From positions 1 to 43,872 of the forward strand of contig CAIMOB010000004.1 of NCBI GenBank assembly GCA_903842985.1: DNA of 43,872 nucleotides, written 5' to 3'. Shown here in pieces: positions 1-43,872 of this stretch; within the stretch, counting starts at the first letter, position 1; each line of letters starts with the position of its first letter. The notes under the pieces were generated by a model. That model saw nothing but the letters and a program-made list of their open reading frames with translations, did no database searches and was not told the origin of the DNA. The position numbers and the translations under genes were made by a program. The stretch is from an uncultured archaeon. Lineage in GTDB: Archaea > Nanobdellota > Nanobdellia > Woesearchaeales > CAIVOO01.

Positions 1-804
1 GCCTCAACATCAGGCTTCACTGCCTATTTCAGCAACGGCCTGCTGCAGTCAACCCCAAAAATAAATTCATTTGCACTGAAAATAAACAACATTCCAATAA
101 GCACTGCCACAAACCAGTTTACAAACCAGATAATTGCCGGCCAGTATGCTGTGACAACCCAGGCAGTAAACAGCACATTTTATGTATTTAAGGGAAACCC
201 AGGAGTTTACGGAATAATCTCGCCTGCGATGCCGCTCCCGGCAAAACTGGAATTCAATATAAAAGGCTATGAAAGCTATTACATAAATGCGGTTAACAGC
301 GGTTCAGTGCCGTATCCTTCAGGCTGCAGGTCATTCACAAGCGACAGAATTATTTTCTACTCAAGCAACTCAAGCCTTCTTTTTGCATTTGACATGCCTG
401 CAAGCATAAGTTTCTGCGTGCAAAACACAACAATTGATGTGGACTTTGAATTTGCGCTATCCAGCCAGATGCTTTACAAAATAGTTGAATTCTCAGAAAG
501 CCACACAAATTATCAGAAATACCTGACTCCATACATTGCAGGATTCGGCGCAAGAGAAGTGCTTGAGGGAGTTTCAAAGATTAAATTATTAAACCTGACT
601 GTTTCAAATTATGACAGGATTGTGAACAGCTGGAAAGTTACAGATTTCCAGATAAATGCATACTATGCGGGCGGGAACATAACATTTGGAAACAGCCCTC
701 CACAATCAACAAATATTTATGTGAATGAATACAGGATATTCATCATTGACAAATTTGCAAACATGGAAAAAGTACTAATTAACATAAAGAGCTGGGCAAG
801 ATGA
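1..804 (+). CDS. Secreted/surface protein, 5' end outside window
   Basis: The frame is open from base 1, so only the last 267 residues are visible; the GTG at 151 is internal and not the start. The visible part has no membrane helix. It is rich in Ser, Thr, Asn and aromatic residues, has two cysteines, and carries several N-x-S/T sequons (NST, NSS, NTT, NLT, NIT), as expected for an extracytoplasmic archaeal protein. It ends with a beta-strand pattern close to IDKFANMEKVLINIKSW. Its TGA overlaps the ATG of the next, pilin-like gene (ATGA, 801-804), so the two are translationally coupled. I infer a pilus or envelope component. The exact family is not recognised. Confidence 0.7.
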   Translation, partial: ASTSGFTAYFSNGLLQSTPKINSFALKINNIPISTATNQFTNQIIAGQYAVTTQAVNSTFYVFKGNPGVYGIISPAMPLPAKLEFNIKGYESYYINAVNSGSVPYPSGCRSFTSDRIIFYSSNSSLLFAFDMPASISFCVQNTTIDVDFEFALSSQMLYKIVEFSESHTNYQKYLTPYIAGFGAREVLEGVSKIKLLNLTVSNYDRIVNSWKVTDFQINAYYAGGNITFGNSPPQSTNIYVNEYRIFIIDKFANMEKVLINIKSWAR

Positions 805-1175
805 ACAGAAAAGGATTCATGAAAATACTGGAGGCGTCTGCTGCGCTTCTGCTGACGTTTTTAGTCATAACCTTTGTGCTGCCGAAGACGGTTACAGTCA
901 CGAAGCCAAATCCAATGAGCGTGCTGGGTGTTTTGGAGCAGGACAAGGAATTCAGGGCCTGCGTTGTTGCCGGAAATTTTACATGCACAGAATATTTTAT
1001 CGCCGAGTATCTTGGGCCGAAATACAGCTTTGCTGTTGACATCTCTGAAAATATTAACACCCTAAGAACAAACCTGCCTGAAAAAGATGTTTATGTTGAC
1101 TCAATTTATATTTCAGGCAACATTACATCATACGCACCGAGGATGGTCAAGGTTTATTACTGGGAGAAGCGATAA
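801..1175 (+). CDS. Type IV pilin-like membrane-anchored protein
   Basis: This 124-aa protein begins MNRKGFMKILEAS followed by a hydrophobic stretch to about residue 28. That matches a class III (prepilin peptidase) signal: a short basic leader ending in Lys-Gly, then Phe, a Glu at +6 and a single hydrophobic helix. The rest is a small extracytoplasmic domain with two Cys (CVVAGNFTC) and a final beta-rich part ending VKVYYWEKR, typical of archaeal pilin-like subunits. It overlaps the upstream surface-protein gene by 4 bp. A pilus or adhesin minor subunit is likely, but no pilus ATPase or prepilin peptidase gene is present in this window. Confidence 0.65.
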   Translation: MNRKGFMKILEASAALLLTFLVITFVLPKTVTVTKPNPMSVLGVLEQDKEFRACVVAGNFTCTEYFIAEYLGPKYSFAVDISENINTLRTNLPEKDVYVDSIYISGNITSYAPRMVKVYYWEKR

Positions 1176-1183
1176 CTTTAAAA
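1176..1183 (+). promoter_or_regulatory. TATA box for the 1207 gene
   Basis: CTTTAAAA is centred 27 nt upstream of the ATG at 1207. This is the distance seen before most first genes in this window and implies a leaderless transcript. Confidence 0.5.
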
Positions 1184-1206
1184 ACAAAAACACACTAAGA
1201 ATAATT

Positions 1207-1431
1207 ATGATAATAACAATAAACACAAAAGAGGATACGAAGGACGAAATCAAGCGCATAATAGCAATGCTGAGCCATATGATAAGCGAGCCTATGCAGA
1301 CATCAGCTCCTGATTTTGCTCCTCAGCCTTCTGACGGCATTTTTAATATCTTTGACCAGCCGGCTACACCGCCCCAGCCAACAACTGAAGATTCAGAAAA
1401 GCCTGGGAGGATGGAGATCTATGACTACTGA
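1207..1431 (+). CDS. Conserved small acidic protein, unknown function
   Basis: This 74-aa protein begins MIITINTKEDTKDEIKRIIAMLSHMI, an amphipathic beta-helix start. A Pro-rich low-complexity tail follows (SDGIFNIFDQPATPPQP) and the protein ends in acidic residues. The start at 1207 is chosen because a TATA box lies 27 nt upstream; the frame is open further upstream but lacks such support. The 3' end overlaps the start of the DUF2391-like membrane gene at 1421, so the pair is probably co-translated. I do not recognise a function. The Pro-rich tail suggests a protein-interaction partner, perhaps of the neighbouring membrane protein. Confidence 0.6.
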   Translation: MIITINTKEDTKDEIKRIIAMLSHMISEPMQTSAPDFAPQPSDGIFNIFDQPATPPQPTTEDSEKPGRMEIYDY

Positions 1432-1885
1432 CCAAATAAAAAAGGATGTACAGCTTCTAAAGGATAGGCTTTTGGAGCGCAAGCCCGAGAAATTCTCAAG
1501 CAAGGACATTGCCAGGGCATTTTTCGGGGCGCTTGTAATAGGTGCAACGTTTGTGTTCACGAGCGGCCTGATATCTGTTGTAAAAAATATAACCTGGGTA
1601 AATGTATTCCTTGTGATAATCTCAACCATTGTTCTTCTTATCGCTGAAATATACTTCATAGGCTGGAGCAGGGTGAAAGGCGAAAAAGGCAGAAATGTCT
1701 ATGAGTTTACCCTTAAGAGGCTTCCAACATTTTATGTCATTTCAATTTTGGTTTCATTGTTCTATACATACATATTTGGCATAAACCATCTCGTCTCGCC
1801 AGCTGAAGCTACAAAGCTTATATTCTTGATAGCAATGCCCTGCTCGATAGGTGCAGCAATCGGGGACTTGCTTAAGAAGTATTAA
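1421..1885 (+). CDS. DUF2391-like integral membrane protein
   Basis: The protein is 154 aa. A charged N-terminal segment (about residues 1-35) is followed by four hydrophobic helices at about 36-57, 62-82, 107-127 and 132-150. The order of helices and the motif AxGAxxxDLxxK near the end resemble the DUF2391 family of archaeal and cyanobacterial membrane proteins. The ATG at 1421 follows a GGAGG and lies inside the end of the upstream 74-aa gene, which argues for coupling. A clear paralogue lies at 6038-6703 on the other strand. The biochemical role is unknown. Confidence 0.65.
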   Translation: MTTDQIKKDVQLLKDRLLERKPEKFSSKDIARAFFGALVIGATFVFTSGLISVVKNITWVNVFLVIISTIVLLIAEIYFIGWSRVKGEKGRNVYEFTLKRLPTFYVISILVSLFYTYIFGINHLVSPAEATKLIFLIAMPCSIGAAIGDLLKKY

Positions 1886-1886
1886 A

Positions 1887-2294
1887 ATGAAATATGAATT
1901 TTTGGAGCATACTGCAGACGCAAAATTCAGGGCATATGGCAGGAATCTTGAAGAGTGCTTTGCAAACGCTGCAGAAGCGATGTCATCATTGATTGTAAAT
2001 CCTGAAAGTGTTTCTGCAAAAATCAGGAAATCCATAAGCATCACAGGCTCTGACCTTAAGTCGCTGCTCTACAATTTTCTTGAGCAGTTTCTTATACTCC
2101 TCGACACTGATTCATTCGTGCTCCACAAGGTTGAGAACATCAGCATAAATTCTGCAGGGAAAAAATATCTTCTAAGCGCAACGCTTGCCGGCGACAGCTC
2201 AGAAAACTACGAATTAGATACAGGAATAAAGGCAGTCACCTACAACGAGATGGAAGTCACTGAGAATCATGTCCAGGTTGTATTGGATCTTTGA
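1887..2294 (+). CDS. Archease, cofactor of the RtcB tRNA ligase
   Basis: This 135-aa protein matches the archease family in length and motifs. It has an N-terminal EHTADAKFRAYG with the metal-binding Asp11, then a helix with CFANAAEAMSSL, and a C-terminal strand ending VVLDL with the second conserved Asp134. Archease speeds guanylylation and turnover of RtcB, the ligase that joins tRNA exons after intron removal and heals RNA breaks. This fits the intron-containing tRNA at 9790. The ATG is one base after the stop of the membrane gene. The 3' end overlaps the convergent PAS gene by 38 bp. Confidence 0.93.
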   Translation: MKYEFLEHTADAKFRAYGRNLEECFANAAEAMSSLIVNPESVSAKIRKSISITGSDLKSLLYNFLEQFLILLDTDSFVLHKVENISINSAGKKYLLSATLAGDSSENYELDTGIKAVTYNEMEVTENHVQVVLDL

Positions 2295-2991
2295 TTTCCT
2301 TCATAAACGAGATATAACCCTGTTTGTCTTCAAGCAGCATAATCTCCAATTCGACTTTGACCGGGCTTCCGTCAGCCCTATTAAACCTGTACGTTTCTAT
2401 GACGCGGGTTGTTTTGCCTTCCAATAACTCCATCATCTTGCTAACAAAGCCCTTGCTATCTTCAAAAGTGGGAAATAAGTTTATTGAAAATTCCCTAATA
2501 ACCTCTTCCCTATTTTTTCCGCTTATGCTCAATGCTTTTTCATTGACATGGTTTATGTACCCATTGCCATCAGCGATTGTAACACCTACTGGAAGAGACT
2601 CCAGTACAATGTCAAGATATTTTCCTTTGTTTATTTCCTTCTGCTCCAGGGTTTTCAAATTTGTGATGTCTGTTAAAAACAGCTGGACTGCTCCATCAAT
2701 GCAATAATCTTTTAAGAAATCCCCTTTAACAGCGCTTCTAACTTCATTATTCTCAATTTCAAATTCCAATGTTGATCTATCTGACTTTCCTTCTGCAATA
2801 TCTACGAGGCAATTTAAAATTTTTAAAACATCATTTTTTCCAGCCACATAACTTGACAGGCAGGGATTGCTGTCATCGAAGTTTAAAATGCGCCTGCCAG
2901 CATTGTTTATGTAAACTATTCTATAATGCCCATCAACCACTAAAAAAGGGGCTGGCAGGTTTTCTAAATATTTTTTGGTTTCTTCTTCCAT
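2257..2991 (-). CDS. Protein with two PAS domains, no output domain
   Basis: This 244-aa cytosolic protein consists of two tandem PAS domains. The first spans about residues 5-113 (LPAPFLVVDGHYRIVYINNAG) and the second about 125-235 (ESLPVGVTIADGNGYINHVNEKAL). Each ends in a beta strand of the PAC type. A short linker at about 113-126 (LKTLEQKEINKGKYLD) looks helical. No histidine kinase, GGDEF, HTH or receiver domain follows, so it probably senses a ligand or redox state and acts through a partner protein. Its last 38 bp are antisense to the end of the archease gene. Confidence 0.75.
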   Translation of the reverse strand: MEEETKKYLENLPAPFLVVDGHYRIVYINNAGRRILNFDDSNPCLSSYVAGKNDVLKILNCLVDIAEGKSDRSTLEFEIENNEVRSAVKGDFLKDYCIDGAVQLFLTDITNLKTLEQKEINKGKYLDIVLESLPVGVTIADGNGYINHVNEKALSISGKNREEVIREFSINLFPTFEDSKGFVSKMMELLEGKTTRVIETYRFNRADGSPVKVELEIMLLEDKQGYISFMKEIKDPIQPGHDSQ

Positions 2992-3062
2992 TTTAAGAAC
3001 AAGCGCAAATGCTTGTATTTGAAATTAAATAAGACTAAAAGACTTTTAAAACTTTCGAAAGC

Positions 3063-3362
3063 CTATTTAACCAACAATCCAGTGCATCTCCAGTTTATCT
3101 CTGCTGTCCTGTTGTCTGTGTGAATAACACATGCAGGATTGCAGCCTTCCTTCTGGATATTCAAGTCAATCCACCAGGTGTTTGTGCCTTCGTTGCAGAA
3201 ATGCATCTCTTTCAGCTTGTCGCCGCATTCGCTTGCCACAGCCAGCTGCTTGGCTTCTGCCAGCTTCATTCCCTTGCACATTTCATCTTGCGTCCCTGTT
3301 TTTGCGCAGCCTGCAAGCGCAACAATCAAAACTGCAGCCAAGATATAAATTATTCTTCTCAT
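3063..3362 (-). CDS. Small Cys-rich lipoprotein
   Basis: The 99-aa protein starts MRRIIYILAAVLIVALAGCAK, an N-terminal basic region, a hydrophobic core and a lipobox LAGC with lipidated Cys19. The mature part of about 80 residues contains six further Cys (around 29, 46, 56, 74, 78 and 93) and a WWIDLNIQKEGCNPAC segment, suggesting a disulfide-stabilised extracellular domain. It is the last gene of a long minus-strand operon, 3 nt after the VIT-like transporter. The family is not recognised. A substrate-binding or envelope-protective role is a guess. Confidence 0.65.
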   Translation of the reverse strand: MRRIIYILAAVLIVALAGCAKTGTQDEMCKGMKLAEAKQLAVASECGDKLKEMHFCNEGTNTWWIDLNIQKEGCNPACVIHTDNRTAEINWRCTGLLVK

Positions 3363-3365
3363 TTT

Positions 3366-3839
3366 TCACCCCAGTGTTGCAATCCAGTTCCCAATGTAAT
3401 ATGTTGCAACAATGACAATAATTGCAATCGCCAGATGCTCAAGAATTGCATATTGCGGCCTAATTCCCCTTTGCCTGGCGAGGTAATAGCTAAAAATCGT
3501 TATCAAAGACAAGCCCCAGATAATGCTTATAAGGATTGCTGTTGAAAGCGAGAATAGCAGTACAGGCACTATGAAAGTAAGCGCAAAAAAAAGCTTTGAG
3601 AAAAATGTCGCAGCAGTAGACTCCCATATCTTCTTGCGCGAGTTCTTCAGCCCCGTCTCTTCAGAAAGATGAATGCCAAGCGAGTCAGACAACGCATCTG
3701 CAACTGCAATCATCAGTATTCCGCCAATAACAACGATTTTTGAATGGGTGCTCGAGTCAAGCCCGACAATCATGCCGAGTGTTGTTATTATCCCTGACGC
3801 AAGCCCGAAGCCAAGCCCCTTCTTGAATGAAACCCTCAC
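3366..3839 (-). CDS. VIT1/CCC1-like metal transporter-related membrane protein
   Basis: This 157-aa protein has an N-terminal segment KKGLGFGLASGIITTLGMIVGLDSS and a following GGILMIAVADALSDSLGIHLSEE. This is the pattern of the VIT/CCC1 iron/manganese transporter family: helix 1 with G-x-x-x-G-x-x-T, helix 2 with A-D-x-x-S-x-x-x-G-x-x-x-S. About four helices follow. It is shorter than typical VIT proteins (about 220 aa or more). The start is GTG at 3839, overlapping the stop of the PIN-ATPase gene (GTGA), so it is translationally coupled to it. Confidence 0.65.
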   Translation of the reverse strand: MRVSFKKGLGFGLASGIITTLGMIVGLDSSTHSKIVVIGGILMIAVADALSDSLGIHLSEETGLKNSRKKIWESTAATFFSKLFFALTFIVPVLLFSLSTAILISIIWGLSLITIFSYYLARQRGIRPQYAILEHLAIAIIVIVATYYIGNWIATLG

Positions 3840-5656
3840 AGTGCAACCTCAACATTCCTATTGAATATCAGCGCATCAAGCAGGAGCTTTCCCAGCTTGT
3901 TTGTTTTGCCGACTTTTATCTCGCCTTTTTTCCCGACATTCATTGTTACAAGATATTCGCCGGCAACATAAATATTCACGTTCTTGTTCACAAGATTAGG
4001 ATCAACTTTTATAATAACATAGTTTCCTGACTCGAATAGCTCAAACCTTACATTCTTCTTTGGCATTTCCTCTGCTGGCTTTTCTTCCATCTCCCTGATA
4101 TCAAGTCCTATGCCGAGCTTTTCCTCTATTTTTTCTATATTCTGACCGCCCTTTCCTATGATTGAGGCAATAAATTTCTCAGGAACATAGACAATTGCCT
4201 TGTTTTCAGAGGCAACCTCAACCCTGACATTGTCTGCATATTTCTGGAGCTCATTTCTTATTGTTTTTGCAGCCAGCTCCTTCAGCGGAGTTCCCTTTTC
4301 AGTCTCCTGTACAGGAACCACTACAGTTTCCTCGCCGTAGCTGTAGATTTCAAACTCAAGCTTCCCTGTCTCAAAGTCAGATACAACAACAATCGGCCTT
4401 GCAAGGTCCGCTTCTGTCATTCCGCTCGGCACCTTTACCATCATTGCTACATTGAAAACCTTTGCAACTCCGCCGTTCTTTATGAAAACCACAGTGTCAA
4501 CAACATGGGGAATCATCCCGAGCTCTATCCTCCCAAGGAATCTCTGGATTGCATCTATTGCCTTTGTTGCGTGCACAACCCCAACCATTCCTACGCCGGA
4601 CAGCCTCAGGTCAGCGAATAATTTGAAGTCATCTGTGTTTCTCATCTCATCAAAAATAGTGTAATCAGGCCTTGAAAGCAATAAAATGTCATGGATTTCC
4701 TGCGGTGTTCCGTGGGAAATTGCGTACTGTGTTATGCTGTCAGGCAGCACCAAATCCCTCGGCGCTTCAACTGTCTTCACTATCTTGTTTTTATTTGCGT
4801 AATGTTCTGCAAGCGCCTGCGCAAAAGTGCTCTTTCCCATTCCAGGCGCGCCTGCAATCAAAACACCCTCTGCCTGCTCCTCTATCCTCTTTGCAAGTTT
4901 TTCAGAAATCTTGTAATCATCAATCTGCAGTTTCTTGATTGGCTTTACAGCAGTTATCTCCCAGCCGTCTGAGAAAGGCGGCCTTGTTATCACAATCCTG
5001 TACAATCCAAGCTGGACAATTGTTGAGCCCGGCCTGTCAATCTCTATGAAGCTGTCCCTTCTCATGTTAGCTTCCTCAATTATCTCCTTTGACATCTCCT
5101 TTATTTCTTCCTGCGTCAGCTTCTTAGCTTCTTTTTTAATGAACTCCCAGTTGCCCGGCACTCCAACCTTGGCAAACGGCGGCATGTTTTCCCTTAAATG
5201 CGCGCTCATTGTCCTTGCGTCAAAGAACCTTTCTAGCATCAATTTTCTCGGCTTTATCTCCAGCTCTATGAGAATAAACTTTATTCCCTTTGCATCCGCG
5301 ACCTTTGCCTGTACCTTGTCAGCTGTTATCAGCACTGCATCGTTCTCAAAGGCAAGCTCCCTTATCAGCGAGTCAATCTCGCCCATTTTCGCGTATTTTA
5401 TCTCAGCAGGCCTAGGCCTGTTTCCGCTGAATGAGAGTTTGAAATCAAGCTTTTTGGAAATCTCCCTCAGCCTGCTTATCTCCTCAAGCCCGATTGAGCC
5501 GATTGACTTGTTCATGTTCGCCTGGTGCTCAAGCTCTGCGACAATCGCCTCATGGATTATTATCTCATCTGTGGCAAGCTCCTTTTTCTCGAGCTTCTTT
5601 GACACAATCCCTTCAATAATGACAGAAGTGTCCGGGACAAGTTTTTCTGTTTTCAT
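3836..5656 (-). CDS. PIN domain - secretion-type ATPase - KH domain protein
   Basis: The protein has 606 aa in three parts. A PIN nuclease-like domain at 1-135 has acidic residues at D9 (VPDTSVIIEG), E41, D95 and D113. A VirB11/PilT-type ATPase core at about 200-440 has Walker A GAPGMGKST (269-277) and Walker B-like DYTIFDE (331-337). A KH RNA-binding domain has its GKGG loop at 501-504. This architecture is conserved in archaea and usually annotated as a PINc/VapC-family ATPase. RNA processing or surveillance is plausible but unproven. ATGA overlap with the upstream gene and GTGA overlap with the downstream gene place it centrally in the operon. Confidence 0.9.
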   Translation of the reverse strand: MKTEKLVPDTSVIIEGIVSKKLEKKELATDEIIIHEAIVAELEHQANMNKSIGSIGLEEISRLREISKKLDFKLSFSGNRPRPAEIKYAKMGEIDSLIRELAFENDAVLITADKVQAKVADAKGIKFILIELEIKPRKLMLERFFDARTMSAHLRENMPPFAKVGVPGNWEFIKKEAKKLTQEEIKEMSKEIIEEANMRRDSFIEIDRPGSTIVQLGLYRIVITRPPFSDGWEITAVKPIKKLQIDDYKISEKLAKRIEEQAEGVLIAGAPGMGKSTFAQALAEHYANKNKIVKTVEAPRDLVLPDSITQYAISHGTPQEIHDILLLSRPDYTIFDEMRNTDDFKLFADLRLSGVGMVGVVHATKAIDAIQRFLGRIELGMIPHVVDTVVFIKNGGVAKVFNVAMMVKVPSGMTEADLARPIVVVSDFETGKLEFEIYSYGEETVVVPVQETEKGTPLKELAAKTIRNELQKYADNVRVEVASENKAIVYVPEKFIASIIGKGGQNIEKIEEKLGIGLDIREMEEKPAEEMPKKNVRFELFESGNYVIIKVDPNLVNKNVNIYVAGEYLVTMNVGKKGEIKVGKTNKLGKLLLDALIFNRNVEVAL

Positions 5657-6036
5657 GCTGCCATCCTTTGTTTCTTAAGCGCATAAATTGCCGCTTCACA
5701 AAAGTTATTGAATTTCTGTATAGATATTTTTATGTTGTCAATCATCTGATTTTTTATAATTGTGGCCTTCTCCACTTCGTAAGTTTCAACACTTGTCTGG
5801 ATGTACTCCAATTGCTTAATCTGCCCAGTCAATTGGCTTTTGATAGCTTTGTATTCTTCTTTTTTAATCTGGCCTGCAATCAGGGATTCAATCTTTTTGC
5901 AGTTTATTTCAAGAATCTTAAGAACATTGTTCATTTTTTCATAATCCCTCTCATTGGTTGTTATGCTAATCAAAAAACCGCGCATAATGTTCATTTTGCC
6001 TGTCTCCCCTTTCATTATATCTTCTACAACTTCCAT
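5653..6036 (-). CDS. Helical protein, unknown function
   Basis: This 127-aa protein is almost entirely helical, with heptad-like segments (KMNNVLKILEINCKKIESLI and EYKAIKSQLTGQIKQLEY), suggesting a coiled-coil or helical bundle. I chose the ATG at 6036 because GGGTGA lies 6 nt upstream of it; a GTG at 6045 in the same frame would overlap the previous gene by 8 bp. Its TGA overlaps the ATG of the PIN-ATPase-KH gene, so it is probably made in stoichiometry with that protein and may bind it. No known family is recognised. Confidence 0.6.
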   Translation of the reverse strand: MEVVEDIMKGETGKMNIMRGFLISITTNERDYEKMNNVLKILEINCKKIESLIAGQIKKEEYKAIKSQLTGQIKQLEYIQTSVETYEVEKATIIKNQMIDNIKISIQKFNNFCEAAIYALKKQRMAA

Positions 6037-6037
6037 T

Positions 6038-6703
6038 TTACTCACCCTTCCCTATTAAATCCGCTGTGCATGCGCCCAGTATCGCTGTCAGCGTCACTGT
6101 TGCGACCTGCTTAAAGCTTAGTATGAATGAATTCCCGAATTCCGGATGGAAAAAGTAAAGCACCAGGATAGCCATTAAAATTGAGGTTATGTATAGGACA
6201 ATTAGCCTTATCGGAAGGAATGCAAGCACCTTGACATCCTTTATTTTCCTGAAGCCAGTTACATAAAGGAAAACAGCGCCGATTATGAATGAGAGCAGAT
6301 AAAGCACCGAAGCCCTTACCATGTCCAGTTTTTCAGCAACCTCAATTCCATAAAGAAATGTGTAATGCGCAACCGAGCCAAAGAAAGCGCCGACAGCGCC
6401 TCTTGCAATGTCCTTATATGTTATTTTTCTCAGGGGATGTGTTTCAGTCTGCTTCTCTATTTCCTTCTCAAGCCTTTCAAGCTTCTTAAGTTCAGAAAGC
6501 TCCTCTTCTGTTTCGCCTTCAACCTTTTTTTCTTCAGCCAGCTCCTCTCCTTCCTCTTCCAGAACATTCTTTTCTTCTCTTTCTACGTTCTTTTCCTCTT
6601 TCAGTATCTTTCTTTGGCCTGTCAGAATTACATCAAGCTTATTGTTAATATCACCTAGGCTTGGTTTTTTTCCTCTTTTTTTCTTAGCCATATATCCCTT
6701 CAT
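6038..6703 (-). CDS. DUF2391-like membrane protein with acidic coiled-coil head
   Basis: The protein is 221 aa. A highly charged N-terminal region rich in Lys and Glu (about residues 1-95) is predicted coiled coil. Four hydrophobic segments follow from about residue 98, ending with TAILGACTADLIGKGE. The membrane half resembles the 1421-1885 protein (same DIARGAxGAxFG entry and AxGAxxxDLxxK exit), so the two are paralogues. A second in-frame ATG at 6691 (MAKKKRGKK) is an alternative start. The gene starts 7 nt after the transglutaminase stop, within the operon. Confidence 0.65.
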   Translation of the reverse strand: MKGYMAKKKRGKKPSLGDINNKLDVILTGQRKILKEEKNVEREEKNVLEEEGEELAEEKKVEGETEEELSELKKLERLEKEIEKQTETHPLRKITYKDIARGAVGAFFGSVAHYTFLYGIEVAEKLDMVRASVLYLLSFIIGAVFLYVTGFRKIKDVKVLAFLPIRLIVLYITSILMAILVLYFFHPEFGNSFILSFKQVATVTLTAILGACTADLIGKGE

Positions 6704-6710
6704 ATATTCT

Positions 6711-8690
6711 TTATTTAAAAACTTTGCTGATGCTTCTGCTTATTTTCCTGAAAAACATGCCTGTTTTCTGAAGCATATTAAGCCTGTTTAGATTAATTTC
6801 AAATTCAGCTGTTTGAGTGTACTCCCTGCTGTTTGAGTCAAAATACCTAACATTTATCTTGAAAATATTCTGCTTTGCATCAAGCTGGTTGCCGTTCATA
6901 TTCACAATAATCCGCTTGTCTGTCTCAATGTCGCTAAGGCTCCAGTGATTTTTTGAATCCTCAAAGACAAACTCAACATCTGCATTTTTGGGGAGGGAGG
7001 CAGATACTTTCTTTATTGAAAATGAAATATTAAAATCCCTGCCATAAGAGATATTTTTCGGGTAGTCTGGGTTTGCAATCTCTATCTTCGGTGTGTCAAG
7101 AACTTCAATCTGCACAGTCTTTCTCTTTAAGACATCTGTTCCAGATGCAGTGACATCAATCCTTATTGTACCTGTCTTATTAGTTTCAAGCGTGAAGTTT
7201 ATGTTTTTCTGCCTTGATATGCCCAGGTCAAATATCCCGCAGATATTCTCAAGGCACATGCTCAGATTCCTCATGAAGACATTCCCCTTGTTCTGCACTA
7301 TGCAGTCAATTGTCTTGTTCTCATAAACATAATAAGCGCTCTTTTCGGCGTAGCAGTCAATGAAGACATTCCTTGAATAGACTTTTGCAGTTTCTTCATT
7401 GAGACTTTTCAGGGTTGTTACCGCTTCCTCAAGCTTAATGGATTCAGCGTCAAAATTCGATTTGAAAGTCGCATTTGCAGACACTCCGCTGTCGCTGTAA
7501 ACAACAATGGGGAAGGTATATGCAAAGTCCCTGCTCAAATCATCTATCACACGCACCATCCAGAAGACGCTTTTCTTTTCATTTGGCTTCAGCACAATAG
7601 TCTTTTCAACTGCGTCGACATTCTCAATCTCATTTACTTTTGAAATCCCAACAGTTGTAGCAGCGTAATAATTTTCAAGGTTTTCAACAACAGCTTCTAT
7701 CGTATTGTAGGAGCCGAAGCTAACATCATCTTTTATCGGGCTCGCAGTTATTTTGATAAAATTCGCCTCCTTTGTGTAGTTGATGACTTCTGTCTTGAAC
7801 CTAAGCTTTTCAAAATCAACAGTAACATCCCTGCCGTACCACGCCAGCTGGGTTGACATCTCTTTTGCATCTTTGCTTATGCCTGCAACAATGTGCGTTG
7901 CATCGACATAGCCGAACTCGCCGTATGTTACGTCAAAAGGAACCCAGCCAGTGCCCGGAAAATAAACCTCTGCCCAGCCATGAGGCCCCCATTTCTCTGC
8001 AAATAGCTCAGAGTTTGTGTATGAAATGCCTGAGATGAATCTTGCCGGAATACCCAATGCGCGGTTTAATGCAATAAATAGGTTTGTAATTTCGTCGCAG
8101 ACGCCTTTCCTGTTGCTCAGCACCCAGGTTGCCTTCTGGCTTGCGCTTTCTGTCGCAGTTGTTATGTTGTATTCTATGTTGCTTTTCACCCACTCTGCAA
8201 GCTTTGTCTCCACAACAAACAAGTCGTCCTCGCCTTCAACAATCTGCGAAGCCAGCCCAATTATTCTTGGGTCGTCCGAATCAACCAATTCGCTTGGGCC
8301 CAGGAAGAACCCTGCGGGACCAGGGATAGCAGCTATTGGAAAGCTTGTCTTTTCTTTTATTTCTGCTCTCCTGCTGCTTGTCTTAACCACCGAATCAACC
8401 CTGTAATAATCAGTCATCTTTGGGTTTTTTATGTTGAAAATCAGGCGGTCGCCTACGGCTTCTGCATCCGGCGTTGTTGTTTGCTCAAGAACCTGCTGCT
8501 GCATCGTTTCCTTTGGGAAAAAACTTAGGTTGATGATTGCGTATTCAAGCGAGTAATCATCTTTCTGCGGAAGAATTGTCAGCGATGAGAATACCTCCTG
8601 CCTTGCAGTTATGCTGTCTGCGTAAGTAAAATCCTGAGCAGAAGCTAGCGGAAGCAACAGCAATAAAATCAACAGCGACGTTTTTTTCAT
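6711..8690 (-). CDS. Secreted transglutaminase-like cysteine protease-fold protein
   Basis: The protein has 659 aa. A cleavable Sec signal peptide spans about 1-18 (MKKTSLLILLLLLPLASAQ) and there is no C-terminal membrane anchor. The transglutaminase core is at about 155-270, with a complete triad: Cys198 in RKGVCDE, His237 in GPHGWAEVYF, and Asp253 in WVPFDVT. Several beta-sandwich repeats follow (about 310-640) that look like adhesion or CARDB-type domains. It probably modifies, cross-links or cleaves surface proteins. Its ATG overlaps the stop of the aminopeptidase gene by 4 bp. Confidence 0.85.
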   Translation of the reverse strand: MKKTSLLILLLLLPLASAQDFTYADSITARQEVFSSLTILPQKDDYSLEYAIINLSFFPKETMQQQVLEQTTTPDAEAVGDRLIFNIKNPKMTDYYRVDSVVKTSSRRAEIKEKTSFPIAAIPGPAGFFLGPSELVDSDDPRIIGLASQIVEGEDDLFVVETKLAEWVKSNIEYNITTATESASQKATWVLSNRKGVCDEITNLFIALNRALGIPARFISGISYTNSELFAEKWGPHGWAEVYFPGTGWVPFDVTYGEFGYVDATHIVAGISKDAKEMSTQLAWYGRDVTVDFEKLRFKTEVINYTKEANFIKITASPIKDDVSFGSYNTIEAVVENLENYYAATTVGISKVNEIENVDAVEKTIVLKPNEKKSVFWMVRVIDDLSRDFAYTFPIVVYSDSGVSANATFKSNFDAESIKLEEAVTTLKSLNEETAKVYSRNVFIDCYAEKSAYYVYENKTIDCIVQNKGNVFMRNLSMCLENICGIFDLGISRQKNINFTLETNKTGTIRIDVTASGTDVLKRKTVQIEVLDTPKIEIANPDYPKNISYGRDFNISFSIKKVSASLPKNADVEFVFEDSKNHWSLSDIETDKRIIVNMNGNQLDAKQNIFKINVRYFDSNSREYTQTAEFEINLNRLNMLQKTGMFFRKISRSISKVFK

Positions 8691-9601
8691 AATATCTTTC
8701 CTTTTCTCACAATTGTCTTTTTTCCTGCAATTATTGTTGGATTGAGTATTATAACATCCTCATGGACAAGGCTCTTTCCCTTGCCGACGCCGCCGAATGC
8801 AATGTGGGCGGAGCCATATATTTTTTCGTCATGGATTATCTTTTTAATTATTCTTTTGTGCGCAGGGTTTGTCCCGATGCCGAACTCCGCAATCTTCAAT
8901 GCAGAATTTCCGCCTGATTTTTTTAGGTAGCTTATTATTGATTCTGCTTTCTTGTTCCAGCTGACTGCCCTGCTGTTTTTGATTATTATTTTTGCACCGC
9001 TTTGGCACACGCTTGAGAAATCTATGACTAAATTCCCGTTCACATCTTTCATGTCATAAGTGCAGATTTCGCCATAAGGAAAATTGTTTAATTCACCCTT
9101 CTTTGTTGAGTCACCGTCGTCTGACTTGAACTTTATCCCTCTTGTTATTTTAATGTCTGTTCCAGCAGGGCTTGTTATTTTGATATTCTTATGTTTGTTC
9201 AGGATTTTAATCAGCTTCTTGTTTATTTTCCTGATAGCTTTCTGGCTTGCATTTGCGCCCTTTAGAAAAAGCTTCTTGTCAACCTCAACAGCAGAAATAA
9301 TCCTCACCTTGTATTCTTTTTTTGCAAGCCTTGTTTCCGGAGAATGTGAAATGCTTTTGTCAGTTATTGCGACAATTGCGTCCGCATTTATGAATAATTT
9401 TTTTGCTTCTGGAATTGGAGAAGAATGCGCTCTTTTGTTTGTTATCTTCAGTGTTTTTAATTTCCCGCCTAATATCTCAACACCTTCGCAGACAGCCTTG
9501 AAAACAGGGCAGTTTTTCCTGTCCGTAACTACAATGACCATTTCCCCTCTTTTAAGTCCAAGGTTCTGCTTTAAGAGCTTCAGCGCCGCTTTTTTGAGCA
9601 T
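8687..9601 (-). CDS. M29-type (thermophilic) aminopeptidase family protein
   Basis: The protein is 304 aa from the ATG at 9601; the reading frame stays open through the upstream tRNA, but that part is not coding. C-terminal motifs fit the aminopeptidase T/M29 family: EFGIGTNP (Glu239), HDEKIYGSAHIAFG (Glu259, His266) and LVHEDVI (His280, Asp282), which would bind two metal ions. At about 300 aa it is shorter than classical M29 enzymes (about 400), as in the related archaeal 'leucyl aminopeptidase' group. The start codon is only 12 nt beyond the 3' end of tRNA-Ser on the same strand. Confidence 0.75.
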   Translation of the reverse strand: MLKKAALKLLKQNLGLKRGEMVIVVTDRKNCPVFKAVCEGVEILGGKLKTLKITNKRAHSSPIPEAKKLFINADAIVAITDKSISHSPETRLAKKEYKVRIISAVEVDKKLFLKGANASQKAIRKINKKLIKILNKHKNIKITSPAGTDIKITRGIKFKSDDGDSTKKGELNNFPYGEICTYDMKDVNGNLVIDFSSVCQSGAKIIIKNSRAVSWNKKAESIISYLKKSGGNSALKIAEFGIGTNPAHKRIIKKIIHDEKIYGSAHIAFGGVGKGKSLVHEDVIILNPTIIAGKKTIVRKGKIL

Positions 9602-9612
9602 TTGAAAATGAA

Positions 9613-9698
9613 CGCCGAGGCTGGGATTTGAACCCAGACTTCCCTTGCGGGAAACAGACTTAGCAGGCCTGCGCCTTACCAGGTTGGGCCACCTCGGC
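9613..9698 (-). tRNA. tRNA-Ser(GCU)
   Basis: This is an 86-nt class II tRNA. The acceptor GCCGAGG pairs with CCTCGGC. The anticodon stem CAGGC/GTCTG encloses the loop CTGCTAA with anticodon GCT. There is a long variable arm (TTCCC GCAA GGGAA) and a T-arm CTGGG TTCAAAT CCCAG. The discriminator is G and CCA is not encoded. It reads AGC/AGU serine codons. It heads the minus-strand operon, with the next start codon 12 nt downstream. Confidence 0.95.
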
Positions 9699-9722
9699 AT
9701 ACGAATACAAAAGAATGGGTTG

Positions 9723-9735
9723 TTTTTAAAGGTTT
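9723..9735 (-). promoter_or_regulatory. Promoter of tRNA-Ser and the operon behind it
   Basis: On the minus strand AAACCTTTAAAAA forms a BRE/TATA box about 29-32 nt upstream of the tRNA 5' end. No other promoter is evident before the aminopeptidase gene, so tRNA and mRNA probably share this one. Confidence 0.6.
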
Positions 9736-9750
9736 TTCTTATTTGTTTTC

Positions 9751-9765
9751 AAAAACCTTTATAAA
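9751..9765 (+). promoter_or_regulatory. Promoter of initiator tRNA
   Basis: AAAAACCTTTATAAA is centred 28 nt before the tRNA 5' end at 9790. It diverges from the tRNA-Ser promoter. Confidence 0.65.
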
Positions 9766-9789
9766 CCGCCTGCCTTTCCTTCGATATAC

Positions 9790-9883
9790 AGCGGGGTAGG
9801 GCAGTCTGGAGTGCCCGGTGGGCTCATATCAATATGAATTGTAAGAAACCCACAGGTCGTAGGTTCAAATCCTACCCCCGCTA
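9790..9883 (+). tRNA. Initiator tRNA-Met(CAU) with a 19-nt intron
   Basis: The acceptor AGCGGGG pairs with CCCCGCT, giving the A1-U72 pair that marks archaeal/eukaryotic initiators. The D-arm includes GGCAGTCTGGAGTGCC. The anticodon stem is GTGGG/CCCAC with three G-C pairs next to the loop, anticodon CAT at 9825-9827, and T-arm GTAGG TTCAAAT CCTAC; A73 and no encoded CCA. The gene is 94 nt; removing 9829-9847 leaves a 75-nt tRNA with a normal 7-nt anticodon loop. Confidence 0.95.
9829..9847 (+). other. tRNA intron (canonical 37/38 position) with BHB motif
   Basis: This is a 19-nt intron after A37. The precursor folds as anticodon stem GTGGG/CCCAC, a 4-nt central helix CTCA/TAAG with one C-A mismatch, bulge TAT (cut TA|T), inner hairpin CAAT-ATGA-ATTG, and bulge AAA (cut AA|A). 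This is the substrate shape of the archaeal splicing endonuclease. The exons would be rejoined by RtcB, whose cofactor archease is encoded at 1887. Confidence 0.85.
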
Positions 9884-9889
9884 TTTTTT
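9884..9889 (+). terminator. Oligo-T terminator after initiator tRNA
   Basis: Six T residues directly follow A73, a usual archaeal termination signal. It also separates the tRNA from the convergent gene ending at 9894. Confidence 0.6.
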
Positions 9890-9893
9890 AGAA

Positions 9894-10250
9894 TTATTCG
9901 TACGACTTCTTCCACTTTCTTCCGGAAGTCGCATGCGTCTTGTCCTTGATGTTTGTCAGCACAGCGTTGAATGCCTTCTGCAGCGCCTTTGCAAAGTTCC
10001 AGTCAGAAGTCTTGTTTGAGTTGAAATTGTTCTTGTTTGGCGTGAAGACATTGATGTCAATTGAGTATTTTTTCTTTTCCCCGCCCTTTTCATAGGTTTT
10101 AATTTTTATTCTCAGCGCAACAAGATTGTCAAGCATCCTTTTTATCTTTTGGAAGTATTCAGTTGAAAGCTTGTTAAGAACAGCTTTTTCAGAATCGCTT
10201 AAGCTTTTGAGCCCGTCAAATGTTATCTCATCCTTGCTAATTCCTGTCAT
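9894..10250 (-). CDS. Small basic protein, possibly HPF-like ribosome-binding
   Basis: The protein is 118 aa. An N-terminal helical part (about 1-40) is followed by two beta strands (VALRIKIKTYEKGGEKKKYSIDINVF), the segment SDWNFAKALQKAFNAVLTNI, and a very basic tail ending GRKWKKSYE. The strand-strand-long-helix order with a Trp-Asp start to the helix resembles the ribosome hibernation factor/S30EA fold, so a ribosome- or RNA-binding role is possible. This is a pattern-level guess. A TATA box at 10272-10280 lies 26 nt upstream of the ATG. Confidence 0.6.
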   Translation of the reverse strand: MTGISKDEITFDGLKSLSDSEKAVLNKLSTEYFQKIKRMLDNLVALRIKIKTYEKGGEKKKYSIDINVFTPNKNNFNSNKTSDWNFAKALQKAFNAVLTNIKDKTHATSGRKWKKSYE

Positions 10251-10271
10251 AATGCTGTTTTTTGCTTCTTT

Positions 10272-10318
10272 GTTTATAAATTTTATCCCTGCTTCATATT
10301 ATCAGAAATATTTATAAA
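10272..10318. promoter_or_regulatory. Divergent TATA boxes
   Basis: The minus-strand box TTTATAAAC (10272-10280) serves the 10250 gene. The plus-strand box TTTATAAA (10311-10318) predicts a start near 10340, just before the second in-frame ATG (10344) of the DedA gene. Confidence 0.5.
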
Positions 10319-10343
10319 CATTATATTAATGAATCAATACATT

Positions 10344-10937
10344 ATGGTATTTTCGCCTGGCCAGATAACCCTATTGCTTATTCAGTATGGGTATTACCTG
10401 ATATTTCCTATAATGGTTGTAGAAGGACCGATTATCACAGTAATCGCTGCATTCCTTGCTTCGCTTGGCTATTTCAATGTTTTTGTTGTTTACGCACTTG
10501 CTGTTCTTGGCGATTTTGTGGGAGACAGTCTGTATTATTTTTTAGGGCACTGGGGCAGGAGAGGGTTTATCAACAGGTGGGGGCATTATGTTGGCATAAC
10601 AAAAGAGCGCATAGCCAGGCTGGAAAAGCATTTCCACAGGCACAGCGGCAAGACACTTATCCTGGGAAAGCTGTCCCAGAACTTCAGCGGCATTTTTCTT
10701 GTCACAGCAGGAATTGTAAAGATGCCGTTCTGGAAATTCACCTGGTTTAACATGCTTGTGACAGTCCCAAGGTCTTTTGTGCTTGTCCTTGCTGGATTTT
10801 ACTTTGGTCAGGCTTACACAAGAATCAACCGCTATCTTGATTATACCACATTAATAATAACAGCAGCGGCTATCCTGCTTGTTGCGATTTATCTAATAGC
10901 CAAAAAGGTCAGCAAGAAATATGAGGGCAAAGTCTAA
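10344..10937 (+). CDS. DedA/SNARE-associated family membrane protein
   Basis: DedA proteins are multi-pass membrane proteins, several of which act as lipid-carrier scramblases/flippases. This 197-aa protein shows the family pattern. An early acidic residue sits in VVEGPIITVIAAFLA, then VYALAVLGDFVGDSLYYFLGHWG, and re-entrant motif 2 is GKLSQNFSGIFLVTAGIVKMPFWKFTWFN. A final helix runs at about 170-188. The ATG at 10344 is favoured by promoter distance; an ATG at 10329 in the same frame is the alternative. Its TAA shares one base with the ATG of the glycosyltransferase-like gene, suggesting a shared role in envelope glycan or lipid work. Confidence 0.85.
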   Translation: MVFSPGQITLLLIQYGYYLIFPIMVVEGPIITVIAAFLASLGYFNVFVVYALAVLGDFVGDSLYYFLGHWGRRGFINRWGHYVGITKERIARLEKHFHRHSGKTLILGKLSQNFSGIFLVTAGIVKMPFWKFTWFNMLVTVPRSFVLVLAGFYFGQAYTRINRYLDYTTLIITAAAILLVAIYLIAKKVSKKYEGKV

Positions 10938-11773
10938 TGAAAAATGCAATTATTGCGTGCGCCAGCGCAAACATCGGGGATTTCCTGATAAATCACTGGC
11001 TTAAGTCTTTGAAGGAGAATGTAAACCTGAGCAATATAGACATCATCATCCTGGATTACGGGCTGACAAAAGAGCAGGCAAAAAAACTTAAAGATAACAG
11101 GGTGATTATAAAAAAAGGAACAAAAACAGGATTTCCGAATTCAGCCAAATTCGGCGACATTAAAAAATTTCTTTCGGCAAAAGACTATGACCAGGTACTC
11201 ACCTGCGACAGTTCAGACATCATCTTCCAAAGCGATATCAGCCACCTCTTTGATGAAGACAAATCAGGGTTCAGGTGCATATGCGAGAATGTAGTCACCC
11301 TATTCAAGCTCATTATCGATTTCGAATTCACTCTGAGCAGAAGTTTCAACAAGAATGACCTGGAAAAAATAAAAAAGGTCATAAAAGGGAAAAAAATAGC
11401 CAATGCAGGTTTTATACTGGCTCCCTGCAGGTTGTTCAGGCAGTTGTGTGTGGAATGCGAATCCCTAATAAAGAATAACAGCTATGGTCCAGACCAGATA
11501 GCAATAAACTATGTGTTGTACAGAGACGGGTTTAAAGAGCTGGATCCTAAATATAATTTCCTGGTGTTGCTTAAGCCATTCCCATTTTATATTAAGAAGG
11601 GGGAATTCTATTCAAAGAATGGAGAAAAAATTCCAGTGGTGCATAATGGCGGGTGGAAAAAATTCTTCAGGCCAGTAAAGAATTTTGGCTATGGGAGCAG
11701 TTTCAACCAGCTTAAGAAAACTTATTCTATAAGCAAAATATTCATAAAATTGCTGAATATGTTCAGATGGTGA
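10937..11773 (+). CDS. GT-A fold glycosyltransferase-like protein
   Basis: The 278-aa protein begins MKNAIIACASANIGDFLINHWLKSL, a GT-A Rossmann-type opening. It continues with YDQVLTCDSSDIIFQSDISHLF, where CDSSD sits like a metal-binding DxD motif of GT8-type enzymes. Then come ANAGFILAPC, YGPDQIAINYVLY and PVVHNGGWKKFF, matching the acceptor and nucleotide-sugar regions of the fold. The C-terminus is basic and hydrophobic and may associate with the membrane. It is coupled to DedA by a one-base overlap. The sugar and acceptor cannot be predicted. Confidence 0.65.
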   Translation: MKNAIIACASANIGDFLINHWLKSLKENVNLSNIDIIILDYGLTKEQAKKLKDNRVIIKKGTKTGFPNSAKFGDIKKFLSAKDYDQVLTCDSSDIIFQSDISHLFDEDKSGFRCICENVVTLFKLIIDFEFTLSRSFNKNDLEKIKKVIKGKKIANAGFILAPCRLFRQLCVECESLIKNNSYGPDQIAINYVLYRDGFKELDPKYNFLVLLKPFPFYIKKGEFYSKNGEKIPVVHNGGWKKFFRPVKNFGYGSSFNQLKKTYSISKIFIKLLNMFRW

Positions 11774-11780
11774 TTTCTTC

Positions 11781-12956
11781 CTAGTACCCCATCAGACCGC
11801 AGCATCTGGAGCAGATTGGCAGCAGACCCTTTCTTTTTATCAAAAGCTTCCTGAATTTTACAAATCCTTTGTCATTCCATATCTCAAGAAGAGGCTTTTC
11901 TGTTATATTGCCGACTTTGATGTCTACGTAATCCCTGCATGTGACCACATCTCCATTGGGCATTACATCTATCATGAAGAATGGAGCTGCACATTTTGAA
12001 TAGCCGAACATCTTTGCAGGATACTTGTAATAATCTTTAACATCTTTTAATGGGATATTTGGTATGATTAGGTAGTTGAATGGCCATTTTTTTTCCTTTA
12101 CCCTCTTTATTGCGCTGACCAGAGAATCCAGTTCAATTTCATTGTACCTATTTGTGTAAGATTTCCAGGTGTAGGGCTCTATGCCGAATTCTTTCTTTAT
12201 TATTTTGGAATGGGCTTTGCCCAGCTCTTCTGAAGTAAACCAGGAGAGATATACTATCATGTAATCAGGTTTTACCTTGTTGCCTATCTCAAATGTCTTT
12301 TCAAGGACATCTGCATTGACTTTTGAGATTGTCGTTGAAGTCAGTATGTACGGTTTCGCTTTCTTCTGCATTTCTTTTTCCTTCCTCAATGCAATAAGGC
12401 CATCAATAGCAGACTTGTATGCGCCTTTGACTCCCCTGCATCTGTCATGCACTTCCTCAGGGCCGTCCAGGGAAACCATGACAAAATCCCATTCATCATT
12501 AACTATCTGCTTTGCATTATCCTTGAGTCTTGAGCCATTTGTGACAAGGGTTGCAAGGCAGCCTTTTTGTTTTATGTATTTCATCAGCTCCATAAGCTTT
12601 GGATAGAGGAACGGCTCTCCGCCGGTAAGATAGAACAGCGGCTTGTAATATGCAACTTCATCGACAAGTTTCTTATAGACTTCAACATCAAGCGTATTAA
12701 AGAGATGTTTCCCGTTTGTGGTGTGCATGTACCCCTTCTCGCCGTATTGCCCGCAGACTGCACATCTATGATTGCACAGGTTTGTTATTCTCAGGCTTAT
12801 CTGAAGAGGCGGTTTTGAAGAAATACCGTCCCCTCTTTTGTAATCCCAATCAACAGTCAGGTATTTCCTTAATCCGAGCCTTAACATCGGCAGGATTATA
12901 TCTGGTGTTTTAAAGAATACGTTGTATATGAATTTGAAAGGCAGTTTACTTCGCAT
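11781..12956 (-). CDS. Radical SAM protein with SPASM-type C-terminus
   Basis: The protein has 391 aa. The radical SAM cluster motif is CNHRCAVC (Cys61, Cys65, Cys68; C-x3-C-x2-C), followed by the glycine-rich YLTGGEPFLYP and the FVMVSLDGPEEVHDRCRGV strand. A C-terminal auxiliary-cluster (SPASM-like) region begins YSKCAAPFFMIDVMPNGDVVTCRDY and ends ICSRCCGLMGY. Such enzymes modify peptides, sugars or lipids; the substrate is unknown. A TATA box (minus strand, about 12980-12988) lies 28 nt before the ATG. It converges on the glycosyltransferase-like gene with 7 bp between stops. Confidence 0.88.
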   Translation of the reverse strand: MRSKLPFKFIYNVFFKTPDIILPMLRLGLRKYLTVDWDYKRGDGISSKPPLQISLRITNLCNHRCAVCGQYGEKGYMHTTNGKHLFNTLDVEVYKKLVDEVAYYKPLFYLTGGEPFLYPKLMELMKYIKQKGCLATLVTNGSRLKDNAKQIVNDEWDFVMVSLDGPEEVHDRCRGVKGAYKSAIDGLIALRKEKEMQKKAKPYILTSTTISKVNADVLEKTFEIGNKVKPDYMIVYLSWFTSEELGKAHSKIIKKEFGIEPYTWKSYTNRYNEIELDSLVSAIKRVKEKKWPFNYLIIPNIPLKDVKDYYKYPAKMFGYSKCAAPFFMIDVMPNGDVVTCRDYVDIKVGNITEKPLLEIWNDKGFVKFRKLLIKRKGLLPICSRCCGLMGY

Positions 12957-12979
12957 TTTCTGTTAATGTCTATATCTTG

Positions 12980-13023
12980 TTTATAAATTTTATGCCCCTG
13001 CTTGCCTTACAAAAGGTTTATAT
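12980..13023. promoter_or_regulatory. Divergent promoters for radical SAM and Cys-rich membrane gene
   Basis: The minus-strand AAATTTATAAAC is centred near 12984. The plus-strand AAAAGGTTTATAT (13011-13023) is centred about 27 nt before the ATG at 13047. The latter matches the AAAGGTTTATA core seen in several promoters here. Confidence 0.55.
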
Positions 13024-13046
13024 CCTGCACTAATTTTATTATGCTC

Positions 13047-13562
13047 ATGGGCAAAACAAAAATTTATGAAAATTATCCGTGCTGGATAATGCTCATTTCC
13101 AATCTCGTTTCAATTGCAATATATCTTGCAGGAGCATTCATCATTTACCATCTTGGGCTTGTCTGGCTGGGCTTGTATATTCTTTACATCCTTCTGCTAG
13201 AGATAATGGTTATGAAAAAAAGCTGCGTTAATTGCCATTATTACGGCAGATGCTGCGCTTTTGGGAAAGGAAAATTAAGTTCATTATTTTTCAAGAAAGG
13301 CAGTCCAAACAAATTCGCACGCAGAAAAATAACCTGGAAGCATATTATCCCTGATTTCTTGGTTTCGATAATACCTTTAATTGCAGGAATAATTTTGCTT
13401 ATGCTGGAATTCAATTGGCTGATTCTTCTGTCAGTCATATTGATTGTAATCCTGACCTCTTTCGGCAACAGCTTTGTCCGCGGCTCTTTGGCATGCAAAT
13501 ACTGCAAACAAAGGGAGCTTGGCTGCCCAGCTGAACAGCTTTTCAGCAAGAATAAGAAGTAG
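13047..13562 (+). CDS. Membrane protein with two cytosolic Cys clusters
   Basis: The protein is 171 aa. Hydrophobic helices lie at about residues 12-33, 38-55, 101-118 and 121-137. Between helix pairs is CVNCHYYGRCCAFGKG, and after the last helix CKYCKQRELGCPAEQLF. Both look like metal or Fe-S/heme ligands facing the same side. The start is the ATG at 13047, which fits the TATA distance; an ATG two codons earlier (13041) is possible. It resembles a conserved but uncharacterised archaeal/bacterial family. Electron transfer or metal sensing is a guess. Confidence 0.6.
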   Translation: MGKTKIYENYPCWIMLISNLVSIAIYLAGAFIIYHLGLVWLGLYILYILLLEIMVMKKSCVNCHYYGRCCAFGKGKLSSLFFKKGSPNKFARRKITWKHIIPDFLVSIIPLIAGIILLMLEFNWLILLSVILIVILTSFGNSFVRGSLACKYCKQRELGCPAEQLFSKNKK

Positions 13563-13635
13563 CAAGGGCTTTGACCATAAAGCCAAAATGTTCCCAAACA
13601 AAAGATTTATAAGTAAATAATCTATTTAAAGTACC

Positions 13636-14076
13636 ATGGAAAAAAATCTCATAGAAAATATAATCCTCAAATCAGGAGCTCAAGTAAAAGAATATATTCT
13701 GGAAAAATCTAAAGTTTTTGAAAAATGGCCTAAAATGCGTTTCGGCAGAAGGGATCATAGATGTAATGGTGCTTTTTCCGCAGGCATCGCTGACAAGGTA
13801 GAAAGTGGCGTCCTTATTCATGAAGGATTGGTGCCACATGGCTTTTTTGAAGATACATCTTTTGGTGAAGATGGAAGGGGGAAGGGATATATCATACTTT
13901 TACCAAAGGGGTTATATTCATTTAGGAAGCTCGGTTTCTATGCAATTAATGAGGTGGGAACGAAAACAAATTTTACCAAGGACTATCCTGACTGGAATAC
14001 TAAAGAAGAGATAATATTAAATTATCTTATTTATGGAAATAAAACATTGGAAGAAATAAGCAAATTAAAATCATAA
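13636..14076 (+). CDS. Hypothetical protein
   Basis: This 146-aa soluble protein has its own promoter (TTTATAAG at 13606-13613, 27 nt before the ATG), so it is expressed as a leaderless unit. The central part is Gly- and aromatic-rich (FGRRDHRCNGAFSAGI, LVPHGFFEDTSFGEDGRGKG) with several His/Asp/Cys residues that could bind metal. The C-terminus is helical and Lys-rich (KTLEEISKLKS), possibly part of a small winged-helix-like segment. No family is recognised. Confidence 0.6.
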   Translation: MEKNLIENIILKSGAQVKEYILEKSKVFEKWPKMRFGRRDHRCNGAFSAGIADKVESGVLIHEGLVPHGFFEDTSFGEDGRGKGYIILLPKGLYSFRKLGFYAINEVGTKTNFTKDYPDWNTKEEIILNYLIYGNKTLEEISKLKS

Positions 14077-14195
14077 TGCCGCTGTTCTTTCCGAGGCACT
14101 TTTGAGCTATGATTTAGAGCCTGAGTTTATGGCCAGTTTATAGCCAAAGCTGAAGTAGCACAATCTTTAAAAACAATATCTGATTTCTGTATATT

Positions 14196-14849
14196 ATGCC
14201 AACTGTTTTGGGTATTGATGAGGCAGGCAGAGGACCTGTTATCGGTCCGATGGTCATAGCCGGCGTAACAATCGAGGAAGGCGATGAAAAGAAATTAACA
14301 GCTTTGCATGTTAAGGATTCCAAGCTTCTGACACCGAAGCAGAGAACTGATTTGTTCAAAAAAATCCTGAAAATCGCAAAAGACCACATAATTCTCATTA
14401 TCCCTCCATCTGAAATTGATTTTGCTGTCAGAGGCGAAGACAGCCTGAATCTTAATTGGCTTGAGGCAAGGAAATCAGCTGAGATAATCAACAAGCTTGC
14501 GCCCGGAAAGGCAATCATTGACTGCCCGAGCCCGAACATTCCAGATTACACTGGCTACATAAAAAATCTGCTGAACACAGACACAGAATTGGTTCTTGAG
14601 CACAAGGCAGATGAAAATTATGTTGTTGTTTCAGCTGCTTCAATTCTTGCAAAGGTTACAAGGGACGAAGAGATTGCAAAGCTGAAGAAAGCCTACGGCG
14701 ACATCGGCTCAGGCTATCCCGCTGACCCGAAAACAAGGGAGTTTCTTGAGGAGAACTGGGACAAAACCCCCGAGATATTCAGGAAGAGCTGGAAATGCTA
14801 CAGTGACTTGGCAAAGGGAAAGGGGCAGAAGCGGCTGAAAGAATTCTAA
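14196..14849 (+). CDS. rnhB: Ribonuclease HII
   Basis: RNase HII cuts the RNA strand of RNA-DNA hybrids and removes single ribonucleotides from DNA. This 217-aa protein has the signature GIDEAGRGPVIGPMVIAG with catalytic Asp8 and Glu9, KDSKLLTPKQR, IIDCP with Asp109, and EHKADENYVVVSAASILAKVTRD with Asp139. The C-terminal part GSGYPADPKT and WKCYSDLAKGKGQKRL is as usual in archaeal type 2 RNases H. A TATA box (14165-14174) sits 27 nt before the ATG, giving a leaderless monocistronic mRNA. Confidence 0.96.
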   Translation: MPTVLGIDEAGRGPVIGPMVIAGVTIEEGDEKKLTALHVKDSKLLTPKQRTDLFKKILKIAKDHIILIIPPSEIDFAVRGEDSLNLNWLEARKSAEIINKLAPGKAIIDCPSPNIPDYTGYIKNLLNTDTELVLEHKADENYVVVSAASILAKVTRDEEIAKLKKAYGDIGSGYPADPKTREFLEENWDKTPEIFRKSWKCYSDLAKGKGQKRLKEF

Positions 14850-14852
14850 AAA

Positions 14853-15200
14853 TCACGCAATCCTATACACTGGAGGATTATCCCAAGCTCGTTCAGCTTC
14901 GTTGTGAACATAGTTTTGATAATTAACATCTTTTCTCATCAGGGTGATTAGTGCCTCATTGAAATCACATACATTATAGTAAGGGCGGTCAGGCAGCATT
15001 GCTGAATAATAGCTGTTGAATTTGTCAGCACCTATAATATTGCTTAGGCGCTTCACATCCTCATCTATAACACGCTTCGACCTTTTAGTTACCGGCTCAA
15101 GTCTTGCTTCAATGTTGCTGTCATGCACCATGACTTCAGTCTTGGCTTTGAAATAACTCAGCAGCTCTTTCCATACTCCGCTAGTTGTGTGGGTTTCCAT
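14853..15200 (-). CDS. Hypothetical protein
   Basis: This 115-aa soluble protein converges on RNase HII with a 3-bp gap. The start used is the ATG at 15200; a TTG at 15215 in frame would add five residues. It is mixed helical, with RSKRVIDEDVKRLSNIIGADKFNSYYSAMLPDRPYYNVCDFNEAL as the most distinctive part (conserved-looking aromatic and charged residues), and ends NPPVYRIA. There is no signal peptide and no recognised motif, and the function is unknown. Confidence 0.5.
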   Translation of the reverse strand: METHTTSGVWKELLSYFKAKTEVMVHDSNIEARLEPVTKRSKRVIDEDVKRLSNIIGADKFNSYYSAMLPDRPYYNVCDFNEALITLMRKDVNYQNYVHNEAERAWDNPPVYRIA

Positions 15201-15382
15201 CCTTAATAGATACAACTAAAGGAGCAGGAAAATCATAGAAAACGTAATTCTGATAGCTATATTATCTGCTCTCATCATATTTAAGCTTTTCGGTTTAGAT
15301 AATCAGGGATTTAGCCAAATATTTCAGCATTTAGCTTTCAATATTGTAAATAAATTCCCAAAATATCACCTTTTTTCAAAAA

Positions 15383-15392
15383 CTTTAAATAC
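15383..15392 (+). promoter_or_regulatory. Promoter of the SMC gene
   Basis: CTTTAAATAC is centred 28 nt before the ATG at 15415. The rest of the 200-bp intergenic region is AT-rich with no further structure seen. Confidence 0.55.
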
Positions 15393-15414
15393 TCAGCATA
15401 TACAGGAAAAATAA

Positions 15415-18400
15415 ATGACAAGAATAAACCGCCTTGTAATGCATGGCTTCAAGTCATTTGCGAAGCACACAGCACTCCCATTCGGCAACAGCTTTAATGC
15501 AGTTATCGGACCAAACGGCTCAGGCAAGAGCAATGTCCTGGATGCATTGTGCTTTGTTCTTGGAAGAAGCTCTTCAAAATCGCTGAGGGCTGAAAAATCC
15601 GCAAACTTAATCTACAACGGCGGCAAGGCAAAAACACCTTCAAAGGAGGCGGAAGTCTCAATCTTCTTTGACAATTCCAAAAAAACATTTCCGATTCCAG
15701 AGGAGGAAATAAAGATTTCAAGAATCGTAAAGGGCTCCGGCCAAAGCGTTTATAGGATAAACAACAAGACAAGGACAAGACAGCAAGTTTTGGAGCTTCT
15801 CTCGCTGGCAAGAATAGACCCGGAGGGCTACAACATAATTCTCCAGGGAGACATAATCAGGTTCGTCGAGATGTCGCCTCTTGAAAGAAGAGGGCTTGTC
15901 GAGGAAATCTCAGGAATCTCAATCTACGAGGACAAGAAGCAGAAGGCAATGAATGAGCTTTCAAAGGTTGAGGAAAAGCTGAAGGAAGCAGAAATAATAC
16001 TTTCAGAAAGGCAGGAGCGCCTGAAAGAGCTCAAGAAAGACCGCGACCAGGCGATAAAATATAAGGAAATTGTCGAGAGAATCAATAAGAACAAAGCATC
16101 TTTGCTCAACATCCAGATAAAGCGAAAAGAGGATGAAAGAAAAGAGTTTGAGCAGAGAATAGGCAAACACAGGGAAAAGCTTGAATCACTACAGTCAGAA
16201 ATCTCAAAATTAAAAAATGACATGAATGAGAAGAAGACAAACATCTCTGACATAAACAAAAAAATTGAGTCAAGCGGGGAAACAGAGCAGGTCAAGATTC
16301 ACAAGGAAGTTGAGCAGATTAAGGTTGATTTGGCAACTTCAACCAGCAAACTGGAGTCATTCAGGAATGAGATAGAGAAGCTGAAGCAGAGAAAGGAGCA
16401 GCTGAACAAGAACATCGAAGACATCGATGAAAAAATTTCAAGGTCAAAGCAGGAAAAATCAGAGCTTGAAAAATCACTTTCCTCAACGCAGAAGAGCTTG
16501 ACAGACATAAACAGAAAAATAGATGATTTCAAGAAAAAGAACAACCTTGACACAACAGGAATCGAGAAAGAAATTGATTCGCTGGACAAGGATGCAGAGG
16601 AAAGGCAGACAGAAATCCAGAACCTCAGGCAGGAGCAGCAGGAACTGCTGAGGAAAAAGGACAGGCTGGAATTGCAGCTGCAGTCAATAGACGAGAAAAT
16701 AAACAAAGTTTTGGAGCTTGAGAAGGAAAACAAGGAAGATATTGACATGCTGAAGCAGATGCGCGAGGATTTCAAGAAGGCAACCCTTGAATTAAACAAA
16801 CGACTTAATGATGATTCTTCACTATCAGCCCAGCTGGGAGAGGCAAGAAAGAAGGCAATGAAGGCAAGGGAGGACCTTGCAAGGCTTGAGGCAAGAAACA
16901 TAGGAATTCAGGAGACGCTTCTTGGCGACATTGCTGTCAAAAAAGTCCTTGACCAGAAAAACAAAATCAAGGGCATCTACGGGACTGTCTCAGAGCTCGG
17001 CGAAGTCAGCTCAAAATACTCATTGGCGCTGGAAATCGCAGCAGGCAACAAGATAAAGGGAATTGTTGTTGAAGATGACAAGACCGCCTCAGAATGCATA
17101 AAATTCCTGAAAAACAACAAATACGGCATAGCATCATTCTTCCCGCTTAACAAAATAAAGCCGAAACAAATTTCTGCAAATGCAGAAAGCTTCAAAAACA
17201 GCGAAGGCGCGCACGGCCTGGCAATAGACCTGATCAAGTTTGACAAGAAATTCAATAATGTCTTCTCCTATGTCTTCGGCGACACGCTTGTTGTGGAGAA
17301 CATAGACACTGCAAGGGCCATCGGCATCGGAAAAGTCAAGATGGCAACAATCGACGGCGACATGGCAGAGCTGAGCGGCGCAATGCAGGGAGGCTACAGG
17401 CAGAAACGGGCAGGCCTTGGCTTCAGGGAATCAGAGATTGAAAGCGGGCTTAAGCAGAATGAGCAGATAATTGCTGATTCCGAATCTGTCATAAAGGCGC
17501 TGGACAAGAGGAAATCAGAAAACGAGAAGTTTGTTGACAGGCTAAGGCAAGAAAAGGCGACGCTTGAAGGCGAGATAATCAAGATCGAGAAATCACTGCA
17601 CCTTGAGTCAGGCGACATTGATGTAAACAAGAAGCTGAAGCAGGACCTGACAAAAGAGCTGAAGGACGCGGAAAAGAGAACAGACTCAATCAATCTTAAA
17701 GTAAGCGACTGCAACAATTTACTTGCAAAGCTCAAGATAAAGAAGCAGGAGATGAGGGATAAGATAAGCCAGCTGAGAAATCCCGTATTAATCGCTGAAT
17801 TGAATGCATTTGAGGAGAAAAGGCAGGAGTTCAGCAACAAAATCCTGCAGCTCACATCTGACATGAAAAACGCAGATGTCCAGCTGACAACAATGCTTCT
17901 TCCGGATAAGGAAAACATAATCAAAATCATAAAACAGCACGAGAAAGAGGATGAGCATTTCAGGGGCAAGATAAAGGAGATAAACGACGGCATCAAGCAG
18001 AAAAATGATGTTCTGAAAGATAAGGAGAAGGAAGAAAAGAAATTCTACGAGCAGTTCAAAGACCTATTCACAAACAGGCAGAAGATAGATGACATAATAA
18101 AGAAGCTGGAAAACAGATTAGAGGTCTTGAACGAGGATTCCAAGCAGGTTGAAATCAAGATGAACAATGTCTCCCTTGAAAATGCAAGAGTCAGCACAGA
18201 GCTGGATGCATTCAACAAGGAATTCGAGCAGTTTAGGGGGATTGAGATATTCAGCAGGAAGCCGGAAGAGGAGCTGAGAAAGGAGATAAAGTCAGACGAA
18301 TCATTCATGTCCAGGGTTGGTGACAGCATAAATTTGAGGGCATTGGAAATCTACGAGAGCGTTGAAAAGGAGTATTCCAGCCTTCTTGAAAAGAAAGAGA

Positions 18401-18915
18401 GATTAGGAATTGAAAAGCAGGACGTGCTTGTCCTTATGAATGAGATAGAGACAAAGAAAAAAGACCTTTTCATGAAGACATTCGATGTCATCAACGAGAA
18501 TTTCAAGAACATATTCTCTGCACTGTCAACAAAAGGCGATGCAAACCTTGTTTTAGAGAACAAGGACCAGCCGTTCGATGGCGGATTAATGGTTAAAGTC
18601 AGGATAACAGGCAATAAGTTCCTTGACATAAGGTCATTGTCAGGCGGAGAGAAGACAATGACTGCCCTGGCATTCATATTTGCGATACAGGAGCATGAGC
18701 CAGCCTCATTCTATATCCTGGACGAGGTTGACGCTGCGCTTGACAAGAGGAACTCTGAGAAATTTGCAAAGCTGATAAGAAAATACTCGGAAAATGCGCA
18801 GTACATAATAATCTCTCACAACGACGCAATCATATCCGAGTCAGACTTGGTTTACGGCGTGTCAATGCCCAATGCAGAAGACGGAATAAGCAAGGTAGTC
18901 AACCTGAAGTTATAA
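15415..18915 (+). CDS. smc: Chromosome segregation ATPase SMC
   Basis: SMC dimers compact and segregate the chromosome. The protein is full length (1166 aa). The N-terminal ABC half has Walker A GPNGSGKS (32-39). The first coiled coil is about 165-515, and the hinge at about 520-660 (GIYGTVSELGEVSSKYSLALEIAAGN to GDMAELSGAMQGGYR). A second coiled coil follows. The C-terminal half carries signature LSGGEKTMTALAF (near 1075) and Walker B FYILDEVDAALDKRN (near 1098). It has its own promoter. No ScpA/ScpB gene is adjacent. Its last 17 bp overlap the convergent glycosyltransferase gene. Confidence 0.97.
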   Translation: MTRINRLVMHGFKSFAKHTALPFGNSFNAVIGPNGSGKSNVLDALCFVLGRSSSKSLRAEKSANLIYNGGKAKTPSKEAEVSIFFDNSKKTFPIPEEEIKISRIVKGSGQSVYRINNKTRTRQQVLELLSLARIDPEGYNIILQGDIIRFVEMSPLERRGLVEEISGISIYEDKKQKAMNELSKVEEKLKEAEIILSERQERLKELKKDRDQAIKYKEIVERINKNKASLLNIQIKRKEDERKEFEQRIGKHREKLESLQSEISKLKNDMNEKKTNISDINKKIESSGETEQVKIHKEVEQIKVDLATSTSKLESFRNEIEKLKQRKEQLNKNIEDIDEKISRSKQEKSELEKSLSSTQKSLTDINRKIDDFKKKNNLDTTGIEKEIDSLDKDAEERQTEIQNLRQEQQELLRKKDRLELQLQSIDEKINKVLELEKENKEDIDMLKQMREDFKKATLELNKRLNDDSSLSAQLGEARKKAMKAREDLARLEARNIGIQETLLGDIAVKKVLDQKNKIKGIYGTVSELGEVSSKYSLALEIAAGNKIKGIVVEDDKTASECIKFLKNNKYGIASFFPLNKIKPKQISANAESFKNSEGAHGLAIDLIKFDKKFNNVFSYVFGDTLVVENIDTARAIGIGKVKMATIDGDMAELSGAMQGGYRQKRAGLGFRESEIESGLKQNEQIIADSESVIKALDKRKSENEKFVDRLRQEKATLEGEIIKIEKSLHLESGDIDVNKKLKQDLTKELKDAEKRTDSINLKVSDCNNLLAKLKIKKQEMRDKISQLRNPVLIAELNAFEEKRQEFSNKILQLTSDMKNADVQLTTMLLPDKENIIKIIKQHEKEDEHFRGKIKEINDGIKQKNDVLKDKEKEEKKFYEQFKDLFTNRQKIDDIIKKLENRLEVLNEDSKQVEIKMNNVSLENARVSTELDAFNKEFEQFRGIEIFSRKPEEELRKEIKSDESFMSRVGDSINLRALEIYESVEKEYSSLLEKKERLGIEKQDVLVLMNEIETKKKDLFMKTFDVINENFKNIFSALSTKGDANLVLENKDQPFDGGLMVKVRITGNKFLDIRSLSGGEKTMTALAFIFAIQEHEPASFYILDEVDAALDKRNSEKFAKLIRKYSENAQYIIISHNDAIISESDLVYGVSMPNAEDGISKVVNLKL

Positions 18916-20026
18916 TTCTTTCAAAATCCTGCGCTGTTTTTTCCCATGAATGCGCCTGCATTGATATTCTTGCGTTTGCCCCAAGCTTCTCCCTTAAATC
19001 AGGCTTGTCTAGAAGTTCCCTAAGTTCGTACTCAAGCGCATCAACGCTGTTTCTCGGGAAGAAATAGCCGTTGTATCCTTTCTTCACAAAATCAACGATT
19101 CTTCCGACAGGCGTTGCAAGCACAGGCAGGCCAACTGCCATCGCCTCCATCGTTGCAAGCGAGGTTGTCTCTGTCACGCTCGGCATCACAAAAATATCCA
19201 TTGCCTGCAGGTATTTCAGTACACTGTCAACAAATCCAGTTATAATCACATCAGGATGCTCCCTGAACAATTCTTCCTCTTCCCCGCCGCCAACTATAAG
19301 AAGCTTGGCTTTGTATTTTCCGCTGATTTTAACAAATGCCTCATACAATGTCTCGACATTCTTCTCCTTGCTTATCCTCCCGCAGTAGCCAACTACAAGC
19401 GTGCCAGGAGAAATGTGCACTGCCTTTTTCGCCTTTTCCCTGTCTTCGGCAGGCCTGAATTTGTTTGTGTCAATCCCAAGCATTACATCCCTCATCTCAT
19501 TTCGTATTCCAATTTCCTTCAGACTTTTCTTTGTATACTCAGAAGGCACTAGTAAAAAATCGCATTTTTTGTAAAGCCATTTTGTGGCATGTCTTACAAT
19601 AAATGAGACAATCTTCTTCAGCCAGGTGGATGAAACAATAACAGGAAACTGCTCCCAGCTCATCTGGTGCACAAATGAATAGACAGGCTTTCCAAGCCTT
19701 TTTGCATAAACAATCGAGGCAGCGCCGGCAAGCAGGACATCCTGCGCCACAACAACGTCTGCCTCTGCAACATATTTTTTTATCTGTTTCAGCACATTTC
19801 TTGAAAACCTGACAGAACTGTAGCCAGTGATATGAATTATTCTTGACAATGGCAGCTTAACAATCTTTATGTTATCTCTTTCAATCTCCCCGGCATTGCC
19901 CTTGAACGCAGGCGCGAGCACAGTAACCTGATGGCTCCTGGCCAATCTTGGTATAACCTCATCAAGAAACCTGACTACACCATCCTTCTTTGGGTGAAAT
20001 GTGTCAACTGCGATTAATATTTTCAT
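18899..20026 (-). CDS. GT4-family glycosyltransferase
   Basis: The protein is 375 aa from the ATG at 20026, where the canonical opening MKILIAVDTFHPKKDGVVRFLDE begins. A GT-B fold is evident. The N-terminal acceptor domain is about 1-185. The C-terminal donor domain contains VGYCGRISKEKNVETLYEAF, MDIFVMPSVTETTSLATMEAMAVGLPVLATPVG (the EX7E-type motif) and YFFPRNSVDALEYELRELL. It resembles mannosyl- or digalactosyl-type lipid glycosyltransferases. It follows the PIG-L deacetylase gene by 11 bp. Together they could make a glycolipid (transfer of GlcNAc, then deacetylation), as in GPI- or mycothiol-like pathways. Confidence 0.9.
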   Translation of the reverse strand: MKILIAVDTFHPKKDGVVRFLDEVIPRLARSHQVTVLAPAFKGNAGEIERDNIKIVKLPLSRIIHITGYSSVRFSRNVLKQIKKYVAEADVVVAQDVLLAGAASIVYAKRLGKPVYSFVHQMSWEQFPVIVSSTWLKKIVSFIVRHATKWLYKKCDFLLVPSEYTKKSLKEIGIRNEMRDVMLGIDTNKFRPAEDREKAKKAVHISPGTLVVGYCGRISKEKNVETLYEAFVKISGKYKAKLLIVGGGEEEELFREHPDVIITGFVDSVLKYLQAMDIFVMPSVTETTSLATMEAMAVGLPVLATPVGRIVDFVKKGYNGYFFPRNSVDALEYELRELLDKPDLREKLGANARISMQAHSWEKTAQDFERIITSG

Positions 20027-20037
20027 TTTAACGAACC

Positions 20038-20676
20038 TTATTTTTCCTTGCAAAAAACTTCTGCAAACCTGCACCTATTTTCAAGCCCTGCCTTCAAATT
20101 TTTTATGTAAATGCTCCAGATTATATAAAATATGTACTTGTGCTGGCTCTTAAACATTTTTATTGCAGAGACTTTCTTCTTCATTGTGCCTGAAATGTCA
20201 ACATAAAGCTTTGGAAGGTTCCTTTTCACAACGCTGATTGGGTTCCAGATGTCAAATGTGTAAACTTCTGTCCTGGCATTCTTAAGCGCCTCAAGAACAA
20301 TGCTGTGGACAGCCTGATGGTCCGGATGCGGGTCGCTTGCAGAGTGCGTGAAAACCTTTTCAGGCATGTGCGTCTTCACCATCTTCTGAATCAAATCCTT
20401 TATCTTTTTCTTTCTGATGTCCTCTATGAAATTGCCTTCCTTCAGCCCGAGAAAAATATCCCTTTTGCATCCCAGAATCCGGTGCGCGCTCTTTGCCTCC
20501 TTCACCCTCATCTCTGTGCTGAACTCCCTCTTCATCAGCGGATGCGCTCGCTCGCCATAGGAGAAAACTACAACAATGACTTCATAGTTTTTTTCAGCGT
20601 ACTTCGCCATTGTCCCGCCTGCGCCAAGCACATCATCATCAGGATGCGCGCAGAAGACAATTATTGATTTTTTCAT
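20038..20676 (-). CDS. PIG-L/LmbE-family N-acetylglucosaminyl deacetylase
   Basis: This family removes acetyl groups from GlcNAc linked to lipids, inositol or similar carriers, using zinc. The 212-aa protein has the zinc and catalytic motif AHPDDDVLGAGGTM (residues about 10-23) and the second motif FTHSASDPHPDHQAVH (about 113-128) with the second zinc-site histidine. EFSTEMRVKEAKSAHRILG is the usual helix following the active-site loop. Length is typical. It is upstream of and co-directional with the GT4 gene. Downstream of the tRNA-Gly locus, it may use a weak TATA near 20704 inside the duplicated tRNA tail. Confidence 0.92.
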   Translation of the reverse strand: MKKSIIVFCAHPDDDVLGAGGTMAKYAEKNYEVIVVVFSYGERAHPLMKREFSTEMRVKEAKSAHRILGCKRDIFLGLKEGNFIEDIRKKKIKDLIQKMVKTHMPEKVFTHSASDPHPDHQAVHSIVLEALKNARTEVYTFDIWNPISVVKRNLPKLYVDISGTMKKKVSAIKMFKSQHKYIFYIIWSIYIKNLKAGLENRCRFAEVFCKEK

Positions 20677-20690
20677 TTTAAAATAAAAAT

Positions 20691-20700
20691 GCGCCGGCCG
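20691..20700 (-). repeat. Second copy of the tRNA-Gly 3' end
   Basis: GCGCCGGCCG here is identical to 20751-20760, the end of the tRNA-Gly acceptor/T-stem. The copies are in direct orientation 60 bp apart. Both are followed on the minus strand by an A. Confidence 0.7.
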
Positions 20701-20706
20701 AATAAA

Positions 20707-20733
20707 GAAAATCTCGACTTCATCGGGATTTTC
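20707..20733 (-). other. Hairpin in the tRNA-Gly trailer
   Basis: On the minus strand GAAAATC and CGA pair with TCG and GATTTTC across a TGAAG loop, with one internal mismatch. TTTATT follows. It could act as a terminator, a processing signal or part of an uncharacterised small RNA. Confidence 0.5.
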
Positions 20734-20749
20734 AGACCCGTCCGCGCTC

Positions 20750-20820
20750 TGCGCCGGCCGGGCGGCGACCCCGGGTAAACGGCTTGGAAGGCCGTTGTCA
20801 TACCACTAGACCACCGGCGC
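20750..20820 (-). tRNA. tRNA-Gly(UCC) with an aberrant T-loop
   Basis: The gene is 71 nt. The acceptor GCGCCGG pairs with CCGGCGC. The D-arm is GTCTAGTGGTATGAC with G18G19. The anticodon stem ACGGC/GCCGT encloses CTTCCAA (anticodon TCC), variable loop TTAC, T-stem CCGGG/CCCGG, and discriminator A. Every helix is intact, yet the T-loop reads GTCGCCG instead of the near-universal TTCRANY. T55, C56 and G57 are kept, but T54 and A58, which form the reverse-Hoogsteen pair, are G and C. A likely promoter (ATTTATAAATG) lies around 20849-20857 on the minus strand. Confidence 0.8.
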
Positions 20821-20848
20821 GGACTGAGAAATCTTAAAAATAACTCAT

Positions 20849-21874
20849 TTATAAATCTTCTTGTAATATCTCAATAAACCTCTTGAAACCCTCTGCCTTG
20901 AGTATTATAGCTGAAGACTGCGGATGCCCCCCTCCAAACCCTTCAACCTCTTTAAGTGTTTTTTCAACAACTTTCCTTAGGTCAACAATATGCGACCTTA
21001 ATGAGCATTTCATTTCATCCCCTTTTTTCCTTGCAATCACAATTGTCCATTCCGGATGCCTGTAAAATACTGCATTTGCAATTTCGCTTGACAGGCTTGT
21101 CGTCTTTTCAGTGTATTCAAAGACATAAAGATTGCCATTTGCCTTTACTTTCAGCGCCTCCTTAAGCAGCTCTTCATACTCCCTGCTTATTTTCAGGCAT
21201 CTCTTGCAGATTAATTTTCCCCTTTCAGTTGTCTGATTCAGGATTTCATACGGGCTTTCAATTCTTGTCAGAATTTTTATCGCTTTTTTAACATCCTCGC
21301 TCCCGCCCTTTAGATTAAAGCCTAAAATCGATATCAGCTTGGTAAGCCCAGACTCAAACTGCATCTTGTTCCTGTCTTTTATCTTTGGGTTGAGTATGTC
21401 AGGGTACTCCTTTGCAAAATCCTTTACAAAATCAGCATTTCCGCCGTCGCCAAGCGTGCCTATTGTCCCCAGCCACAGGTCTTTCTTGACAGCTTCGTAG
21501 CATATCTGCGAAGCAGGGATATAGGAGTCCTTGTCCTTGATTTTCGGATTGAAATATTTTACATTCTTTATCTCGTACGGACCGTGATGGTCTATCCAAA
21601 TCACAGGAAGCTTGACTTCATCAACAAATTCCTGGTCAAGCTGCGCAACATCAAGGATAAAAATCTTGTCTGGGTCATAGTCTTTTACAAATCTGACGAA
21701 TTCCTTTGTTATGCGCGGATTTGTCTTCACAATATGCCCCTTGCCCCTCTGTATGTGCCTGTAGAGCAGGAGGAATGAGCACAATCCGTCAACATCATCG
21801 TGAAAGAAAAACAGAGGTCTTTCTGAGCTTTCCAATTCTTCCTTTATCTCATTCAGTTCTTTCTCGCTAAGCAA
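20849..21874 (-). CDS. DHH-family phosphoesterase (RecJ-like)
   Basis: This is a DHH/DHHA1 phosphoesterase of the archaeal RecJ-like kind, acting on nucleic acid ends or small nucleotides with Mn2+. Motifs are HDDVDGLCS near residue 25-33, ILDVAQLD, WIDHHGPYE (DHH about 95-97), TIGTLGDGGNADF, and DHHA1 GFGGGHPQSSA near 317. A CxxC (KLICKRCLKI) sits in the linker. I chose TTG at 21874 as start because GGTGA is 6 nt upstream of it; a TTG two codons earlier directly abuts that motif. It overlaps the ThiI-like gene by 8 bp. Confidence 0.88.
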   Translation of the reverse strand: MLSEKELNEIKEELESSERPLFFFHDDVDGLCSFLLLYRHIQRGKGHIVKTNPRITKEFVRFVKDYDPDKIFILDVAQLDQEFVDEVKLPVIWIDHHGPYEIKNVKYFNPKIKDKDSYIPASQICYEAVKKDLWLGTIGTLGDGGNADFVKDFAKEYPDILNPKIKDRNKMQFESGLTKLISILGFNLKGGSEDVKKAIKILTRIESPYEILNQTTERGKLICKRCLKISREYEELLKEALKVKANGNLYVFEYTEKTTSLSSEIANAVFYRHPEWTIVIARKKGDEMKCSLRSHIVDLRKVVEKTLKEVEGFGGGHPQSSAIILKAEGFKRFIEILQEDL

Positions 21875-22454
21875 CTTCAATCACCTTTGCTTTCCTGACG
21901 CATTCCTCAACCATGTTCTTAATGTTTGCCTTTTCCTCTTCCTTCTCAACTGCCTCAAGCCTTGCCTTTGTCGCAACGCTCTTTGGAAGCCAGCAGCATT
22001 CATGCGCCTCTTTTATTGAAATCGCATATGTCCCGAATTTTTTTGCAAGTGTTACAGTTTCTTCCTTATCCCTTGTCAGTAATGGCCTTAATATCTTAAT
22101 TTTAACTGCCTTGTCCTCAACAAACATGTTGTCCAGTGTCTGCGATGCAACCTGCCCAAGATTTTCTCCTGTAACAATGAATCCGCATTTCTCTTTTTCA
22201 GCGATTTTTTCCGCAACCCTCAGCATAAGCCTCTTGCAGTAGAGGCAGGTATATTTTTTCTCTGAATTTCCAAATCCGCTTAAGTCATGCGGGACAAAGA
22301 ATATTTTTTTAATTCCAATATTCATTGCAAGCTTCTTTACTTTTTCGCTTTCCTCTCCAAAATGAACTCCAACAAGCTCCACTCCCTTGTCTGCCAGCAG
22401 CCTGCCTGCAACAGGGCTGTCTATTCCTCCTGAGATAAGCAAAATAGCTTTCAT
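21867..22454 (-). CDS. Stand-alone ThiI-type PP-loop (4-thiouridine synthase) domain
   Basis: ThiI adenylates tRNA U8 for sulfur transfer. This 195-aa protein contains only the catalytic domain: PP-loop SGGIDSPVAG (8-17), GVHFGEES, CLYCKRLM (Cys70, Cys73), TGENLGQVASQTL, LRPLLTRDKEET and CC at 153-154. The ferredoxin-like and THUMP domains that normally bind tRNA, and any rhodanese domain, are missing. Cys70/Cys73 could bind an Fe-S cluster or carry sulfur. Translation is coupled to the DHH gene downstream. It is either a minimal ThiI or one half of a split enzyme. Confidence 0.8.
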   Translation of the reverse strand: MKAILLISGGIDSPVAGRLLADKGVELVGVHFGEESEKVKKLAMNIGIKKIFFVPHDLSGFGNSEKKYTCLYCKRLMLRVAEKIAEKEKCGFIVTGENLGQVASQTLDNMFVEDKAVKIKILRPLLTRDKEETVTLAKKFGTYAISIKEAHECCWLPKSVATKARLEAVEKEEEKANIKNMVEECVRKAKVIEVA

Positions 22455-22512
22455 TTGCCCACTAAAACAGGGCTTATTTTTAAGCTTATTTATGACTACT
22501 TTGGAATGACAT

Positions 22513-22532
22513 CAAACCAAAAGGTTTATATA
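22513..22532 (+). promoter_or_regulatory. Strong BRE/TATA promoter of the lytic transglycosylase gene
   Basis: CAAACCAAAAGGTTTATA is identical over 18 bp to 32558-32575 and contains the inverted repeat AAACC-AAAA-GGTTT overlapping the BRE. The TATA centre is 26-27 nt before the ATG, so the transcript is leaderless. Confidence 0.75.
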
Positions 22533-22554
22533 TGAGTTATTCAGCATTTCATAT

Positions 22555-23826
22555 ATGCAAATACGAAAAGTATACGGAAGGGGGCCGAAAAGAAACAGCT
22601 TTTGGCAGTGCTTTGGATTGACAGGCATTTCAGTGCCTCTGGCATTTTTTTCCTATTATTCATTTGCAGACACACCTTCCATTGACAAAAAGTGGGACAA
22701 TGTTTCCAGCTCAATTGATTATTACACTGATAACTTCAAGAGCAATTTGGCTGCAGTAAGCAGAGCATTAGGCATAAGCATAGACTCAATCGATTCAAAT
22801 ATTGTTTCAGTGGAAGCTGAGCCTAAAAATGTGATTTCTGTTTCATCCATTGCATCAGACATCGGAAAGAACATATCCACTCTTGTTAAGGATGTCGTGA
22901 AAACAGTGCAGCCACCTGCAAGGGTAGCTTTGCCTGGTCCGGTCAAAATACTTCCCTACATTCCTCCTGAAATAACCATCAAGCCCGCGCCAAGGCCAGA
23001 CCTTGAGTATCTCTATCTTGACAGCAAGCTTGAAAAAGCAATCCAGAAAAAAATAAAATATTACACTGGCTGCGAGGTCCATAAAAAACACACCTACTGC
23101 AGGATGACTGGCTATTCATTTCTTGCGAGCGAATCAACAAGGTTCGATGACTTCATCCTTGAGGGGCTGGCGAAAACAAAGTATGTCAAAGACGGCCTTA
23201 TCAGGTCAATCGGGTCAAATGAATCGTTGTTCAAGCTGAATGCAGTTTCAGGCAAGGGCGCAGAAGGCCCTATGCAATGCATGCCAGAAACTTCAAAAGG
23301 CTTGGGCGTCATGGTAACCCGCCATTTCACAGACAGCATGTTCCCTTCAATATTCATAGAAAGCGCGAAGCATCTCGATAGGATGGCTGAAAAATTCGGA
23401 GGAAACATCATGCTCGCGCTCGTCGGCTACAACTGGCGCGAGGATAAGGCGCAGAAGCTTTATGAAAGATTTGGGAATGATGCAAAATACCATGAGATTT
23501 ATGATAAAATACCTGCTGAGACGCGAGATTACCTGAGGGATGTTCTTTCGCTTCAGAGAGTATATGAGAATCGCGATAAATATGGGCTTGCCGTAAACAA
23601 AAGGCAGCTGTTTTCAAGCATGATAGATTTTGTTTACATTGTCAGAGACGGCGAGCACCTGAGGCGGATAGCAAGGGACTTTGACAGGCCCTATTCGAAT
23701 GTCCGTGATCTCAATCCGCAGATAAGGGACCCTGAATCTATTGTGCCTGGAATGAAAATCTACATGCCGAAGAGAGGCATAACCTCTGATTTGGGCTATC
23801 TTTACGCAGCTCTTCCTGGAAAATAA
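22555..23826 (+). CDS. Membrane-anchored lytic transglycosylase with LysM domain
   Basis: The protein has 423 aa. A short basic N-terminus and a hydrophobic segment (about 19-38) form a signal or anchor. A linker precedes a GH23-like soluble lytic transglycosylase domain at about 165-320. Its family motifs are SNESLFKLNAVSGKGAEGP with catalytic Glu223, MQCMPETSKGLG, and ALVGYNW in place of ALAAYN. A LysM domain is at about 358-405 (YIVRDGEHLRRIARDF, VPGMKIYMP). The enzyme should cleave peptidoglycan-like glycans outside the cell. An archaeon of this type has no murein of its own, so the target is probably a partner's or host's wall, or an altered glycan. Confidence 0.88.
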   Translation: MQIRKVYGRGPKRNSFWQCFGLTGISVPLAFFSYYSFADTPSIDKKWDNVSSSIDYYTDNFKSNLAAVSRALGISIDSIDSNIVSVEAEPKNVISVSSIASDIGKNISTLVKDVVKTVQPPARVALPGPVKILPYIPPEITIKPAPRPDLEYLYLDSKLEKAIQKKIKYYTGCEVHKKHTYCRMTGYSFLASESTRFDDFILEGLAKTKYVKDGLIRSIGSNESLFKLNAVSGKGAEGPMQCMPETSKGLGVMVTRHFTDSMFPSIFIESAKHLDRMAEKFGGNIMLALVGYNWREDKAQKLYERFGNDAKYHEIYDKIPAETRDYLRDVLSLQRVYENRDKYGLAVNKRQLFSSMIDFVYIVRDGEHLRRIARDFDRPYSNVRDLNPQIRDPESIVPGMKIYMPKRGITSDLGYLYAALPGK

Positions 23827-23850
23827 TCCCACTGGACATCCCTTCACAAA

Positions 23851-23858
23851 CCTTATAT
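23851..23858 (+). promoter_or_regulatory. TATA box of the NreA gene
   Basis: CCTTATAT is centred about 26 nt before the ATG at 23881, preceded by A-rich CACAAA. The resulting mRNA would be leaderless. Confidence 0.55.
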
Positions 23859-23880
23859 ATTTTTCTGACTTATTATTTTT

Positions 23881-25110
23881 ATGCACGCCGGAAAAAACTG
23901 CCTAAAATGCAAAGGAAGGCTTCAGTGCGGAGCTTCGTTCTGCCCGATAATAGCAAAGGCAGCTGCAAGAGTAAGAGTTGTGGATGCGCTCGAAAAGCCT
24001 GAGTTCTCAGGCGAAGCCCCTACTGTTTTTGTCGGGCGCGTTGGCTACCCTTTTGTGAATGTCGGGCTGATGTCAACGCAGGCAGAGGATTCTGCGATTT
24101 ATGACGCGCCTCGTACATGGTCAGCTGAGAACTACGAGATTCCCAGGATAATTGACCTTCGTTCCGGCTTGATTAACTCGCGCTTCCAGTCAAATGTCAG
24201 GGAGAAAAGCAAATTCCTTGAGCTTTCTCAGGAAGTTGCAATGGCTTCAAAGCCTGCAGATGTTGACATAACACTGAAAGACAAGCCGAAAGTAAAGATT
24301 TCATTCAAAAGCAACGAAGCTCCCATGGGTCCCTCTGCAAAACTTGTGAAAGCTGAATTGACTGAAAATCCCAAGATTGACAAGAAAGTTGACTATGTTG
24401 TTTCTGACTATGACTTCAAGGCAACTGACGCGCTCGCTTATCTTCAGGAAAAGGGCTTTGAAGAGAATTTCCTTTCAAGATTATTGAGCATCGGGAATCT
24501 TGGGGTGAAGGCGCAGAGGAAATTAGTGCCGACACGCTGGAGCATAACAGCAACAGATGACATGCTTGCAAAGAATCTCATGGCAGAGATAAAAGATTTC
24601 CCTGCAATTAACGACCACATTGCTTTCTTCGGGAATTACCTTGGAAATTTTTATCTGGTCCTGATGTTCCCCGAAATCTGGTCCTATGAACTGTTTGAGA
24701 CATACATGCCAAAGACAAGCTGGAATACAGAGGATAAGATAAACTTCATGACAGACAATGAAGGCTATGAAGGAAGGAAAGATTACGCAGAGAACTGCTC
24801 CGGCGGATATTATTCTGTCAGATTGGCAATTCTTGAGAAGCTGAAGCAGATAAAAAGGCAGGCGTCTGTCCTGGCTCTTCGTTTCATTACAGATGATTAT
24901 TATCTGCCTTTGGGCGTCTGGGTTACCCGCGAGGCAACAAGAAAAGCACTGATGAGCAAGCCAATTGCCTTTGATTCAAAGGAGAGGATGCTTCACTACG
25001 CCAAACTGCTTGCGCAGAAGCGCTGGAGCTATGACGCAGAAAACCTTTTAAAGGAAAGCAGGCTGCTGAAGGAGATGAAACAGCAGTCAAAACTGAGCAG
25101 GTTCGCATGA
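23881..25110 (+). CDS. NreA-like DNA repair protein with PIP motif
   Basis: Nre proteins are archaeal and PCNA-linked; loss in haloarchaea sensitises cells to mitomycin C. The 409-aa protein has the N-terminal zinc ribbon CLKCKGRLQCGASFCP (Cys7, Cys10, Cys16, Cys21), then APTVFVGRVGYPFVNVGLMS and a long alpha/beta body including IAFFGNYLGNFYLVLMFP and RFITDDYYLPLGVWVTREATRKAL. The C-terminus QQSKLSRFA fits the PCNA-interacting motif QxxLxxF. The TGA overlaps the ATG of the nucleotidyltransferase gene, suggesting a two-gene repair operon. Confidence 0.9.
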   Translation: MHAGKNCLKCKGRLQCGASFCPIIAKAAARVRVVDALEKPEFSGEAPTVFVGRVGYPFVNVGLMSTQAEDSAIYDAPRTWSAENYEIPRIIDLRSGLINSRFQSNVREKSKFLELSQEVAMASKPADVDITLKDKPKVKISFKSNEAPMGPSAKLVKAELTENPKIDKKVDYVVSDYDFKATDALAYLQEKGFEENFLSRLLSIGNLGVKAQRKLVPTRWSITATDDMLAKNLMAEIKDFPAINDHIAFFGNYLGNFYLVLMFPEIWSYELFETYMPKTSWNTEDKINFMTDNEGYEGRKDYAENCSGGYYSVRLAILEKLKQIKRQASVLALRFITDDYYLPLGVWVTREATRKALMSKPIAFDSKERMLHYAKLLAQKRWSYDAENLLKESRLLKEMKQQSKLSRFA

Positions 25111-25559
25111 TAAATGAAAAATTCAAAAAAGCGTTGAAGACATTGTCTGAGAGGTTTAAAGAAAAAAATCTGAAGTGGGCGCTTACAGGGAGCGCAAACA
25201 TGGCGCTTCAGGGAATGGAAATTGAGTCAAATGACATTGATGTTATTGTTAACCTGGAAGATTTCAAAAAAATAAAGGAAATGTTATCTGACTTGCGCCC
25301 TTCTGCTGCTGAAAAATCAAAATTCGGCGGGCTAAAGTTCAAATTGGTTATTGGCGGCGCAGAAGTCGAAATTATAGGCGAAGCAAGAAATGACAAAATT
25401 TACCTCCACTCGCTGCTTGAAAAAAATCTGACTCATGTAAATATTGACGGAATTAAAATTCCATGCTTCACGCTTGAACTGGAAGCCAAGGCCTATTCTC
25501 TGATTAACCGCGAACAAAAAGCTGATTCAATCAGGAAGTTTATTGAAGAAAGACGGTAA
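25107..25559 (+). CDS. Small nucleotidyltransferase-fold protein
   Basis: This 150-aa protein has a Pol-beta-type nucleotidyltransferase core. ALTGSANMALQGMEIESNDIDVIV holds the GS motif and the DxD metal site (Asp-Ile-Asp). A third strand, GGAEVEIIGEA, gives the late acidic residue. LELEAKAYSLINREQKADSIRKFI resembles the helix seen in MazG/AbiEii-like family members. It overlaps the NreA gene by 4 bp (ATGA). The substrate is unknown; tRNA or protein nucleotidylation is possible. There is no antitoxin-like partner next to it. Confidence 0.75.
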   Translation: MINEKFKKALKTLSERFKEKNLKWALTGSANMALQGMEIESNDIDVIVNLEDFKKIKEMLSDLRPSAAEKSKFGGLKFKLVIGGAEVEIIGEARNDKIYLHSLLEKNLTHVNIDGIKIPCFTLELEAKAYSLINREQKADSIRKFIEERR

Positions 25560-25567
25560 GTGAAAGC

Positions 25568-26374
25568 TCACGAATTTTTAACAACAATCTTCTTTAAATC
25601 CCTGACGCCAACGCCGATTTCTCTTGCGTGCTTCAATTGCGGAAGATTCCAAACATCTATTCCCTTCAAGCCTCCGCAGGCCTGAATCTCCCTGCATCCG
25701 ACATAATCCAATGCAACCCTGTCCTCTGAAGCGAAAATCAAATCCTTTTTCACGCTTGGCCCCTTTGCAGGTCCGCAGTCGTACATTATCACTGTGCCGT
25801 CCATCACATTCAAATCAATATCCACAGCCTTGTTCAGTTCAGCAATCTTCATCTGCAGCCTGCTCGTGTGGAACTTCAGCCTGTCAATCCTCTGCATGAT
25901 CCCCATCAAGTTCTTCATTGACATTGAAAAGACAGCCATTGAATGAGTGTGGCAGACAGGGACATTTATCTTATAATAATCTTCATACATTTCCTTTGCA
26001 ATCCTTATTTTCCTGACGCATTCGCCATTCACTTCAACCGACTTGTATTTAAGGAAGTCAACAATTTCTGCCTTGCTCCCCTTCATCGCGTCCAAAAGCC
26101 CATTTGCCTTCATGTTATGCCTTGTCCTCGGCCAGAAAACAGATGAATGGTCGCCAATAATCACTTTCTTTGCGCCTTTTTCAAAGCACAGGTCAGCAAT
26201 TGCCCTTACAACAGCAGGATTCGTAGTTCCCGGATAAGGGTCGTCTGAATTGACATTCGGCTTTATCAAAACCTTTTTTCCTTTGACCGGAAATTTAGAC
26301 ACTAAAGAAATAGCTTTCCAGACAGCTTCTTTTATGTTGCCATCCTTAATCTTTACTCTTGAGACAAGAACCAT
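25568..26374 (-). CDS. DUF362 family protein
   Basis: The 268-aa protein matches the DUF362 family: VLIKPNVNSDDPYPGTTNPAVVRAIADLCFEKGAKKVIIGDHSS, PVCHTHSMAVFSMSMKNLMGIM and VMDGTVIMYDCGPAKGPSVKKDLIFASEDRVALDYVG. There is no ferredoxin domain, which some members carry. The family is often near radical SAM or iron-sulfur enzymes, but its reaction is unresolved. It shares one base with the upstream methyltransferase gene (TGATG), so the two form an operon. Confidence 0.85.
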   Translation of the reverse strand: MVLVSRVKIKDGNIKEAVWKAISLVSKFPVKGKKVLIKPNVNSDDPYPGTTNPAVVRAIADLCFEKGAKKVIIGDHSSVFWPRTRHNMKANGLLDAMKGSKAEIVDFLKYKSVEVNGECVRKIRIAKEMYEDYYKINVPVCHTHSMAVFSMSMKNLMGIMQRIDRLKFHTSRLQMKIAELNKAVDIDLNVMDGTVIMYDCGPAKGPSVKKDLIFASEDRVALDYVGCREIQACGGLKGIDVWNLPQLKHAREIGVGVRDLKKIVVKNS

Positions 26375-27108
26375 CAGCGCTTTACCCCTGCAAAAACAAC
26401 ATATTGCTTTGATTTCTTTGTCCAGGGCTTGCCTGAATATTCATACAATTTTACATCAAACCCAATCTTTTCTGCAATCCTCTTTATTTTAAGCGTGTCA
26501 AATATTCCCAGCTTATGAACCTCACTGCCGAAGTGGAATTTTTTATTCTTGAACAATATATAAGCCATGTCCAAAAAAGCGTAATTCCCTTTCCGTATCG
26601 ATTTTGAAAATCTTACAATATCCACCTCTTTGTTGCTCTGGCTGTTTACATATGCATGGCTTTTCTGGTTAAATCTTTCCCTGTTGAATCCCATGTCAAA
26701 AATCATCAGTCCGCCCTTCTTCAGGTGCCTGTGGAAATTTCTTATTGTTTTTTCCATCTGCCTGTAGCTTAAATTGTAGCATATTGTGCTGAACAGGCAC
26801 AGGACAATGTCAAATTTTTTCTTAAGCCTAAAATTCCTCATGTCTCCCTGGTCAAGCCTTATTTTTTTGGTCTTCTTCCTTGCCACAGCAAGCATCTCTT
26901 TGTTCAGGTCAACCCCTGTAATCCTGAACCCTTTTTTCTGCAGGATTACTGCGTGGTTTCCTGTGCCGCAGCCGACTTCAAGAATTTCCTTCCCTTTTAT
27001 CCCATTCTTTTTTATCAGGCGAAGCAGAAAATCTGTCTCCTTTTTGTAATCCTTTATCTGGTAAATCAAGTCATAATACTTTGCAAAGCGCTTGAAAAGA
27101 TACTCCAT
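26374..27108 (-). CDS. Class I SAM-dependent methyltransferase
   Basis: The protein is 244 aa with a Rossmann methyltransferase core: motif I LEVGCGTGNHAVIL (about 40-53), ITGVDLNKEMLAVARKK, IRLDQGDMRNF, and FDIVLCLFSTICYN, then HLKKGGLMIFDMGF. The C-terminal part with beta strands resembles UbiE/COQ5-like or small-molecule methyltransferases. A TATA box (TATTTAAATA, 27131-27140) lies 26 nt upstream, making it the first gene of the operon with the DUF362 gene. The substrate is not predictable. Confidence 0.85.
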   Translation of the reverse strand: MEYLFKRFAKYYDLIYQIKDYKKETDFLLRLIKKNGIKGKEILEVGCGTGNHAVILQKKGFRITGVDLNKEMLAVARKKTKKIRLDQGDMRNFRLKKKFDIVLCLFSTICYNLSYRQMEKTIRNFHRHLKKGGLMIFDMGFNRERFNQKSHAYVNSQSNKEVDIVRFSKSIRKGNYAFLDMAYILFKNKKFHFGSEVHKLGIFDTLKIKRIAEKIGFDVKLYEYSGKPWTKKSKQYVVFAGVKR

Positions 27109-27141
27109 AGAATATTATTCAATTAAATGATATTTAAATAT

Positions 27142-27723
27142 TTATGTAAAAATTCCTGCTTCGTAAAGCTTTTCTATCAAATCTTTCTGGTCATGCTTTT
27201 CTCTCGTAACTATTTCTCTTACATCAGCAGATCCATATTTCATCTTGCTGTTTGGTCTGGTTTTATATGCATCATAAAAATCCATTAAGCTAAGCAATGC
27301 AACAATTCTTTTTGGGTCTTTTATCACCATCTTTGGATAGCTGTTCTTCTGCATTACATGATGCAACAGTGCAATATCTGCAATGTCTTCTGAAAAATCA
27401 TGGAAATCATCTACCAGCATTTCGTAACTAAGAATAGGATGCTTTTCCATCTCAGCCATCTCCTCTGCTGTCAGCTTCCCTTCTTTGCCTAAAATCCTTG
27501 GGTCAATCTTCGCTTTTCCGACATCGTGCAAAAGCCCTGAAAGATACATCACAGCAGGGTCTAAGCCAGCTACTTTTGAAGCGTTTAAGCATAGTTCTCC
27601 AACTCTTAGAGAATGATTATAAGTAGGCATATGCACTGTTTTAAGCGGTTCCAAGTGCTTTAAAGCCCTTTCCCCTATCTCTGGTGAGATGCCCAATTCA
27701 TCTAATGTTTTGTATATTTCCAT
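27142..27723 (-). CDS. HD-domain phosphohydrolase
   Basis: This 193-aa single-domain HD protein has metal ligands in NHSLRVGELC, SGLLHDVGKAKIDPRIL (the HD pair, about residues 67-68), MEKHPILSYEML and IALLHHVMQ. The pattern matches HD-GYP-like and dNTPase/RNase-type HD phosphohydrolases of archaea. The promoter GGTTTATATA (minus strand, centred near 27750) is 27 nt from the ATG, so the transcript is monocistronic and leaderless. Nucleotide or cyclic-nucleotide hydrolysis is likely. The substrate is unknown. Confidence 0.82.
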   Translation of the reverse strand: MEIYKTLDELGISPEIGERALKHLEPLKTVHMPTYNHSLRVGELCLNASKVAGLDPAVMYLSGLLHDVGKAKIDPRILGKEGKLTAEEMAEMEKHPILSYEMLVDDFHDFSEDIADIALLHHVMQKNSYPKMVIKDPKRIVALLSLMDFYDAYKTRPNSKMKYGSADVREIVTREKHDQKDLIEKLYEAGIFT

Positions 27724-27746
27724 ATCTGGACTAGAACATCTGCTAG

Positions 27747-27810
27747 TATATAAACCTTTCGTTTTTTAACTACCAATAAGTGACGAATACAATATAAAAA
27801 CGTTTATAAA
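27747..27810. promoter_or_regulatory. Divergent promoters for HD protein and DapB
   Basis: The minus-strand box TTTATATA (27747-27754) serves the HD gene. The plus-strand box TTTATAAA (27803-27810) predicts a start near 27832, leaving an approximately 25-nt leader before dapB. Confidence 0.55.
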
Positions 27811-27848
27811 CAACCCGTGCTTTATACGGATAAAAGGGGCTTATTCTT

Positions 27849-27852
27849 GGAG
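27849..27852 (+). promoter_or_regulatory. Shine-Dalgarno GGAG of dapB
   Basis: GGAG lies 5 nt before the ATG at 27858. The gene is one of the few first genes here with a leader and a ribosome-binding site, which supports this start. Confidence 0.55.
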
Positions 27853-27857
27853 TTGAA

Positions 27858-28880
27858 ATGAAGGTAATGGTAAATGGTCTGCCGGGGAAAATGGCAACGG
27901 AAGTTGCCAACAGCATATCAGCAGACCCAGCCATAAAATGCAGTAATGGATTTGAACTGGTAAAGTATTCGCTTACAGGACCTGAAATAACCCAAAAATT
28001 TTTCATGGCAGGGCTTGCTGTGGAGCAGCCAATCCTGCTTATCAATACAGATAAAAATGAGGCGATAGAAAAAATAAAAGAGCTTGAAGGGGATTTTCTT
28101 TCAGTTGACTTCACACAGCCTGATTCAGTGAATGCAAACGCTGATTTTTACTGCAGGCACAACCTCCCGTTTGTGATGGGCACCACAGGAGGCGACAGGA
28201 AGGCGCTTGAGGAGCGCGTGAGAAATTCGGATATTATGGCTGTCATTGCGCCGAACATGGCAAAGCAGATTGTCGCGCTTCAGGAGCTTGTCAAGAATTA
28301 CTCTGAGCAAAATCCAAATTCTCTGAAAGGCTATAAATTGAAGATGATAGAAAGCCATCAAAATGGAAAAAAGGACACAAGCGGAACAGCGAAGGCAATG
28401 GTCCAGTATTTCAACAAACTGGGAATCCCATTCGAAGCTGGCCAGATAAAAATGATAAGGGAGCCGGCTGAACAGCACTTGCTTGGCGTCCCCGAGGAGC
28501 ATTTGGCAGGCCACGGCTGGCACACCTATGCATTGTCGCCAGGTGCTGAAGCGCCAACAGCACAGATTAAGGATTTCGCCGATGAAATTTTTAATTTCCT
28601 GTCCAGGTCGCCTGTTTTTAAAGAATACATATTTGATAGTGTGTCTTCTGCAGTTAATGTAGCGTGCATGACATCTAAAGACAACACTGTGCTTTTCAGA
28701 ACCAAGCATTGGACTGAAGAGGGAATTTTGCAGCTAACCCACAATGTCAACGGCAGGGCAGTCTATGCTTCAGGAACCCTCGATGCATTGAAATTCCTTG
28801 AGGAAAAAGTCAGTGCAGGGAAAAAGGGAAAAGTTTACTCAATGATTGATGTTCTCAACGCAGGCATTAGAAACCTTTAA
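27858..28880 (+). CDS. dapB: Dihydrodipicolinate reductase-like protein, plant-type motif
   Basis: DapB reduces dihydrodipicolinate with NAD(P)H in lysine/diaminopimelate synthesis. The 340-aa protein shows VMVNGLPGKMATEVA, LSVDFTQPDSV, VMGTTGGDRK, VIAPNMAKQIVALQELV and ESHQNGKKDTSGTAKAM. The last motif is SHQ-x-x-K-x-D-T-S-G-T-A, as in plant enzymes, instead of bacterial HHxxKxDxPSGTA; the catalytic His and Lys remain. It is longer than bacterial DapB (about 270 aa). No other lysine-pathway gene is nearby, so it may act in a partial pathway or on another substrate. Confidence 0.85.
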   Translation: MKVMVNGLPGKMATEVANSISADPAIKCSNGFELVKYSLTGPEITQKFFMAGLAVEQPILLINTDKNEAIEKIKELEGDFLSVDFTQPDSVNANADFYCRHNLPFVMGTTGGDRKALEERVRNSDIMAVIAPNMAKQIVALQELVKNYSEQNPNSLKGYKLKMIESHQNGKKDTSGTAKAMVQYFNKLGIPFEAGQIKMIREPAEQHLLGVPEEHLAGHGWHTYALSPGAEAPTAQIKDFADEIFNFLSRSPVFKEYIFDSVSSAVNVACMTSKDNTVLFRTKHWTEEGILQLTHNVNGRAVYASGTLDALKFLEEKVSAGKKGKVYSMIDVLNAGIRNL

Positions 28881-28905
28881 AAATTATATATATTTCTAAG
28901 CCATA

Positions 28906-30663
28906 ATGGACTCAAAAGAGCTGATTAGGAAGTACCTTGAGTTCTTCAAGGCAAAGAAGCATGCAGCCATAAAATCAGCTTCATTAATCCCAGAGCATGA
29001 TCCTTCTGTGCTTTTCACAACAGCAGGCATGCATCCGCTTGTGCCTTTTCTTTTAGGGCAGCCGCATCCGCTCGGAAAGAGACTAGCTGATGTCCAGAAA
29101 TGCATAAGGACAACTGACATTGATTCTGTCGGAGACCCTTCGCACTTAACTTTCTTTGAAATGCTCGGCAACTGGAGCCTGGGCGACTATTTCAAGAAAG
29201 AAGCAATTGAATGGAGCCATGAGTTCCTTACAAAAGTCCTTGGGTTTGATGCCAAGAAGCTTTCAGTCACCTGCTTTGCAGGAGACAAGGACGCTCCAAA
29301 GGACGAAGAGGCAGCATCTGCCTGGAAAAGCTTGAAAATTCCTGCTGAAAGAATCTACTTTTTGCCAAAGGAAGACAACTGGTGGGGCCCTGCAGGTGAA
29401 ACAGGCCCGTGCGGACCATGCTCTGAAATGTTCATAGACACAGGAAAGGAGAAATGCTCTCCAAAATGCAGGCCAGGCTGCAACTGCGGGAAATACTTTG
29501 AAATCTGGAATGATGTTTTCATGGAATACAGCAAGACAAAGGAAGGCAAGTTCGAGAAGCTGAAGCAGAAGAACGTAGACACAGGCATGGGAGTCGAAAG
29601 GACAATTGCAATGCTTGCCGGAAAGAAAACTGTCTATGAAATAGAGACGCTGAAGCCAATTATCGAGAAAATAAAGGAGATTTCAAGGATAAATAACCCA
29701 GATGAGAAGCAATTGCTTTCAATGAGGATAATCACAGACCATTTGAGAGCTTCAACTTTCATTCTCGGAGACGACAAGGCAGTCGCCCCTTCAAACGTCG
29801 ACCAGGGCTATATTTTAAGGAGATTCATCAGAAGGGCGATAAGGCACGGGAATGTTCTTGGCATACAGAGAGAATTCCTCTCTGAACTTGCGGTAATTGT
29901 CCTAGAGATGTACAAGGAAAGATACGACGAGCTGTACAGGAACAAGAACTTCATAATTTCTGAACTGAGAAAAGAGGACGACAAATTCAGGAAAACCCTT
30001 GAGAAAGGCCTTCATGAGTTTGAGAAGATTGCAAAGGCAACAATTTCAGGCAAAGACGCTTTCCTTCTTTTCCAGAGCTACGGCTTCCCATTTGAGCTTA
30101 CAAAGGAGCTTGCAGCTGAGAAGAAAATAAAGGTTGATGAGAAAGAGTTTGACGACGAGTTCAGGAAGCACCAGGAGCTTTCTCGCGTTGGCGCAGAGAA
30201 GAAATTCAAAGGCGGGCTGAGCGAGGCATCAGAGGAAACAGCAAAATTGCATACTGCAACGCATTTATTGAATGAGGCATTGCGAATTGTTGTTTCAAAA
30301 AATATTTCACAGAAAGGAAGCAACATAACACCTGAAAGATTAAGGTTTGACTTCAATTTAGACAGGAAAATGACGCCTGAAGAGATTAAGAAAGTTGAAG
30401 AAATTGTCAACAGGAAAATAAATGAAGCAATCCCAGTCAAAAGAGAGGAAATGTCTGTTGAGCAGGCGAAAAAGAAAGGAGCGCAGGCAGAGTTCGGCGC
30501 CAAATACAGCGAAAAGGTTTCTGTTTATTCTATTGATGATTTCTCAGTTGAGATATGCGCAGGACCGCACGTCAAGAACACTTCTGAACTTGGAACATTT
30601 AAGATTATGAAAGAAGAGAGCGTTGCAGCAGGCGTCCGAAGGATAAAAGCAGTTCTTTCGTAA
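28906..30663 (+). CDS. alaS: Alanyl-tRNA synthetase, short form without C-Ala domain
   Basis: The protein charges tRNA-Ala. At 585 aa it has the class II catalytic domain (FTTAGMHPLVPFLLG, FFEMLGNWSLGDYF), a Cys-rich loop CSPKCRPGCNCGKYFEIWN, and the tRNA-recognition domain. The editing domain has a full zinc site: HTATH (His448, His452) and CAGPH (Cys550, His554). It stops there. The C-terminal oligomerisation/C-Ala (DHHA1-type) region of about 250 residues that most AlaRS carry is missing. The N-terminus is bacterial-like. The protein ends cleanly at TAA with no remnant downstream, so this is a natural short form. Confidence 0.93.
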   Translation: MDSKELIRKYLEFFKAKKHAAIKSASLIPEHDPSVLFTTAGMHPLVPFLLGQPHPLGKRLADVQKCIRTTDIDSVGDPSHLTFFEMLGNWSLGDYFKKEAIEWSHEFLTKVLGFDAKKLSVTCFAGDKDAPKDEEAASAWKSLKIPAERIYFLPKEDNWWGPAGETGPCGPCSEMFIDTGKEKCSPKCRPGCNCGKYFEIWNDVFMEYSKTKEGKFEKLKQKNVDTGMGVERTIAMLAGKKTVYEIETLKPIIEKIKEISRINNPDEKQLLSMRIITDHLRASTFILGDDKAVAPSNVDQGYILRRFIRRAIRHGNVLGIQREFLSELAVIVLEMYKERYDELYRNKNFIISELRKEDDKFRKTLEKGLHEFEKIAKATISGKDAFLLFQSYGFPFELTKELAAEKKIKVDEKEFDDEFRKHQELSRVGAEKKFKGGLSEASEETAKLHTATHLLNEALRIVVSKNISQKGSNITPERLRFDFNLDRKMTPEEIKKVEEIVNRKINEAIPVKREEMSVEQAKKKGAQAEFGAKYSEKVSVYSIDDFSVEICAGPHVKNTSELGTFKIMKEESVAAGVRRIKAVLS

Positions 30664-30717
30664 AAACTACGGCTAAATTCAAAAATATTATTAATAACTT
30701 CTGCCTATAATAAACAC

Positions 30718-31392
30718 ATGATAGCAATGATATCAGACATACATGCAAATCTCGAGGCATTGGTCGCTGTTCTGGACGACATCAGGAAACACGGGATTAA
30801 GAAGATTTACTGCTGCGGCGACATTGTCGGCTACGGCGCAAACCCTAACGAATGCATTGAACTGGTTAGAGCAAACAAAATAGAATCTGTGCTGGGCAAC
30901 CACGACTATGGAATTGTCGGCATCAACAAGAATTGTTTAAATCTTGGCGAGAAGGCATTGTATGGCGATAAGGTAGTAGATGTGCTTGACTGGACAAAGG
31001 AAAAACTGACAAAAGAAAACTACAGCCACCTATCTGCGCTGAAATGCACATTAAATGTCGGTGACGTGCTTCTTGTCCACGGCTCACCAAGGGACCCATT
31101 GTTTACATATGTTGACTTTCCCCAGCCTTCGCTTATCCCTGAAGACATCAGGGTTTTAGTCATGGGGCACACCCACGTCCCCTTTATAAAATATTTCAAC
31201 GAAAAGCTGGCAATAAATCCCGGCTCTGTGGGACAGCCGAGAGACAGCGACAAGAGGGCAAGCTACTGCATTTTTAAGGGAGATGATGCAGAAATAATAA
31301 GGGTTGAATATGACATAGATGGTGCGGCGAAGAAAATCAAGGAAGCAGGATTTCCAGGCGAATATGGAGACAGGCTTTTCTGCGGGATTTAA
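30718..31392 (+). CDS. Metallophosphoesterase (YfcE/MJ0936-like)
   Basis: The 224-aa protein has the calcineurin-like dimetal motifs in order: SDIHANLEAL (Asp7, His9), CCGDIVGYGANPNE, VLGNHDYG, LLVHGSP, and VMGHTHVPF with NPGSVGQPRD. This matches small archaeal/bacterial phosphodiesterases of the MJ0936/YfcE group. It acts on phosphodiesters such as cyclic nucleotides or diadenosine compounds. A TATA-like TATTATTAAT (30686-30695) lies 28 nt upstream. It converges on the SWIM gene with a 4-bp overlap. Confidence 0.92.
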   Translation: MIAMISDIHANLEALVAVLDDIRKHGIKKIYCCGDIVGYGANPNECIELVRANKIESVLGNHDYGIVGINKNCLNLGEKALYGDKVVDVLDWTKEKLTKENYSHLSALKCTLNVGDVLLVHGSPRDPLFTYVDFPQPSLIPEDIRVLVMGHTHVPFIKYFNEKLAINPGSVGQPRDSDKRASYCIFKGDDAEIIRVEYDIDGAAKKIKEAGFPGEYGDRLFCGI

Positions 31393-31712
31393 TTCAGAAT
31401 CCTAACCATCCCCTTCTCTTCAATTATCTCCCCTTTCCTCAGCAATTCGTTCACCAATTCCTCATCAAACATGTCAATCAATTTGATTGATTCAATCGGC
31501 TCGAATTCTTTTACAACCTGCAGAATCTTGTTGTACTTTCCCCTGCCTTCCAGCTCCAGATAATTATTCACAGCCTCGAGATGCTTGCACCATTTCCTGA
31601 ACTTGAATGCAGGGCACTCGCAGTTCGGCTTTGAAATGTCAACCAGATAAAACTTCCCCTTCTTTGTGTCAGACTCAACCTTATAGCAGCCGTCTGATTT
31701 TATTATGTTCAT
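31389..31712 (-). CDS. SWIM zinc-finger protein
   Basis: This 107-aa protein has an N-terminal SWIM motif NCECPAFKFRKWCKHLEAV (CxC...CxH, about residues 30-47) following a short beta region (CYKVESDTKKGKFYLVDI). A helical C-terminal half ends in DEELVNELLRKGEIIEEKGMVRILN. SWIM motifs bind DNA or proteins and occur with SNF2 ATPases and recombination factors; here it stands alone. A TATA element (around 31738, minus strand) lies 26 nt from the ATG. Confidence 0.8.
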   Translation of the reverse strand: MNIIKSDGCYKVESDTKKGKFYLVDISKPNCECPAFKFRKWCKHLEAVNNYLELEGRGKYNKILQVVKEFEPIESIKLIDMFDEELVNELLRKGEIIEEKGMVRILN

Positions 31713-31750
31713 AATGTTAAAGAAGGAAGAAAGATATTTAAATATTTGGC

Positions 31751-31897
31751 TTAAAATTTACCTACCAGCTCATTTATTTTTTTGGCAGCCTTTGCAAGCA
31801 TATCTCTTGCACTATCGCGATAACCTGCCCCTGCATCTCTTTTTACAGTATCTATCATAATTTTAATATTGTCCAACTCAGTGTTTATGTCTGCCAT
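31751..31897 (-). CDS. Small helical protein (48 aa)
   Basis: This short ORF reads MADINTELDNIKIMIDTVKR at its start and ends MLAKAAKKINELVGKF. It is fully helical and amphipathic. Support comes from a TATA box on the minus strand (31920-31929, GGTTTTTAAA) centred 27 nt before the ATG, the leaderless spacing used by neighbours. It could be a dimeric regulator, an antitoxin or a small binding protein. No partner toxin is adjacent. Confidence 0.5.
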   Translation of the reverse strand: MADINTELDNIKIMIDTVKRDAGAGYRDSARDMLAKAAKKINELVGKF

Positions 31898-31919
31898 TAA
31901 TGCAGTTAATTAATTCCAG

Positions 31920-31950
31920 TTTAAAAACCTTTTCGAAAGCTTTAAATTTT
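31920..31950. promoter_or_regulatory. Divergent promoters for the 48-aa and 191-aa genes
   Basis: The minus-strand box AAGGTTTTTAAA is centred near 31924. The plus-strand box GCTTTAAATTTT (31939-31950) is centred 26 nt before the ATG at 31971. Confidence 0.5.
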
Positions 31951-31970
31951 TTCCTGTTTTTAGACTGAGA

Positions 31971-32546
31971 ATGCTCGAAAAACTAACACAGCGAATCGAT
32001 GATGCAGTGGAGCGGACCCATGAAATATTCAAATGGATAAATGAAAAGAGACAGCTGATCAATGACACAAATATCGGATGCAGGATAAACAATTCCGCCA
32101 GAGGGCTTCGTTTTGAGGACCTGAGCCTGAAGCTGGGCGAAAAAGCCAAAGAAACATTTGAAAATGCGGTCGAAACTGGATTTTTGATGTTTTACCGCAG
32201 AGTCAATCCGCCATTTGCAGAATGCCTTGCATTCAGATTTGAATTCTTCAAAAAAATTTTTAAGGATGAAATGCGCGAGCCAAATTATTCAGAAACATCC
32301 CTGCTGTGGCAGAAATTTTATTTTGTCGGCTTTGTTGGCAACAATATCATCCGCTACAAAAGGCTGACCCTTGAGGAAGCGCTTGAAAGAAGAAAAACCC
32401 CTCCTTTATCAATGTACATAGTTCAAGGAAACTATCCGCTTGATCTGCGGTTAGAAAATGAATCTATTCGCCATTCTGATGGGATACAGCCTTTCTACAG
32501 CTCTGGCAGGAATGTTACAGAAGGCAGGTCAGAGTATATACACTAA
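31971..32546 (+). CDS. Hypothetical protein
   Basis: This 191-aa soluble protein is transcribed from its own leaderless promoter. The N-terminal half is helical (LEKLTQRIDDAVERTHEIFKW, LKLGEKAKETFENAVETG). The middle is aromatic-rich (FAECLAFRFEFFKKIFK, WQKFYFVGFVGNNIIRY), and the C-terminus is polar and likely flexible. There is no signal peptide, zinc site or known catalytic motif. It lies at the start of the orphan-gene stretch that contains the PIN-like proteins; a link with them is only positional. Confidence 0.55.
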   Translation: MLEKLTQRIDDAVERTHEIFKWINEKRQLINDTNIGCRINNSARGLRFEDLSLKLGEKAKETFENAVETGFLMFYRRVNPPFAECLAFRFEFFKKIFKDEMREPNYSETSLLWQKFYFVGFVGNNIIRYKRLTLEEALERRKTPPLSMYIVQGNYPLDLRLENESIRHSDGIQPFYSSGRNVTEGRSEYIH

Positions 32547-32557
32547 TTAGTAGTAAC

Positions 32558-32577
32558 AAACCAAAAGGTTTATAAAT
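32558..32577 (+). promoter_or_regulatory. Promoter identical to that of the lytic transglycosylase gene
   Basis: CAAACCAAAAGGTTTATA matches 22513-22530 base for base. The TATA centre is about 22 nt from the ATG at 32596 and 28 nt from the in-frame ATG at 32602, so the latter may be the true leaderless start. Confidence 0.7.
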
Positions 32578-32595
32578 AACCGGTATCTGTTATAT

Positions 32596-33093
32596 ATGAA
32601 AATGGAGTTTATAATATCAAAAACGAACCTGGCAGAGCTTACAACATCCGGGGAAGGTGAAGTTGGCTACCTTATCATGCACAAGCAAAGCGAAGACCAG
32701 CTTTATTCTGTATCAAAGATAAGAGTGCATGACAGAGGATTCCCTTCAAGACTGGGCAGCGCGCTTGACATGGCAATCATGGAGTATGTTTTCATGACAC
32801 CAGACGTTGTCGGCATCCCTTACAAAGACATAGTTGAGGACAACGGCAAAACAGACGAAAGAACGCATTTCTCCACAATGATGAAATTTTTTAATGCAAC
32901 ACAGGGTCAGATAGACTATTTTCTCACCATAAAAAACAAGGAACTTAAATTTTTCAAAATCTCTGGAAGAGACGGGCCTGACTTTACCAGGGTCAAGTAT
33001 TCCATAGATGACTACAACATTGCATCAGACCCGGACAGGGTAAGAGAAATACTCATTGACTCGCTGAAACTAGGCAACCCTTGCGCCAAGTAA
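32596..33093 (+). CDS. Hypothetical protein
   Basis: The protein is 165 aa (163 if started at 32602). It has alternating beta strands and helices: MEFIISKTNLAELTTSG, VGYLIMHKQSEDQLYSVSKI, HFSTMMKFFNATQGQIDYFLTI, KELKFFKISGRDGPDF. It lacks signal and metal motifs. Its promoter is identical over 18 bp to that of the lytic transglycosylase gene, so the two may be co-regulated. The last 24 bp overlap the convergent PIN-like gene. Confidence 0.55.
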   Translation: MKMEFIISKTNLAELTTSGEGEVGYLIMHKQSEDQLYSVSKIRVHDRGFPSRLGSALDMAIMEYVFMTPDVVGIPYKDIVEDNGKTDERTHFSTMMKFFNATQGQIDYFLTIKNKELKFFKISGRDGPDFTRVKYSIDDYNIASDPDRVREILIDSLKLGNPCAK

Positions 33094-33942
33094 ATCATTC
33101 AGCGCAATAACATCCTTGTCAAGGCTTCTTATTTTCGCGCCGACAGCGCGCGCTTCTGCAACAAGGCGCATGTCCCCGACATATCCCTTCTCCCCAATTT
33201 TCATAAAGTCTGATTTCATCTTTTCCAGCAGAACTCTTTTGTCTTTTTTGATGCTTTTTATGGACCTCAGCATAGAGACCAGATTGTCATCACGCGCCTT
33301 GCAGATTTCTTTTATGGCAGCGCCCTTGAAATCGTTGACGTGTTCAAAATACCTGTCTTTGTTCGCTTTTTGGAGATTAATTTTCAGCATTTCGCAGAAA
33401 ATTTTATGCCGTTCCATTATCTTGCTGTCCAGATCCCCCAGATTCAATTCATTCATCCTCTTAATGTCGCCTGAAACAGCATCGAGGCTTTCACCCCTTT
33501 CAAGCCTTGCCAGCACCAGCTCAAACTGCGTTAGCAGCCGGTTTGCAAGGGAATCATCGGCAATGACAAGTATGTAATGCACAAGCCTCCTTGGGATAAG
33601 CTCAACGAGCTGCTCCACTTCCTTCGCAAATTCATTGAAATCCACTTCAGGGATTTTGGTTTTCAGCTTCTCAAAGTACTCTGTCAGCAGCTGCGACGCC
33701 TTCGGCCCGATTTTCTTGTGCTTTATCAGCCCGTAAATCTCCTCCTGGTTTTTTGGCATGAAAAAGAAGAACTCGTAGCCAATCATCTCATCAAGCGCAG
33801 CCCTGTCGCCGACATTTGCAATAGCGACAAAGGCGTTTGTGTCAAGCACAAGCGGCACCTCATCTCTCATCGCGTCTTTGATGTGCTGCCTTGCATCAAC
33901 ATACCGCTTATTCTCATCGGTTGTTTCAGAAAATATTCCCAT
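33070..33942 (-). CDS. PIN-like nuclease with large helical insert
   Basis: The protein is 290 aa from the ATG at 33942. The frame extends further upstream but a TATA box (33965-33973) is 26 nt from this ATG. PIN-type acidic residues are arranged as expected: VPLVLDTNAFVAI (Asp34), NQEEIYGLI, YVGDMRLVAEARAVG, and IRSLDKDVIAL. A helical insert of roughly 140 residues separates the early and late motifs, much larger than in VapC toxins (about 130 aa in total). Metal-dependent RNase activity is inferred. There is no adjacent antitoxin. It is the first of three PIN-like genes here. Confidence 0.65.
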   Translation of the reverse strand: MGIFSETTDENKRYVDARQHIKDAMRDEVPLVLDTNAFVAIANVGDRAALDEMIGYEFFFFMPKNQEEIYGLIKHKKIGPKASQLLTEYFEKLKTKIPEVDFNEFAKEVEQLVELIPRRLVHYILVIADDSLANRLLTQFELVLARLERGESLDAVSGDIKRMNELNLGDLDSKIMERHKIFCEMLKINLQKANKDRYFEHVNDFKGAAIKEICKARDDNLVSMLRSIKSIKKDKRVLLEKMKSDFMKIGEKGYVGDMRLVAEARAVGAKIRSLDKDVIALNDLLGARVA

Positions 33943-33964
33943 GAAATTGATGTATAAAATGCAA

Positions 33965-33998
33965 TATATAAACGTTTCTTTTCCACAAAATTTAAATA
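33965..33998. promoter_or_regulatory. Divergent promoters for PIN-like and Cys-rich small genes
   Basis: The minus-strand box is TATATAAAC as read on plus at 33965-33973. The plus-strand box TTTAAATA (33991-33998) is centred 26 nt before the ATG at 34021. Confidence 0.55.
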
Positions 33999-34020
33999 TT
34001 GCAAAATCCTTATAACCTCC

Positions 34021-34176
34021 ATGAGTGACGTCTGCAAAAGCTGCTGGCGCTGGAAGAAATTCAAGGAGAAGTGCTGGTATCATTGGGATGGGAAAAAAGA
34101 GTGCTTCAAGCACATTGATAATGAGAATTCTGAAGAAAGCTACAAGAATGTTGATAAAAACACAGACATCTACTGA
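34021..34176 (+). CDS. Small Cys/Trp-rich protein (51 aa), possible zinc finger
   Basis: The ORF starts MSDVCKSCWRWKKFKEKCW and continues YHWDGKKECFKHIDN. Cys5, Cys8, Cys18 and Cys27, with nearby His residues, could bind one zinc ion. The rest is an acidic tail ending NTDIY. The ATG is 26 nt after a TATA box, so it should be expressed as a leaderless mRNA. It diverges from the PIN-like gene at 33942. It could be a nucleic-acid-binding regulator or an antitoxin-like partner of its PIN neighbours. Confidence 0.55.
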   Translation: MSDVCKSCWRWKKFKEKCWYHWDGKKECFKHIDNENSEESYKNVDKNTDIY

Positions 34177-34272
34177 AATTCTTATTTTCGTCACAGCTCA
34201 GCGAAAATAGTTTTTAAATTGAAAAATTTATGATAGAAAATGTTTTAAATAAAACATCATTTTTTCTATTTT

Positions 34273-34986
34273 ATGTACACGTACGTTGTTCCGTATGCGA
34301 ATGATGTACGCAATCGGCTGGACCGCATGCGCGGCAGGATAATTCTTGACAATTCTTTTGTGACACTTCGGATCGGAATCCTGAATGGAAAGCTGATAGA
34401 GTGCAGCAGGGATTTCATAGAATTCTCGCTTGAGCTCATGGCAGGCGGAGGAGAATACAAGCCATTGATGGACAACCAGCAGGAGTACATGCAGGGGCTG
34501 TGCGAGCTTGCCGAAGAAAAAAAGCTTTTCACTGTTGACGGCATTGTCAGGAAGGAGATGCTTGACCTGAAACGCAAGAGCGACAAGTGCGCCGGCAGTT
34601 TCATAGAGCCGGACTTCATTGCCTATTTCAGGGACTTCAGCAACGGGGTTGATGAGCTTCTTAGGGCTTTGAACAAGAATGTGCCATATTTGACTGAGGA
34701 CAGCATGTTCAGGAAAATAAGCCATGACATAAACGGGATTATGATCCGCGGAAAAAAGCAGCCGTCAAAGATAGACAGGAGGGTTGTTGCAACAGCGCTC
34801 TATGAAAGCCATGCAAAAAGCGAGGAGATAAACATACTTGCGAATGACCCGCATATATACAACCTGCTTGAAAAATTCTGGGAATCCAAGAACCGCAGGA
34901 GGCTTGATGCAGAAATTAGATGCTTCACATTCGACAAGGAAAGAGATTACGAGCTGGTGCAGGCCTACTCCACCTTCAGGAAATAA
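34273..34986 (+). CDS. Divergent PIN-like protein
   Basis: This 237-aa soluble protein has its own promoter (TTTTAAAT, 34243-34250, 26 nt upstream). A PIN-like acidic pattern is seen: RIILDNSFVTL (Asp26), LFTVDGIVRKEMLDLKRKS (Glu), KIDRRVVATALYES (Asp) and INILANDPHIYNLL (Asp). It shares its blocks with the next gene (35022), for example LFTVDxIxxxEMxxLxxKS and INILxNDxHI, though overall similarity is low. Between the early and late motifs lies a helical insert. I infer an RNase-type fold; the target is unknown. Confidence 0.6.
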   Translation: MYTYVVPYANDVRNRLDRMRGRIILDNSFVTLRIGILNGKLIECSRDFIEFSLELMAGGGEYKPLMDNQQEYMQGLCELAEEKKLFTVDGIVRKEMLDLKRKSDKCAGSFIEPDFIAYFRDFSNGVDELLRALNKNVPYLTEDSMFRKISHDINGIMIRGKKQPSKIDRRVVATALYESHAKSEEINILANDPHIYNLLEKFWESKNRRRLDAEIRCFTFDKERDYELVQAYSTFRK

Positions 34987-35021
34987 CAAGTATTTTATAT
35001 TTTTCTGTCTTTCTGATTCTT

Positions 35022-35804
35022 ATGAAATACTTCACGCCCAACCTTCAGCAGACACTTCAAATGCTGGATGAGATAGCTGCGTCAGGCAGGATTCTCCTTG
35101 ACACCTCCGCAGCAACCTTTCCATTCGGCCTGCAGAGGAGCACAAGCATAGAAACCCCTGACTTGTTTGATTTTTTGCTGCAGTCAGCTAGGACTTATGG
35201 GAAATACGAGGGGCTAATCCGCGTGCAGACAGCGTACATAGACCACCTGACTTCGCTCTCTGAAAGCGAAAGGCTTTTCACTGTCGATGACATTCTGAAC
35301 CAGGAGATGAAAGTGCTGCAGTTTAAGAGCAGCCAATCCATACAGGACCTCACAAGCATGAAATACAGGCAGGAGATGGGCAAGCTCGCCCACAGCATTG
35401 ACGGGCTGACGGCTTCCCTGCAGAAAAATGTTTTTGCCACAAAAGGCGTGCCTGGGCTTGATGCTGTTCGTGAAGAAATCAGGGATATTTACATGACAAC
35501 TGAAACGCTGCCGTCCCAGAGGGACAAGCTGCTGGTTGCATCGGCGTTCCACCTGAATGCTGCGAACGGCGAAAGAATAAACATACTTTCAAATGACGGG
35601 CACATCTTTGAACTGTGCGTAATCCATTACGGGAGAAATCTCCACAAGGAAAATTCGCTTGAGCTGGATGTCAGCTGCTTCTCGTTTGACAGGGACCACA
35701 GCCTTGACCTGATAGAACTGATTTCAAAGGGATATTCCAGCGAAGTTACTTTCAACAACTATGCCAGATTTCTCAGCAATCTTACAGAAGGCACGCTGTT
35801 CTAG
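35022..35804 (+). CDS. Divergent PIN-like protein, paralogue of the 34273 gene
   Basis: The protein is 260 aa from the ATG at 35022, chosen because TTTTATAT (34993-35000) is 25 nt upstream; the open frame extends 34 codons further but into the previous gene. Motifs align with the preceding protein: RILLDTSAATF (Asp27), LFTVDDILNQEMKVLQFKS, SQRDKLLVASAFHLNA and INILSNDGHIFEL, then CFSFDRDHSLDLI. The C-terminal extension is unique. Its TAG overlaps the convergent gene by 4 bp. Tandem duplication followed by strong divergence is the simplest explanation. Confidence 0.6.
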   Translation: MKYFTPNLQQTLQMLDEIAASGRILLDTSAATFPFGLQRSTSIETPDLFDFLLQSARTYGKYEGLIRVQTAYIDHLTSLSESERLFTVDDILNQEMKVLQFKSSQSIQDLTSMKYRQEMGKLAHSIDGLTASLQKNVFATKGVPGLDAVREEIRDIYMTTETLPSQRDKLLVASAFHLNAANGERINILSNDGHIFELCVIHYGRNLHKENSLELDVSCFSFDRDHSLDLIELISKGYSSEVTFNNYARFLSNLTEGTLF

Positions 35805-36220
35805 AATCTTCCGACGTTGCCAGCTGTCCTGTAATTGAAATTCTCAGTCACATCTGCACTAGGAATTGGAGCGATTGCGCACTTTATTTCAAGTAAACTG
35901 CCCTTTACATTGATATCATTTACCTTTTTGACATATGCATTATTTCCATAGGGAACAGCATTTAGCTTTGGAAAAACCAAATCTGCTATTGCATTTTTCC
36001 AGTCAAAACTGAAAGGTATGTTTGTCTTGTTAAGTTCAAGAAAAACTCCGCTGCCATCACGCATGCAACAATACTCCTGCTTTGCCTGCTGTGTCTCAAA
36101 TGTCAGCGTTGGGGCAGTTATTGTTACAGGAACCTCTCCGTTCTTTTTTGTCAGCCCTGTTTTTATACTGTACCCACTGCGAATATCTATTGTTTTTTCA
36201 ACATCAAAGTAATGTGGCAT
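35801..36220 (-). CDS. Hypothetical beta-rich protein
   Basis: This 139-aa protein lacks a signal peptide and is dominated by short beta strands (TIDIRSGYSIKTGL, EVPVTITAPTLTFET, VKGSLLEIKCAIAPI). There is a CC pair in EYCCMRDGSG. The promoter TTTATATATA (minus strand, about 36241-36251) lies 27 nt from the ATG. Its 3' end overlaps the PIN-like gene. No family is recognised. The composition is similar to small beta-barrel or jelly-roll proteins. Confidence 0.5.
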   Translation of the reverse strand: MPHYFDVEKTIDIRSGYSIKTGLTKKNGEVPVTITAPTLTFETQQAKQEYCCMRDGSGVFLELNKTNIPFSFDWKNAIADLVFPKLNAVPYGNNAYVKKVNDINVKGSLLEIKCAIAPIPSADVTENFNYRTAGNVGRF

Positions 36221-36271
36221 ATATGCTTGGATTTAGAACTTATATATAAAGCTTTTGCTATTATATAGTAA

Positions 36272-36547
36272 CTACTTCCTGAACTTGGTCATATTCGGGG
36301 TTAATCTGCTGAAGGGGAACGGCCTTTTGTTTGTCACAAATGTCATGTATTTCAGGAAAACGTAGAATTGGGTGTTCCATATCTCGCAGAACTCTGCAAT
36401 CCTCTTGTTTCGCTTTGCCCTGAATATGGCAATGAGCCAGTTCACAATTATTAAAATCTGTATCAATGCTTTCCAAACACCCAGGATGATTCCTGTGACT
36501 ATTGCCACAATAATCCTCATCAGTGCTTCTTTTCTTTCGTGCTTCAT
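36272..36547 (-). CDS. DUF4389-like membrane protein
   Basis: The 91-aa protein has a basic start and a long hydrophobic region (about 11-42; possibly two helices). A region typical of DUF4389 follows: NKRIAEFCEIWNTQFYVFLKYMTFVTNKRPFPF. It is coupled by an ATGA overlap to the upstream two-helix membrane gene, so the two probably form one complex. DUF4389 proteins have no assigned function. Confidence 0.65.
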   Translation of the reverse strand: MKHERKEALMRIIVAIVTGIILGVWKALIQILIIVNWLIAIFRAKRNKRIAEFCEIWNTQFYVFLKYMTFVTNKRPFPFSRLTPNMTKFRK

Positions 36548-36870
36548 TTTCTGCTCATGTTCGCCAGGCCCTGGAGAATAATGATGATTGACAGGACTGC
36601 GATGATTGCTGCGGATGCGATGAAATTGTAGATTGCAGTTTTAAGAACCATGCCTCTTATCATTATTGGAGGAAGGAGCTCTTTAGCCACTTCGTGACTA
36701 ATTGTGCCACTGCTTGTACTTACATTGAATACGCTAAGCAGCACTTCATCCCCTTCTTTGGCAGGACCCAGATAGTAATTATTTATGATAAAAATCGAGC
36801 AGACAATTGTCGTCAGCAGAATTATTATTCCAACGCAGACCTGAATTTTCCCAATTGTTTTCTCCTTCAT
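36544..36870 (-). CDS. Small membrane protein with two helices
   Basis: The protein is 108 aa from the ATG at 36870. A TTG at 36879 in frame would add three residues, but a TATA box (about 36894-36901, minus strand) is 27 nt from the ATG. Helices lie at about 8-31 and 76-102, with an extracytoplasmic loop between them that contains a VSTSSGTISHEV segment. Its stop overlaps the DUF4389-like gene. The function is unknown. Confidence 0.55.
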   Translation of the reverse strand: MKEKTIGKIQVCVGIIILLTTIVCSIFIINNYYLGPAKEGDEVLLSVFNVSTSSGTISHEVAKELLPPIMIRGMVLKTAIYNFIASAAIIAVLSIIIILQGLANMSRK

Positions 36871-36893
36871 ATTTTCCAATTAACTAAACAGGG

Positions 36894-36923
36894 TATATAA
36901 ATTTTTGCCAAGATTTTTAAATA
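36894..36923. promoter_or_regulatory. Divergent TATA boxes for the membrane pair and TspO
   Basis: TATATAAA (36894-36901, minus direction) and TTTTTAAATA (36914-36923, plus direction). The latter is centred 26 nt before the TspO ATG. Confidence 0.5.
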
Positions 36924-36943
36924 AATAAGTATTTACATATTGA

Positions 36944-37387
36944 ATGAAAAAGTGGCTTAAGCTGGTTTTGGCAATTGTTGCATGCGAGCTTGCCGGAGCT
37001 GTTGGTTCTATTTTTACCACGCCTGCAATTTCAACCTGGTATGCTTCGCTTGTCAAGCCTTCTTTTAATCCTCCAAACTGGATATTTTTTCCAGTCTGGA
37101 CAATTTTGTTTGCGTTGATGGGCATCGCGCTTTATCTTGCCTGGCCAAAGGGAAAATTAATTTTTGGAGCGCAGCTGCTCCTGAATATTCTGTGGTCTGT
37201 GCTGTTCTTTGGACTGCATTCGCCGCTCTTGGCTTTCATTGAGATAATCCTTCTTTGGATTGCAATTTTATCCACAATTATTGTATTTTACAGAACTTCA
37301 AAACAAGCTGCTTATCTTCTTGTTCCTTATATTTTATGGGTCAGCTTTGCAGCTGTGCTGAATCTTTTCATCGTAATATTAAATTAA
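36944..37387 (+). CDS. tspO: TspO/MBR family (tryptophan-rich sensory) membrane protein
   Basis: TspO proteins bind tetrapyrroles and are linked to porphyrin handling and stress sensing. The 147-aa protein has five predicted helices. Family motifs are AGAVGSIFTTPAISTWYASLVKPSFNPPNWIFFPVWTILFALMGIALYLAW, with the conserved KPSFNPP-W-FPVW core, then LNILWSVLFFGLHSPLLAFIEI and a C-terminal LVPYILWVSFAAVLN. The mRNA is leaderless. No porphyrin-pathway genes are nearby. Confidence 0.93.
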   Translation: MKKWLKLVLAIVACELAGAVGSIFTTPAISTWYASLVKPSFNPPNWIFFPVWTILFALMGIALYLAWPKGKLIFGAQLLLNILWSVLFFGLHSPLLAFIEIILLWIAILSTIIVFYRTSKQAAYLLVPYILWVSFAAVLNLFIVILN

Positions 37388-37406
37388 AAAATAAAAAATA
37401 AAGAAT

Positions 37407-37604
37407 TTATTTCTTTGTTGCGACATAAATCATCCAAAGCGCAGACAATCCGACCAATACGTAGACTATTTTGGCCAATACTGGTATTGAACCCAATAGC
37501 CAACTCACAAGGTCAAGATTGAATAACCCTACAAGACCCCAGTTCAAGCCGCCGATGATCACAAGAACAAGAGCAATCAAATCAATGACGCCTTTTTTTG
37601 CCAT
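37407..37604 (-). CDS. DUF378 family small membrane protein
   Basis: This 65-aa protein is made of two hydrophobic helices with the family motif LIALVLVIIGGLNWGLVGLFNLDLV, then a short loop and LVGLSALWMIY. DUF378 proteins (YuzA-like) are small membrane proteins of unknown role found in bacteria and some archaea. The best Shine-Dalgarno in the window (AAGGAGGTG, 37610-37618) lies 5 nt before its ATG, which suggests high translation and possibly a transferred gene. Confidence 0.85.
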   Translation of the reverse strand: MAKKGVIDLIALVLVIIGGLNWGLVGLFNLDLVSWLLGSIPVLAKIVYVLVGLSALWMIYVATKK

Positions 37605-37609
37605 GTTGA

Positions 37610-37618
37610 CACCTCCTT
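37610..37618 (-). promoter_or_regulatory. Full-length Shine-Dalgarno of the DUF378 gene
   Basis: AAGGAGGTG is an extended complement to the 16S rRNA 3' end, 5 nt from the ATG at 37604. It is unusual in this window, where most first genes appear leaderless. A TATA box (ACTTTATAAACC, minus strand, about 37638-37649) would start the transcript just at the motif. Confidence 0.65.
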
Positions 37619-37653
37619 TTGATTGATTAGTATATTGAGGTTTATAAAGTTTT

Positions 37654-38697
37654 TTAGAATTGTCTTAAATCGTGCTCAACCATCCTTATGACTAATTCTT
37701 TGAATTTAACTTTAGGAGCCCAGTTTAATTCTTTCCTTGCCTTTGAGCTGTCGCCCAAAAGAAGGTCCACTTCAGCTGGCCTGTAGAATTTTGGATGCTT
37801 TATGACGTAGATTCCAGCCTGCTTTTTCAGCTCTTCAACCTTCTTATCTGCATCTGCTTCTGAAAGATTGTGCAAGTCCACTAATTCATATTTGCAGTTG
37901 ATATGCTCAAATCCCAAATCCAAGAATTCCTTGACACTGTGGGTTTCGCCTGTTGCCAAAACATAGTCGTCTGGAGTATTCTGCTGCAGCATTTTCCACA
38001 TTGCCTCTACATAATCCTCTGAATGCCCCCAATCTCTTCTGGAGTCAAGGTTTCCGAGGATTAAAACATTTGTTTTTCCTTTCTTGATGTCAGCAATGCC
38101 TGCTGATATTTTTCTTGACACGAATTCCTTCCCCCTTCTTTCACCTGCATGGTTGTATGATATTCCTGAGCAGGCGAACATCCCGTATGATTCCCTGTAA
38201 TTTCTTACTAATTCGAATCCTGCTATCTTGCTTATGCCATAAGGAGACCTTGGATGGAATCTTGTTGTCTCCTTCTGCGGCGATTCAACGACCTTGCCGA
38301 ACATCTCTGAGCTTGCTGCAAAGTAGATTTTGCATTTTGGCGCCCGGTTGTGAACTGCTGACAGAACATGATACGTCCCCTTGATGTTTGTTTCAAATGT
38401 TGAGAAGCCGTCTTCAAAGCTCTGCGCAACAAAACTTTGTGCTGCCAAATGATATAACTCATCTGGCTTTACTTTGTCCACTATGTTTATTAAACTTGAA
38501 TAGCTTTCAAGGCTTCCGTAGTGCAGGTGAAAATTCGGGTTGCCTATGAGATGCTTTATCCTGCTTAGCCTATTATCCTGGTCTTCTATCCCGACCCTTC
38601 TTATTATTCCGTGGACTTCGTAGCCTTTTTTAAGAAGAAATTCTGATAAGTAACTGCCATCCTGTCCAGTTATTCCTGTGATAAGTGCTTTCTTCAT
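37654..38697 (-). CDS. gmd: GDP-mannose 4,6-dehydratase
   Basis: The enzyme converts GDP-mannose to GDP-4-keto-6-deoxymannose, precursor of fucose, rhamnose or perosamine in surface glycans. It is full length (347 aa) with an SDR extended fold: the NAD(P) motif TGITGQDGSYLSEFLLKKGYEVHGIIRR, LHYGSLESYSSL, YHLAAQSFVAQSF, the catalytic YGISK (Tyr and Lys), and SGISYNHAGERRGKEFVSRKI, with the substrate-binding RDWGHSEDYVEAMW. A TATA box near 38730 (minus) overlaps the divergent promoter of the HAD gene. It fits the glycosyltransferase genes elsewhere in the window. Confidence 0.95.
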   Translation of the reverse strand: MKKALITGITGQDGSYLSEFLLKKGYEVHGIIRRVGIEDQDNRLSRIKHLIGNPNFHLHYGSLESYSSLINIVDKVKPDELYHLAAQSFVAQSFEDGFSTFETNIKGTYHVLSAVHNRAPKCKIYFAASSEMFGKVVESPQKETTRFHPRSPYGISKIAGFELVRNYRESYGMFACSGISYNHAGERRGKEFVSRKISAGIADIKKGKTNVLILGNLDSRRDWGHSEDYVEAMWKMLQQNTPDDYVLATGETHSVKEFLDLGFEHINCKYELVDLHNLSEADADKKVEELKKQAGIYVIKHPKFYRPAEVDLLLGDSSKARKELNWAPKVKFKELVIRMVEHDLRQF

Positions 38698-38768
38698 ATT
38701 CCCCCAGCTCTTTTGAAACTTGATATAGTATATAAAGTTTTTTAAATAGGGCTATATTAAATATCTTT

Positions 38769-39422
38769 ATGATTAAGGCAGTAATCTTTGATTTGGACAA
38801 CACTCTTATTGACTTCATGAAGATGAAGCGGAAATCTGTTTCTGGTGCTGTTCGGGCAATGATTAATGCCGGGCTTCGTTTGAATCAAGCCAAAGCTGAG
38901 AAGATTATGTATTCGCTTTATGATGAGTACGGGATTGAGTACAGCAGAATATTCCAGAAGTTCCTTCTGAAGGTCGGGAAAATTGACTACAGGATTTTAT
39001 CTGCAGGCATTGTCGCTTACAGAAAAGTGCAGTTGGGATTTTTGGAGCCTTACCCAAAGGTTGTTCCGACACTTTTGAAATTGAAGCAGAAGGGACTGAA
39101 GTTAGCAATTGTTTCAGACGCACCCAGATTAAAGGCTTGGATGCGTCTTACTGAACTTGGGATTGCTGACTTCTTTGAAACAGTTGTTGCATTTGGCGAT
39201 GTTGCAGAGAAGAAGCCTTCTAGATTGCCTTTTGAAAAGGCTTTGAAGCAGCTGAATGTTCATCCTTCTGAAGCGCTGATGGTCGGGGACAATTATTCCC
39301 GCGACATTCTTGGCGCCCGAAAACTGGGGATGAAGACCTGCTTTGCAAAATACGGAGCCTTAGAGGACGGAAAAGCTGACTTTGTGATTAAGAAGTTTGA
39401 GGAGATTCTTAGGATTGTTTAG
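38769..39422 (+). CDS. HAD-superfamily hydrolase
   Basis: The 217-aa protein has all HAD motifs: FDLDNTLIDF (Asp9, Asp11), KLAIVSDAPRLKAW, the Lys of EKKPSRLPFEKAL, and MVGDNYSRDILGARKLGMKTC. An alpha-helical cap lies between motifs 1 and 2, as in subfamily IA phosphatases. Its likely role is dephosphorylation of small metabolites. The TATA box TTTTTAAATA (about 38739-38748) gives a leaderless mRNA. Its stop overlaps the RelE toxin gene on the other strand by 4 bp. Confidence 0.88.
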   Translation: MIKAVIFDLDNTLIDFMKMKRKSVSGAVRAMINAGLRLNQAKAEKIMYSLYDEYGIEYSRIFQKFLLKVGKIDYRILSAGIVAYRKVQLGFLEPYPKVVPTLLKLKQKGLKLAIVSDAPRLKAWMRLTELGIADFFETVVAFGDVAEKKPSRLPFEKALKQLNVHPSEALMVGDNYSRDILGARKLGMKTCFAKYGALEDGKADFVIKKFEEILRIV

Positions 39423-39670
39423 GATTTGTAAACATTCTTTCTGTGGCCTATCTTGATGACGAGAATTAGCAATTTATCATTTTGAATATTTAAGATAATC
39501 CGATAATCGCCGACTCTCAAACTGTAGCGAGGGTCGCCGACAAGCCTTTTGACATACGCTTGGGGTCTTATCCTTATTCGTTCCAGTGCAATTAGTATTC
39601 TCTCTTTTATGTTGTGCTCAAGGCTTTCGAGCTGCTTTAATGCATCAGAGGAGTATTTTATCTCGTACAT
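39419..39670 (-). CDS. RelE/ParE-family toxin
   Basis: This 83-aa protein has the RelE fold pattern: YEIKYSSDALKQLESLEHNIKERILIALERI, then RLVGDPRYSLRVGDYRIILNIQNDKLLILVIKIGHRKNVYK. The basic residues (R-V-G-D-Y-R and GHRKNVY) are those used for ribosome-dependent mRNA cleavage in RelE-like toxins. It starts directly at the antitoxin stop (TAA then ATG), the usual antitoxin-toxin order. Confidence 0.92.
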   Translation of the reverse strand: MYEIKYSSDALKQLESLEHNIKERILIALERIRIRPQAYVKRLVGDPRYSLRVGDYRIILNIQNDKLLILVIKIGHRKNVYKS

Positions 39671-39889
39671 TTAAAACCCCAATTTTTTCTTTACCTCTTC
39701 GTGCGTATAGAATTTTCCAGCCTTTATTTCAGCTTCTGCTTTCTCTATGTCTCTCTTTGTCTCATCGCTGAGTTCCATTGTGTCCTCTATAATGCCCCAG
39801 ATGACGTCTTCGTAGCTTTCCTTTTCAAAGAGCTTTCTTTTCTTTAGCTCTTTCAATAGGTCAGCGCTTACCTGTATTGTTGTTGCCAT
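39671..39889 (-). CDS. Antitoxin of the RelE module
   Basis: The protein is 72 aa from the ATG at 39889. The frame is open further upstream, but the TATA box (CTTTAAATAC, minus strand, centred near 39916) lies about 27 nt from this ATG. It begins MATTIQVSADLLKELKKRK, then FEKESYEDVIWGIIEDTM, and a charged helical tail FYTHEEVKKKLGF. The strand-helix-helix start is a ribbon-helix-helix or VapB-type DNA-binding domain as in archaeal RelB/VapB-like antitoxins. The tail should wrap the toxin. Confidence 0.8.
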   Translation of the reverse strand: MATTIQVSADLLKELKKRKLFEKESYEDVIWGIIEDTMELSDETKRDIEKAEAEIKAGKFYTHEEVKKKLGF

Positions 39890-39951
39890 AGCAGGCATAT
39901 AAGTTGCTATAGTATTTAAAGGTTTTGTTTCCATGAGAGATATTATAAATT

Positions 39952-39990
39952 TGGAGTATATAAGCAAGCGTTGTAGTGTTTGCTACTACA
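39952..39990. repeat. GTTGTAG-type operator block, copy 1
   Basis: TGGAGTATATAA is followed two bases later by AAGCGTTGTAG, shared with 41323-41360 (23 of 25 bases identical). An imperfect palindrome then follows (TGTAGT...ACTACA). It ends 8 nt before the TATA box of the MBL gene, so a bound protein would block or recruit TBP/TFB. Confidence 0.65.
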
Positions 39991-40042
39991 CATAAATCTT
40001 TATATATTGCCTGCTGTTGCTTTTTGCTAAAGAGGGATTGTT

Positions 40043-40762
40043 TTGGAAGTCACTGTCATCGCATCCGGAAGCAACGGGAATTGCTGCCTAGTTGAGGAAA
40101 AAGGCGTTTCTATCCTTATTGATGCAGGCAAAAGCGGGAGAGAAATAGAAAGACGGATGAATTCTTTGGGCAAAAGCCTGGAAAATGTTGACGGATGCAT
40201 TATCACGCACGGGCATACAGACCATATCCGGGGTGCAGAAGTGATATCAAGAAGATACGGCATTCCGCTGTATGTCAGCAGGCAGGCTGAATTTTTATTA
40301 TCTGGCGCTGTAAAGGAGTTTGACGGTAATTTTAAAATTAAAGGCGTTGAGGTTAAGCCGGTTTTAACTTCGCATAATGTTCCGTCTTCAGGATTTGTCA
40401 TAGGAAAGTTCGGGCTGTTCACAGACACAGGCATGGTGACGCCGGAGATGGACTCTGCCATGGGAAATTTAAATGCTGTTCTGCTGGAATCAAATCATGA
40501 CATAGAAATGCTCAGGAATGGGCGCTATCCCCGTTTCCTTAAGAACTGGATTCTTTCTGACACAGGGCACTTAAGCAATGAAACAGCAAGCTCGCTTATA
40601 CAAAATAAAGGGAAGAATCTTTCTTTGGTTTTATTAGGCCATCTGTCCGGCAATAACAATACGCCTCAGCTTGCAGAGGAGACATTCGAAAGAATAGTCA
40701 AAAGAAAGATAGACTGTGCAGTGTGCTCAAGAGAAAAGGAAAGCGGCAGCTGGGGATTCTGA
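40043..40762 (+). CDS. Metallo-beta-lactamase fold hydrolase (WalJ/YycJ-like)
   Basis: The 239-aa protein has the MBL fold motifs SGSNGNCCLVE, ILIDAGKSGREIERR, the metal motif THGHTDHIRG (HxHxDH), VLTSHNVPSSGFVI, LLESNHDIEML, and a late LLGHLSGNNNTPQLA. It resembles YycJ/WalJ-type exonuclease-like hydrolases. The start codon is TTG at 40043, supported by GAGG 7 nt upstream. The TATA box is CTTTATATATTG (39998-40009), just downstream of the operator block at 39952. It likely acts on nucleic acids. Confidence 0.85.
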   Translation: MEVTVIASGSNGNCCLVEEKGVSILIDAGKSGREIERRMNSLGKSLENVDGCIITHGHTDHIRGAEVISRRYGIPLYVSRQAEFLLSGAVKEFDGNFKIKGVEVKPVLTSHNVPSSGFVIGKFGLFTDTGMVTPEMDSAMGNLNAVLLESNHDIEMLRNGRYPRFLKNWILSDTGHLSNETASSLIQNKGKNLSLVLLGHLSGNNNTPQLAEETFERIVKRKIDCAVCSREKESGSWGF

Positions 40763-40764
40763 GA

Positions 40765-41025
40765 CTAATGCCTATAAATATTGTCATGGTGGTCGTAATC
40801 AAGTATAATTATCTCCTTTTCATTAATTTCATAAATCAGTACAAATGACTTATCAATATGAACTCTTCTTATTCCGGACATATCCCCCCGCAATGGCTTG
40901 AAATGATACGGATTTTCAAGTATTTGCTGAATTTTCTTTGATATTATCTCCATTTGTTTTGGATTTTTCTTTTTCAGCTTTAAAAATATTTTATCAACAT
41001 CCGGCTTTATTTTTATAGAATACAT
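40765..41025 (-). CDS. RelE-family toxin (second module)
   Basis: This 86-aa protein has a RelE/YafQ-type pattern: SIKIKPDVDKIFLKLKKKNPKQMEIISKKIQQILENPYHFKPLRGDMSGIRRVHIDKSFVLIYEI, ending in a strand and DYDHHDNIYRH with a terminal His typical of YafQ-like toxins. It follows the antitoxin stop by one base. It ends 2 bp from the stop of the convergent MBL gene. It is an mRNA interferase by family. Confidence 0.92.
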   Translation of the reverse strand: MYSIKIKPDVDKIFLKLKKKNPKQMEIISKKIQQILENPYHFKPLRGDMSGIRRVHIDKSFVLIYEINEKEIIILDYDHHDNIYRH

Positions 41026-41026
41026 T

Positions 41027-41260
41027 TCATTTCAGGCTGTACCTCTTCCTTAAGTCCGCCATACTGCTGATATGTATTGCCTTTTGCTTGCTGATTCTCT
41101 CAAGCTTCTTCAAATATTCATCCCTTACTTTAGGCTCTTCCTCAATCTGCGATTCCATGAATATCTCCACTTGCTTGCTCATGCTAATCCCGTGTTCCTT
41201 GCAAAATCCTGAAAATTTGCGGTACACTTCCTCCTGAACATTGAATGTTTTCAATACCAT
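41027..41260 (-). CDS. Ribbon-helix-helix antitoxin (second module)
   Basis: This 77-aa protein starts MVLKTFNVQEEVYRKFSGFCKEHGISMSKQVEIFM, a clear ribbon-helix-helix (beta strand, two helices). A charged helix then contacts the toxin (DEYLKKLERISKQKAIHISS) and the protein ends KRYSLK. The start codon lies inside a long nested palindrome (41259-41293), the expected autorepression operator. Confidence 0.88.
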   Translation of the reverse strand: MVLKTFNVQEEVYRKFSGFCKEHGISMSKQVEIFMESQIEEEPKVRDEYLKKLERISKQKAIHISSMADLRKRYSLK

Positions 41261-41293
41261 GTTATTTAACCTTAAATAAGGTTATTTAACATG
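41259..41293. promoter_or_regulatory. Nested palindromic operator of the RHH antitoxin
   Basis: The three abutting subsites are GTTATTTAAC, CTTAAATAAG and GTTATTTAAC, flanked by AT and ATG. Each is a palindrome broken only by its central two bases, and together they form one larger palindrome. It covers the antitoxin start codon, so binding would also block access to a leaderless mRNA start. Confidence 0.75.
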
Positions 41294-41322
41294 TATTTAA
41301 ACCTTTCTGTATGTTAGAAGTC

Positions 41323-41360
41323 TGGAGTATATAAAGAAGCGTTGTAGCGATCACTACAAC
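41323..41360. repeat. GTTGTAG-type operator block, copy 2
   Basis: It shares the TGGAGTATATAA..AAGCGTTGTAG block with copy 1 at 39952. Here the palindrome is almost perfect: GTTGTAG-cGATCa-CTACAAC (41341-41360, 20 bp). It ends about 9 nt before the TATA box of the 26-aa ORF. Confidence 0.75.
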
Positions 41361-41397
41361 AGCAAGATTTTAATATATCCTTATGCACCCAATTCAT

Positions 41398-41478
41398 ATG
41401 AAATCTAAAAAATCTAAGAAAAGTTGGTTTGGCTGCCTGAAAGGGGTAAAGAAGTTTACCAAGAAGGATGAATTTTGA
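41398..41478 (+). CDS. 26-aa basic peptide resembling an antitoxin tail
   Basis: The peptide reads MKSKKSKKSWFGCLKGVKKF then TKKDEF. The end (FGCLKGVKKFTKKDEF) resembles the toxin-binding C-terminus of VapB/AbrB-type antitoxins (F-G-x-L-K-G...F-T-x-x-D-E). The DNA-binding part is replaced by a Lys/Ser-rich stretch. TTTTAATATA is about 25 nt upstream and the palindromic block 41341-41360 precedes it, which supports expression. It could be an orphan antitoxin or a decoy. Confidence 0.5.
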   Translation: MKSKKSKKSWFGCLKGVKKFTKKDEF

Positions 41479-41484
41479 TTAAAT

Positions 41485-41844
41485 CTATTCTATTTTTCTC
41501 TCCTCTGTTTTTCTTATGAACTTATTTATGCTTATTTTTTTGCTCGGAAAATCATCAACATTATAGCGAATGTCGCTATCAAAATTGCAAACAACATACT
41601 TTAATTTCTTTGTGAGAAACCAGATTATCTGCTCATAGTATTCCGGCAGGCATTGCACGCAATAACCCTTGCCAAGATAGTTTCCTTTCTTTATTTTTGT
41701 TCCAATGAGGCTTTCAGCAAATTTTTTTGCTTTTATCGTGTCTTTTTCAAACTCTTCCCTTTCCACATTTTTGCCCAGTAAAGTTTCTTCATGCTCGCCT
41801 TCACACCAGTCGTATTCTATTTTGAAAATATTTAATTCATTCAT
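41485..41844 (-). CDS. Hypothetical acidic protein
   Basis: This 119-aa soluble protein includes FKIEYDWCEGEHEETLLGKNVEREEFEKD, LGKGYCVQCLPEYYEQIIWFL and YVVCNFDSDIRYNVDDFPSKKISI. Cysteines at about 14, 62, 65 and 86 may bind metal (YCVQC). It is preceded by a GGGGTG motif before the ATG and a palindrome GTATC-GATT-GATAC further upstream. The pattern resembles small orphan proteins found with toxin-antitoxin genes; its function is unknown. Confidence 0.55.
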   Translation of the reverse strand: MNELNIFKIEYDWCEGEHEETLLGKNVEREEFEKDTIKAKKFAESLIGTKIKKGNYLGKGYCVQCLPEYYEQIIWFLTKKLKYVVCNFDSDIRYNVDDFPSKKISINKFIRKTEERKIE

Positions 41845-41871
41845 TTAGCACCCCTTTGATATTGTGTTTTG

Positions 41872-41898
41872 GTATCGATTGATACTAATAAGGTATCG
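41872..41898. promoter_or_regulatory. GTATC palindrome upstream of the 119-aa gene
   Basis: GTATC-GATT-GATAC (41872-41885) is an inverted repeat. A further half-site GGTATCG (41892-41898) flanks a TATA-like ATTAGTATC on the minus strand. It is probably the operator of a local regulator. Confidence 0.5.
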
Positions 41899-41961
41899 TT
41901 TATGCATCTTTTTGGTTTTTAGAAGAGATTTGGGCTTTTATATATGTTGCGGGAGGATGTC

Positions 41962-41975
41962 CAGTGGTCAACCCA
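41962..41975. repeat. 14-bp direct repeat, left copy
   Basis: CAGTGGTCAACCCA is identical to 43020-43033. The two copies flank the Fic gene and its operators. The right copy lies inside the end of the nuclease gene. Confidence 0.8.
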
Positions 41976-41976
41976 G

Positions 41977-42008
41977 AGGTGACTACTTTTTCTTTGTTTT
42001 GTAGTCAC
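41977..42008 (-). terminator. Inverted repeat spanning the Fic stop codon
   Basis: GGTGACTAC (41977-41985) and GTAGTCACC (42000-42008) form a 9-bp stem with a 14-nt loop. It contains the last codons and the TAG of the Fic gene. The same stem and the same 14-nt spacing recur at 42978-43007, across the stop of the nuclease gene. Confidence 0.6.
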
Positions 42009-42933
42009 CCAGTTTTTTCTTCAGTTCCTTATATTCTTTAATATAAAGCCTTACTGTTGGCTTTAAATCATGGTTTTTCTCATAAAACTGCAATGATTCA
42101 TAATACTCTGCCCTGTTTTTGAAATCTATGTTTATTGGCGGCAAGCTGTGTTTGATGAGTATGTTATTTAATAGTATTCTTCCAACCCTCCCATTCCCGT
42201 CCCTGAATGGATGAATATTCTCAAATTGGTTATGGACAACCGCCCCAAGAATCAGCCCCGGATATTTGTTTTTGTTATTGCTGTACCACTCAACCAATTC
42301 GCGCAGAAGATGGCTTATTCTCGCCTGCGGCGCGCCTTCATGGACAACATTTCCTCTGCTGTCCATTACAACAACTTCTTCGCCTTTTTTCCTAAGTTTC
42401 CCGGCGAATGGCTTGGAATTCTTGAATATGATTTTATGTATTTTTTTAATAAGCTCCAATGAAATATGCTCTTTTATGATTCGGGTATGTGAAATTGCCT
42501 CATCCACCCCAAATGCCTCGGCAATGTCCTCCTTTGATTTGTTTGGCCATTTGTCTTTTTCCAGCAGATCCTTGACCTCTTCCTGGCTTAGTTTGCTTCC
42601 TTCTATTGCGTTGGTATTGTAAGTGAATATTTTTGAGAATTCCTTCCAATCCCCTTCTGACAAATGGCTTATTTTTAGCGGTATCTGGGCTTCAAGTTTC
42701 TTTATTAAATTTATTTCCTCCTTTGAAAGCTCTACTTTGAGCGGGTCTTTTATTATTTTGTACCTGTGTATCTCCTCCAGGATGAGCTTTTCAGCTATTT
42801 TTTTTCTTTCGTTCAGCTTTGTTAAGTCATGGCCCAGGTATTTCCTGAATTTGTGGACTTTCGTGCCTTCCCTATATGAATATGCGAGGTAATATTTTAT
42901 TCCCTTCCCGGACTTTCTTTTTTCTATATGCAT
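41983..42933 (-). CDS. Fic-domain protein (AMPylator type) with inhibitory motif
   Basis: Fic enzymes transfer AMP or other nucleotidyl groups to proteins. The 316-aa protein carries the full active site HPFRDGNGRVGR (241-252) and an N-terminal inhibitory helix motif TNAIEG (107-112), which fits (S/T)xxxE(G/N) of self-inhibited class II Fic proteins. The first 40 residues (GIKYYLAYSYREGTKVHKFRKYLG) are an SH3-like or RNase H-like N-terminal strand pair also seen in some transposases. TATTTAAA (42956-42963) gives a leaderless transcript, flanked by GGTGACTAC motifs. The gene is bounded by 14-bp direct repeats. Confidence 0.93.
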   Translation of the reverse strand: MHIEKRKSGKGIKYYLAYSYREGTKVHKFRKYLGHDLTKLNERKKIAEKLILEEIHRYKIIKDPLKVELSKEEINLIKKLEAQIPLKISHLSEGDWKEFSKIFTYNTNAIEGSKLSQEEVKDLLEKDKWPNKSKEDIAEAFGVDEAISHTRIIKEHISLELIKKIHKIIFKNSKPFAGKLRKKGEEVVVMDSRGNVVHEGAPQARISHLLRELVEWYSNNKNKYPGLILGAVVHNQFENIHPFRDGNGRVGRILLNNILIKHSLPPINIDFKNRAEYYESLQFYEKNHDLKPTVRLYIKEYKELKKKLGDYKTKKK

Positions 42934-42945
42934 ACTAATGTTATA

Positions 42946-43007
42946 GGTGACTACATATTTAAACTTTTTGGTTTTGGGTGACTACATTTGGGTTGGTTTG
43001 TAGTCAC
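42946..43007. promoter_or_regulatory. GGTGACTAC operator cluster at the Fic promoter
   Basis: There are three copies of GTGACTAC or its complement: 42947-42954 between TATA and start codon, 42978-42985 just upstream of the BRE, and 43000-43007 inverted. The last two form an 8-bp stem with a 14-nt loop that contains the stop codon of the nuclease gene. Together they could act as operator and as terminator. Confidence 0.65.
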
Positions 43008-43663
43008 ACTATCTTCTGGCAGTGGTCAACCCATTTGCAGAAGCCGCAGTCTTCTGAAGGTTTTGGCATTGGATTTTTTAGAATTTGAATTGCTTCCCTG
43101 AAGATATTTTCCGCGTTCTTTATATTGACTGGCATCTTGATTAAGTCTGTGTGGAAGACAACATCTCCGCTCTTATTGACTTTTTCCGGATGGTAGAATA
43201 AGAGGTAGCTGTAATCCTCTGTTTCGTAGCTGTTTTTTCTTAATAAGAAGTTGTAGATGTCCAGCTGGTCCCTGTAATGCTCTGTTGTGTCTTCCTTCAC
43301 TGGGAAGCCCCGGGTTTTGAAGTCCAATACTATTAGCTTGTTTCCCTTTTTTAACAAGCAGTCAACTGCTCCTCTGAAGAGGTTTCCAGCTTCATCTGTC
43401 CAGGGGATGCCTTTGAAGTTGTTCCTCCAGATATCTAATAGTTCTTTGTTATTGAATAGGGTTACGCCTTTCAATTCCTTCAGCACTGGCGGAAGCTTTT
43501 CTCCGAATGAGTCAAAATATGCTTTAAGTATCTTGTCCATGCCAGATGGCAAGGAGGGGAAGATTGAGTCTGGGCGCTTGATATTCTTATTGAATTGTAG
43601 CCAGAAGCAGCGCGGGCAGTCTTTCAGCAAGCTTAAAGATGATGGGCTGAATTTGTGTGGCAT
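43004..43663 (-). CDS. PD-(D/E)XK nuclease with Cas4-like four-cysteine arrangement
   Basis: The protein has 219 aa from the ATG at 43663; a TATA box (TTATAAATAC, about 43686-43696) lies 28 nt upstream, whereas more upstream ATGs are too close. It shows FSPSSLSLLKDCPRCFWLQ, the catalytic FRGAVDCLL (Asp) and LIVLDFKTRG (D-F-K), then DQLDIYNFLL. It ends CGFCKWVDHCQKIV. The N-terminal Cys plus three C-terminal Cys match the Fe-S cluster sites of Cas4/AddB-type nucleases. No cas genes are present in the window. The stop is inside the GTAGTCAC motif. Confidence 0.85.
   Translation of the reverse strand: MPHKFSPSSLSLLKDCPRCFWLQFNKNIKRPDSIFPSLPSGMDKILKAYFDSFGEKLPPVLKELKGVTLFNNKELLDIWRNNFKGIPWTDEAGNLFRGAVDCLLKKGNKLIVLDFKTRGFPVKEDTTEHYRDQLDIYNFLLRKNSYETEDYSYLLFYHPEKVNKSGDVVFHTDLIKMPVNIKNAENIFREAIQILKNPMPKPSEDCGFCKWVDHCQKIV
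43020..43033. repeat. 14-bp direct repeat, right copy
   Basis: This is identical to 41962-41975. On the minus strand it encodes WVDHC near the end of the nuclease; the left copy reads WVDH in the same frame and then diverges. Confidence 0.8.
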
Positions 43664-43774
43664 TTCTTGTATAAAAATCATAGTATTTATAAGTATTATG
43701 CCCGTAGCTGTACTGTGGGAGTGGTGCACAAAATCAAAATCTTTATATATTGGTGTATATTTACTGTATATACA

Positions 43775-43872
43775 ATGAATATCGAAAACATAAAACGAAG
43801 GAAAAATGGAAGCAGCAAGTCAGTTCTAATAACAATCAGGATAACTCCAAAGATGTCTAAATGGCTTAAAGA
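43775..43872 (+). CDS. Start of a small regulator-like gene, cut by window end
   Basis: The visible part reads MNIENIKRRKNGSSKSVLIT then IRITPKMSKWLK. A basic N-terminus followed by VLITIRITPKMSKWLK resembles the strand-helix start of ribbon-helix-helix DNA-binding proteins, often antitoxins. The TATA box CTTTATATAT (43741-43750) is centred 29 nt upstream of the ATG. The rest lies outside the window, so the identity stays open. Confidence 0.5.
   Translation, partial: MNIENIKRRKNGSSKSVLITIRITPKMSKWLK

Follow-up and report, generated by a model that had tools for sequence, protein, structure and literature searches.

Genes at the locus

The window, that is, the whole stretch of 43,872 nt that was analysed, derives from an uncultured archaeon of the order Woesearchaeales. 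On its reverse strand it carries a gene for a 290-aa protein (33070..33942, -), the candidate nuclease on which most of this analysis centers. Divergent from it, on the forward strand, are a gene for a 51-aa Cys-rich small protein (34021..34176, +) and two further genes encoding proteins of 237 aa (34273..34986, +) and 260 aa (35022..35804, +). These four ORFs were all recovered at the coordinates given in the initial annotation. On the other side, a 165-aa ORF (32596..33093, +) converges on the 290-aa gene and overlaps its 3' end by 24 nt.

The 290-aa and 51-aa genes are separated by a divergent intergenic region (33943..34020), in which a TATA-like box lies about 30 nt upstream of each. A box of this kind, matching at 7-8 of 8 positions, lies 27-30 nt upstream of the ATG of each gene, and leaderless promoters are therefore plausible for the nuclease-like genes, judging from the sequence. 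The box at each gene fits the earlier proposal that each of them has its own leaderless promoter, but the same feature is present at most of the other window genes tested. In the case of the 260-aa gene, the TATA-like box at -28 is the reason why the ATG at 35022 is preferred over a longer ORF that begins at 34920.

None of the 290-, 237-, and 260-aa proteins is recognized by any model in Pfam and NCBIfam scans, and no match to the HARP/PIN_5 Pfam models was listed for any of the three. They were described as about twice the size of VapC toxins, which agrees with the PIN-domain ORFs of related genomes, mostly 125-155 aa long. However, their placement in one unnamed PIN subfamily is not upheld: the 290-aa protein has no similarity by BLASTP to the 237- and 260-aa proteins, and the three-gene cluster was met in no other genome examined. 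At the level of sequence, two families without detectable similarity stand side by side, and they are discussed here as family 1 (the 290-aa protein) and family 2 (the 237/260-aa pair).

The 51-aa protein had been suggested as a possible partner of the nucleases, and its gene is indeed adjacent and divergently transcribed. Nevertheless, a role as antitoxin or cofactor of the neighboring nucleases appears highly improbable. Relatives at E ≤ 0.1 turned up in 50 related genomes out of 118, and most of these genomes have neither nuclease family; no relative was found near the family 1 genes of other genomes. Because this small family is widespread in the order independently of these nucleases, the 51-aa ORF does not qualify as a partner dedicated to them.

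Evidence for PIN cores in the two families

Relatives of the 290-aa protein were found in six other genomes from the window's own order, including the Candidatus Woesearchaeota archaeon isolates Zod_Metabat.1155, Zod_Metabat.825, and SI034_bin65. The genomes are labeled G038, G106, G287 (where the gene is split at a contig end), G473, G482, and G021, the last with two copies. The family is sparse, as one profile detected it in 4 of the 288 genomes of the order, source genome included. Weak matches in four additional genomes (G037, G338, G407, and G477) were judged to be chance resemblances to unrelated proteins. Near the copy in G473, at L099:5843-6663 (+), a 174-aa ORF that looks PIN-like by eye is followed by a UPF0175-like ORF (a sub-threshold Pfam match), and these two are possibly an ordinary toxin-antitoxin pair.

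Family 1 was compared by hhalign, one half at a time and with 100 column shuffles for each, to a PIN reference alignment built from 30 PF01850 matches from related genomes. For the N-terminal part (residues 20-110) the score was 40.4 (E = 3e-7), where the best shuffle reached 15.4; for the C-terminal part (residues 225-288) it was 24.8 (E = 2e-4), where the best shuffle reached 14.5. Both halves thus match PIN above all shuffles, and they stand in the right order. This similarity stays, however, under Pfam's own cut-off, the best relative reaching only E = 0.045 with PF01850, and no PIN match emerged when the family alignments were searched against PDB sequences.

The invariant positions of the family include D34, N36, E68, D257, S273, D275, and D277. 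Among complete or partial relatives from the six other genomes, taking all sequences that cover these positions except the degenerate P0017, the only invariant acidic residues are D34, E68, D257, D275, and D277. The first four form an acidic tetrad in the order typical of PIN domains (D, E, D, D), to which D277 can be added.

The AlphaFold2 model of the 290-aa protein, built from seven sequences, has a pLDDT of 87.7 and a pTM of 0.81, and its strands and helices are positioned as a PIN core requires. In the model, D34 follows strand 31-33, E68 lies in helix 63-74, D257 lies in helix 255-266, and D275 and D277 follow strand 270-272. An insert of about 175 mostly helical residues separates E68 from D257; helices occupy most of the segment 75-248, and the insert contains a conserved L-[IL]-P-R motif (115-118). 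When the model was searched against the PDB with Foldseek, VapC1 (5k8j) had the highest probability among the 50 matches listed (0.82, over 88 columns). No match was significant, the best E-value being 0.5, probably because the insert splits the PIN core; those ranked highest by E-value were mostly helical proteins. Taken together, the profile halves, the invariant acidic residues, and the confident model make a PIN fold very likely for the 290-aa protein. The PIN assignment of the initial annotation is thus well supported for this protein, and it is only tentative for the 237/260-aa pair, for which the evidence consists of motifs and a weak model.

The 290-aa protein resembles VapC and other PF01850 proteins in the order and type of its acidic residues, in an LDTN motif after strand 1, in the glutamate located in the helix after strand 2, and in the D...D arrangement at the C-terminus. 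It differs from VapC in its length (290 versus ~130 aa), in the large helical insert, and in that no VapB adjoins it. Helices inserted in a PIN-like domain are also a feature of HARP (homologs of Aquifex RNase P, PIN_5 cluster), whose PIN-like metallonuclease domain has two inserted helices (PMC8266387), compared to ~175 residues in the 290-aa protein; HARP 8kd9 appeared among the fold matches listed with a probability of 0.14. Judging by the two helices inserted in HARP, the large helical domain that splits the predicted core after the E68 helix probably serves for binding of the RNA substrate, for oligomerization, or for docking of a partner protein. The fold and the acidic residues of the predicted active site are well supported, and we infer from the PIN superfamily that the protein is a ribonuclease, which would act on RNA in a metal-dependent manner.

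The 237- and 260-aa proteins are adjacent paralogues, as had been noted, with 29% identity over their length (BLASTP, E = 1e-29) and two common motifs, LFTVDxIxxxEMxxLxxKS and INILxNDxHI. Both have acidic residues in PIN order (D26 in the 237-aa protein or D27 in the 260-aa protein, then E95, D168, and D192). The conservation of these residues is thinly sampled, since it is read from three sequences, the two paralogues and a weak relative (P0015, from G283) that is the only one found outside the source genome. On motif and topology alone, the pair is probably PIN-like, and most likely the two proteins are also nucleases. It is rather unlikely that they adopt another acidic α/β fold, although several observations would fit that reading. 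Compared to the PIN profile, the C-terminal half scores within the range of the shuffles, 10 of 100 of which reach its value, and the model of the 237-aa protein, built from two sequences, is of low confidence (pLDDT 65) and has no significant Foldseek match. On the other hand, the strand and helix order of the model is consistent with PIN, and in the N-terminal half the strand-D motif (ILLDTS/IILDNS) beats 100 of 100 shuffles, though over 8 columns only. Furthermore, the E, D, and ND motifs follow each other in PIN order, and P0015 has FTDTN, YEI, VSDE, and SNDS. Of the fold matches of the 237-aa model, the one to the T5 5'-nuclease, a protein with a FEN-type PIN-like fold, ranks among those of highest probability; this match is weak and non-significant (probability only 0.16-0.20), and sequence similarity is not part of it. 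The pair is proposed to be a lineage-restricted tandem that happens to adjoin the 290-aa gene and its neighbor.

The convergent neighbor and its possible roles

The initial annotation considered the cluster to be without antitoxins, and it recommended looking for recurrent gene neighborhoods in DPANN genomes. Such a neighborhood was found for the 290-aa family, so that the first statement needs correcting: the nuclease gene has a recurrent, convergent, 3'-overlapping neighbor, represented in the window by the 165-aa ORF. This neighbor of ~165 aa is recognizable in six genomes (the window, G038, G106, G287, G473, and G482) that belong to three families (f1, f37, and f25). Homology is clear within the f1/f37 group (E = 1e-10 to 6e-26) and within the f25 group, and the two subgroups align by profile over 134 columns with a score of 26.1, while no shuffle exceeds 17.9. 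The overlap with the nuclease gene is 24 nt in G038, as in the window, 33 nt in G106, 29 nt in both G287 and G482, and 47 nt in G473.

The neighbor matches no Pfam family and hence no DNA-binding antitoxin domain there. Its length and an "E-x-GYL" region, compared by eye, are superficially like those of JAB/MPN proteins (PF14464), an assignment that was rejected because the profile comparison was negative (hhalign against JAB proteins of related genomes, score 17.6, probability 1.3%).

The two copies in G021 differ from this pattern. One of them, C2, is full length with an intact active site, lacks the partner, and lies beside a fibrillarin-like gene. The other, C1 (L022:1411-2325, -), is degenerate (D34E, E68R, D275K, and D277K) and has a convergent 161-aa neighbor with an overlap of 29 nt. 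This neighbor, P0018, was considered as a homologue of the partner and discarded, as its score is at shuffle level and it has no sequence support.

On the basis of the conserved adjacency and the 3' overlap, the ~165-aa protein is proposed to work with the 290-aa nuclease or to hold it in check. The account favored here, in which the 290-aa protein is a PIN RNase accompanied by a ~165-aa accessory protein or regulator, next to a separate PIN-like pair, is given an even chance of being correct as a whole. A narrower version appears improbable, namely that the two genes form a tail-to-tail, 3'-overlapping module in which an enlarged PIN ribonuclease is paired with a regulator or inhibitor dedicated to it, their expression being coupled by convergent transcription instead of an operon.

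The overlap and the adjacency might also be devoid of functional meaning. Two independent genes could simply have been co-inherited in compact genomes, a reading that is rather unlikely but has points in its favor: convergent overlaps of at least 20 nt occur in about 2 of the 20 other convergent pairs of these contigs, and G038 and G106 belong to one genus and have wider synteny. Against it, the pair persists in three families even though identity has dropped to 20-30% for both proteins, and its outer flanks differ between these families, which indicates that the pair has been kept on its own. These flanks are an uncharacterized 191-aa gene and the 51-aa gene in the window, while the genes named by eye elsewhere include a DEAD helicase and a CDC48-type ATPase nearby in G038/G106 and L7Ae and S28e in G482.

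If the adjacency is functional, the pair might also be a convergent version of a toxin-antitoxin system, with the 290-aa protein as a toxin RNase and the ~165-aa protein as a neutralizer whose gene has a separate promoter on the opposite strand. The conserved PIN active site, the recurrence of the pairing with mostly different outer flanks, the sparse distribution of the family, and the presence of other PIN or UPF0175-like genes nearby in G287 and G473 would all suit such a system. However, type II toxin-antitoxin pairs are usually co-directional operons, and here the genes are convergent. No small co-directional gene of the VapB type occurs upstream of the 290-aa gene, and the convergent neighbor has no antitoxin domain in Pfam. 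The full-length, active-looking C2 copy of G021 does without a partner, and the degenerate copy is the one that has a neighbor, a pattern that argues against a strict toxin-antitoxin reading. In addition, the flanks in G038/G106 and G482 are of the housekeeping kind. On balance, a toxin-antitoxin-like pair is considered unlikely.

Nor did the analysis bear out the suggestion that these proteins are defense-related. A PADLOC scan of the three proteins gave only weak partial matches (E 0.01-0.04), none amounting to a defense-model match, and a PHROGs scan gave no usable one. No relatives were found in IMG/VR viral contigs, in PLSDB plasmids for the 290-aa protein, or in phage records for the 260-aa protein, and a Foldseek comparison with viral models returned nothing significant; as mentioned, the flanking genes are often housekeeping genes.

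To return to the favored account, the 290-aa protein and its relatives are regarded as a new PIN family of enlarged size, accompanied by a recurrent convergent neighbor; it is ordinary in kind and somewhat unusual in build and gene arrangement. That Pfam misses the 290-aa protein suggests that standard annotation overlooks PIN nucleases with large inserts. DPANN genomes, including those of Woesearchaeota, encode many unannotated proteins, and for them the 290-aa/~165-aa pair offers a concrete two-gene target. If the ~165-aa protein were a neutralizer, the gene arrangement would be unusual for a toxin-antitoxin-like pair.

Other genes of the window

The window also encodes an ordinary PIN protein of 606 aa (3836-5656, -), which combines an N-terminal PIN domain over the Pfam cut-off with an ATPase-like part. 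Elsewhere, a gene for a Fic/DOC-family protein (41983-42933, -) adjoins one for a PD-(D/E)XK nuclease (43004-43729, -). A 423-aa protein (22555-23826, +) has transglycosylase SLT and LysM domains (Pfam E = 2e-11 and 2.5e-5, respectively), which is unexpected in an archaeon that presumably lacks peptidoglycan. An AlaRS-like ORF (28906-30663, +) is only 585 aa long and, by eye, apparently lacks the C-terminal domain. Finally, a tRNA gene at 9790-9883 (+), with an Rfam tRNA score of 52.6 bits, was given by ARAGORN only the anticodon "ca" and no assignment; in its loop, CTCAT is followed by additional letters, so the gene possibly encodes a tRNA-Met and contains a short intron.
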